A DNA stretch of 37,623 nucleotides. Origin: Ruminococcus sp. GTDB lineage: Bacteria; Bacillota; Clostridia; Oscillospirales; Ruminococcaceae. The notes below the pieces were generated by a model that searched no databases, was not told where the DNA came from, and was given only the letters and a program-made list of their open reading frames with translations. The DNA is taken from positions 1 through 37,623 of the forward strand of contig JAFWTA010000004.1 in assembly GCA_017519145.1 (NCBI GenBank). Direction: 5' to 3'. Within the stretch, counting starts at the first letter, position 1; the number at the start of each line of letters is the position of its first letter. Shown here piece by piece: positions 1 through 37,623 of the stretch. The position numbers and the translations under genes were made by a program.

Positions 1-94
1 AAATAAAACAAAGCGCTCCGCAAGGGTGAATTTCAAAAACAGTCCGGTGGACTGTTTTTGAAAGAGGGACGCCCTGCAAGTGAGGGCGTCCCTT
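1..94. repeat. Double-hairpin dispersed repeat, left-end copy
   Basis: This segment contains two perfect hairpins in tandem. The first has 15-bp arms at 31-45 and 49-63 around a GGT loop. The second has 11-bp arms at 65-75 and 83-93 around a 7-nt loop. The whole 94 bp is the exact reverse complement of 37510-37603 at the other end of the window. The element may extend left of base 1, so its full size is unknown. It contains no reading frame I can support and looks like a REP-type or MITE-like intergenic repeat. Confidence 0.85.
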
Positions 95-134
95 GATTGA
101 GCGGATGATAGTCACCACTATAATACGAATTTTT

Positions 135-164
135 CGGGACGTCGAGGACGCCGTCCCCTACATT
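135..164. repeat. Short GTAGGGGACG-family intergenic repeat
   Basis: On the minus strand this reads AATGTAGGGGACGGCG followed by a partly self-complementary GC-rich segment. Related copies occur near 7318, 24146, 26541 and 37379. All are outside genes, which suggests a dispersed non-coding repeat family. Confidence 0.55.
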
Positions 165-214
165 TCCAATTTTTCGCATACGCGCTAAATTCCGATTTAT
201 ACTAATAAATACAA

Positions 215-245
215 TGCCCCCGAGTGCTTTGTAACACTCAGGGGC
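215..245 (-). terminator. Terminator-like hairpin downstream of luxS
   Basis: GC-rich arms (GCCCCCGAGTG / CACTCAGGGGC) flank a short loop, about 60 bp past the luxS stop codon. The stem is one of four near-identical hairpins in this window (also 7253, 16155 and 18095), each at a gene 3' end. The U-tract on the minus strand is weak, so termination is inferred mainly from stem strength and position. Confidence 0.6.
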
Positions 246-302
246 AAAAATTTTATATGCGTATGACGGTTATATCCGTCCGGTTTCTTTTATCGCAATT
301 GC

Positions 303-776
303 TCAGTTCTTATCGAAGTGCCACGAATAGTCCAGCATCTCAACTGTATAGTCCTGAAGCTTCTCCAGAAGAGGCACAACGTCCTTTTTGGCAGAGGCAA
401 GGTCATGCTCGCGGTAGTTTCCGCACTCCACCTCTGTGCAGCCGGGGATCTCGTCATTATAGTCCCTGATGAACGTGTATGCATCGCGGACAAGCTTTAT
501 TGCGTTTTCGTGGGAGAGTCCCCTTGTCAGCAGATAAAATCCGGTGCGGCAGCCCATGGGTCCCACATACACGATATTCTTGCCGAACTCGGAATTTCTT
601 GCGAAAGTAGCAAAAAGGTGCTCGATAGTGTGCATAGAGGGAGTCTCAAGGTATACACCGCCGTTGGGCTTCACCATGCGGACGTCGTATGTAACTATAT
701 CATCGTCGATACGGGATATGTACATCCCTACGCTGAATTTTGTGTGGTCTACCTGAAAGCTTGCTATCTTTTCCAT
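303..776 (-). CDS. luxS: S-ribosylhomocysteine lyase LuxS
   Basis: LuxS cleaves S-ribosylhomocysteine to homocysteine and the AI-2 precursor DPD in the cytosol, recycling S-adenosylhomocysteine in the activated methyl cycle. The 157-residue length is normal for the family. The metal-binding HTIEH motif is at residues 49-53, the catalytic Cys is in GPMGCRTG (Cys76), and the third metal ligand is Cys118 in VECGN. The ATG follows an AGGAGG site located inside the end of the upstream pseudouridine synthase gene, which it overlaps by 13 nt, so the two are probably translationally coupled. It is the last gene of a four-gene minus-strand operon. AI-2 signalling cannot be concluded, because no AI-2 receptor is visible here and the enzyme has a purely metabolic role in many bacteria. 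Confidence 0.97.
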   Translation of the reverse strand: MEKIASFQVDHTKFSVGMYISRIDDDIVTYDVRMVKPNGGVYLETPSMHTIEHLFATFARNSEFGKNIVYVGPMGCRTGFYLLTRGLSHENAIKLVRDAYTFIRDYNDEIPGCTEVECGNYREHDLASAKKDVVPLLEKLQDYTVEMLDYSWHFDKN

Positions 777-1633
777 ATTATACCTCCTGTTGGAAACAAT
801 GCTTTTATATCCCCGGGAAGCTCCGAGGAAACTGTTATGGGCTCGCCTGTCAGCGGATCGCTGAAGCTCATCCTGCCGCAGTGCAGAGCCTGTCTTGTTA
901 TATCATCACGGAGCCCGCCGTAGAGGTCGTCCCCTGCGAGGGGAGCTCCGATATGAGCAAAATGCACCCTTATCTGGTGGGTACGTCCCGTTTCAAGGTC
1001 TATCTCCGCAAGAGAGTACCTTTCGCTGCCGAGCAGCTTCCTGTAATGGGTCACGGCGCGCTGTCCGTCCTCTCTGACACAGCGCAGGATTATGGACTCT
1101 CTCTCCCTTGCTATGGGAGCGTCGATGGTGCCGCTTTCGGGGATATCCCCGTGAACCGCCGCATAGTAGACCTTTTTGCAGCTCCCCTGAAGCAGCTTTG
1201 CCGCCAGAGCGTCCTTGGCGATGATACACAGTCCCGAGGTATCGCGGTCCAGCCTGTTCACAGCGCGGAATGTCAGCTGCGGATAAAGATGTGCGAAATA
1301 GTTGCCGAGAGTGTCCCCCTGATGCTTTATTGAGGGGTGTACCGGCATACCGCCGGGCTTGTCGAACACCACAAGGCTCTCATTCTCAAAGGCAATGGGC
1401 ACATTGAGGCTGCCGTTTGGCTCAAGGAAGCTGTCATCCTCAAGGGCAAGGACAATGACGTCCCCGTTATTAACCGTGTCAATGCTGCGGACAGTCCCGC
1501 CGTTCCGCGTAATGCCGCCCTCCTGCCGTTTGAGCCTTGTCAGCAGCCGCCTTGACACGCCTTTTCTTCCCACGAGGAATTTTTCCAGTGTCACGGGCTT
1601 TTCCGTGTCCACCGTCAGCTCTATCCGTTTCAA
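764..1633 (-). CDS. RluA-family pseudouridine synthase
   Basis: This is predicted to isomerise specific uridines of rRNA or tRNA to pseudouridine. An S4-like RNA-binding segment lies at about residues 13-65. The catalytic domain carries the family motif as NRLDRDTSG (residues 126-134), with catalytic Asp129; the usual first residue His is Asn here. The 289-residue length is typical of RluD/YlyB-like enzymes. I prefer the TTG start at 1633-1631 because GGGAGG lies 9 nt upstream and the S4 segment starts right after it. That start lies 155 nt inside the preceding membrane-protein gene, an unusually long overlap. The exact target nucleotide cannot be read from sequence. Confidence 0.92.
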   Translation of the reverse strand: MKRIELTVDTEKPVTLEKFLVGRKGVSRRLLTRLKRQEGGITRNGGTVRSIDTVNNGDVIVLALEDDSFLEPNGSLNVPIAFENESLVVFDKPGGMPVHPSIKHQGDTLGNYFAHLYPQLTFRAVNRLDRDTSGLCIIAKDALAAKLLQGSCKKVYYAAVHGDIPESGTIDAPIARERESIILRCVREDGQRAVTHYRKLLGSERYSLAEIDLETGRTHQIRVHFAHIGAPLAGDDLYGGLRDDITRQALHCGRMSFSDPLTGEPITVSSELPGDIKALFPTGGIIWKR

Positions 1634-2399
1634 GGTATTCGTCCTCCCTGATGAAAATGTCTATACTCAGCGAAAATGCAGTCATAAGTCTCATAAGTGC
1701 ATATGGCAGCCCCACTATAGTCAGCATCTGAGGCAGATACACCGCTATAAGCCCTGCAAGCACACGTTTTCTGCCCCTCATGAAGGCTGCGGAGCGTATC
1801 ACCGTGCGGAAAGCCGTCTGCTGCGGATATCTCACCAGCAGGAAGGGCACGGCAGCGAAGCTCAGCTTCACCGACAGCCACATGACAGCGGATAATGCCG
1901 CGAAAAACATGGCATTTGCCGCAAGGAACATCTCCGTTCCGCGGAGCCTTCCCCTGAGCAGCTCATACGCCCATGCACCGAAGAATATCACAGGCACCAG
2001 TCCGAGGAGCCCTATGGCTCTTGTCCAAAGTGCAGCGGAAATGCTCCTTCTGAGGGTGCGCTTGTTGAGCACGGTCCGCGAAAACGGCGCTCTCCTTTTA
2101 TGGGGGAGCTCAGCGGTTATGAGGTAAAGCCTCTGCGCCGCCCCGTACATAAGCGGAGCCGCCGTCAGCCACCTGAGCAGAGTGCATACTCCCGTAACGG
2201 AAAGCTGCACAGCACTGCTGCCGCTGAAAAGCTCTATGGGCATACTGCCGCCGAAATACAGCAAAAGGCTGAACACTGCCGCCTCAGCGAAGCGAAAAAA
2301 CAGCTCCGCCGCCGCAGGAAGCAGGCATATCATCATAGTCCTTGCCCGTCTGCCCTCCAGCAGCCGCCCCGAATAGCGGATAAGCTCCCTTATCTTCAT
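1479..2399 (-). CDS. Multi-pass membrane protein of unknown function
   Basis: I do not recognise a named family. The 306-residue product has about five or six hydrophobic segments between residues 20 and 235, consistent with an integral membrane protein, with Arg-rich connecting loops. The last ~55 residues are hydrophilic, rich in Lys/Arg/Gly/Asp, and encoded entirely within the 155-nt overlap with the pseudouridine synthase gene. That tail looks like out-of-frame reading of the downstream gene, so the protein may once have ended earlier. A CGGAGG site precedes the ATG. The gene follows the histidine phosphatase gene by 54 nt and is probably cotranscribed with it. Real coding is supported by the unbroken hydrophobic pattern. 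Confidence 0.75.
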   Translation of the reverse strand: MKIRELIRYSGRLLEGRRARTMMICLLPAAAELFFRFAEAAVFSLLLYFGGSMPIELFSGSSAVQLSVTGVCTLLRWLTAAPLMYGAAQRLYLITAELPHKRRAPFSRTVLNKRTLRRSISAALWTRAIGLLGLVPVIFFGAWAYELLRGRLRGTEMFLAANAMFFAALSAVMWLSVKLSFAAVPFLLVRYPQQTAFRTVIRSAAFMRGRKRVLAGLIAVYLPQMLTIVGLPYALMRLMTAFSLSIDIFIREDEYLETDRADGGHGKARDTGKIPRGKKRRVKAAADKAQTAGGRHYAERRDCPQH

Positions 2400-2453
2400 A
2401 TCTGCGCCTCCGAAAAAATGGTCTTACAGATATTATTGACGTTCTCGGCGCGA

Positions 2454-3092
2454 TTATTCGTCCTCCTCCGAGGGGAGCCTGTCATAGGGGCAGTAGCCCA
2501 GTATCTCGAATGCCTGAGAATTAAGCCACATCTGAGCCGTCACGATTATGTCAAAGCCCATGCCGAAGTCACAGCTAAGCGTCTTTGCGTCGTATTTTGG
2601 CAGTCCGAAGCAGCTGAGCATATTGGATATGATGCCGCCGTGAGTTATGATGGCGCAGTGGGTGAGCCCGTTTTCCATCATGTCCGTTATTACGCTGTGG
2701 ACAGCCTTATATGTCCTTGCGGTCATCTCCTCAAGGCTCTCGCCCTTGGGCGGACGGGCGTCCTTGCCGCCTCTGAGCCAGTCGTTATAATCCCTGCGCT
2801 TTGCCAGCTCGTCTATGCTTTTGTTTTCAAATTCGCCGAAATTCAGCTCTCTCAGGTCGTCAACTGTGCAGAGCTCGGTATCGGGAAAGAGTATCTCGGC
2901 AGTCTCGGTACATCGGCGGAGGGGAGAGGAATATACCCTGTGTACCCTTGGGTAGTCATACTCGTCAGCCTTTGCAGCCAGCTCCGCAGCTCCCTTATCG
3001 GAAAGGGGCAGGTCTGTACTGCCGATGTAGACGCCTTTTTCGTTTGCCTCCGTCATACCGTGACGGAGCACACTTATCCTGTAGCCTTTCAT
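2454..3092 (-). CDS. Histidine phosphatase family protein
   Basis: This is a phosphoglycerate-mutase-like histidine phosphatase that acts through a phosphohistidine intermediate. The RHG motif with nucleophilic His11 is at residues 10-12 (LRHGMTEAN). A conserved SSPLRR segment follows, and the second active-site His is in the C-terminal ITHGG motif. The 212-residue length fits alpha-ribazole phosphatase (CobC)-like and broad-specificity members. No cobalamin genes are nearby, so the substrate is left open. A strong AAAGGAGA site precedes the ATG. It is the first gene of the operon that runs through the membrane protein and pseudouridine synthase to luxS. Confidence 0.9.
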   Translation of the reverse strand: MKGYRISVLRHGMTEANEKGVYIGSTDLPLSDKGAAELAAKADEYDYPRVHRVYSSPLRRCTETAEILFPDTELCTVDDLRELNFGEFENKSIDELAKRRDYNDWLRGGKDARPPKGESLEEMTARTYKAVHSVITDMMENGLTHCAIITHGGIISNMLSCFGLPKYDAKTLSCDFGMGFDIIVTAQMWLNSQAFEILGYCPYDRLPSEEDE

Positions 3093-3255
3093 AGTCGTCT
3101 CCTTTTATATTGATGTCCTGTGAAACACAGTATGAAGCTTCTCAAACATACAGATAGGATAATTTTGCACAAATTTACTGCTCGTTTTTTTAACTCTTAG
3201 TAAAATTCACGAAAAGAGTCAAAAATTTTCTCTAATTCTTTCATACTTCTGCATA

Positions 3256-3284
3256 TTTACAAATTATACGCTTTGTATTATAAT
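3256..3284 (+). promoter_or_regulatory. Sigma-A promoter of the XRE regulator gene
   Basis: TTTACA at 3256-3261 and TATAAT at 3279-3284 are separated by 17 nt, about 47 bp upstream of the XRE start codon. The surrounding sequence is A/T-rich. The rest of the 240-bp gap separating the divergent phosphatase gene holds no other feature I can support. Confidence 0.65.
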
Positions 3285-3330
3285 ATTAGTAACAGATTAT
3301 TTTTGAATATTGATCGGGAGGTTTTTTTCA

Positions 3331-4047
3331 ATGAACTCAGATTTTGCAAGAATTATCACTTTACAGCGTAAGGAAAGACATATAAGCCAGAAGCAGGCTG
3401 CCACAGACCTTGGTATATCTCAGGCTCTGCTCTCACACTACGAGAAGGGCATCCGTGAATGCGGACTCAATTTCCTCGTAAAGATAGCAGATTACTATAA
3501 CGTTTCCTGCGATTACCTGCTGGGAAGGACTCCCGAGCCTGAAGGAAAGACCATCACTATCGAGGATATCCCCGACGACGACGGCAACAACAGCATGAAG
3601 ATGCCATCACCCGAGATAATCAACTTCAACCGAAGGATAATCAACAACTCCATAAGCCTGCTGTTCAGTCTCGCTCAGAAGGCTAACAGCATCACCCTCA
3701 TCAAGGAGGTATCGTCCTACCTTATGCTCTCGGTGTACAAGCTTTTCCGTATCGTATACAACGCAAATCCCCACAATGACCAGAAGCTCTTCCGCATTCC
3801 CAAGGTCATCGCCAACGACAGCGCCAACGCTATCGTATCCATGAGCGAAGCCAATATCAAGGCAGCTTCCAGCGGAATTGCCCTTGACGGCAACGACTGC
3901 GTTGACAATTTCGATACCCTCTATGTTACCACAGCTACTCTCCAGAAGGATTTCGCCCAGTACTCATCATCCCTGCTCAACCTCATAAAGAGGAGCGAGG
4001 AGAGTATTTCCCGCACCCGTGCAAAGTACAGGAGCGATATCAAGTAA
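3331..4047 (+). CDS. XRE-family transcriptional regulator
   Basis: The N-terminal ~65 residues form a Cro/C1-type helix-turn-helix (ISQKQAATDLGIS, then LLSHYEKG and CDYLLGRT), which binds operator DNA. The remaining ~170 residues are mostly helical with no family I recognise; they may bind a ligand or drive oligomerisation. The ATG at 3331 is chosen because GGGAGG lies 9 nt upstream; an in-frame TTG at 3310 lies upstream of that site and is unlikely. The 238-residue protein is encoded alone, with its own promoter and terminator. The target genes are unknown. Nothing in the sequence marks it as a phage repressor. Confidence 0.88.
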   Translation: MNSDFARIITLQRKERHISQKQAATDLGISQALLSHYEKGIRECGLNFLVKIADYYNVSCDYLLGRTPEPEGKTITIEDIPDDDGNNSMKMPSPEIINFNRRIINNSISLLFSLAQKANSITLIKEVSSYLMLSVYKLFRIVYNANPHNDQKLFRIPKVIANDSANAIVSMSEANIKAASSGIALDGNDCVDNFDTLYVTTATLQKDFAQYSSSLLNLIKRSEESISRTRAKYRSDIK

Positions 4048-4070
4048 GCTGTACACCCTAATATTATACC

Positions 4071-4099
4071 ACTTTTCAGCTCTGTTGAAAAGTCTTTTT
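4071..4099 (+). terminator. Rho-independent terminator after the XRE gene
   Basis: Perfect 8-bp arms (ACTTTTCA at 4071-4078, TGAAAAGT at 4086-4093) are followed by CTTTTT, 24 nt after the stop codon of the regulator gene. Confidence 0.75.
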
Positions 4100-4303
4100 C
4101 CGCAATTTCCCTATATATCTGTTCTATTACGGGTAATAGACAGGTTTCATAAGGCAAACAACGATCCCTCAGGGGACCGTTTTATCGTCCGGCAGTCAGC
4201 GAAAGTGGCTCTGCCAATTCCGCGGAGTTTTTTAAGTTTGCACCACTTTCTGCCGCTCATTGCTCCCGTTTTTCGGCATTTTGGGGAATTTCCGCCGCCG
4301 CAC

Positions 4304-4332
4304 TTGACATATACGGCTGTATATGATATAAT
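4304..4332 (+). promoter_or_regulatory. Sigma-A promoter of the T-box/trpB transcript
   Basis: A consensus TTGACA (4304-4309) and consensus TATAAT (4327-4332) are separated by exactly 17 nt. Transcription would begin near 4339, just at the 5' edge of the T-box leader. I see nothing else in 4100-4303 that I can support. Confidence 0.88.
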
Positions 4333-4340
4333 TCACCTTA

Positions 4341-4715
4341 GTAAACCAATGAAGAAGAATAGTAACTCATGTCTCTGCATTTCAGAGAGTCTGCGGCAGG
4401 TGAGAGCAGATATGCAGTTCAGAGCGAATGGGCTTCCGAGGGCGAGCTGAAGGTGCGGCGCGGTCGGTATCGACTATATGCGCAGGCGGACGGACAATGC
4501 ATAGGCTTCAGGACGGACACACCGGAATGACAGCTGTACACTATCAACCGCTGACAAATACGCACTGTGTAGGCAAGACGCAGAAGGGTCTGCGTTAACA
4601 AAACCACTGTATATATGTACAGATCGAGTGGACGCTGAGCGTCAAGCAGGGTGGCACCGCAGAAGTTTTACGGCTTCTGTCCCGGCAGAATTAATGCTGG
4701 GACAGGAGCCTTTTT
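4341..4715 (+). promoter_or_regulatory. Tryptophan T-box riboswitch with terminator
   Basis: The conserved T-box antiterminator sequence AGGGTGGCACCGC is at 4648-4660. Stem I landmarks are visible upstream: AGTAA near 4361, AGAGAG near 4384, and GGTGAGAG near 4399. The sequence GAATGGGCTTCCGAG places TGG (4429-4431) at the expected specifier position, which matches tryptophan and the downstream trpB. The competing terminator has arms CTGTCCC (4677-4683) and GGGACAG (4699-4705), followed by GAGCCTTTTTA. The known mechanism is that uncharged tRNA-Trp pairs with specifier and T-box, blocking the terminator and turning the gene on. The specifier assignment is inference from motif position. Confidence 0.92.
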
Positions 4716-4772
4716 ATATCCCGTCTCGGCATAGTACACACGATCCAAAATCGACAAAAAGGAGAATTTACT

Positions 4773-6149
4773 ATGTCAAACGAGAAAATACCTTACAAAA
4801 TTTATCTGGAAGAGAATGAGCTTCCCAAGCAGTGGTACAATGTACGCGCTGATATGAAGAAAAAGCCTGCTCCCCTCCTCAATCCCGCAACAGGCAAGCC
4901 CTGTACAGCAGAGGAGCTCAGCCACGTTTTCTGTGACGAGCTGGTAAAGCAGGAGCTTGACGAGACAAATCCCTACATCGATATCCCTCAGGAGATACAG
5001 GACTTCTACAAGATGTTCCGTCCCTCTCCTCTGGTAAGAGCTTACTTCCTTGAGAAGAAGCTGGGAACTCCCGCTAAGATATACTACAAGTTCGAGGGCA
5101 ACAACACCAGCGGAAGCCACAAGCTCAACTCCGCTATCGCTCAGGCTTATTATGCAAAGAAGCAGGGACTCAAGGGCGTTACCACCGAGACAGGCGCAGG
5201 TCAGTGGGGAACAGCTCTCTCAATGGCTTGCTCATACTTCGACCTTGACTGCAACGTATACATGGTAAAGGTAAGCTACGAGCAGAAGCCTTTCCGCCGC
5301 GAGGTAATGCGCACCTACGGTGCAAGCGTTACCCCCTCTCCCTCAAATACCACCGAGGTCGGAAGAAAGATACTGGCTGAGTTCCCCGATACAAACGGAA
5401 GCCTTGGCTGCGCTATCTCAGAGGCTGTTGAGGCAGCTACCACAAAGGAGGGCTACCGCTACGTTCTCGGAAGCGTGCTTGCTCAGGTGCTTCTCCACCA
5501 GTCCATCATAGGTCTTGAGGCAAAGGCTGCTATGGATAAATATGACATTAAGCCCGATATCATCATCGGCTGTGCAGGCGGCGGTTCAAACCTGGGCGGA
5601 CTCATTTCTCCCTTTATGGGCGAGAAGCTCCGCGGCGAGGCTGACTATCAGTTCATCGCAGTTGAGCCTGCATCCTGCCCCAGCCTTACAAGAGGTACCT
5701 ACGCTTATGACTTCTGCGACACAGGCAAGGTTTGCCCCCTCCAGAAGATGTATACACTGGGAAGCGGCTTCATGCCCTCACCCAACCACGCAGGCGGTCT
5801 CCGCTATCACGGCATGAGCGCTATCCTGTCAGAGCTCTACGATCAGGGTCTCATGGAGGCTCGCTCTGTTGAGCAGACATCTGTATTCGAGGCTGCCGAG
5901 ATGTTCGCAAGAGTTGAGGGTATCCTTCCTGCTCCCGAGAGCAGCCACGCTATCCGCGCTGCTATCGACGAGGCTCTCAAGTGCAAGGAGACAGGCGAGG
6001 AGAAGACTATCCTCTTCGGTCTCACAGGTACAGGCTACTTCGATATGTACGCTTACGCTGCATTCAATGACGGCAAGATGAGCGACTATATCCCCACAGA
6101 CGAGGAGATCGCAAAGTCCCTCGCAAACCTCCCCAAGATCGAGGGCTGA
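4773..6149 (+). CDS. trpB: Tryptophan synthase beta chain, TrpB2 type
   Basis: This PLP enzyme joins indole and L-serine to form tryptophan. The 458-residue length and the N-terminal ~70-residue extension are typical of TrpB2-type beta subunits rather than the ~400-residue TrpB1. The PLP lysine is Lys117 in GSHKLNSA. The substrate carboxylate loop is ETGAGQWG (residues 139-146), and the phosphate-binding GCAGGGSN loop follows. AAGGAG precedes the ATG. No trpA or other trp gene is adjacent, so the enzyme may act alone on free indole (salvage) or with a distant TrpA. It is expressed from its own promoter under the Trp T-box, and a terminator follows 30 nt after the stop, so it is monocistronic. 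Confidence 0.95.
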   Translation: MSNEKIPYKIYLEENELPKQWYNVRADMKKKPAPLLNPATGKPCTAEELSHVFCDELVKQELDETNPYIDIPQEIQDFYKMFRPSPLVRAYFLEKKLGTPAKIYYKFEGNNTSGSHKLNSAIAQAYYAKKQGLKGVTTETGAGQWGTALSMACSYFDLDCNVYMVKVSYEQKPFRREVMRTYGASVTPSPSNTTEVGRKILAEFPDTNGSLGCAISEAVEAATTKEGYRYVLGSVLAQVLLHQSIIGLEAKAAMDKYDIKPDIIIGCAGGGSNLGGLISPFMGEKLRGEADYQFIAVEPASCPSLTRGTYAYDFCDTGKVCPLQKMYTLGSGFMPSPNHAGGLRYHGMSAILSELYDQGLMEARSVEQTSVFEAAEMFARVEGILPAPESSHAIRAAIDEALKCKETGEEKTILFGLTGTGYFDMYAYAAFNDGKMSDYIPTDEEIAKSLANLPKIEG

Positions 6150-6180
6150 AAATAAAAAAGTGTTCATGAGATAATATATT

Positions 6181-6222
6181 GTCCCGAAGCGGCTGAAAAC
6201 ACTGCTTCGGGACATCGTTTTT
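6181..6222 (+). terminator. Rho-independent terminator after trpB
   Basis: Arms GTCCCGAAGC and GCTTCGGGAC close a hairpin that is followed by ATCGTTTTTAT, 30 nt past the trpB stop codon. Confidence 0.88.
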
Positions 6223-6321
6223 ATCAGCAAAGTGCAGCACATCGCCGCCTGACAGGAGCCGTACATGGCTATATATACTAAAAATTCCGCTCAGCAGGCT
6301 GAAGTTCGGTGATTTTCACTC

Positions 6322-6350
6322 TTGAAAAAGCCGCGGAAAATGTGTATCAT
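6322..6350 (+). promoter_or_regulatory. Sigma-A promoter of the lipoprotein gene, with a long leader
   Basis: TTGAAA (6322-6327) and TATCAT (6345-6350) are 17 nt apart. The start codon is at 6494, so the leader would be about 135 nt. It contains one clear small hairpin (AATAGCCG ... CGGTTATT near 6368-6391). I do not recognise a riboswitch in it. Confidence 0.65.
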
Positions 6351-6493
6351 ATAAGTAATGTAAACTCAATAGCCGCCTTCAGACGGTTATTGTCCCTGAC
6401 TTTGCCCGGAGAGCGCAACTTCGTTATGATCCGAGGAATTTGCGCATGATATAAGGTACACGCTAATCAGATACGCACGAAAGAAGGTTTAAT

Positions 6494-7237
6494 ATGAACA
6501 AAAAAATTGCTTTTACCATAGCATCCATGCTCATCTGCGGAAGTCTTGCTTCCTGCACGGTGGAAACATACAACGGCACCTCATCGCGCTCTGCACAGCA
6601 GTTCAACATCGAGGTAACACCCTATACCGAAGCTCAGCAGCAGGCTACGGAAGCTCCCAAGGCTGCCGAAACACAGGCAGCTGCCACAACAGCGGCTGCT
6701 CCCGAGAACAAGGCACCCGAGCAGAAGGCACCCGAGCTTACGGCTCCACAGGTCACACAGGCTCCCGCTCCTCAGGAGAGCAGCGTTCCTGCCGAATATG
6801 TCACTGCTGCGAAGTGCATCATGGTGAACCTCAATGATCTGGATATGGTAGACGGCGGCGCTGTCAGCACAGGCGGCGACGTAATAGACGACGGAATGTA
6901 CAGATATTCCAATGTCACCGACCCGCGTTTCGGAGCTTTGTCGGACGTTCAGACCTATGTTGAGTCTAAGGTCTGCGGTGACCTGCTCTACAAATACAGT
7001 GAGATCTACTCGGGCGACGTTCCCATGTTCAAGGAGTTTGACGGCAAACTCTGCTATTTGCAGGGCGGCAGAGGATGCGGCTATAACTTCAAGGGAGAAC
7101 CGTCCATCAGCAATATAACAGGCGGCTCATTCACATTCTCAGTCCCCGTGGACTACTTCGGCGATACACAGACCTTTGTCATCGACGCAGTAAACGACGG
7201 CGGCTTGTGGAAAGCCTGCTCCCTCACCCGTCAGTAA
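6494..7237 (+). CDS. Predicted secreted lipoprotein of unknown function
   Basis: The N-terminus is a lipoprotein signal peptide with the lipobox LASC, giving lipid-modified Cys21, so the protein should be anchored on the outer face of the membrane. Residues ~45-105 form a low-complexity Ala/Pro/Glu/Thr/Gln linker. The C-terminal ~140 residues look globular and contain four Cys residues. I recognise no catalytic motif or named family. The 247-residue product is preceded by GAAGG and followed by a strong hairpin terminator, so it is a single-gene unit. The architecture of lipid anchor, flexible linker and compact domain is common for extracellular sensory or binding lipoproteins. Confidence 0.8.
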   Translation: MNKKIAFTIASMLICGSLASCTVETYNGTSSRSAQQFNIEVTPYTEAQQQATEAPKAAETQAAATTAAAPENKAPEQKAPELTAPQVTQAPAPQESSVPAEYVTAAKCIMVNLNDLDMVDGGAVSTGGDVIDDGMYRYSNVTDPRFGALSDVQTYVESKVCGDLLYKYSEIYSGDVPMFKEFDGKLCYLQGGRGCGYNFKGEPSISNITGGSFTFSVPVDYFGDTQTFVIDAVNDGGLWKACSLTRQ

Positions 7238-7252
7238 GCATATAATGATTAT

Positions 7253-7287
7253 GCCCCTGAGTGCTTTTTAACACTCAGGGGCTTTGT
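7253..7287 (+). terminator. Rho-independent terminator after the lipoprotein gene
   Basis: Arms GCCCCTGAGTG (7253-7263) and CACTCAGGGGC (7272-7282) are followed by TTTGTGTTT. The stem is shared almost exactly with hairpins at 215, 16155 and 18095. Confidence 0.85.
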
Positions 7288-7317
7288 GTTTATGCCGATA
7301 AATCAGAATTTACATTT

Positions 7318-7393
7318 GTAGGGAACGCCGCCCTCGGCGTTCCGTTGGGCATGTAATACATTTTGCGGAACGGCGAGGGCGCCGTTCCCTACA
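7318..7393. repeat. Inverted-repeat copy of the GTAGGGRACG family
   Basis: Two ~27-bp inverted arms begin and end with GTAGGGAACG / CGTTCCCTAC and enclose a 20-nt spacer. The arms themselves contain GC-rich palindromes. The element is intergenic, between the lipoprotein terminator and the converging small gene. Confidence 0.7.
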
Positions 7394-7435
7394 TTATGCT
7401 AATGGCTATGGGCTAAGGGCTTAGGGGCTTTCCTT

Positions 7436-7870
7436 TTACAGAAACGGGCGCATATCCGCGGAGAGCCGTTCCTCGGCGCTGATTATCCGCTTTGCCATAT
7501 CCTTTGAGCGCTTATCGGCTGCCTTGTACTGGTTGAGATATCGGCTGAGAGACTTTACTCCCATATTGCAGCCGTCCACCATCAGGTCGGCAACAGTGCT
7601 GTCAGAGCCGTCGACAGTGAGCTTCACGTTGGTCTTCAGCCACGACATTCCCTTTGCCATTGCAGGAGGCTCCTTGCCCTCGTCATTATAATCCGCAAGA
7701 AGTCCCTGCAGGTCGGCCTTCAGCCCGTCATGCTCCTCAGAGCTGTCCTGAAGCAGCTTTTTGAGCTCGGGACTGCTGACATAGCCGAGCACATCACCGA
7801 TGGAGGCTATGCCCATCTTCACGCCGGAATCGCACTCCCTGAGCAGCCTTATCGTGTCCTGTTCTACCAT
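7436..7870 (-). CDS. Small four-helix-bundle protein, DUF2383-like
   Basis: The 144-residue product is predicted to be all-helical. The segments around VEQDTIRLLREC, SPELKKLLQDSSEEHDGL and NMGVKSLSRYLNQY resemble the ferritin-like DUF2383/PA2169-type helical bundles. That assignment is by general resemblance only. It lacks a signal peptide and membrane segments, so it should be cytosolic. The ATG at 7870 is preferred because GGGAGG sits 8 nt upstream; an in-frame GTG at 7879 would overlap the ribosome binding site. The gene follows another small helical-protein gene by 51 nt, and both lie downstream of dnaJ but beyond its terminator. A stress-related role is possible but unsupported by any motif. 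Confidence 0.75.
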   Translation of the reverse strand: MVEQDTIRLLRECDSGVKMGIASIGDVLGYVSSPELKKLLQDSSEEHDGLKADLQGLLADYNDEGKEPPAMAKGMSWLKTNVKLTVDGSDSTVADLMVDGCNMGVKSLSRYLNQYKAADKRSKDMAKRIISAEERLSADMRPFL

Positions 7871-7921
7871 AAAAAACACCTCCCTTTGCGGATATTATGT
7901 CCGCTCGGAGAGGTTTTATAC

Positions 7922-8326
7922 TTATTCGTCGTCGTCATCGCCGCCGTCGTTTCCGTCGCCGAAATAGAGGTTCGTCATCTGCTGCATACCGTACTTCTCG
8001 GCAAATCTCTCGAAGGCTTCCCTTGCCTTGACCCAGCTGTAACCTGCGGCGATAAGGGCAGCGTCGCTGATGTCGCTGAGCTCATCGTAAAAGGCAAGAC
8101 CTATCACCAGATTCTCCTTGGTATTGTCATCGGTTAGCCTGTCCACTTCCTCAACGGCTTCTTTTATCTCGCCGTTTCTCAGCTTTTCTATGAGGGTGTA
8201 GGCCTTCTGGTTGTTCACTTCCTGAAGCATAGCGAAGGACTGATCCACCTTTGCGTCCAGCAGCACCTTTGCCATGACTGCGGTTATTTCCTTTATTTGG
8301 CGCATGATATAGTCCTGTTCATACAT
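7922..8326 (-). CDS. Small acidic-tailed protein, DUF6483-like
   Basis: The 134-residue product begins MYEQDYIMRQIKEIT, which resembles the start of DUF6483 proteins found in Firmicutes. The body is predicted to be helical and may contain TPR-like hairpins. The last ~12 residues are almost entirely Asp/Gly/Glu, a common flexible acidic tail. No function is known to me. AAAGGAGA precedes the ATG. It lies between the dnaJ terminator and the DUF2383-like gene, in the same direction, and may be cotranscribed with the latter. Confidence 0.75.
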   Translation of the reverse strand: MYEQDYIMRQIKEITAVMAKVLLDAKVDQSFAMLQEVNNQKAYTLIEKLRNGEIKEAVEEVDRLTDDNTKENLVIGLAFYDELSDISDAALIAAGYSWVKAREAFERFAEKYGMQQMTNLYFGDGNDGGDDDDE

Positions 8327-8346
8327 AGTCCTGTCTCCTTTCCGTA

Positions 8347-8382
8347 TAAAAACAGACCTGCAACTATATGCAGCAGGTCTGT
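8347..8382 (-). terminator. Rho-independent terminator after dnaJ
   Basis: On the minus strand, arms ACAGACCTGC and GCAGGTCTGT enclose an 11-nt loop and are followed directly by TTTTTA. The hairpin begins 8 nt beyond the dnaJ stop codon. Confidence 0.88.
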
Positions 8383-8390
8383 GTCATTTA

Positions 8391-9542
8391 TCAAAGATCC
8401 AGCTTTGAGCGGAGCTTCTCGAAGAAGCTCTGGCGCTTTGCGTAATTCTTTTCCGTGAGCGAAGCCTCGAACTGCTTCAGCAGGTCTTTCTGCTTCTTGG
8501 TAAGGTTCTTGGGGACCTCAACGTATATCTTTACATACTGATTTCCGCGGTCTGTGCGGTGGAGTCTCTGCACTCCCTTGCCCTTGAGGCGGAAGATAGT
8601 GCCTGTCTGAGTGCCTTCGCCGATGGTGTACTTCACATCACCGTCAATGGTGGGAACGGTTATCTCCGCGCCGAGAACGGCTTCCATATAAGTAACGGGA
8701 ATATCGCAGTGTATGTCGTAGCCCTCGCGCTTGAAGATGGGGTGGGACTTTACGTTGATACCTACGAGGAGGTCGCCGTTGGGACCGCCGTTGATACCGC
8801 AGTCGCCCTGACCGCCGATACGCAGTGTCTGTCCGTCATCGATACCTGCGGGGATGTCGATGGAAACAGTCTTCTGGACTCTCACTCTGCCGACGCCGCG
8901 GCACTTTGAGCAGGGGTTCTTGATTATCTTACCCTTGCCTCCGCAGTGGGGACATGGCTTTGATGATGAAATAGCGCCAAAGGGAGTACGCTGTGTGGTC
9001 TTTACCGAACCTCTGCCCTGACAGTCGGGACAGATATCGGGTGTTGAGCCTGCCTCTGCACCCGAGCCCTTACATGAGTCGCAGACGCACATACGATTGA
9101 CTCTCAGGTCGTACTTCTTGCCTGTGCAGGCGTCCATGAAGTTGATGGTAACGGTCTCCTGAATGTCCGAGCCTCTCCTCGGAGCGTTTGCATTTGAGCG
9201 CTTGGAGCCGCCGCCGAAGCCGAATCCGCCGAAGATGCTGCCGAGGATATCGTCCATATCGGCAAAGCCGCCGAAGCCGCCCATGCCGTCAGCGCCGCCG
9301 CCGCCGTAGCTGGGATCAACGCCTGCATGGCCGAACTGGTCGTATCTTGCACGCTTTTCGGGGTCTGAAAGCACCTCATGAGCCTCATTTATCTCCTGAA
9401 ACTTCTCAACATAAGAGGGATCATCGGGATGGAGGTCGGGGTGGTTCTCTCTTGCCTTTTTACGGAAGGCTTTTTTTATCTCGTCCTCGGAAGCCCCCTT
9501 CTGGAGACCGAGGACCTCGTAATAATCTCTTTTTTCTGCCAT
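8391..9542 (-). CDS. dnaJ: Chaperone protein DnaJ
   Basis: DnaJ (Hsp40) delivers unfolded clients to DnaK and stimulates its ATPase. The N-terminal J domain carries the HPD motif (NHPDLHP, about residues 34-40). A Gly/Phe-rich segment follows at ~75-115. The zinc-binding region holds four CxxCxGxG repeats (beginning CDSCKGSG, CPDCQGRG, CPHCGGKG and CSKCRGVG), and the C-terminal substrate-binding domain ends near residue 383, so this is a full-length type I DnaJ. AAGGAG precedes the ATG. It is the last heat-shock gene of the cluster, but 634 bp of repeat-rich DNA separates it from dnaK, so it may have its own promoter or rely on read-through. Confidence 0.98.
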   Translation of the reverse strand: MAEKRDYYEVLGLQKGASEDEIKKAFRKKARENHPDLHPDDPSYVEKFQEINEAHEVLSDPEKRARYDQFGHAGVDPSYGGGGADGMGGFGGFADMDDILGSIFGGFGFGGGSKRSNANAPRRGSDIQETVTINFMDACTGKKYDLRVNRMCVCDSCKGSGAEAGSTPDICPDCQGRGSVKTTQRTPFGAISSSKPCPHCGGKGKIIKNPCSKCRGVGRVRVQKTVSIDIPAGIDDGQTLRIGGQGDCGINGGPNGDLLVGINVKSHPIFKREGYDIHCDIPVTYMEAVLGAEITVPTIDGDVKYTIGEGTQTGTIFRLKGKGVQRLHRTDRGNQYVKIYVEVPKNLTKKQKDLLKQFEASLTEKNYAKRQSFFEKLRSKLDL

Positions 9543-9557
9543 ATCTATTCTCCTTAT

Positions 9558-9635
9558 TAGTGAGTAGTGAGTAGAGAGTAGAGAGTAGCATGAAGAAGCA
9601 AAAACTACTTTCTACTTACTACTTTCTACTTACTA
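9558..9635. repeat. Heptad-built inverted repeat upstream of dnaJ
   Basis: Two 31-nt arms, at 9558-9588 and 9605-9635, are built from variants of the heptamer AGTAGWR. They are inverted relative to each other around a 16-nt spacer. They could form an imperfect hairpin (A-U and G-U rich) ending ~16 nt upstream of the dnaJ start codon, close to its ribosome binding site. Confidence 0.75.
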
Positions 9636-9653
9636 ATTTGCCGTGCCTGTAAA

Positions 9654-10136
9654 TACACCTTTAGGGCGGCGGAGAGCCTCCGCTCCCTTTTTCGCGTCAT
9701 AATACCATCAAAACGGTAATATTTTTCCGCGCGGTATATTCTTATATACACCTTTAGGGCGGGCGGAGAGCCTCCGCTCCCTTTTTCGCGTCATAATACC
9801 ATCAAAACGACAATATTTTTCCGCGCGGCATATTCTTATATACACCTTTAGGGCGGCGAAGAGCCTCCGCTCCCTTTTTCGCGTCATAATACTATCATAA
9901 CGGTAATATTTTTCCGCGCGGCATATTCTTATATACACCTTTAGGGCGGCGGAGAGCCTCCGCTCCCTTTTTCGCGTCATAATACCATCATAACGGTAAT
10001 ATTTTTCCGCGCGGCATATTCTTATATACACCTTTAGGGCGGGCGGAGAGCCTCCGCTCCCTTTTTCGCGTCATAATACCATCAAAACGGTAATATTTTT
10101 CCGCGCGGCATATTCTTATATACACCTTTAGGGCGG
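9654..10136. repeat. Five-copy ~93-bp tandem repeat between dnaK and dnaJ
   Basis: Units start at 9654, 9747, 9841, 9934 and 10027 with lengths 93, 94, 93, 93 and 94. A 16-bp partial sixth copy begins at 10121. Each unit starts TACACCTTTAGGGCGG and includes the hairpin GCGGAGAGCCTCCGC followed by TCCCTTTTTCGC, which reads like a rho-independent terminator in the plus direction, opposite to the heat-shock genes. Copies differ at only a few positions, as expected of a VNTR. Unlike CRISPR, there are no unique spacers. The 93-bp units keep one minus-strand frame open (31-residue period), but the 94-bp units shift it. Confidence 0.95.
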
Positions 10137-10151
10137 AAGGTTTTCCGCCCT
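10130..10151. terminator. Hairpin downstream of dnaK
   Basis: Perfect 9-bp arms (AGGGCGGAA at 10130-10138, TTCCGCCCT at 10143-10151) lie 26 nt past the dnaK stop codon. There is no U-tract in the dnaK direction, so it may stabilise the dnaK mRNA 3' end or pause polymerase rather than terminate efficiently. Confidence 0.5.
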
Positions 10152-10176
10152 TTGTATGGTGTTAATTTATCGGTTA

Positions 10177-12039
10177 TCAGACCTCTGTGAAGTCTGCGTC
10201 AACTACTCCGTCGTCATTGCCGCCCTGAGCGCCTGCATCAGCAGCACCGCCCATGTTAGCGAACTGTGAAGGATCAATGCCCTGAGCACCGCCGTTGGGA
10301 GCTGCCTGCTGGTAGATCTTTGCAGAGAGATCGTAGAATGCCTTCTGGAGGTCTTCCTTCAGGTTCTTGATCTCGTCAGCGTTGTCGGCAGCGATAGCAG
10401 ACTTGAGAGCTGTGCACTTAGCCTCGATGTTTGACTTCTCGTCAGCAGATACCTTGTCGCCGAAGTCTGTGAGAGCCTTCTCGCACTGGAATACAAGGTT
10501 CTCAGCCTCGTTCTTGTTGTCAACTGCCTCACGGCGCTTCTTATCCTCAGCAGCGTACTGCTCGGCTTCCTTTACAGCCTTGTCGATGTCCTCCTTGGAC
10601 ATATTTGTGGAAGCTGTGATGGAGATGTTCTGCTCCTTGCCTGTGCCGAGGTCCTTAGCGGATACATGAACGATACCGTTCTGGTCTATATCGAATGTTA
10701 CCTCGATCTGGGGGATTCCTCTGGGAGCGGGAGCGATACCGTCGAGACGGAATGTACCCAGCTGCTTGTTGTCGCGAGCGAACTCACGCTCACCCTGAAG
10801 TACGTTGATATCAACAGCAGGCTGATTGTCTGCATATGTTGAGAATACCTGTGACTTCTTTGTAGGGATAGTTGTATTTCTCTCGATCATTCTTGTGCAT
10901 ACGCCGCCTGCTGTCTCGATACCCAGTGAAAGGGGAGTTACATCGAGGAGGAGGAGTCCGTTCTTGACGTCGCCGCCGAGAACGCCGCCCTGGTATGCAG
11001 CACCGAGAGCTACGCACTCATCAGGGTTGATGCCCTTGAAGGGATCCTTGCCGATAAGCTTCTTTACAGCTTCCTGAACAGCGGGGATTCTTGAAGAACC
11101 GCCGACCATGAGGACCTTGTTGATCTCTGAGATGTTGAGACCGCTGTCGCTGAGAGCCTGTCTTACAGGTCCCATAGTAGCCTCTACGAGGTCTGCTGTG
11201 AGCTCGTTGAACTTAGCCTGTGTAAGAGTAAGGTCAAGGTGCTTGGGGGTACCTGTTGCATCAACAGTGATGAAGGGGATGTTGATATTTGATGTTGTTG
11301 TGGAAGAAAGCTCGATCTTGGACTTTTCAGCTGCGTCCTTGAGTCTCTGTGCAGCCATCTTGTCCTGTGAAAGGTCGATGCCCTCAGTCTTCTTGAACTC
11401 CTCAACGATCCAGTTGATTATACGCTGGTCGAAGTCGTCGCCGCCGAGACGGTTGTTACCTGCTGTTGCAAGAACCTGCTGAACGTCCTCGCCCATTTCG
11501 ATGATGGAAACATCGAATGTACCGCCGCCGAGGTCGTAAACCATAACGGTCTGCTCCTCTTCCTTGTCGATACCGTAGGAGAGAGCTGCGGCTGTAGGCT
11601 CGTTGATGATACGCTTAACGGTAAGACCTGCGATCTGACCTGCGTCCTTAGTAGCCTGTCTCTGTGAGTCTGTGAAGTAAGCAGGAACTGTGATAACAGC
11701 CTCTGTTACAGGCTCGCCGAGGTAAGCCTCTGCGTCAGCCTTCAGCTTCTGAAGGATCATAGCTGAGATCTCCTGAGGAGTGTAGTTCTTGCCGTCAATG
11801 CTTACTTTATAATCAGAACCCATGTGTCTCTTGATGGAAGAAACTGTTCTGTCGTGGTTTGTGATAGCCTGTCTCTTAGCCACCTGACCTACGAGACGCT
11901 CGCCGTTGTTTGTGAAAGCGACAACGGAAGGAGTTGTTCTTGCGCCTTCGCTGTTGGGGATAACTACAGCGTTACCGCCCTCCATAACTGCTACGCAAGA
12001 GTTAGTTGTACCAAGATCGATACCAATGATTTTTCCCAT
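10177..12039 (-). CDS. dnaK: Chaperone protein DnaK
   Basis: DnaK is the Hsp70 ATPase chaperone that binds exposed hydrophobic segments in the cytosol with DnaJ and GrpE. The actin-like ATPase domain starts with GIDLGTTNS and includes the phosphate-2 loop [10 protein letters not shown] and the adenosine motif [12 protein letters not shown]. The substrate-binding domain follows from about residue 370, with the helical lid up to ~590 and a Gly/Ala-rich acidic tail. The 620-residue length is typical. An AGGAGGAA site precedes the ATG. It lies 135 nt downstream of grpE and belongs to the HrcA/CIRCE-controlled cluster. Confidence 0.99.
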
Positions 12040-12145
12040 AATAAATTCCTCCTGATCTATAAGCCATCAGCCGTGAGCCTTCAGCCCTTAGCCGATGTTG
12101 TCCGCTTTGCGGACAGATTTGATTGTTCTTATCGATGTTATTTCC

Positions 12146-12166
12146 GGAACGCCGGGGCGGCGTTCC
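12146..12166. repeat. Small hairpin in the grpE-dnaK gap
   Basis: Arms GGAACGCC and GGCGTTCC flank GGGGC, matching the core of the dispersed GTAGGGAACG repeats. The same gap also holds a GTCCGC/GCGGAC hairpin near 12099-12115 and a run of AGCC-based direct repeats at about 12060-12095. Confidence 0.55.
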
Positions 12167-12174
12167 CTGCAAGA

Positions 12175-12750
12175 CTAAACTGCCACTGCCACCATAGCGG
12201 GGCGTACCAACTTGTCGCCGAGCATATAGCCCTTCTGGAAGACTGCACAGACATGATTGCTTGCATAGTCGGTGCCGTCCTGCTGCTGGATAGCGTTGTG
12301 TACGTTGGGGTCGAATTCCGCGCCGAGAGCTTCTATCTCTGTCACGTTCATCTGTGTCAGGAAGGCTGTGAGCTGGTTGTATATCATGCTCATGCCGTTC
12401 TTGAAGTTCTCGTCGGTACACTCTGCCTCAAGAGATCTCTCGAAGCTGTCCAGTACGGGGAGGAGCTTCTCCACGCATTTTACGGAAGCGTTCTGATAGG
12501 TCTCTGTCTTTTCCTTGGCAGTTCTCTTGCGGTAGTTGTCGTACTCTGCAAAGAGCCGCAGATACTTGTCGTTAGCCTCTGCCAGCGCGTCCTCAAGGTC
12601 TGAGAACTGAGTTGCGGTGTCGTTGTACTCGCTGACCGCGTCGGCTTCTTCAAGCTCTTCTGTATTTTCTTCCTCGGGAGCCTCTGCGGTATCGCCTGCA
12701 AGCTCTTCCTGCTGTTCCAGCTCCTCTGAGATATTCTCATTTTTTTCCAT
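12175..12750 (-). CDS. grpE: Nucleotide exchange factor GrpE
   Basis: GrpE releases ADP from DnaK and so resets the chaperone cycle. The first ~65 residues are very acidic (Glu/Asp-rich) and probably disordered. The long dimerising helix includes YLRLFAEYDNYRKRT, a hallmark of the family, and the C-terminal beta domain includes FQKGYMLGDKLVRPAMVAVA. The 191-residue length is normal. AAAGGAGC precedes the ATG. The gene starts 16 nt after hrcA and is clearly in the same transcript. Confidence 0.97.
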   Translation of the reverse strand: MEKNENISEELEQQEELAGDTAEAPEEENTEELEEADAVSEYNDTATQFSDLEDALAEANDKYLRLFAEYDNYRKRTAKEKTETYQNASVKCVEKLLPVLDSFERSLEAECTDENFKNGMSMIYNQLTAFLTQMNVTEIEALGAEFDPNVHNAIQQQDGTDYASNHVCAVFQKGYMLGDKLVRPAMVAVAV

Positions 12751-12766
12751 CGGTCATTGCTCCTTT

Positions 12767-13813
12767 CTACGGCTCCTGCAAATTGTCGGGAGCGTTTATG
12801 ATGTCATCATCGCCGCTGTCCATCAGCGAGGATATCCTCTGCGTCAGGTATTCGACGTATGGAATGATCTTTTTGTAATCCACTCTCATGGGACCTATGA
12901 CTCCCAGAGAGCCTGCCTCCTTGCCGTCCTTGCGGTACTTGGAGACGATAAGGCTTGAATTTCCGATAGCGAAGCTGTCGTTCTCCGCACCGAACTTCAC
13001 CTGTATGCCGCTGAATGCGTTTTCAAGGAGCTCCGAGAGACCGTCCTTGTGTTCTATGAACTTGACGACCTCCATTTTGTCCAGCTCATCGCAGGACAGG
13101 AGCTTTTCGCTTCCGCTGACTGTCAGCTCCTGCTGACGAAGATCCTCGGAGAGCTCGCATATGCCCTTTACAAGGGGCGAAAGCGATACCATGTAGGCGC
13201 TTACTGCGGCTACCATATTGTCCATCATCTCCTCGGAGAGCTCGTCTACGGAGACTCCGCTGAGATTTTCCTCTATATAATGTGTAAAGAAATCGAGCTG
13301 TTCATGGCTGAGGTCGAATTCGAGTCTGCAAGCCTTGTTCTTGATGTTTCCGCTGGAGGTTATGAGCAGGATAACGTAAAGGCGCTTTCCTGTGGGGATA
13401 ACTTCTACCTTTGATATGACCGAGAACCTCGGAACAGCGTTCGTTACCACTGCTGCACAGTGAGTGATCTCCGTGAGAGCCGTAGCGGCATTCTGCACAA
13501 GGAGCTCCTCGGGGGTATCCTTATCGCCAAGCATATCATCGATCATTTTCTTTTCTTCCTCGGGGATGTCGTGAGGAGTCATGAGCTCGTCGATGTAGAG
13601 GCGGTAGCCCTTGAAGGTAGGAACTCGTCCTGCCGAGGTATGGGGCTGTTCAAGGTAACCCAGCTGTTCGAGAGCCGCCATATCGTTTCGGATAGTAGCG
13701 GAGGAAACATTGATATTTTCCAGCTTCGAGATCGATTTCGAGCCGACGGGTTCACCCGTCCTGACATATTCGTCAACCACGGCAGCGAGTATCTTCAGTT
13801 TTCTTTCGTCCAC
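12767..13813 (-). CDS. hrcA: Heat-inducible transcription repressor HrcA
   Basis: HrcA binds CIRCE operators and represses heat-shock operons; in known systems GroEL keeps it active. The N-terminal winged helix covers about residues 1-75 (ERKLKILAAVVDEYV, then NDMAALEQLGYL), followed by the HrcA dimerisation domain up to ~335. I place the start at the GTG at 13813, giving 348 residues, because GGGAGGGAG lies just upstream and HrcA proteins usually begin near DERKLKIL. An in-frame ATG further upstream at 13858 would run across the CIRCE operator. It is the first gene of hrcA-grpE-dnaK and is autoregulated through the CIRCE site 39 bp upstream of the start. Confidence 0.96.
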   Translation of the reverse strand: MDERKLKILAAVVDEYVRTGEPVGSKSISKLENINVSSATIRNDMAALEQLGYLEQPHTSAGRVPTFKGYRLYIDELMTPHDIPEEEKKMIDDMLGDKDTPEELLVQNAATALTEITHCAAVVTNAVPRFSVISKVEVIPTGKRLYVILLITSSGNIKNKACRLEFDLSHEQLDFFTHYIEENLSGVSVDELSEEMMDNMVAAVSAYMVSLSPLVKGICELSEDLRQQELTVSGSEKLLSCDELDKMEVVKFIEHKDGLSELLENAFSGIQVKFGAENDSFAIGNSSLIVSKYRKDGKEAGSLGVIGPMRVDYKKIIPYVEYLTQRISSLMDSGDDDIINAPDNLQEP

Positions 13814-13851
13814 GATACTCCCTCCCTTTATCGATCTGTCTACTGACCTCG

Positions 13852-13878
13852 TTAGCACTCTAACTCTCTGAGTGCTAA
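13852..13878. promoter_or_regulatory. CIRCE operator
   Basis: TTAGCACTC-N9-GAGTGCTAA matches the CIRCE consensus perfectly. It lies just downstream of the -10 box of the hrcA promoter, where bound HrcA would block transcription of hrcA-grpE-dnaK. Confidence 0.98.
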
Positions 13879-13882
13879 CTAT

Positions 13883-13911
13883 AATTTATCACTATTGTGA
13901 GGTTTTGTCAA
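13883..13911 (-). promoter_or_regulatory. Sigma-A promoter of hrcA-grpE-dnaK
   Basis: On the minus strand TTGACA (13911-13906) and TAAATT (13888-13883) are 17 nt apart. The predicted transcription start falls within or next to the CIRCE element. Confidence 0.85.
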
Positions 13912-14019
13912 GGGTTTTATGCATTTTCGGCTTTTTTACCTAAATTAACCATGGTCTGACTATCATTTAGAGCATTTTGACAAATAGCGGAACAAGCCGT
14001 GTTTTCGTGCTTCAGCCTA

Positions 14020-14048
14020 TTGACAAAGGCGTTTTTTCATCGTATAAT
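14020..14048 (+). promoter_or_regulatory. Sigma-A promoter of folT-folC
   Basis: A perfect TTGACA (14020-14025) and a perfect TATAAT (14043-14048) are separated by 17 nt. The transcript would start about 25 nt before the THF riboswitch. Confidence 0.9.
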
Positions 14049-14081
14049 AATAGTGCAGTAAAGGCACTGCAAAAAACATTT

Positions 14082-14194
14082 GAAGAGTAAAAATGTGTTC
14101 GTTATACCACAAGGTATTCCAGTGTTGACCGAACGGGGAGTTGTCGGTCAAACGAAAAGCTCAGGCTTACGGTTCACATTTTGCATCCCGCTTC
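14082..14194 (+). promoter_or_regulatory. Tetrahydrofolate (THF) riboswitch
   Basis: The 5' side GAAGAGTAAAAATGTGTTCG and the 3' side GGTTCACATTTTGCATCCC-GCTTC match the conserved ends of the THF riboswitch. The 3' end resembles the hallmark GGTGAAT-CATTGCATCCGCTCC. GAAG/CTTC closes P1, and a TTGACCGA ... TCGGTCAA helix forms an inner arm. The position directly upstream of a folate transporter gene agrees with known THF-I riboswitches. How it switches the gene is not clear: only a weak GACAA ... TTGTC hairpin with a U-rich segment separates it from the AGGAGG site. The class call is by motif memory. Confidence 0.85.
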
Positions 14195-14264
14195 ATAGGA
14201 CAACTAAAAAAGAAACAGAACCTTCTTTTCTTGTCGTATGAGTGAGGAAAAGGAGGTTATTTTT

Positions 14265-14825
14265 ATGACTACAAACAACAAAGGCGCAGCTGTAAAGTCT
14301 GATATCAGGCTTTTCGGAAGCACAAAGGTACTGGTGCTGGCAGCACTTCTCATTGCTATCAGCGTTGTGGGAAAATCACTGAGAGTTGACATCTTTAGCG
14401 TTATCCGAATCAGCGCAGAGACACTGCCTATTCTTATGGCAGGCATCTTCTTCGGACCCTTTATCGGTGCCGCAGTCGGTGCAGGCGCAGACCTTATCGG
14501 ATGTCTTGTAACAGGCATGACCCCTGCGCCCATGATAACCCTCGGCGCAGCGGCAACAGGTTTTATGGCAGGACTTGTATATAATAATGTATTCAAGAAC
14601 AAGCTCCTCCCCAGAATAGCTCTGTCGGTCATCATCGCAAGACTTGTGGGCTCAGTGCTCATTACAACAACAAGTCTGTATTTCCTCTTCCCTGCAATGA
14701 GACCACAGCTCATCTGGAGACCCGTGACAAGTCTGGTAATGGCTGTTATCGAGATCAGCATAATCTATATGCTCATGAGCAACAAGGCATTTGCGGCTCA
14801 GCTTGAAAAAATAAGAAAAAAATGA
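14265..14825 (+). CDS. folT: Folate ECF transporter substrate-binding subunit FolT
   Basis: FolT is the membrane S-component that captures folate for the shared ECF energy-coupling module. The 186-residue protein has about six hydrophobic segments, including LVLAALLIAISVVGKSL at the N-terminus and the compact GIFFGPFIGAAVGAGADLIG motif typical of small ECF S-components. The ATG at 14265 is chosen because AGGAGG lies 8 nt upstream; an in-frame ATG at 14238 lies before that site. Folate specificity is inferred from the THF riboswitch upstream and from folC, which overlaps its end by 4 nt (ATGA). The EcfA/EcfT partners are not in this window. Confidence 0.92.
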   Translation: MTTNNKGAAVKSDIRLFGSTKVLVLAALLIAISVVGKSLRVDIFSVIRISAETLPILMAGIFFGPFIGAAVGAGADLIGCLVTGMTPAPMITLGAAATGFMAGLVYNNVFKNKLLPRIALSVIIARLVGSVLITTTSLYFLFPAMRPQLIWRPVTSLVMAVIEISIIYMLMSNKAFAAQLEKIRKK

Positions 14826-16102
14826 ACTATACAGAAGCACTTGAGTACATGAAAAAGGCTGCCGAAAGAGGCAGCGTTCTGGGACTTTCCCGTGTTACCG
14901 AGCTTCTTCATATCATGGGAGACCCACAGGACAGGGTAAGGACTGTCCATATCTCGGGCACCAACGGAAAGGGCTCCTTCGGGGCTATGCTGACGGCTGT
15001 GCTGAAAAGTGCAGGCTATAGGGTGGGGGGCTTTTCTTCACCTGCCATCACATCTGTCACAGACAGCTTCCGTATCGGCGGCGAGGAGATATCACAGCAG
15101 GAGTTTGCCGACCTTATCGGCGATATAGCTCCCATTTGCGAGAGCATGGAGGAAAAGCCCACGGAGTTCGAGGTGCTGACGGCGGCAGCCTTTGAGCTGT
15201 TCGTGCGCCGGGGCTGCGATATAGCCATAGTCGAATGCGGCATGGGCGGCGACCTTGACTCCACCAACGTCATAAAGGCTCCCGTGCTTTCGGTCATCAC
15301 CAACGTCCAGAAGGATCATAGCGCCTTTCTCGGCGATACCGTGGCGGAGATAGCCTCCCACAAGGCAGGCATCATCAAGCAGGGCAGACCTGTTTACTTC
15401 GGCGGCGACAGCGAGGAAGCCTATGAGATCATCGCCGACAGGGCAAAAGCTATGGACGCAGAGCTGTTCCTGCCCGATTATTCGCGGTTCTCGTGGAGCG
15501 AAGACTGCTGCACCACCGACGGTGCGGACATAGTTTTCGAGGGCGAAAAGCTGCACATTCCCCTTCTCGGCACATATCAGTTCATCAACGCTGTGAATGT
15601 GCTGAGCTGCGTGGAGATACTCAGGCATCAGGGACTCGGCATTCCCTCCGACGCCGTAAAGAGCGGACTTGCCGGAGTTAAATGGCACGGGCGCTTTGAG
15701 GTGCTGTGCAGGGAGCCTCTCATCATATACGACGGCGCTCACAATCCCGACGGCATACGCTGTGCAGCAGACAGTATACGTCTGTATTTCGGCGGCAGAA
15801 AGGTGGCGCTCCTCATCGGAGTAATGGCGGACAAGGAGTACGGTCTCTATGGGGATATGCTTGGTGAGCTGGCGGTGAGAGCTTTTGCTGTAAAGCCCGA
15901 TAATCCCCGTTCACTGGACAGCGAAAAGCTGGCGGACACTCTTACGGAACGCGGACTTCCCACCACAGCCTTTGCAGACCTTTGCGAGGGAGTTGCCGCG
16001 GCGTACAGCTATGCTGCCGAGAATAACGTCCCTCTCATAGCACTGGGGTCGCTGTATATGTACAGAGAGTTCACGGAAGCTCTCGGAAATATAATCGAAT
16101 AA
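14822..16102 (+). CDS. folC: Folylpolyglutamate synthase / dihydrofolate synthase
   Basis: FolC adds glutamate to folates in an ATP-dependent reaction, trapping them in the cell; many homologues also make dihydrofolate from dihydropteroate. The Mur-ligase-type ATP loop is HISGTNGKGS near residues 41-50. The central ATPase domain contains VECGMGGDLDSTN, and the C-terminal domain includes YDGAHNPDG. The 426-residue length is typical. The start ATG overlaps the folT stop as ATGA, so the two genes are translationally coupled. Import and polyglutamylation are thus placed under the same THF riboswitch. The sequence alone cannot tell whether it is bifunctional. Confidence 0.95.
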   Translation: MNYTEALEYMKKAAERGSVLGLSRVTELLHIMGDPQDRVRTVHISGTNGKGSFGAMLTAVLKSAGYRVGGFSSPAITSVTDSFRIGGEEISQQEFADLIGDIAPICESMEEKPTEFEVLTAAAFELFVRRGCDIAIVECGMGGDLDSTNVIKAPVLSVITNVQKDHSAFLGDTVAEIASHKAGIIKQGRPVYFGGDSEEAYEIIADRAKAMDAELFLPDYSRFSWSEDCCTTDGADIVFEGEKLHIPLLGTYQFINAVNVLSCVEILRHQGLGIPSDAVKSGLAGVKWHGRFEVLCREPLIIYDGAHNPDGIRCAADSIRLYFGGRKVALLIGVMADKEYGLYGDMLGELAVRAFAVKPDNPRSLDSEKLADTLTERGLPTTAFADLCEGVAAAYSYAAENNVPLIALGSLYMYREFTEALGNIIE

Positions 16103-16154
16103 AAATGCAGCTTCAATGCTGAATATAAATTGGAATATAGCTTACAAAACACAA

Positions 16155-16185
16155 TGCCCCTGAGCGTTACAAAACGCTCAGGGGC
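16155..16185. terminator. Terminator-like hairpin between folC and the esterase gene
   Basis: Arms GCCCCTGAGCGTT and AACGCTCAGGGGC form a strong stem between two converging genes. On the minus strand the flanking ATTGTGTTTTG is T-rich, so it probably serves both directions. Confidence 0.75.
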
Positions 16186-16225
16186 AAAACTTCTTTATGG
16201 ATATCTGTCTTAGATGAAGGTTTTA

Positions 16226-17842
16226 TCAGTCTGTTGCCTGGAATATTCCTCTTACAAAGGTATAGAGATGTGCGTGGATAGAGTCATCGCCGTGGTGTCC
16301 GCCCTGAACAACGTGCCATACATGAGGAACTCCGTTCTTGTCAAAGTTGTTATGGTAGCCCTGAGGAGTGTCGAGTCTTACAACGTCGTCCTGTGTACCG
16401 CCTGTGATGAACAGGAGGTAAGGCTGATCCTCAGGATTGCTCCACTTGAATGCGCCCTGTGCGCCCGGAGCTGCACATATAGCGCCTACATAACCGAACT
16501 TGTCGCCGTGCTTCATTCCTATCTGGAGAGACTCGCGTCCGCCCATTGAGAAGCCTGTTACCGCAGTGTAGTCCCTGCCTGTCTTGACGCTGTACTTCTC
16601 CTCGATATGGGGCATGAGGCTGTCAACGATATCGTCAACGAAGTTGTCATAGCCCTCGTTGGAGCCCGGATCCGCAAAGCCTGTTGCGTCATTCATGGTT
16701 GCACTGGTGAATACGAAAGGCACTACAACGATCATATCCTTAGCCTCGCCCGAAGCTATGGCATTTCCGATTATCTGCTTTGTGTACATCTGACCGTTGC
16801 CCTGTGTTATCATACGGTTCTCGTTCTCGAAGAAGCCGTGGAGTATGTAGAGAACGGGGTACTCCTTGCTCTCGTCGTAGTCGGCAGGAAGCAGGATGTT
16901 ATAGGGCTTGTTCTTGTTTGCCTTCTTGGAGAAGTAGGTCTCCTTCTTGATAGTACCGTACTTTACTCCCGGCTTCTCGGTGTGTGAATCGGCAGGCTCG
17001 CTGTTCACTACCTGACTCTGCATGAGTTCTGTCAGCTCCTCGGTGGTGTACTTCTGCTGACCCGGGATAACAACAGGCTCGACTACAGGGAACTCCGTTA
17101 TCTTTGCCGCAACGAACTGCATGATGAGGATAGCGTCGTTGAGCTCGTAAACTCCGTTGCTGTCAGCGTCGGCAGCCTTGAGAGTCCTCTTGTCGGTTAT
17201 GCCGTTTATGAGTCCCTTACGGGCAGCCACGATATCAAGAGAGTCGATAACTCCGTCGTAGTTGATATCGCCCTTGTTCATCTTAACAGCAGCGGGGGGC
17301 TCCTCGATGGTCGTACCGCTCTTTGCGCCGACTATCTCGTCAACGTAGAAGCTGCAGGTGCCCTCCTCGGTCTCGATGTAGAGCTGGATGTCCTCTGCTC
17401 CCTCGGGAATGGTAAAATCATTGTTTTCCAGATGAGCCCATTCTCCCTTTTCGGCTTTCACTTCTGCTATCTTCGGATACTTTGCGGTACCTCCGTCATT
17501 ATATTGCAGAGTGAGGAAAAATGTCACGGGAGAGGAAGTATCCTCGGTCATTACATAAGCGCTGAAAGCATAGGACTGCCCTGCGCTGAATGCGGAGCCG
17601 AGACCTACTGTGGCACCGTTCCAGTTGGTTTCTCTGCCGCTGGTGTAGAGGGAAGCTTCTCCCGAGCGAGAGGTGCCCGAGACCACCTTAACTGACGCAG
17701 AACCGCGGCCCGTCCACTTTTCTGTGCCTTCTTCAAAGGTGCTGTGGAGAAGATAATCAGTATCCGCAGCGGTCACGGGTACTGATGCGACAGCTGAGAG
17801 GGACAGCGCTGCCGCTGTGATGAGTGGTAATATTTTTTTCAT
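16226..17842 (-). CDS. Secreted CBM-dockerin-CE1 esterase
   Basis: This is a predicted cellulosomal feruloyl or acetylxylan esterase that removes side groups from xylan outside the cell. The 538-residue protein has a signal peptide (1 to ~26) and a beta-sandwich carbohydrate-binding module resembling CBM22 (~28-170, with WTGRGSASV and GRETNWNGA). A central dockerin (~185-250) shows two calcium-binding repeats, GDINYDGVIDSLDI and ADADSNGVYELNDA. The C-terminal CE1 alpha/beta-hydrolase (~290-538) has nucleophile Ser432 in GFSMGG, a likely Asp485/486, and His516/517 in GGHHGD. The ATG at 17842 is chosen because AAAGGAGG precedes it and the signal peptide starts there. The dockerin would attach it to a scaffoldin cohesin, which is not in this window. 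Confidence 0.93.
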   Translation of the reverse strand: MKKILPLITAAALSLSAVASVPVTAADTDYLLHSTFEEGTEKWTGRGSASVKVVSGTSRSGEASLYTSGRETNWNGATVGLGSAFSAGQSYAFSAYVMTEDTSSPVTFFLTLQYNDGGTAKYPKIAEVKAEKGEWAHLENNDFTIPEGAEDIQLYIETEEGTCSFYVDEIVGAKSGTTIEEPPAAVKMNKGDINYDGVIDSLDIVAARKGLINGITDKRTLKAADADSNGVYELNDAILIMQFVAAKITEFPVVEPVVIPGQQKYTTEELTELMQSQVVNSEPADSHTEKPGVKYGTIKKETYFSKKANKNKPYNILLPADYDESKEYPVLYILHGFFENENRMITQGNGQMYTKQIIGNAIASGEAKDMIVVVPFVFTSATMNDATGFADPGSNEGYDNFVDDIVDSLMPHIEEKYSVKTGRDYTAVTGFSMGGRESLQIGMKHGDKFGYVGAICAAPGAQGAFKWSNPEDQPYLLFITGGTQDDVVRLDTPQGYHNNFDKNGVPHVWHVVQGGHHGDDSIHAHLYTFVRGIFQATD

Positions 17843-17897
17843 TTCCAATCCTCCTTTTATGTCTTTGTTAATAATAAAAGAACATATTATATACTGT

Positions 17898-17926
17898 TTT
17901 TTAACATATATTTTTTTATCCGTCAA
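17898..17926 (-). promoter_or_regulatory. Candidate promoter of the esterase gene
   Basis: On the minus strand TTGACG (17926-17921) and TAAAAA (17903-17898) are 17 nt apart, about 55 bp upstream of the start codon. A perfect TATAAT lies a few bases further downstream without a good -35 box. The rest of 17930-18090 is very A/T-rich and holds no gene I can support. Confidence 0.4.
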
Positions 17927-18094
17927 CCCACAAAACGCAGATTCGGTGCAAATGAGAATTTGTTTTTTTGCGTTATAATAATATGAATACTATTTTTGTG
18001 CTATTATAACATTTTGATGATATAGCGGTGATATTTTTATATTATCAGCAGTTTATGAACAGCACAATATATCAGTGTCATGAAATTACAACAA

Positions 18095-18125
18095 TGCCCC
18101 TGAGTGTTACAGAGCACTCAGGGGC
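18095..18125 (-). terminator. Terminator-like hairpin after the TetR gene
   Basis: Arms GCCCCTGAGTG and CACTCAGGGGC, the same stem as at 215, 7253 and 16155, lie 23 nt past the stop codon of the TetR gene. The minus-strand flank is ATTGTTGTAATTT. Confidence 0.7.
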
Positions 18126-18147
18126 AGAAATTTTATAACGTGACAGA

Positions 18148-18762
18148 TCAGTTCTTCGCTTTCTTCTCATGCTGCGAGATTATGAGCCTTATGGATTTGT
18201 ACAGATATGGCTTCAGCTCCACAAGGGAACACGGCTCCCTGTAAAGTATGACCGAATAGCAGGTGGAGCTCACCAGCTCGATTATCATGAACAGCATTAT
18301 CTCGGGATCGCGGAAGCCGTTTGGCGACTCCGACAGCATCTGATAGTACACCTCCGAGAAATTGATATCGTCCTCGGAAACAGGTGAGGTAATGGCGCTC
18401 TTGAATATGCCCCAGCTGAGATTTTTCGAGATGAATGTGAGCAGGGACTGATTATTGTTGAGCTGATTTATGATATTGTCGATTATCCTTATGAGCTTTT
18501 CCTCAAAGGGAAGATCGTTTATACTTTCGCCCAGTTCGCTGAGCGCGGTCTTGAAAAGCTGGCTGGACTTGTGGGACACAAGCTTGTTGCGGATATCATA
18601 CTTGTCCTTGAAATAAAGATAGAACGTGCCCTTTGCTACTCCTGCCTTGTTCACGATGTCGGTTATGGAAGTCTTGCTGAAGCCCTTTGTGGTAAAAAAT
18701 TCAAAAGCTGTTTTCAGCAGCGAATTTTCCTTCAGCTTTTTATTAAGGTCGACCTTTCCCAT
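18148..18762 (-). CDS. TetR-family transcriptional repressor
   Basis: The N-terminal ~60 residues form a TetR-type helix-turn-helix (ITDIVNKAGVAKGTFYLYFKDK). The C-terminal ~140 residues form the helical ligand-binding and dimerisation part, for which I recognise no ligand. The 204-residue length is standard. The gene is divergent from the MMPL exporter gene, and three copies of TGAC-N5-GTCA lie in the shared promoter region, so it probably represses the exporter operon and possibly itself until an effector binds. AGGAAAGG precedes the ATG. The signal is likely a compound that the exporter handles, but that is inference. Confidence 0.93.
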   Translation of the reverse strand: MGKVDLNKKLKENSLLKTAFEFFTTKGFSKTSITDIVNKAGVAKGTFYLYFKDKYDIRNKLVSHKSSQLFKTALSELGESINDLPFEEKLIRIIDNIINQLNNNQSLLTFISKNLSWGIFKSAITSPVSEDDINFSEVYYQMLSESPNGFRDPEIMLFMIIELVSSTCYSVILYREPCSLVELKPYLYKSIRLIISQHEKKAKN

Positions 18763-18843
18763 GTTTACACACCTTTCCTGAGGATGTACGGAGCGTCCCC
18801 CACCGTTCCTTTATTCTTTCCGCTTTGTAGTTACATCATAATT

Positions 18844-18872
18844 ATTATAGCCCGAAAAATCGGCTCTGTCAA
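18844..18872 (-). promoter_or_regulatory. Sigma-A promoter of the TetR gene
   Basis: On the minus strand TTGACA (18872-18867) and TATAAT (18849-18844) are both consensus and 17 nt apart. The nearest operator copy lies just upstream of the -35 box at 18884-18896. Confidence 0.9.
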
Positions 18873-18883
18873 GGCTGTAAAAT

Positions 18884-18983
18884 TGACCAACCGTCAGCCC
18901 TGACAAAAGAGAAATTTGTGCAGGCATACAAAAATATGACCGAAAGTCATTTTTCTTGCTCCGTTGCAGTTGACTAACGGTCA
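18884..18983. promoter_or_regulatory. Three TetR operator candidates (TGAC-N5-GTCA)
   Basis: Three 13-bp palindromes share the pattern TGAC-N5-GTCA, at 18884-18896 (TGACCAACCGTCA), 18937-18949 (TGACCGAAAGTCA) and 18971-18983 (TGACTAACGGTCA). The third overlaps the -35 box of the exporter promoter. Centres are 53 and 34 bp apart. The repeats are seen directly; binding by the adjacent TetR protein is inferred from position. Confidence 0.85.
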
Positions 18984-18998
18984 TTTTTGTAATATACT
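18970..18998 (+). promoter_or_regulatory. Sigma-A promoter of the exporter operon
   Basis: TTGACT (18970-18975) and TATACT (18993-18998) are 17 nt apart. The -35 box lies inside the third TGAC-N5-GTCA operator, so repressor binding should exclude RNA polymerase. The transcript would start near 19006. Confidence 0.88.
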
Positions 18999-19016
18999 AA
19001 GGTATAACAAGTAAAA

Positions 19017-19170
19017 CGGACGCATATTGAACGTCCGCAGCAGACTGTGTGTATCTGTTTATTCCCGACAGATCAGCCCATTTTTCTCCTAAAGGTATAT
19101 ATCGGCTGTCCTTACGCTTCCTACGGGGACAGTCTCCTGCACAGAGCTGCGGACCTTCAATATGCGCCCG
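19017..19170 (+). ncRNA. Large structured 5' leader of the exporter gene
   Basis: A long-range stem pairs 19017-19041 with 19146-19170: 23 of 25 positions pair, with one A-C and one C-C mismatch. Inside it, AGACTGT (19042-19048) pairs with ACAGTCT (19129-19135), and ATCTGT (19053-19058) pairs with ACAGAT (19068-19073). CAGCC and GGCTG can also form a helix. The 5' strand can instead fold on itself as GGACG ... CGTCC (19018-19036), which would exclude the long stem. Such alternative folds are typical of riboswitch-like leaders. I recognise no known class. The stem ends 27 nt before the start codon. Confidence 0.7.
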
Positions 19171-19196
19171 TCAAAATGATAAGAAGGGATGATAAG

Positions 19197-21305
19197 ATGC
19201 TTAAATTCGGTGAATGGATAGCTAAACACAGAGTACTGATACTCATTATCGCAGTGCTCCTGCTTATTCCTTCGGCTATAGGTTATATCAACACCCGTGT
19301 GAACTACGATATACTCTCCTATCTGCCAAAGGACATAAATACCATGACAGGTCAGGATATACTCAAGGAGGACTTCGGTCAGGGCGGCTTCTCTCTGGTA
19401 ATGGTGGAGGGAATGAGCGACAAGGACGTGGCTGAGACTGCCGACAAGATATCGGCGATAGACCATGTTTCCGACGTGATCTGCTATCAGTCCATGACGG
19501 ACTGCAAGATCCCCATGGAGATACTCCCCGAGAATATCTATGATTTCTTCAACAAGGGCGACACCACCATGATGGCGGTATTCTTCGATGATACCACCTC
19601 GGGCGACGGAACTCTCGCAGCTGTTGAGGAGATGAGGAACATCACCTCGAAGCAGTGCTTCATCAGCGGTATGTCCGCCATCACTCTCGACATGAAGAAC
19701 CTGACTCAGAGCGAGACCCTCATCTATGCGGTCATCGCCGTTATCCTCACAAGCATAGTCCTTACAGTGACTATGGACTCCTTCCTCATTCCCGTATTCT
19801 TCATGCTCAGCATCGGCTTTGCGGTAGTGTGGAATCTCGGCTCCAACATTGCTCTCGGCGAGATATCCTTTATCACACAGGCTCTGGCAATGGTGCTCCA
19901 GCTGGGCGTCACCATGGACTACTCCATCTTCCTGTGGCACAGCTACAAGGAGCAGCTCACTCACTTCCCCGACAGCAAGCAGGAGGCTATGGCACACGCC
20001 ATAGCAGCAACTATAACCTCCGTTGTGGGAAGCTCCTTCACCACAGTTGCAGGATTCCTTGCAATGTGCTTCATGACCTTCACACTTGGTCTTGATCTCG
20101 GAATAGTTATGGCAAAGGGCGTTGTATGCGGCGTTATCTCCTGCGTAACAGTGCTCCCCTCAATGATACTCATATTCGAGAAGGCTATCGCAAAGACATC
20201 TCACAGGGACTTCCTTCCCTCATTCAGCCGCACCTCGTCTTTCATCGTAAAGCACTCATGGGTATTCCTTACACTGGGAATAGTCCTGCTTATACCTGCG
20301 GTCTTCGGCAACAACCACTACGATGTTTACTACAAGCTGGACAGTACTCTCCCCAAGACCCTTGACAGCGTTATCGCCAACACCAAGCTGGCTGAGGAGT
20401 ACAACATGAACAGCACCCACATCCTCATGGTGGACTCCCATATGAGCGCAAAAGACGCCGACAAGATGCTCGGCGAGATGAAGAAGGTTGACGGCGTTCA
20501 GTTCGCCGCAGGCTTCAATTCACTGGTGGGACCTGCTGTCCCCGAGGAGGCTGTTCCCGAGGAGATAAAGAGCATCCTCAAGAGCGATAAGTGGCAGATA
20601 ATGCTGATAGGCTCGGAATACGAGGTAGCCTCCGACGAGGTAAACGAGCAAGTCTCAGAGCTGAACACCATTGCTCAGAGGTATGATCCCGAGGCTATGC
20701 TCATCGGTGAGGCGCCTGCCACAAAGGACCTCATCACCATCACCGACAGGGACTTCAAAATAGTGAACTTCCTGTCCATCGCGGCTATATTCCTTATCAT
20801 AGCCTTTACATTCAAGTCGGTAACACTTCCCGTGATACTGGTCTCGGTAATAGAGCTGGCTATCATGATAAATCTGGGCGCTGCCTACTACACAGGCTCA
20901 AGGCTGTCATTCATCGCTCCTATCGTTATAGGAACCATACAGCTGGGCGCAACAGTTGACTACGCGATACTCATGACCACAAGATACCGCACCGAAAGAA
21001 GCAGCGGTCAGACCAAGAAAAACGCTATCGGCATCGCCCTCAGCACCTCCATAAAATCGGTCATCACCTCGGCACTGGGCTTCTTCGCCGCAACTGTGGG
21101 CGTTGCCCTCTACTCCGACATCGGTCTTATCTCGGAGCTGTGTATGCTTCTTGCAAGAGGCGCTCTCATCTCCATGGTGATAGTTATAACCGTGCTGCCC
21201 TCGATGTTCATGGTATTCGACAAGCTCATTTGCAGGACCAGCGCAGGATTTTCGCCTAAAAGAAAGGCGCATGGCAAGCGCCGCCATATTTTCGGAACAG
21301 TGTGA
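19197..21305 (+). CDS. MMPL/RND-family exporter
   Basis: This is a proton-driven MMPL-type RND transporter of the cytoplasmic membrane. The 702-residue protein has two similar halves, each with one membrane helix, a large extracytoplasmic loop (~40-165 and ~390-530), and a five-to-six-helix bundle; each bundle includes an MDYSIFLWH or VDYAILMTT segment equivalent to RND helix 4. The ATG at 19197 is chosen because the hydrophobic N-terminus (FGEWIAKHRVLILIIAVLL) follows it closely and a GGGAT site precedes it; upstream in-frame codons fall within the structured leader. It is followed after 18 nt by the LxxG-repeat protein gene. The cargo is unknown; lipids or hydrophobic toxic compounds are typical for the family. 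Confidence 0.92.
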   Translation: MLKFGEWIAKHRVLILIIAVLLLIPSAIGYINTRVNYDILSYLPKDINTMTGQDILKEDFGQGGFSLVMVEGMSDKDVAETADKISAIDHVSDVICYQSMTDCKIPMEILPENIYDFFNKGDTTMMAVFFDDTTSGDGTLAAVEEMRNITSKQCFISGMSAITLDMKNLTQSETLIYAVIAVILTSIVLTVTMDSFLIPVFFMLSIGFAVVWNLGSNIALGEISFITQALAMVLQLGVTMDYSIFLWHSYKEQLTHFPDSKQEAMAHAIAATITSVVGSSFTTVAGFLAMCFMTFTLGLDLGIVMAKGVVCGVISCVTVLPSMILIFEKAIAKTSHRDFLPSFSRTSSFIVKHSWVFLTLGIVLLIPAVFGNNHYDVYYKLDSTLPKTLDSVIANTKLAEEYNMNSTHILMVDSHMSAKDADKMLGEMKKVDGVQFAAGFNSLVGPAVPEEAVPEEIKSILKSDKWQIMLIGSEYEVASDEVNEQVSELNTIAQRYDPEAMLIGEAPATKDLITITDRDFKIVNFLSIAAIFLIIAFTFKSVTLPVILVSVIELAIMINLGAAYYTGSRLSFIAPIVIGTIQLGATVDYAILMTTRYRTERSSGQTKKNAIGIALSTSIKSVITSALGFFAATVGVALYSDIGLISELCMLLARGALISMVIVITVLPSMFMVFDKLICRTSAGFSPKRKAHGKRRHIFGTV

Positions 21306-21323
21306 TATAAAGGAGAGATAGAT

Positions 21324-24044
21324 ATGAAAAAGATCAACAAGATCCTGACAGCTCTGGTGGCAGCGGCTGTTTCCGCAGGTGCCACAGGCTCCATCGCTTA
21401 CGCAAAGAACAGCGGCAGAAGCACAGCAGCTCCCAGAAAGTCCGCAAAGACATCAGCCGACAGCGAAGCTGTCTCAAGGCAGAGCAATGGCGAGAACGCC
21501 TATAAGGACGAGACAGTTTACGTCCTCTGCAACAGCGACTCTTCGGTGAAGAACGTGGTAGTCAGCGACTGGCTGAAAAATTCTCCCGCTCTGGTGAATA
21601 TCTCCGATATCTCCGATCTGAGCAATATCGTCAACGTAAAGGGCGACGAGGAATTCGAGCTCAGCGGCGAGACCCTCAGCTGGGAGGCTGACGGCAGCGA
21701 TATCTACTACAAGGGCAATTCCGACAAGGAGCTCCCCGTGGACGTTACCATGGAGTACTTCCTTGACGGCAAGAAAGTAACTCCCGAGAATATCAAGGGC
21801 AAGAGCGGACACCTCGTTATCCGCTGGACATACAAGAACAATCAGAAAGTTACAAAGAATATAGGCGGCGAGAACAAGGAGCTGTATGTTCCTTTCATGG
21901 CTGCCAGTGCCGCTGTACTCAGCACGGACAAATACATAAATGTTGAGGTCACCAACGGCAAGGTCATTTCAGACGGCTCAAAGCTCATCGCTGTGGGCAT
22001 GGCATTCCCGGGGCTGGGCGAAAGTCTGGCTCTTGACAAGATCGAGGGCATGAGCATAGAAGTCCCCGAAAGCTTCGAGATATCCGCAGATGTTACGGAT
22101 TTTGAGATGAATACCTCGGTGACAGTAGTCTCCAACGAGATATTCTCACAGCTTGACGTTGACAACGCTGCCGACTTCGGCGACCTGAAGGATAAGCTTA
22201 AAGAGCTCAGTGACGGTGCGGAGAAGCTCTCCGACGGCACAGCGGCTCTCTATGACGGCATAAAGCAGCTCTCGGGCGGTGCAGGAGACCTTACAGACGG
22301 TATCGACAAGCTCCTTGCAGGCTCTCTGGAGCTGAAAAACGGCGCGTCAGAGCTTGACAGCGGCGCAAAGAAAATAACCGACGGCGCAAAGACTCTCTCA
22401 GACTCCACAGGCACATTCGCAAGCGGTCTTGGCAGCGCTAAGGACGGCTCCGCACAGCTGAAAGACGGTCTTGGACAGGTCAGCAGCGGCGCTTCCGACT
22501 TAGCTGACGGTCTGGGCAGCGCTAAGGAGGGCTCATCGGCACTGGTGGGCGGCTTCTCACAGGTGACCGCAGGCGCTGACGCTCTCAGCAGCGGACTCAA
22601 GGACGCAAAGGCAGGCTCAGACGCTCTTACCGCAGGCTTCAAGCAGGTGGACGATGGCGCAGCTGCTCTCACAGCAGGCGCAGGTACGCTCTCGGGCGGC
22701 GTCGGAGCTCTCACAGACGGCAGCAAGCAGGTAAAGGATGGCTCAGCTCAGCTGTCACAGGGCGCAGCTGCTCTCAGCGACGGTGCCGCACAGCTCAGCA
22801 CTTCCGCAGGACAGCTCTCGGAGGGCATTGCATCCGCAAAGACAGGAGCTGACGCCCTTGCAGAGGGTATCGGCTCGGCTAAGACAGGTGCAGACCAGCT
22901 GGCAGGCGGCGCGGCAGCCCTTACGGACGGAGCTTCACAGCTGGGCGCAGGAATAGCTCAGGCAGGGGCTTCCCTTGATACCACAATAGCCGCTAACGAG
23001 CAGGCTCTCGCGGCATTGCAGGCATTATACCAGCAGTCTCCCTCACAGGAGCTTGCTGTTGCGATAGGAACATTACAGCAGACCATCGACGGTCAGAAGC
23101 AGATATCAGCCTCTATGGCTGAGGGCGGACAGCTCAGTGCAGGTGCAGCCTCCGTACAGGCAGGAGCACAGCAGCTCTCAGGCGGTCTTGGACAGCTCAG
23201 TGCAGGTCTGGAGACCGCACAGAACGGCTCGGCTGCCTTACAGAGCGGCCTCGGCACTCTCAACGAGGGCGGAAAGGCTCTTTCCGCAGGAGCACAGCAG
23301 CTCTCGGGCTCTACCGCACAGCTTTCAAAGGGCGCCGCAGACCTCAACACGGGTGCAGCTGCTCTCGACACAGGCATAGGCACTCTCGCAGGGGGCAGCA
23401 CTGAGCTCATCGGCGGTCTGGACTCCCTCGTAAAGGGGCTCACACAGCTCAGCAGCGGCAACGCTTCACTGAATGACGGCCTCGGAAAGCTCTCAGTCGG
23501 TGCAGTTGACCTGACAGGCGGTCTCGGACAGCTCTCAGACGGTGCTTCTGCACTGGACAGCGGTCTTGCTCAGCTCTCGCAGGGCTCACTCACTCTGAAC
23601 GGCGGTCTTGGACAGCTCTCAGACGGCGCTGCAACTCTGGACGGCGGTCTTGCTCAGCTTTACGGCGGAAGCACTCAGCTTTCGGGCGGCGCAAAGACTC
23701 TCTATGACTCACTGAAACAGCTCAGCGCAGGTGCAGCAAAGCTTTCGGGCGGCTCGGGAGAGCTCTACAACGGCATAGGCACTCTCAGCTCGGGCAGTAC
23801 CGAGCTCATAGGCGGCGCAGGCAAGCTTGAAAGCGGCGCAAAGGAGCTCAACGACGGCATGATAAAGTTCAACGACGAGGGCATTTCCGTGCTCACGGGA
23901 GCCGTTGACAAGAACCTCCCCGAGGTCATCGACACTCTCAAGGCTCTCAGGGACGCTTCCCGCGATTACAACAGCTATTCGGGCATTTCCGATAAAATGG
24001 ACGGCAGCGTGAAGTTCATCTATCTCGTTGACGGTACAAAATAA
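21324..24044 (+). CDS. Secreted LxxG heptad-repeat protein, YhgE/Pip-like partner of the exporter
   Basis: The 906-residue protein begins with a signal peptide (~1-27). A conserved-looking N-terminal domain (~60-285) follows. Residues ~290-845 then consist of dozens of seven-residue repeats of the kind L-S-x-G-x-x-x and L-x-D-G, the same heptad type as in YhgE/Pip proteins and related RND-associated proteins. It ends in a short non-repetitive domain without a clear membrane anchor. AAGGAGAG precedes the ATG, 18 nt after the exporter gene. By position it may be an extracytoplasmic helical tube or adaptor extending the exporter through the thick cell wall; that function is inference. The repetitive DNA may vary in copy number between strains. 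Confidence 0.85.
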   Translation: MKKINKILTALVAAAVSAGATGSIAYAKNSGRSTAAPRKSAKTSADSEAVSRQSNGENAYKDETVYVLCNSDSSVKNVVVSDWLKNSPALVNISDISDLSNIVNVKGDEEFELSGETLSWEADGSDIYYKGNSDKELPVDVTMEYFLDGKKVTPENIKGKSGHLVIRWTYKNNQKVTKNIGGENKELYVPFMAASAAVLSTDKYINVEVTNGKVISDGSKLIAVGMAFPGLGESLALDKIEGMSIEVPESFEISADVTDFEMNTSVTVVSNEIFSQLDVDNAADFGDLKDKLKELSDGAEKLSDGTAALYDGIKQLSGGAGDLTDGIDKLLAGSLELKNGASELDSGAKKITDGAKTLSDSTGTFASGLGSAKDGSAQLKDGLGQVSSGASDLADGLGSAKEGSSALVGGFSQVTAGADALSSGLKDAKAGSDALTAGFKQVDDGAAALTAGAGTLSGGVGALTDGSKQVKDGSAQLSQGAAALSDGAAQLSTSAGQLSEGIASAKTGADALAEGIGSAKTGADQLAGGAAALTDGASQLGAGIAQAGASLDTTIAANEQALAALQALYQQSPSQELAVAIGTLQQTIDGQKQISASMAEGGQLSAGAASVQAGAQQLSGGLGQLSAGLETAQNGSAALQSGLGTLNEGGKALSAGAQQLSGSTAQLSKGAADLNTGAAALDTGIGTLAGGSTELIGGLDSLVKGLTQLSSGNASLNDGLGKLSVGAVDLTGGLGQLSDGASALDSGLAQLSQGSLTLNGGLGQLSDGAATLDGGLAQLYGGSTQLSGGAKTLYDSLKQLSAGAAKLSGGSGELYNGIGTLSSGSTELIGGAGKLESGAKELNDGMIKFNDEGISVLTGAVDKNLPEVIDTLKALRDASRDYNSYSGISDKMDGSVKFIYLVDGTK

Positions 24045-24066
24045 ACCGACGCTGATATAAAAATTC

Positions 24067-24112
24067 AAGCCATAGTATTTCTGATGTGTGATCGGAAGTA
24101 CTATGGCTTTTC
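24067..24112 (+). terminator. Rho-independent terminator after the exporter operon
   Basis: Arms AAGCCATAGTA (24067-24077) and TACTATGGCTT (24099-24109) are followed by TTCTG, 22 nt after the LxxG-protein stop codon. Confidence 0.8.
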
Positions 24113-24145
24113 TGTTGACAGGTTTACGCCATTAGCTTTTACCAT

Positions 24146-24164
24146 AATGTAGGGGACGGCGTCC
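24146..24164. repeat. GTAGGGGACG-family repeat fragment
   Basis: AATGTAGGGGACGGCGTCC matches the minus-strand form of the copy at 135-164 and the copy near 37379. Confidence 0.5.
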
Positions 24165-24200
24165 TCTCTCCATTCTCAATTTCAGCATATGCGTTATTTT

Positions 24201-24229
24201 TTGACATCTCTCCCCTCTTGCTGTATAAT
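24201..24229 (+). promoter_or_regulatory. Sigma-A promoter of the sigma-factor operon
   Basis: TTGACA (24201-24206) and TATAAT (24224-24229) are both consensus and separated by 17 nt. They provide a housekeeping promoter for the sigma/anti-sigma pair. Confidence 0.88.
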
Positions 24230-24262
24230 AGTATGGCGGACTGAAAAATTTTTTCAGAAAAG

Positions 24263-24291
24263 TGAAACCTTTCCCGCCGCAGATGTGTATT
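24263..24291 (+). promoter_or_regulatory. Candidate ECF-type autoregulatory promoter
   Basis: TGAAACC at 24263-24269 resembles the -35 element of many ECF sigma promoters, with GTGTATTA about 16 nt downstream as a possible -10 element. It lies between the housekeeping promoter and the sigma gene, as expected for positive autoregulation. The -10 match is weak. Confidence 0.4.
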
Positions 24292-24351
24292 ATGAGTGTA
24301 AAGGTCCTGACGACATCCCACGAAACGTTTCTAAAAGGAAGACAGAAAGCT

Positions 24352-24825
24352 ATGACTGACGATAAATTCTTATGGGCATATGAGAAGTTCAGAAATACGG
24401 TCTATTCCGTCATATTCAGCTATGTGCGCAATACAGAGGACGCCTCCGAGCTTTCGCAGGATACCTTCATAAAGCTATACACATACGACGGCGGCTTCGA
24501 CTCCGACGAGCACATGAAAGCATGGCTCATCAGAGTCGCTATAAACAGCTGCAACAATCACTTCCGAAGCAGAAAACATATCTCCGCATCCCCTATCCCC
24601 GAGGACCTTCCCTCGGAGGAGATGCATGAGACCGACGAGATCATCAGCATCGTCATGAAGCTCCCCGAAAAATACCGCATACCTATACACCTGTTTTACT
24701 ACGAGGAATACAGCATTGCGGAAATAGCAAAGATACTGGAGCTCCCCGAGGCTACCGTGAAAACAAGGCTCAAAAGGGGCAGGGACAAGCTGAAAAATAC
24801 TCTGAGAAAGGAAGACTGGCTGTGA
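24352..24825 (+). CDS. ECF-like RNA polymerase sigma factor
   Basis: The 157-residue protein contains sigma region 2 (~5-75, with NTEDASELSQDTFIKLY and HMKAWLIRVAINSC) and region 4 (~100-152, with helix-turn-helix YSIAEIAKILELPEATVKTRLKRGR). It lacks regions 1 and 3, as ECF sigma factors do, and would direct RNA polymerase to alternative promoters. The ATG at 24352 is chosen because region 2 follows directly and AAAAGGAAG lies upstream. Its stop codon overlaps the start of the DUF4179 gene as GTGA, a coupling typical of sigma/anti-sigma pairs. The activating signal is unknown. Confidence 0.92.
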   Translation: MTDDKFLWAYEKFRNTVYSVIFSYVRNTEDASELSQDTFIKLYTYDGGFDSDEHMKAWLIRVAINSCNNHFRSRKHISASPIPEDLPSEEMHETDEIISIVMKLPEKYRIPIHLFYYEEYSIAEIAKILELPEATVKTRLKRGRDKLKNTLRKEDWL

Positions 24826-25913
24826 GCGATAACAAATACAAAAAGGCAATGAACGACGTATGTGACAGGAATTTCAATGTATCGGCTGCGGAAATGCTGG
24901 AAAAAGCACGTTCCGCAGCTCCCACGGAAAGGAATATCACTATGACAGGCACAAGCAAGAAGCATCTCATCGGAAAATTCATCGGCGCGGCAGCTGCCTG
25001 CGTCATCATATCAGGAACAGCCGCTTCGGCTATGGGCTACGGACCTCTTGGCGACAGCTTCCGCCGTTTCTTCGGCAAGGACGAGACCACCGCAGAGATA
25101 ATCGACGAGGGTCACTACTGCGAATTGGGTCAGGACATCACCGACGGCGGCTTCACCGTAATGCTGGACTCCGTAACAGGAGACCGCTCCTCACCAAAGC
25201 TTCTGTTCGAGGTGACCGTAAACGATGAGGAGCTTGCCGCAAAGAACGACAGGCTCCACCTCTTTGCTTATATCCTCGACGAGGACACCTATCAGAACCG
25301 CCTTGATGAGTACGGTATGTGGGACGCATGGGGCGAAAAAGACCCCGAAGTAAACAATATGTACCATGTCTGCATGGACGGTCCTGCCACATTCATGATA
25401 AACAACGCCGACGTCCTTGCGGCGGTAAAGCAGATAAGCTTCACAAGCGACCCCGTGAACCGTAAATTCGACTATGATGTGGATATGGAGTTCCGCTTCA
25501 CTGTCCCCGAGCAGGCTCTCAAGGAGACCGCTTATGAATACTACGACGATATCAACATAAGCAGCGGCAATGTGGATTATGAGCTGTTCTACGCAGAGTT
25601 CGGCGCATACGATTCTCTGCTCAAGGTAAAGTACGACTTCCTTGGTACAGACCTTGCAGGCGGCGAGACCGACTACTATCAGGTAGCCGACAAATTCGAC
25701 AATGACTGGCATGAGCTTGCGGGTAACTTCATTCTCACCGTTGACGGCGTGGAATATGCGCCCAAGGAAATGGGCTACAGCTACTGCGATACAGAGGGCG
25801 AAGCCTTTGACGCAGGAAAGTGCAGCACATGGATGACCTTCCCCAGTGTGGACTTCACCTCCGCTGAAAGCGTGACCCTCACCGTAAACGGACAGGTATA
25901 CGACCTTAAATAA
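24822..25913 (+). CDS. DUF4179-type membrane protein, putative anti-sigma factor
   Basis: The 363-residue protein has a short cytoplasmic N-terminus (~1-47) and one membrane helix (~48-70, LIGKFIGAAAACVIISGTAA). A large extracytoplasmic domain resembles DUF4179/DUF5643 proteins that partner ECF sigma factors. In such systems the cytoplasmic segment holds the sigma factor until an external signal releases it. Coding starts with GTG, overlapping the sigma gene stop by 4 nt. No zinc-binding anti-sigma motif is visible in the short cytoplasmic part. The anti-sigma role is inferred from topology and coupling. Confidence 0.85.
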   Translation: MSDNKYKKAMNDVCDRNFNVSAAEMLEKARSAAPTERNITMTGTSKKHLIGKFIGAAAACVIISGTAASAMGYGPLGDSFRRFFGKDETTAEIIDEGHYCELGQDITDGGFTVMLDSVTGDRSSPKLLFEVTVNDEELAAKNDRLHLFAYILDEDTYQNRLDEYGMWDAWGEKDPEVNNMYHVCMDGPATFMINNADVLAAVKQISFTSDPVNRKFDYDVDMEFRFTVPEQALKETAYEYYDDINISSGNVDYELFYAEFGAYDSLLKVKYDFLGTDLAGGETDYYQVADKFDNDWHELAGNFILTVDGVEYAPKEMGYSYCDTEGEAFDAGKCSTWMTFPSVDFTSAESVTLTVNGQVYDLK

Positions 25914-25926
25914 CATGATATAGTAA

Positions 25927-25955
25927 AAAGCGGCACAGTAAAACTGTGCCGCTTT
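25927..25955. terminator. Bidirectional terminator between anti-sigma and GNAT genes
   Basis: Perfect 13-bp arms (AAAGCGGCACAGT and ACTGTGCCGCTTT) surround an AAA loop between two converging genes. The plus side continues into CATTTTATT and the minus side into TTACTA. Confidence 0.88.
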
Positions 25956-25959
25956 CATT

Positions 25960-26460
25960 TTATTGCTTCTTTTTCACCATATTGCACCTGCCCCACAGCT
26001 CATCGCCGTAGGGAAAGGCATCGGGAGTTGTGTTCCTCTCCCTGAAGCCTGCGCTCTCGTAGCACTTCCTCGCTCTCTCGTTGACAGTGAACACATTGAG
26101 CTGCACCGCCTCCGCTTTAAGTATCTCAAAGCAGTACCTTGCGGTAAGCTCAATCATTTCCTTTCCATAGCCCTTGCCGCGCTGAGCAGGGTCCACTATG
26201 ACAAATGCAAGCATCGCCTCATTGCTCTCCATGTTTATGGAAGTGCATATAAAGCCCACTGTCTCCCCCTCGTCTGTTATGGCAGCAAAGGGGCAGTCGC
26301 CGTGTTTGTCGAACATAGCCGTAAGGAAATCGCTGAAGGCGTCCTTCTCCATGGGAAAGGGAGCGTGTTTTGCGCTCCACATGGCGTTGGTACGTTCATC
26401 GGTGACCCAGCCCTTTATAGCGTCGAAGTCGCGGCTATGGACGTATGGTCTCAGTCTCAT
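25960..26460 (-). CDS. GNAT-family N-acetyltransferase
   Basis: The 166-residue protein is a typical GNAT-fold acetyltransferase. Its acetyl-CoA pyrophosphate-binding loop is QRGKGYGKEM, followed by the LNVFTVNERARKCYESAGF segment characteristic of RimI/RimJ-like members. The acceptor substrate cannot be told from sequence. GGGAGG precedes the ATG. It is alone on the minus strand, converging on the anti-sigma gene, and is separated from the downstream-facing ATPase gene by a terminator. Confidence 0.9.
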   Translation of the reverse strand: MRLRPYVHSRDFDAIKGWVTDERTNAMWSAKHAPFPMEKDAFSDFLTAMFDKHGDCPFAAITDEGETVGFICTSINMESNEAMLAFVIVDPAQRGKGYGKEMIELTARYCFEILKAEAVQLNVFTVNERARKCYESAGFRERNTTPDAFPYGDELWGRCNMVKKKQ

Positions 26461-26506
26461 AGCAAAACCTCCCGTTCAATTCATAATTATTATGGGTACC
26501 TGCATA

Positions 26507-26534
26507 TAAAAAGCGGGCGTCCAAAAGGGCGCCC
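26507..26534 (-). terminator. Rho-independent terminator after the P-type ATPase gene
   Basis: On the minus strand the arms GGGCGCCC and GGACGCCC enclose TTTT with one mismatch, followed by GCTTTTTAT. It lies ~50 bp past the stop codon of the ATPase gene. Confidence 0.8.
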
Positions 26535-26540
26535 ACGCAA

Positions 26541-26567
26541 CGGAACGCCGAGGGCGGCGTTCCCTAC
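26541..26567. repeat. GTAGGGAACG-family repeat
   Basis: CGGAACGCCG ... CGGCGTTCCCTAC is a small inverted repeat related to the elements at 7318-7393 and 12146-12166. Confidence 0.55.
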
Positions 26568-26583
26568 TGTTCACGATCACTGC

Positions 26584-29223
26584 TTACTTCTTGGAAGCTG
26601 CTCTCTGGAAGCACTTTACTATCTCAACGATAGGAAGTATGCAGACACCTGCAAGGAATGCATAGAGGTAGTTCATACCCGAAAGTGCTGACAGTGAGAA
26701 GATATTTCTCAGTGCAGGGATAAAGAGTATCGGCAGTGTGAGAACTGCGGACAGTGCGATAGCTCCGATGAGTACCTTGTTGTGCTTCTTCATGGTGAAG
26801 ACAGAGCCCTTGAGGCTTCTCATGTTCCATGCGTGTATCATCTCACATACGCAGAGGGTGATGAATGCCATTGTCATGCCTGCGCCGTGTCCCTCGCTCT
26901 GATAGCCGATAACGTAGGATACAAGGGTAAGCGCTGCGATAACAGTGCCCTGCCAGAGCAGGTTTATTCCCAGACCGTCAGAGAAGATGTGTGAGTTGCT
27001 GCTTCTGGGCTTTCTGGACATTATTCCGTCCTCGGCAGGCTCCATTCCCAGCGCGATAGCGGGGAAGCAGTCTGAGATGAGGTTTATCCAGAGCAGGTGT
27101 ACGGGGTTGAATATGACGAATGAACCGTCTGTAAGTCCTGCAAGACCCAGTGTTGCGATAAGTATGCAGAGCACCTCGCTGAGGTTGCTGGAGAGCAGGA
27201 ACTGTATTGCCTTACGGATATTGTCGTAGATACGTCTGCCTTCCTCGACAGCGCCTACGATAGTGGCGAAGTTGTCATCGGTGAGCACCATATCAGCAAC
27301 ATTCTTGGTAACATCGGTACCTGTGATACCCATACCAACGCCGATATCGGCACTCTTGATGGAGGGAGCATCGTTTACGCCGTCGCCTGTCATGGCAGTG
27401 GTCATGCCCTTCTTGCGCCATGCATTTACGATGCGTACCTTGTGCTCGGGCTGTACACGGGCATAAACGCTGTAATCCTGAACGTGAGCGTTGAACTCGT
27501 CATCGGGTATCTTTGAGAGCTCTGCGCCTGTGAGAGCCTGCTGACCGTTTCCGAGAATGCCCAGCTCCTTTGCGATGGCAACAGCTGTATCCCTGTGGTC
27601 GCCTGTTATCATTACGGGACGTATTCCCGCTGTGCGGCAGAGACCGATAGCGTCCTTTACCTCGGGACGAACGGGGTCTATCATGCCTGTCATGCCAATG
27701 TATATAAGGTCGTGCTCAAGTCCCTCGGGTGAGATATCATCGGGGATCTCGTCGTACTCGCGGTAAGCTGCGAGGAGAACTCTGAGAGCCTGATCTGCCA
27801 TCTCCTTGTTGCGGCGGAGGATCTCAAGTCTGTCGGACTCGGTCATTATGCGGACTCCGCCCTCTTTTATCATGTGTGTGCAGTTCTTCAGCACCTCATC
27901 GGGAGCACCCTTGGTGTACTGTACAAAGCCCTTTTCGGTCTTGTGGACAGTGGTCATCATCTTTCTCAGTGAATCGAAGGGAGCTTCGGCAACACGGGGA
28001 GTTGCAGCCTCAAGCTCGTACTTTTTGAGTCCGCACTTGTGTGCATAAGCCACGAGAGCAGCCTCGGTAGGCTCACCTGTTACTGTGTCGTCGGAATTGA
28101 GCTGAGCGTCACAGCAAAGTGCCATAGCCTTTGCAAGGAGCTCCTTGTCGTCAGTGTTCTCCTGAACCACAGTCATCTTGTTCTGTGTAAGGGTACCTGT
28201 CTTATCGGAGCATATTACCTGTGCGCAGCCCAGTGCCTCAACGGCTGTAAGGCGGCGGATTATAGCTCCGCGCTTTGACATATTGGTAACGCCGATGGAG
28301 AGAACTACGGTAACCACCGCAGCAAGTCCCTCGGGGATAGCGGCAACTGCGAGGCTTACGGCTATCATGAAGGATTCAAGGAAGCCGGGAAGCGTGATAG
28401 TGCCGTTCTTGACAAGCATCTGAACGATGTTGAGTCCGAGGATGATAACGCAGATAACGAGAACTGCGATGGAAAGTATCTTGCTGAGCTGGTCGAGGCT
28501 CTTCTGGAGAGGAGTCTCATCGTCCTCAGCCTCTGCGATAGCGCCTGCTATCTTACCCATCTCGGTCTTCATGCCTGTTGCGACTACAACGGCTTCGGCA
28601 CGGCCGTAGGCAATGCTGCTGCCCATGTAGAGCATATTCTTTCTGTCACCGAGGGGCACATCCTCGCCCTCAAGGACACGGCTGTCCTTCTCCGAGGGAA
28701 CGCTCTCGCCGGTCAGTGCAGACTCCTCAGCCTTGAGGGCTGCGGCTTCCAGTATACGGCAGTCAGCAGGGACGTTGTCGCCTGCTTCAAGGGTGATGAC
28801 ATCACCGGGTACAAGGTCTGAGCTGTGGATGACCAGAAGCTCTCCGGAGCGGTATACCTTGCTCTGTGCGGCACTCATTGCCTGAAGCGCCTCTATGGCT
28901 GACTCGGCTTTGTTCTCCTGATATACGCCGAGCACTGCATTTGCAAGTACTACGAAAAGGATAATGAACACATCCGCTTCAAGCTTGCCCTCTGAGATAA
29001 TGCCTGTTACAGCCGATATCACAGCAGCTGCAATGAGAACGATTATCATCGGGTTCTTGAACTGCTCTATGAACCTTGCAAGCAGCGTAGGCTTGGGCGG
29101 TTCGTCCAGCTTGTTCTTTCCTGTTGTTTCAAGTCTTTTTGCGGCTTCTTCCGCGGTAAGTCCCGAAGCGGAGCTGTTTACTTCTTTGAGCACAGCCTCG
29201 GTGGTTTCAAGATAATGCTTCAT
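26584..29223 (-). CDS. P-type calcium-transporting ATPase (type IIA-like)
   Basis: This is a ten-helix cation pump that couples ATP hydrolysis to Ca2+ transport across the cytoplasmic membrane. The phosphorylated Asp is in CSDKTGTLT. The TGES motif is in ALTGESVPSE, the hinge motif is TGDGVNDAPS, and the helix-4 motif is IPEGL. Ca2+ ligands known from SERCA are retained: Glu in helix 4, Asn and Glu in SSNLSEV of helix 5, and Asn and Asp in INLISDCFPA of helix 6. This supports calcium rather than sodium/potassium. The 879-residue length and the N-terminal cation ATPase domain are typical of PMR1/SERCA-like bacterial pumps. GGGAGG precedes the ATG. Confidence 0.95.
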   Translation of the reverse strand: MKHYLETTEAVLKEVNSSASGLTAEEAAKRLETTGKNKLDEPPKPTLLARFIEQFKNPMIIVLIAAAVISAVTGIISEGKLEADVFIILFVVLANAVLGVYQENKAESAIEALQAMSAAQSKVYRSGELLVIHSSDLVPGDVITLEAGDNVPADCRILEAAALKAEESALTGESVPSEKDSRVLEGEDVPLGDRKNMLYMGSSIAYGRAEAVVVATGMKTEMGKIAGAIAEAEDDETPLQKSLDQLSKILSIAVLVICVIILGLNIVQMLVKNGTITLPGFLESFMIAVSLAVAAIPEGLAAVVTVVLSIGVTNMSKRGAIIRRLTAVEALGCAQVICSDKTGTLTQNKMTVVQENTDDKELLAKAMALCCDAQLNSDDTVTGEPTEAALVAYAHKCGLKKYELEAATPRVAEAPFDSLRKMMTTVHKTEKGFVQYTKGAPDEVLKNCTHMIKEGGVRIMTESDRLEILRRNKEMADQALRVLLAAYREYDEIPDDISPEGLEHDLIYIGMTGMIDPVRPEVKDAIGLCRTAGIRPVMITGDHRDTAVAIAKELGILGNGQQALTGAELSKIPDDEFNAHVQDYSVYARVQPEHKVRIVNAWRKKGMTTAMTGDGVNDAPSIKSADIGVGMGITGTDVTKNVADMVLTDDNFATIVGAVEEGRRIYDNIRKAIQFLLSSNLSEVLCILIATLGLAGLTDGSFVIFNPVHLLWINLISDCFPAIALGMEPAEDGIMSRKPRSSNSHIFSDGLGINLLWQGTVIAALTLVSYVIGYQSEGHGAGMTMAFITLCVCEMIHAWNMRSLKGSVFTMKKHNKVLIGAIALSAVLTLPILFIPALRNIFSLSALSGMNYLYAFLAGVCILPIVEIVKCFQRAASKK

Positions 29224-29310
29224 GATTTTCCTCCCATATCTCCCTGCGTCTCACAAAAAAGCGTAAACGCGCTTTTTACGGGCGCAGAATTACATCATCA
29301 AACAGATAAT

Positions 29311-29339
29311 ATTTTATCATCTATAGCTCAAAAAGTCAA
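29311..29339 (-). promoter_or_regulatory. Sigma-A promoter of the P-type ATPase gene
   Basis: On the minus strand TTGACT (29339-29334) and TAAAAT (29316-29311) are 17 nt apart. The ~80-nt leader contains a small hairpin (AAAAAGCG ... CGCTTTTTT, ~29255-29277), which could attenuate transcription, but this is weakly supported. Confidence 0.75.
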
Positions 29340-29444
29340 GATATATCAGTGAACAGACTGTGACAGAACTGTGACGGCGGAGTGAAACAGATATATTTTG
29401 ACATTGAGTGCTCCACGGACACGCCCACAGGGCTGTCCCTTAAA

Positions 29445-29485
29445 AGTGAAGGAGCCCGTTCCGGCTGAGAACGGGCTCCTTCACT
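29445..29485. terminator. Isolated perfect 17-bp hairpin
   Basis: Arms at 29445-29461 and 29469-29485 are exactly complementary around a 7-nt loop (CGGCTGA). There is no U-tract on either side and no gene ends within 100 bp, so its role is unclear. It could be a factor-independent barrier between the ATPase promoter and the agr region, or part of a small RNA. Confidence 0.5.
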
Positions 29486-30138
29486 GGGGGAGCTGAAGCG
29501 GGACTCCCCATATGAAAAATCACTGTATGATATACTGCGAAACAAGCGAATGAAAGGAAATTCTGAAAAAATATACTTTCAAGCGTTTTTTTGGTATATA
29601 GAGATGGTTTATTTTAAGAGAGATCTGAAAGCGTAGGGTTCACTGTTTGTTCCGAATAAGTAATGCCATTACAATGATCATCACCGAAAAAAGTGGGGGG
29701 ACGGGAAAAACCGTCTGCCTCCTTATGAAGGCAGGTGATTTTTTCCGTTAGGGGATATGATATATGTTATGAAAGCTGTTGGTGGGATCAAGCGTTCAGG
29801 CGGTATCACTATGATACCTTGTGCAGTCACTTTTAAATTATGACCGTATGCCCATTAATTAGGTCCGTCGCCCGAAAAGGTGACTGCGCAATCATCTGCC
29901 TGTCCGATCGATCTGTTTCAGGAATAGCTCTGAGACTGTGTCGGATGTGTTAGCTGAAACTGTTAGTGGCATTTGCTGGGTGGCAGCATTGGTGCGATAC
30001 TTGTTGCTCGGCGTACCATGGATAACATACGCTTCTTGTAGTGTGACTGTAGGATGTTTTGTAAAGGAAAAAATGCAAGTGAAGTGTTGAGAATAGTAGT
30101 GTTGATATTATCAGATTAAATAATATGTAAAGTAGTGT
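29486..30138. other. ~650-bp gene-poor region downstream of agrD
   Basis: I find no protein-coding gene here. It holds a nested hairpin at 29701-29748 (outer ACGGGAAAAA / TTTTTTCCGT, inner CTGCCT / AGGCAG). It reads as a terminator in the plus direction and possibly also in the minus direction. A long inverted repeat pairs TGTGCAGTCAC-TTTT (29820-29834) with AAAAGGTGACTGCGCA (29875-29890). Two very short antisense frames (24 and 20 codons) overlap this stem but lack convincing ribosome binding sites. The region may encode a small RNA or the 3' untranslated part of the agrD transcript. Confidence 0.4.
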
Positions 30139-30294
30139 TTAGAATTTTCTGAGTTTTCTGAGATCTTTGGGGGGGTCAAGCTGGTTGAGCCACCATGAGC
30201 AGGCTGAATTAGCATTCTGCTCGGCAGCCTTTACCGATCTTGATACGATAGATTTCATTAATTTTGCCTTGACAGTGTTTAGGTTTTTCTTCAT
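30139..30294 (-). CDS. agrD: AgrD-like cyclic autoinducer peptide precursor
   Basis: This 51-residue precursor has the three-part AgrD layout. The N-terminal helix is basic and amphipathic (residues 1-25). The core NSACSWWL is at 29-36, and the charged C-terminal tail QLDPPKDLRKLRKF is at 38-51. Aligning the tail with staphylococcal AgrD (DEVEVPKELTQL) without gaps places cleavage after Leu36, giving a five-residue ring C32-S-W-W-L36, as in S. aureus AIP-I (C-D-F-I-M). CAGGAGGA precedes the ATG. It is encoded downstream of the agr-type kinase gene, behind its own promoter. The AgrB endopeptidase encoded 2.2 kb upstream should process it. The signal's N-terminal end cannot be predicted. Confidence 0.87.
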   Translation of the reverse strand: MKKNLNTVKAKLMKSIVSRSVKAAEQNANSACSWWLNQLDPPKDLRKLRKF

Positions 30295-30355
30295 GACAAG
30301 AAATTCCTCCTGAGTAAATGATATGCGGGCACCTTCGGGTCGACGCCTAATTATT

Positions 30356-30413
30356 ATTATATTTCGGATTTTGCAAAAGTCAATAACTTTGCACTAAACG
30401 CCGTTTATTTGCA
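30356..30413 (-). promoter_or_regulatory. agrD promoter with three TGCAAA repeats
   Basis: On the minus strand TTGACT (30383-30378) and TATAAT (30361-30356) are 16 nt apart, giving a ~55-nt leader to the agrD start. Three TGCAAA hexamers (plus-strand TTTGCA at 30370, 30388 and 30408) lie in and upstream of the promoter, 18 and 20 nt apart. They are regular enough to suggest a regulator site. Binding by the adjacent LytTR protein is speculative. Confidence 0.75.
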
Positions 30414-30425
30414 TTTTTATCCCGT

Positions 30426-30460
30426 GAAAAGTCAAAACCGACCGTTATTCGGTCGGTTTT
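30426..30460 (-). terminator. Terminator overlapping the kinase stop codon
   Basis: On the minus strand perfect 11-bp arms (AAAACCGACCG and CGGTCGGTTTT) surround AATAA, which contains the stop codon of the kinase gene. They are followed by GACTTTTC. It separates the agrB-regulator-kinase transcript from agrD. Confidence 0.8.
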
Positions 30461-31755
30461 TCGTTAGCCTCGGTATCGGGTATAGGTATCAGGAGCTCGG
30501 TGATGAACAGGTCTCCCTCGGTATGTACGTTGAAGCTTCCGCTGTAATTCAGACAGGCGCTCCTTATATTTGAAAGTCCTATGCCCTGATGGAGCTCCTT
30601 TGTGCTCCTGAAGCCCTTCTCAACGTCGGGCGCCACATTGGCAAAGGTATTCTCCATATATATGAATACGAAGTAATTTCGGCGTGTTATGGACAGCCAC
30701 ACCCTGCGCTTGTCCTCGGGGAGCTCCTCACAGGCTTCAAAGGCATTGTCCAGCATATTCGAGAATATTGCCGTGATATCCAGATTTGATATGAAGTCTA
30801 TCCTTGTGAACTCCGCGTCTACTCTGAAGTCCACATTCATCTTCTCGGCGGCGTCGAGCTTGTTGTTGATGACCACGGTCAGAATGGAGCTGTCGCACTC
30901 AAAACGGGGCATGAGCTTGTTCAGTTCGGCATTGAGCAGGTCCTTGTAGCGCTCCGCCTCATCCGCCTTGTTGGAGTTTATGAGCCCCTCCAGCGATGAG
31001 ATGTGTTTTCTTACGTCGTGTATGACGCGCCTTGAAGCGGCGTATTTCTCGTTGAGCTCTTTGTAGGCGTTGAGCTGGAGCATGGACTGCTGCGTTACCA
31101 GTTCAAGCTCCTTTTCGGTCTGGTAGGCTCTGGAGATCATCCTTATGAGGTAAGCCAGATACAGGTCCAGCGAAAGGAAGGTCAGCAGTATGACGACTAT
31201 CTCCCATCTTGATTTCGATGAGCTTATCTTGTCGTTGAGGTACTGGAAGAGAAGTATCTCTCCTATCATGAGTATAAGGAACATGAGAAACTCATGAGTC
31301 CTTATATTGTTCATGCCCTTGCCTGCAACTATGAGCAGGAAGCACTTTGCCACGGCTATCATTACTATCCAGCTGAATATGGTAGCCGCTAAGAACAGCA
31401 CGGGATTGTACTTTATATCATCTGTCGCCACATTCAGTATGAACGCAAGCATCAGCGTCGAGAGCATCTCGACTATGCTGGAAGTTATGAGATATATGGC
31501 ATCATAGATGAGAAAGACCTTCCCCGGGGGCTTGTAGAACAGCAGATTAAGTAATATGAGCAGTGAGAATGAGGTAAGGAATTTAACTATGGGTATGTCT
31601 ATCATGTTGAGGGCGCCCTTGCTGATAGAGACTGCCGCAACGATCATTATCTTCTTCAGCAGTGAGAGCTCCCTTGAGGTATAGAGCTTGTCGAATATTA
31701 TCAGCGTGAAAACATACATACCCACCGCTGATATGGTATATAGTAAAAAAAACAT
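30445..31755 (-). CDS. AgrC-type GHKL sensor histidine kinase
   Basis: The 436-residue protein is a quorum-sensing receptor kinase. About six or seven membrane helices occupy residues ~1-205. A coiled-coil linker follows, and the phospho-acceptor His246 is in RRVIHDVRKH. The GHKL-type ATPase domain has N-box NMLDNAFEACE and G-box GIGLSNIR. The arrangement matches AgrC and similar HPK10 kinases that detect cyclic peptides at the membrane. The start codon lies 4 nt after the stop of the response regulator gene, with AGGGAT inside the regulator's end, so the two are coupled. It should phosphorylate the adjacent LytTR regulator. Peptide recognition is inferred from agrB and agrD nearby. Confidence 0.93.
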   Translation of the reverse strand: MFFLLYTISAVGMYVFTLIIFDKLYTSRELSLLKKIMIVAAVSISKGALNMIDIPIVKFLTSFSLLILLNLLFYKPPGKVFLIYDAIYLITSSIVEMLSTLMLAFILNVATDDIKYNPVLFLAATIFSWIVMIAVAKCFLLIVAGKGMNNIRTHEFLMFLILMIGEILLFQYLNDKISSSKSRWEIVVILLTFLSLDLYLAYLIRMISRAYQTEKELELVTQQSMLQLNAYKELNEKYAASRRVIHDVRKHISSLEGLINSNKADEAERYKDLLNAELNKLMPRFECDSSILTVVINNKLDAAEKMNVDFRVDAEFTRIDFISNLDITAIFSNMLDNAFEACEELPEDKRRVWLSITRRNYFVFIYMENTFANVAPDVEKGFRSTKELHQGIGLSNIRSACLNYSGSFNVHTEGDLFITELLIPIPDTEANEKPTE

Positions 31756-31759
31756 ATGC

Positions 31760-32485
31760 TTATCCCTGTCTGATATAGTTCTTGATAAAACGGCTGAACT
31801 CGTTGTGGAATTCCTTCAGTTTTTTCTGCGCAACGGGCACTTCTATGCCGTTTGTGGTGTATAGTGTGAAGTTGTTGAGCTTGTCTATATGCTCCATATT
31901 GACAATGAAGCTCTTATGGGGCGAGACAAAGTTCTCTGAGTCAACAAGGGTAAAAATATCGGAAAGGCTTCCCTTAATGCGGTATTTCTCCGACTTTGTG
32001 TACACGGTTATCCGTCGGTTGCCTGTATACTCAAAGGCGTAGATATTTTTCAGGCTGAGCAGCAGCGGTCCGTCCTCGCCTTTGAGCTGAATGACCGCTT
32101 CTTTCTCGGCATTCTCTGTGAGATAGCGTGAAAGCTCGCCCAGAACGCTGTAAATACGCTCCTTTTCAAAGGGCTTGACCACGAAATCGAAGGGATGGAC
32201 AGCGTAGCTTCGCAGGGCGAACTCCGAATGGTTGGTGACATATACTATCCTCGCCTTCTTGTCTATCTCGCGGAAAAGCTGGGCAGTCTTGAGACCGTCA
32301 ATGCCTCCCATTTCGATATCGAGAAATATCAGGTCGAAGCTCAGCTTAGTCTCAAGGAGCTTTTCTCCGCCCCTGAAGCTGTGTACGTCGTATTCTACCG
32401 AGTGTTCACGGCTGTATTCCGAGATGCATTCCTTGATCGCATCTATCATTTCCTTATCGTCGTCGCATATTGCAATGTTTATCAT
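31760..32485 (-). CDS. AgrA-type LytTR response regulator
   Basis: The 241-residue protein has a receiver domain (~1-120) with acidic CDDD at residues 7-10 and phospho-acceptor Asp56 in IFLDIEM. A C-terminal LytTR DNA-binding domain follows (~140-238, with FVSPHKSFIVNMEHI and EVPVAQKKLKEF). This is the architecture of AgrA, which activates promoters by binding pairs of ~9-bp direct repeats. The ATG at 32485 overlaps the agrB stop by 4 nt (ATGA) and follows AGGAAAGGAG; an earlier in-frame codon lies deep inside agrB and is unlikely. It acts with the kinase encoded next. Confidence 0.94.
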   Translation of the reverse strand: MINIAICDDDKEMIDAIKECISEYSREHSVEYDVHSFRGGEKLLETKLSFDLIFLDIEMGGIDGLKTAQLFREIDKKARIVYVTNHSEFALRSYAVHPFDFVVKPFEKERIYSVLGELSRYLTENAEKEAVIQLKGEDGPLLLSLKNIYAFEYTGNRRITVYTKSEKYRIKGSLSDIFTLVDSENFVSPHKSFIVNMEHIDKLNNFTLYTTNGIEVPVAQKKLKEFHNEFSRFIKNYIRQG

Positions 32486-33066
32486 GATATCGCTCCTTTC
32501 CTGTTTGAAAGCCTGCCCACAGCAAGGAATATCCCTGTGAACAACAGCGCCATAGCTGCCGGAAGCATCAGCCCGTAGACGCTGAACGCCCACATGACCG
32601 CGACAGCTGCAATGACAGCGGCTGCGGCAATGAGAGACCTTCTGCGGAACACCCTTTTCTCGATGTCGTCAAAGGGCTTGTTGGGTGCCTCCACAGGTGC
32701 GAGAAGGCACACAAGCACAGCTCCCGCAGCAGCGGATGCAATGGCGGTATAAAGTGCAGATCTGCCCGTTATGAGCTTTGTAGCTGCTATGACGGCAGCA
32801 AGTATGAGCATTGAGTATATGAAGCAGGCCGTCCTCGTTCTTGCGTGAAATCCGCCGCAGCAGCTCCGCAGAGGAGGGTATGCCAGCATGAATACTATGA
32901 CAGCAGGTGCGCTTCTGAGCAGAAAGGCTGCTAAAAGCATGACTGCCGATATGAGCGTTTTCATTATGTTAAGTTCAAGACCGTAGCGGACTATTTCCGC
33001 ATTCTCCTCGTCAGCCCAGCCGCCTCCGAGAAGCTTTTCCATTATAAGATCCAGTAGTCGGTTCAT
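32482..33066 (-). CDS. agrB: AgrB-like autoinducer processing endopeptidase
   Basis: AgrB is a membrane cysteine endopeptidase that removes the C-terminal tail of AgrD and helps form the thiolactone ring. The 194-residue protein has ~5-6 membrane helices and the family motif CCGGFHARTRTAC, giving catalytic His74 and Cys81 with the same 7-residue spacing as S. aureus His77 and Cys84. The APVEAPNKP segment is another family hallmark. The ATG at 33066 is chosen because AAAGGGAT lies just upstream; an in-frame ATG at 33093 sits before that site. It is the first gene of the agrB-regulator-kinase transcript. Its substrate is most likely the agrD product encoded 2.2 kb away. Confidence 0.95.
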   Translation of the reverse strand: MNRLLDLIMEKLLGGGWADEENAEIVRYGLELNIMKTLISAVMLLAAFLLRSAPAVIVFMLAYPPLRSCCGGFHARTRTACFIYSMLILAAVIAATKLITGRSALYTAIASAAAGAVLVCLLAPVEAPNKPFDDIEKRVFRRRSLIAAAAVIAAVAVMWAFSVYGLMLPAAMALLFTGIFLAVGRLSNRKGAIS

Positions 33067-33137
33067 TTTAATATCCCTTTGTAGAACGGGCATCTGCCCG
33101 CGTTGTAATATACATTTCTTTACTATGCCATAGGAAC

Positions 33138-33166
33138 ATTATATATTAAATTCAATCAAAAATCAA
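33138..33166 (-). promoter_or_regulatory. Sigma-A promoter of the agrB operon
   Basis: On the minus strand TTGATT (33166-33161) and TATAAT (33143-33138) are 17 nt apart, giving a leader of about 65 nt to the agrB start. Confidence 0.78.
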
Positions 33167-33176
33167 GAGAAGTGAC

Positions 33177-33206
33177 CCGAAATGTCATTTTTATTCCTGA
33201 AATGGC
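33177..33206 (-). promoter_or_regulatory. Candidate LytTR operator (direct repeats)
   Basis: On the minus strand two copies of CATTTCRGG, extended as CCATTTCAGG and ACATTTCGGG, start 20 nt apart just upstream of the -35 box of agrB. LytTR regulators usually bind pairs of ~9-bp direct repeats about two helical turns apart upstream of -35, so this is a plausible autoactivation site. The assignment is inference. Confidence 0.45.
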
Positions 33207-33394
33207 ACACTTGTGCTGTATTTAAGTGGATTTTGCACATTTAAGTTAGCGTCATCTTACTATATTGCACCTACGGAGCGTTCTTCCGCCCTGCTCCCCG
33301 GAAGCAGCTGCACTGTTTGTTACAGCACAATAGTACAAACAATAGCAGCAGCATAAGAAAATGTCGGCGATACGTTGTTTTTAACAAAAATGAC

Positions 33395-33423
33395 TTGACT
33401 TTGTTGGCATAAAATGTTATATT
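33395..33423 (+). promoter_or_regulatory. Sigma-A promoter of the dockerin repeat-protein gene
   Basis: TTGACT (33395-33400) and TATATT (33418-33423) are 17 nt apart, with a second TATAAT directly overlapping at 33423. The start codon is at 33504. This promoter is divergent from that of agrB about 250 bp away. Confidence 0.75.
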
Positions 33424-33503
33424 ATAATTAGTATGTGCTTACATACAGAAAAATTCAAAAAGATCGGCATATGCCGGTCAGAACAACAAAAGGAGGGGTT
33501 ATA

Positions 33504-36500
33504 ATGAAACCTATAAAACTCATGGCAGCATTGACAGCACTCATGCTTGCCGCCGCAAACACCGCCGCTATTCAGCCTAACCTCACGACAAAAGCAGAGC
33601 AGGGCGTCGCCGCTGATGCAGAGCAGGGCACCTGCACACTGAACGTATCCGTTATCGATATCACAACGGAAGAAGCTATCCCGGATATCAAGGCTACACT
33701 CCTGCTCAATCCCACGGGAACAAGCAGCACCGTTGAGGAATGGACCACCACAGACAAGGTCAAGACCATATCGGGACTTTTTGCAAAGTCAGACTATGGC
33801 GTTGCACTGAAGGATCCATCCGGCAAGTATGACTGTAAAGACCGCATATATTTCAGCATCGACGAGGAAAACAAGACATTCGACCTGAAGATCAGAGTGG
33901 TCCCCAAGGATGCAAAGGAAAATACACGGATCAGCGCATATGACTGGACGAACCTTGAGACAGATCCCGAAAAGTACTTGTATGAAGGCTCCAGAGATAT
34001 GAGCGAGAACGAGTACTCCCTTGCCGCATACAATGATAAAGATGAGCTCATAAACAGAGGAGTGGGCAGCATCTACCTTCCCGACGGCACCTACAAGCTG
34101 GTCGTAACACCTATCGACGAAGATCTGGTTCTCGTGGATACCACCGGCAAAAAGGCAGCAGACGTCTTTAAGATGTTCGGCGATGATTTTGATATCCCCA
34201 AGTCCAATACCATTTCGATCACTGTTTCAGGAGGCCGTGTAGTAGGCGAACCTGCCATTTACTTCGAGAAGGAAGCAGAAGATCCTGCCGCTGACTGCAC
34301 CCTGAACGTATCCGTTATCGATATCTCAACGGGAAAGGCTATCCCGGATATCAAGGCTTCACTCATACTCAATCCCACGGGCACAGGCAGTACAGTTGAG
34401 GAATGGACCACCACGGACGGGGTCAAGACAATATCGGGACTGTATGCCAAGGCATCCTACTGCGTTGCACTGAAGGACATCTCCGGCAAGTACGACTGTA
34501 AAGACCGCATATATTTCAGCATCGACGAGGAAAACAAGACATTCGACCTGAAGATCAGAGCGGTCCCCAAGGATGCAAAGGAAAATACACGGATCAGCGC
34601 ATACGACTGGACAAACCTTGAGACAGATCCCGAAAAGCACTTGTATGAAGGCTCCAGAGTTATGAGCGAGAACGAGTACTCCCTTGCCGCATACAACGAT
34701 AAAGATGAGCTCATAAACAAAGGAGTGGGCAGCATCTATCTCCCCGACGGCACCTACAAGCTGGTCGTAACACCTATCGACGAAGATCTCGTTCTCGTGG
34801 ATACCACCGGCAAAAAGGCAGCAGACGTCTTTAAGATGTTCGGCGATGATTTTGATATCCCCAAGTCCAATACCATTTCGATCACTGTTTCAGACGGCCG
34901 TGTAGTGGGCGAACCTTCCATTTACTTCGAGAAGAGGGCAGACGCTCCCACCGCTGACTGCACTGTGAACGTATCCGTAGTGGACAGCGAAAGCGGAGAG
35001 GCTATCCCCGGCATAGAAGCTGTGTTAATAGCAAGTCCCAACGCCACAGGATATGAGATCACAAGATGGATCACCTCGGATCAGGTCAAGACCGTCTCAG
35101 ATCTGTATTCGTCACCGATCTATGAGGTGATACTGAGAAATGTCCCCGAAGAGTACGCCCATGAAAATGCTTACCTGTTCAGCTTTGAAAAGGCAAACGA
35201 TACCGTTGAACTTGCCATAAAGCTGACACCCAAGGACAGCGTGAAGAATGTCCGCGTGATCGCATATGACTGGACAGATCTTGTAGTGGATCCCGCTCAG
35301 GGTCTCTGCACAGGCGAGACCGCTATCCCCGAGAACGATTACACCATAAAATTCTACGACGAGGAAAAAGGCTTGATCAAAGAGGGAAAGGGTCCCGTAT
35401 TCCTTCCCAACGGTCACTATATAGCCGCAGTTTTCACCGACGACGAGGACTATACCCCCGTTCCGGGCTCCAGCGATAAGGTGAAGAAATACAAGGAGAT
35501 GTATCCCTCTGCCGAGATACCGCCCTACAACACGGTGCGTTTCTCTGTACTGGGAGGAAAGCTCAGCGGCACCCCCGCAGTTTACTTCACAAGACAGTCC
35601 GCTGTCGGCAATAAGTCCATCACAGTGAATATCGTTGACGCTGAGACCAACAATGCCATCGATGATATCGGCTTCCAGATATACAGCATCTCTGACGAGC
35701 TTGCTGAAAAGGCGGAAAACACAGCCAAGTACATTAACGATGTTGCCATTAACGGAAAACTCAAAGCCGTAGGCAATATGAAGGATAATATCATCACCGG
35801 CCTCAAGGCAGACCAGAAATATGCTGTTCTCATTGACAATTACAATACGGGATACACAAGCCAGAGTCCTGATGTAGTTATAGTTGACTTCAGCAAGGAC
35901 GATCTTTCTCAGGAGGTCACCTTCAAGCTGAAGAAGGAAGAGTCTCCTTCGGAGTGGAACACCGCTATCCATCTCGGACTTGTGACCTCTGTGGACGCCG
36001 CAGGCGAACCGATCTACGATCCCATGCCTGTTGACTGCGAGATCCTTGTGTTCAAAAACGACGGCGACCTTTACGGAAGATACAACACCAGCGACAGCTT
36101 ATACCTTGCACTTCCCGTAGGTGATTACGACATCACAGTTGAAAATCCCGACAGTACAAAGTATGATTATTACAAGGGCGACAAATATGCGGTATCACTG
36201 AAAAAGGACAGCTTAGAAACTGTAATGGTATACTTTGAGCTCCTCAACAAAGAAGTGGTATACGGCGATGCAAACTGCGACGGAAATGTTGAGCTGGCAG
36301 ATGCCATCCTCATCATGCAGTCACTTGCAAATCCCGATAAATACGGTACTGACGGAAGCGAGAAAAACCACATCACTCAAAAGGGCAGGATCAACGCCGA
36401 TGTTAACGGCTCAGGCACAATGACCGCCGAGGACGCTCTCACTATACAGAGATATCTGCTCAGACAGATAAAAAATCTCCCCGATCTTCCGGCAACAAAT

Positions 36501-36506
36501 AAATAA
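33504..36506 (+). CDS. Large secreted repeat protein with C-terminal dockerin
   Basis: The 1000-residue protein has a signal peptide (1 to ~25). Three tandem 221-residue units follow (~44-264, 265-485, 486-705). Units 1 and 2 are nearly identical in DNA and protein, and unit 3 is diverged. Each unit looks like a pair of beta-sandwich domains (NVSVIDI..., then NTRISAYDWTNL...), similar in style to carboxypeptidase-regulatory-like or Cna-B-like folds. A fourth shorter relative (~706-905) and a dockerin (~918-995, with GDANCDGNVELADAILIMQ and ADVNGSGTMTAEDALTIQ) complete it. No catalytic domain or LPXTG motif is visible, so an adhesive or structural cellulosome component is likely. The ATG at 33504 follows AGGAGGGG. 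Confidence 0.9.
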   Translation: MKPIKLMAALTALMLAAANTAAIQPNLTTKAEQGVAADAEQGTCTLNVSVIDITTEEAIPDIKATLLLNPTGTSSTVEEWTTTDKVKTISGLFAKSDYGVALKDPSGKYDCKDRIYFSIDEENKTFDLKIRVVPKDAKENTRISAYDWTNLETDPEKYLYEGSRDMSENEYSLAAYNDKDELINRGVGSIYLPDGTYKLVVTPIDEDLVLVDTTGKKAADVFKMFGDDFDIPKSNTISITVSGGRVVGEPAIYFEKEAEDPAADCTLNVSVIDISTGKAIPDIKASLILNPTGTGSTVEEWTTTDGVKTISGLYAKASYCVALKDISGKYDCKDRIYFSIDEENKTFDLKIRAVPKDAKENTRISAYDWTNLETDPEKHLYEGSRVMSENEYSLAAYNDKDELINKGVGSIYLPDGTYKLVVTPIDEDLVLVDTTGKKAADVFKMFGDDFDIPKSNTISITVSDGRVVGEPSIYFEKRADAPTADCTVNVSVVDSESGEAIPGIEAVLIASPNATGYEITRWITSDQVKTVSDLYSSPIYEVILRNVPEEYAHENAYLFSFEKANDTVELAIKLTPKDSVKNVRVIAYDWTDLVVDPAQGLCTGETAIPENDYTIKFYDEEKGLIKEGKGPVFLPNGHYIAAVFTDDEDYTPVPGSSDKVKKYKEMYPSAEIPPYNTVRFSVLGGKLSGTPAVYFTRQSAVGNKSITVNIVDAETNNAIDDIGFQIYSISDELAEKAENTAKYINDVAINGKLKAVGNMKDNIITGLKADQKYAVLIDNYNTGYTSQSPDVVIVDFSKDDLSQEVTFKLKKEESPSEWNTAIHLGLVTSVDAAGEPIYDPMPVDCEILVFKNDGDLYGRYNTSDSLYLALPVGDYDITVENPDSTKYDYYKGDKYAVSLKKDSLETVMVYFELLNKEVVYGDANCDGNVELADAILIMQSLANPDKYGTDGSEKNHITQKGRINADVNGSGTMTAEDALTIQRYLLRQIKNLPDLPATNK

Positions 36507-36510
36507 AAGC

Positions 36511-36550
36511 AAAGATCCCGTAAGCTTGACTTACGGGATCTTTTTATTTT
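36511..36550. terminator. Bidirectional terminator between the dockerin-protein and sortase genes
   Basis: Perfect 14-bp arms (AAAGATCCCGTAAG and CTTACGGGATCTTT) enclose CTTGA between the two converging genes. TTATTTTT follows on the plus strand and GCTTTTATTT on the minus strand. Confidence 0.9.
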
Positions 36551-37206
36551 TCTTCTTCTTCAAGTGAAGCTCTTACGGTAACACGGCTCTGTCCGCTGAG
36601 GGTGCAGGTAAACAGCGTCAGATCCCAGTCAGAGGAGCCGCCGCCCAACATATGATCTATATCATAGCCGTCAATATTCTCGGTGTACCCCACACGGTAA
36701 AAATACTGCATACCATCCGCATCGGTGAACCATATCTCGTCCCCCTGCGAAAGCTCCTTTATCCTGCCGAAATGGCTGTTATAGTTATGGGCTGCGATTA
36801 TGATATCCCTGCCCTCGATGGTGCCGCTGTACTTACAGGGCGACATCTTCAGTCTGTCGTAGCTCCAACCGTTCATAACCGGAAGCTCCAGCCCCAGCTG
36901 AGGAAGTGTGATATATCCGCAGTACTCCTCTCCGCCGACGTTTACGCTCCGCATTTCCGAGGGCGGCTGTGTTGAAGGCTCCTCATATGGTGCAAACAGG
37001 TCGTCCGAGGGCGGCTCGGTGCTTGCCTCGGTGGTAACGGACGCAGGTGACGGGTCGGGAATAAGCTGTTTCAGCTCCGCCATAACGTCCTGAGACTTCT
37101 CAAAGGCTGCATTGCTCTCATACATATTGTACACTACAAGCCCCACAGCTCCGCCAATGAGGAGTATACCTATCAACAGTGGCAATATCCACAGCTTTTT
37201 CTTCAT
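36544..37206 (-). CDS. Sortase
   Basis: Sortases are membrane-bound transpeptidases that attach surface proteins to the cell wall or build pili. The 220-residue protein has one N-terminal membrane helix (~5-27) and a Pro/Thr/Ser/Glu-rich stalk (~45-85). The catalytic domain has His140 in AAHNYNSH, Cys201 in TLFTCT and Arg208 in QSRVTV, all correctly spaced. The TLFTC context and length suggest a class D/E-like enzyme rather than a pilin-type class C enzyme. It converges on the dockerin-protein gene, which itself lacks a sortase signal, so its substrates are elsewhere. In ruminococci a sortase anchors the scaffoldin system, which makes the location suggestive. Confidence 0.93.
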   Translation of the reverse strand: MKKKLWILPLLIGILLIGGAVGLVVYNMYESNAAFEKSQDVMAELKQLIPDPSPASVTTEASTEPPSDDLFAPYEEPSTQPPSEMRSVNVGGEEYCGYITLPQLGLELPVMNGWSYDRLKMSPCKYSGTIEGRDIIIAAHNYNSHFGRIKELSQGDEIWFTDADGMQYFYRVGYTENIDGYDIDHMLGGGSSDWDLTLFTCTLSGQSRVTVRASLEEEEK

Positions 37207-37239
37207 GCCGCACCGCCTTCCGCAAAATGTCTTAATAAT

Positions 37240-37268
37240 ATTATACTCTCTCTTTGTCTTTCCGTCAA
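37240..37268 (-). promoter_or_regulatory. Sigma-A promoter of the sortase gene
   Basis: On the minus strand TTGACG (37268-37263) and TATAAT (37245-37240) are 17 nt apart, about 35 bp upstream of the sortase start codon. Confidence 0.85.
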
Positions 37269-37351
37269 TCCCCTGTAAAGCGTTTAGGGGCTTTATTATT
37301 CCTTTCTGAGATTAATCAGAATTTAGCGCAATAACTTTGCTGAATTCCGAT

Positions 37352-37500
37352 TTGAGCCGTCAGCCATTAGCCGTTAGCATAATGTAGGGGACGCCGCAGC
37401 TAACAGCTGCACGTACCCTCTGTCAGCTTTGCTGACATCTCCCTACACTGTAGGGAGTCACTCGGCGTCCCGAAAAAGCATATTGTAGGGGAGGATATCA
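37352..37500. repeat. Cluster of dispersed intergenic repeats
   Basis: An AGCCGTCAGCCATTAGCC-type run (also seen near 12060) is followed by AATGTAGGGGACGCCG and several small palindromes (AGCTAACAGCT, GTCAGC-TTT-GCTGAC). A second GTAGGG copy near 37459 and a third near 37485 follow. No gene is evident between the sortase promoter and the end of the window. Confidence 0.6.
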
Positions 37501-37509
37501 TCCGCCGTT

Positions 37510-37603
37510 AAGGGACGCCCTCACTTGCAGGGCGTCCCTCTTTCAAAAACAGTCCACCGGACTGTTTTTGAAATTCACCCTTGCGGAGCGCTTTGTTTTA
37601 TTT
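37510..37603. repeat. Double-hairpin dispersed repeat, right-end copy
   Basis: This is a perfect reverse complement of bases 1-94, with the same two hairpins in the opposite order. On this side the sequence continues past the repeat (from 37604), which sets its outer edge or shows that the left copy also continues outside the window. Confidence 0.9.
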
Positions 37604-37623
37604 CGCCGCCTTAAAAGCTGAAA

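Follow-up and report, generated by a model that had tools for sequence, protein, structure and literature searches.

What does an agr quorum-sensing system put out when it lies outside the staphylococci? In textbooks the effector RNA of agr is RNAIII, and to our knowledge the output of many non-staphylococcal agr systems is not established. The question is raised by a Ruminococcus locus in which the gene for the signal precursor stands away from the gene for its processing enzyme and is followed by a long conserved non-coding tract. We call the whole stretch of DNA analysed, 37,623 nucleotides, the window. Our answer is that this is probably an agr variant in which an RNAIII-like RNA carries the coding sequence of the signal precursor at its head, and we give this reading a probability of roughly 0.6. 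If it is true, a conserved RNA tied to agrD would be an output for an agr system in fibre-degrading rumen bacteria, a signal gene and its effector could share one RNA, and there would be an independent case for how quorum sensing and riboregulation become coupled.

The agr genes and the distance between agrD and agrB

The first-pass annotation described a complete agr-type locus in a fibre-degrader context, and this description holds. The genome is Ruminococcus flavefaciens-like with many dockerin proteins, and the four genes are intact and all on the minus strand. agrB (32482-33066) encodes a 194-aa membrane peptidase and exporter of the signal precursor, which matches PF04647 at E 6.8e-31 (107.5 bits, cut-off 23). 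agrA (31760-32485) encodes a 241-aa response regulator whose receiver (PF00072) and LytTR DNA-binding domain (PF04397) each score above the Pfam cut-off, and it reaches 41.7 bits against the AgrA equivalog NF046049, far below the cut-off of 400. agrC (30445-31755) encodes a 436-aa membrane GHKL histidine kinase (HATPase_c_5, PF14501, E 1.1e-19, 70.7 bits against a cut-off of 22). agrD (30139-30294) encodes a 51-aa precursor that has no match in a Pfam profile scan and scores 26.8 bits with TIGR04223, above the cut-off of 19, so AgrB and AgrD both pass the family profiles that the annotation had proposed for checking them. The residues it had named are each in place: His74 and Cys81 of AgrB, which we take to be catalytic, Asp56 of AgrA and His246 of AgrC. 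So is the terminator it placed between kinase and agrD, a terminator-like hairpin that closes agrC (30436-30454, minus strand). By analogy, the ring of the AgrD product is predicted to be Cys-Ser-Trp-Trp-Leu, followed by NQLDPPKDLRKLRKF. The promoter of agrB is TTGATT-17-TATAAT (33138-33166, minus strand), and its TATAAT is kept in an alignment of 19 upstream regions.

An agr locus by itself is ordinary for the genus, since AgrB exceeds the Pfam cut-off in 58 of 125 genomes. Several loci per genome occur in some species; the 3.17-Mb genome of the window has a single AgrB match, at this locus. When conservation is measured across Ruminococcus, as the annotation had suggested, an orthologous AgrB is found in 20 of the 125 genomes, the window included. 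In the 19 others AgrB is 47-87% identical and AgrD 61-98%; the orthologous loci also hold AgrA (71-99% in 19) and orthologues of AgrC.

It is the arrangement of these genes that is unusual. The order is B-A-C, then a gap, then D, and the adjacency of agrB and agrD, typical of agr though not essential, is absent. The two genes are never within 700 bp of each other in the 20 orthologous loci: they are 2.26-2.38 kb apart in 16, 11.7-13.5 kb apart in three and on separate contigs in one. The other agr loci of the genus have the same AgrB and AgrD families, but there agrD lies at most 262 bp from agrB in 76 of 76 comparable loci, against 0 of 20 in the orthologous clade. These 76 are the loci with AgrD on the contig among 83 non-orthologous agrB loci, the remaining seven having none there. 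The count used 103 of the 111 AgrB rows that passed the cut-off, leaving out eight short or partial ones, and all AgrD rows over the cut-off except the three weakest. The first-pass annotation was silent on the split signal unit, on the conserved tract 3' of agrD and on the operator in front of agrD.

The conserved tract and the agrD operator

Downstream of agrD lies a conserved, structured, terminator-ended tract (29440-30138, minus strand), our candidate for an RNAIII-like RNA. It is 641-767 nt long across the 20 orthologous genomes, non-coding, and ends at an intrinsic terminator in each. The most conserved part is the 3' domain (29488-29684, minus strand; model R1). These last 197 nt or so are 82-100% identical between the window and its 19 relatives, against 55-88% for agrB DNA and 69-94% for agrA DNA (G069, whose agrB is cut by a contig end, being left out of the gene comparison). 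The 3' domain is present over most of its length in exactly 20 of the 125 genomes, and these are the genomes with the orthologous AgrB; the other 105 have no long match to it, with matches of just 25-31 nt in two of them. The RNA model, searched under stricter filters against 396 genomes of 126 genera in an even draw from the family, found two, both of them carriers.

Chance does not explain the locus or the tract, given the profiles and the conservation over 20 genomes. Nor is the tract protein-coding. Frames of at least 24 aa exist in it, but the most widespread is matched in only ten genomes, no coding frame is common to all tracts, and one-base gaps break the alignment of the 3' domain. 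RNAIII is included in the Rfam library, and by Rfam the tract does not belong to the S. aureus RNAIII family. No Rfam family reaches its gathering score in the window's tract, and it and the tracts of G021 and G067 give only matches below that score. The best sub-threshold match of the Rfam searches on the window and these tracts, Hrs13 at 30397-30463, was rejected (E 0.003; opposite strand; 25.5 bits, gathering score 52).

The tract folds well, with z at -5.45, and the whole unit gives -5.20. The plus strand of the tract folds equally well (z -6.08), so the assignment of strand rests on the promoter and the terminator. The terminator occupies 29440-29485 on the minus strand, with its hairpin at 29445-29485 followed by a tail, and its stem shows compensatory changes. 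Upstream of the 3' domain a middle hairpin (29701-29748, minus strand) is re-formed with different letters in the relatives, G059 differing. Two-sided changes are found in 14 of the 72 consensus pairs, eight of these in the terminator stem. Within the 3' domain most pairs are invariant and covariation, seen in one of 37 pairs, is almost absent, which counts against our reading.

The promoter of agrD, TTGACT-16-TATAAT (30356-30383, minus strand), matches the consensus at 11 of 12 positions and is conserved in the 20 genomes. A conserved hairpin in the leader of the agrD transcript (GGCGTC..., 30328-30347, minus strand) is supported by alignment and fold. Four bp before the -35 lies the agrD operator, ATGCAAATAAACGGCGTTTAGTGCAAA (30388-30414, minus strand), a direct repeat of RTGCAAA with 20 bp spacing. 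Its pattern is found at agrD with 0 mismatches in 20 of 20 carriers, which are the same genomes that have the 3' domain, and no copy within 3 mismatches occurs in the other 105. The sequence itself shows the genes, the operator, the tract with its conservation, structure and terminator, and the strict co-occurrence with one AgrB clade.

The operator has the anatomy of an AgrA/LytTR site, a direct repeat with some two helical turns between its copies, ahead of a -35. RTGMAAA pairs at 20 bp occur in seven of seven compared sites, although these seven were picked for looking alike and the comparison excluded the sites of L157 and L193. AgrA would be the protein that binds it. In S. aureus, AgrA is described as binding a pair of direct repeats in front of P2 and P3 (PMC4227749); the likeness of the staphylococcal operator to ours is in layout only. 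As described there, that system shares with this locus AgrB, AgrD, AgrC and AgrA, tandem repeats upstream of the controlled promoter and, on our reading, an effector RNA in which a small peptide is encoded as well (PMC4227749). The differences are the order, B-A-C and then D, and a tract without an Rfam match. The head gene of RNAIII is a haemolysin, and agrD would hold that place here.

Clostridia provide two further comparisons. In C. difficile the RgaS-RgaR two-component system is reported to activate both the agrB1D1 operon and the small RNA SpoZ, and in C. perfringens agr-type sensing through VirSR is tied to the regulatory RNAs VR-RNA, VirT and VirU (PMC10602386). According to that account SpoZ lies at a different locus from agrB1D1, and RgaS-RgaR is not the route by which the peptide signals, whereas agrD and the tract are contiguous here. 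For VirSR the cited account, as far as it goes into the matter, describes no structured tract behind agrD like the one present in the window.

One transcript or two, and the alternatives

The reading we prefer is of an agr system that looks functional and is divided between two transcription units. Unit 1, agrB-agrA-agrC, would provide for processing, response regulation and sensing. Unit 2, with a strong promoter and an invariant tandem operator just upstream of the -35, would give an RNA that carries the 51-residue AgrD precursor and then about 0.7 kb of structured non-coding sequence down to the intrinsic terminator. Cleavage and cyclisation by AgrB would turn AgrD into a Cys-Ser-Trp-Trp-Leu thiolactone peptide for AgrC to sense. 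AgrA, once phosphorylated, would bind at the tandem operator and step up unit 2, so that signal and RNA both increase. The output would be the RNA itself, regulating other messages in the manner of RNAIII, and in one relative the same operator also stands before an operon for a two-peptide bacteriocin. The elements of RNAIII-like anatomy are all there in the sequence (a long structured tract, a small 5' frame, its own promoter and tandem site, a terminator); we infer that they make up one RNA, a single transcript with agrD, and that it acts in trans. Duplex prediction between the 3' domain and the start regions of the LRR-dockerin genes discussed below, some of whose start codons were guessed, gave no signal (mean z -0.46 over 14 genomes). 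The fullest form of our reading is an effector RNA of a new family that is bifunctional, its head serving as the message for AgrD, so that one agr-controlled transcript is both signal and riboregulatory output, inherited as a unit across some 20 Ruminococcus species. This we advance tentatively, at somewhat under even odds.

The rival that survives best holds that there are separate transcripts, the 3' part of the tract (about 29760-29440, or the 3' domain alone) being a small RNA that stands alone beside agrD and is driven by a promoter of its own. Conservation is lower in the 5' part of the tract (46-98% identity, far below the 3' domain), as this rival would have it. Among the best three promoter-like pairs listed per genome are TTGATT-15-TATAAT (10/12) inside the tract in G088 and G027, TTGATC-16-TAACAT (8/12) in G118, G008 and G096, and TTGAAA/CAGAAT within the 3' domain in seven genomes. 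The rival gains weight because such weak pairs recur in groups of genomes. In the window, in four near relatives and in G010 the 3' domain also has a terminator-like hairpin ahead of it; at 29734-29715 a hairpin followed by T's could end the agrD message early in the window and those four. However, no promoter-like pair is found at one position in all 20 tracts, and the best in the window matches 8 of 12 positions, compared with 11 in the promoter of agrD. Sequence blocks are conserved upstream of the middle hairpin as well, and agrD and the tract are never parted even where agrBAC is: in G067, G015, G105 and G069 agrBAC lies away from agrD while agrD, operator and tract remain joined. We consider separate transcripts unlikely, while taking the idea seriously.

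A different idea, compatible with the other readings, is that the locus mainly controls an adjacent dockerin surface protein directly. The first-pass annotation had pointed to a 1000-residue dockerin protein head to head with agrB, and it is there: P0005 (33504-36506, plus strand), divergent from agrB, with a type I dockerin (PF00404, E 2.1e-9). A divergent protein of 910-1024 aa lies within 520 bp of agrB in 14 of the 18 relatives read upstream, and the nine of these that were scanned all have BspA-type LRRs and a dockerin. Three of these 14 are relatives whose agrD is more than 11 kb away. The shared intergenic region has LytTR-like repeats, in the window two CATTTC half-sites 20 bp apart that resemble a tandem site (33176-33207, minus strand). 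With G069 left out, 10 of 19 loci have CAnTT pairs with 13-16 nt between them upstream of agrB, where shuffles give a mean of 0.4 and a maximum of 2, and five of 19, the window not among them, have the stricter ACAnTT-14-ACAnTT (shuffles: maximum 1). These repeats differ in sequence from the agrD operator, which counts against the reading we prefer. Against the dockerin idea, the relatives' LRR-dockerin gene is gone from the window genome, where the best match is 31% over part of the protein and P0005 stands instead. Direct control of P0005 via the agrD operator is not supported, since a search of the window genome allowing up to 3 mismatches gives no further copy. Dockerin matches occur in 125 of 125 genomes, so such a neighbour counts for little by itself. 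Overall, the annotation's suggested link to dockerins is partly supported. We regard direct dockerin control as improbable, and reject cellulosome control as an established role because it is not demonstrated.

The tract might instead be the leader or terminator region of the downstream P-type ATPase and lie outside agr altogether; the ATPase is next in the window and in the 14 relatives where its frame was read, with its start also visible in G067, G075 and G105, but the conserved terminator and the ATPase's own conserved promoter (29311-29339, minus strand) lie in between, and the tract tracks the AgrB clade (20/20 against 0/105 over most of its length), so we reject this reading as very improbable. 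Equally improbable is that the tract is conserved as DNA, for instance as a set of sites bound by proteins: most of the 3' domain is fixed letter by letter and not just in its pairing, but the terminator and middle hairpin stay paired despite changes of letter, and about 197 bp would make a long operator cluster.

Other copies of the operator

If unit 2 is agr-controlled as we prefer to think, its operator offers a sequence-based means to predict targets. Two extra copies are found in G022, with 2 and 3 mismatches, lying 4 and 3 bp before a -35. The agrD operator probably works as a DNA site, and these copies count for it. A looser pattern, modelled on the agrD site plus both G022 sites, matches elsewhere than at agrD in six of 20 carriers: at the two extra sites in G022, and once each, with 3 mismatches, in G009, G010, G020, G021 and G069. 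Matches with 3 mismatches are near background, since the pattern also hits six of 105 non-carriers, at 2 or 3 mismatches, and its reversed form hits 8 of 125 genomes. The G020 site has no adjoining -35. Another looser pattern is noisy, matching in 49 of 125 genomes, and its reversed control matches once in the window genome. A 3-mismatch element, TATTCAAATAGCAGG..., in G008, G010 and G088 was dropped as a target because it is part of a longer near-identical stretch. The 3-mismatch sites of G010 and G021 and a further site in G009 all lie upstream of the same 282-aa protein. One of the two G022 copies precedes two small peptides above the class IIb bacteriocin cut-off together with a C39 exporter, and a bacteriocin-like operon behind this operator would tie cell density to competition in the rumen.

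An agr locus with a distant signal gene

The window carries a true agr system that is a new variant by architecture and comes with a candidate new RNA family. The first-pass annotation described a complete locus in the order agrB, agrA, agrC, terminator, agrD, and all four genes lie in that order when read along the minus strand. The residues it picked out are present in the proteins, and AgrB and AgrD both pass their family profiles. agrB (33066-32482, minus strand) matches PF04647 at 107.5 bits and overlaps by 4 bases agrA (32485-31760, minus), which encodes receiver and LytTR domains; agrC (31755-30445, minus) follows with a GHKL ATPase domain. A terminator-like hairpin (30454-30436, minus) and then 150 bp separate agrC from agrD (30294-30139, minus), which scores 26.8 bits against the TIGR04223 cut-off of 19.

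Taken alone, an agr locus is common in this genus. PF04647 is matched at E 0.001 or better in 65 of 125 Ruminococcus genomes and over the cut-off in 58, with up to nine such matches per genome. The window, which is a complete contig (C47), comes from a genome of 3.17 Mb that has one AgrB match. Rumen bacteria are already known to have agr genes: one review (PMC10838665) refers to agrA/agrB in 199 rumen genomes, and a survey from 2026 (PMC13289728) puts the TIGR04223 peptides of rumen isolates at 75. By its sequence the window locus is a member of a distinct AgrB clade. With the window AgrB as query, the genus yields 20 matches, window included, whose E values are no worse than 1.4e-45, and the next only at 4.3e-26; we call these 20 genomes carriers. 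A contig end truncates one of these matches, that of G069, whose draft assembly has 260 contigs. A named collection gave three loci, with AgrB at 87% (R. flavefaciens SAb67, taken here as G022), 73% (R. flavefaciens ND2009, taken as G008) and 72% (a metagenome-assembled genome).

What sets the clade apart is where its signal gene lies. The order agrB-agrA-agrC-agrD, with agrD 2.26-2.38 kb from agrB, is found in 16 of the 20 loci; the distance is 11.7-13.5 kb in three, and in G069 the two genes are on different contigs. We compared 83 agrB loci outside the clade, and in all 76 that have agrD on the same contig it lies within 262 bp of agrB, which makes a signal gene split from agrB characteristic of the clade. 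Four unrelated agr loci (G119:C103, G109:C221, G115:C23 and G117:C34, genome:contig) seemingly have at least two side-by-side AgrD-like frames.

The conserved tract downstream of agrD

In the window 915 bp separate agrD from the next gene, a P-type ATPase with a separate conserved promoter beyond the stretch at 30138-29440 (minus), which we call the tract. We aligned it from 20/20 carriers, including those with agrBAC elsewhere; it starts at the agrD stop, runs a little past a terminator and is 641-767 nt long. In its last ~197 nt before the terminator, the 3' domain, the identity is 100% with SAb67 and 82-95% with the 18 further relatives; the corresponding DNA identities are 88% and 55-73% for agrB and 94% and 69-88% for agrA (18 relatives compared). 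In a BLAST search of the 125 genomes the 3' domain is matched along most of its length in the 20 carriers and in no other genome; the non-carriers G082 and G078 have short matches of 25 and 31 nt (E 3.3e-4). The hypergeometric chance of this overlap with the AgrB clade is 1.4e-23, a formal figure only, given shared descent. Covariance model R1, run over 396 genomes of 126 family genera, matched two genomes, both carriers. G069 has a second partial match of 73 nt (L128, at the end of contig C54, and L101 are the records concerned); this is probably the far side of an assembly break and not a second copy, because a contig of this genome ends inside the tract.

The tract looks like an RNA. In the terminator stem and a middle hairpin the pairing is kept while the letters change, and of 72 consensus pairs 14 have two-sided changes, the terminator accounting for 8 of these. 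The middle hairpin, overlooked by the consensus fold, has 17-22 predicted pairs per genome folded singly and is different and weaker in carrier G059. Compared with 20 shuffles each, the 699-nt tract gains 5.45 standard deviations in folding and the whole unit 5.20, and no reading frame of at least 24 amino acids is common to all tracts. Two results count against the RNA reading: only 1 of 37 pairs in the 3' domain shows two-sided change, because almost all positions there are invariant, and the plus strand gives just as good a fold (z -6.08). We assign the strand because of the agrD promoter and the terminator with its T-run, which a simple scan finds in 18 of 20 sequences. The tract is a candidate for a new family: no Rfam family reaches its gathering score on the tract of the window, and the matches seen there and in two relatives are all sub-threshold.

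We favour, at a probability of about 0.6, a single predicted transcript of ~0.9 kb with agrD first, since no promoter-like pair is common to all 20 tracts (the best in the window has 8/12), whereas the agrD promoter has 11 of 12 consensus matches. A second transcript would be the less probable arrangement, yet weak promoter-like pairs do recur by group, at 10/12 in carriers G088 and G027 and at 8/12 in G118, ND2009 (G008) and G096, and in seven genomes such a pair lies within the 3' domain. Part of the transcription could also halt at 29734-29715, at a hairpin followed by T's that the window shares with four near relatives.

Control of agrD and the proposed circuit

Judged on its letters, the agrD control region is its own and invariant. 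In 20/20 genomes TTGACTTTT and TATAAT are directly preceded by the block ATGCAAATANNNGGCGTTTAGTGCAAA, whose last N is C in 19 of them, and a conserved leader hairpin and then GGAGG follow the TATAAT. The block, which we call the operator, contains two RTGCAAA units at a spacing of 20 bp. A search of the 125 genomes with a 26-bp pattern, allowing up to 3 mismatches, found it at agrD with zero mismatches in 20/20 carriers, in none of the 105 non-carriers, and nowhere else in the window genome. Operator, tract and this AgrB clade thus occur together in 20/20 carriers and 0/105 others.

SAb67 has two extra copies, with 2 and 3 mismatches, placed 4 and 3 bp 5' of a -35 (4 bp at agrD). We therefore take the block as most probably a DNA site bound by a regulator. 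One copy (L127, contig C5, record position ~7050) stands 5' of a 161-aa protein, a pair of small peptides and a C39-type exporter; both peptides score over the class IIb bacteriocin cut-off of 21.5 bits (25.9 and 22.1), which makes a class IIb-like bacteriocin pair with its exporter under an operator copy. The other (L126, contig C4, ~7428) stands 5' of a 132-aa protein, which has a signal-like N-terminus and no profile match, two FtsX-type permeases and an ABC ATPase; this cluster resembles the lactococcin 972 type.

From the layout, AgrA would be the binder. The AgrA of S. aureus is described as binding a pair of direct repeats 5' of P2 and P3 (PMC4227749), and the agrD operator is alike in layout. 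CAnTT pairs at similar spacing stand 5' of agrB in 10/19 loci (single-base shuffles: mean 0.4, maximum 2) and differ in sequence from the agrD operator.

From what is known of the family, AgrB would process AgrD to a thiolactone ring, Cys-Ser-Trp-Trp-Leu, that AgrC would sense and AgrA answer; the ring segment has 16 forms among the 20 carriers. Going by the anatomy, AgrA would then raise the agrD unit through the tandem operator. The RNA might then be an RNAIII-like output acting on other messages. RNAs under agr-type control are already known, namely RNAIII, VR-RNA, VirT, VirU and SpoZ, according to one source (PMC10602386); among the open-access papers listed by our searches we saw none that describes this locus or an RNA attached to agrD. 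A first pairing test against LRR-dockerin start regions gave no signal. By eye, a conserved CATATCC in the tract near 29750-29770 (minus), missing in some genomes, is complementary to GGATATG-like letters before the RBS of some agrB and LRR-dockerin genes.

Weaker operator-like sites precede the same 282-aa protein in G010, G021 and G009 (L156, L158, L192), each with a -35-like TTGCAA immediately 3'. Two more in G009 (L155, L193), of a type near background in number, precede 201-aa and 696-aa proteins and have a -35-like hexamer 3'. A near-identical stretch (TATTCAAATAGCAGG...) with a ~141-aa small protein occurs in ND2009, G010 and G088 (L189, L190, L191), far more alike among them than their agr genes are, and looks mobile.

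Neighbours of the locus

From the 1000-residue dockerin protein head to head with the locus, the first-pass annotation also inferred density control of surface or cellulosomal functions. The neighbourhood stands up and the regulation is putative. Of the 18 relatives whose agrB upstream region was read, 14 have a protein of 910-1024 aa head to head with agrB; 9 of these proteins were scanned, and BspA-type LRRs and a dockerin are present in 9/9. G010, G043, G059 and G020 have other neighbours there. This LRR-dockerin gene is absent from the window genome, where agrB adjoins a different dockerin protein whose SAb67 homologue is one gene further out. Across the clade, then, a surface dockerin protein is often found beside the locus. 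A sortase (36544-37206, minus) adjoins the window's dockerin protein and has homologues near agrB in four relatives' loci. Elsewhere in the window there is a tetrahydrofolate riboswitch at 14081-14195 (plus strand), which scores 73.5 bits where the gathering score is 36.
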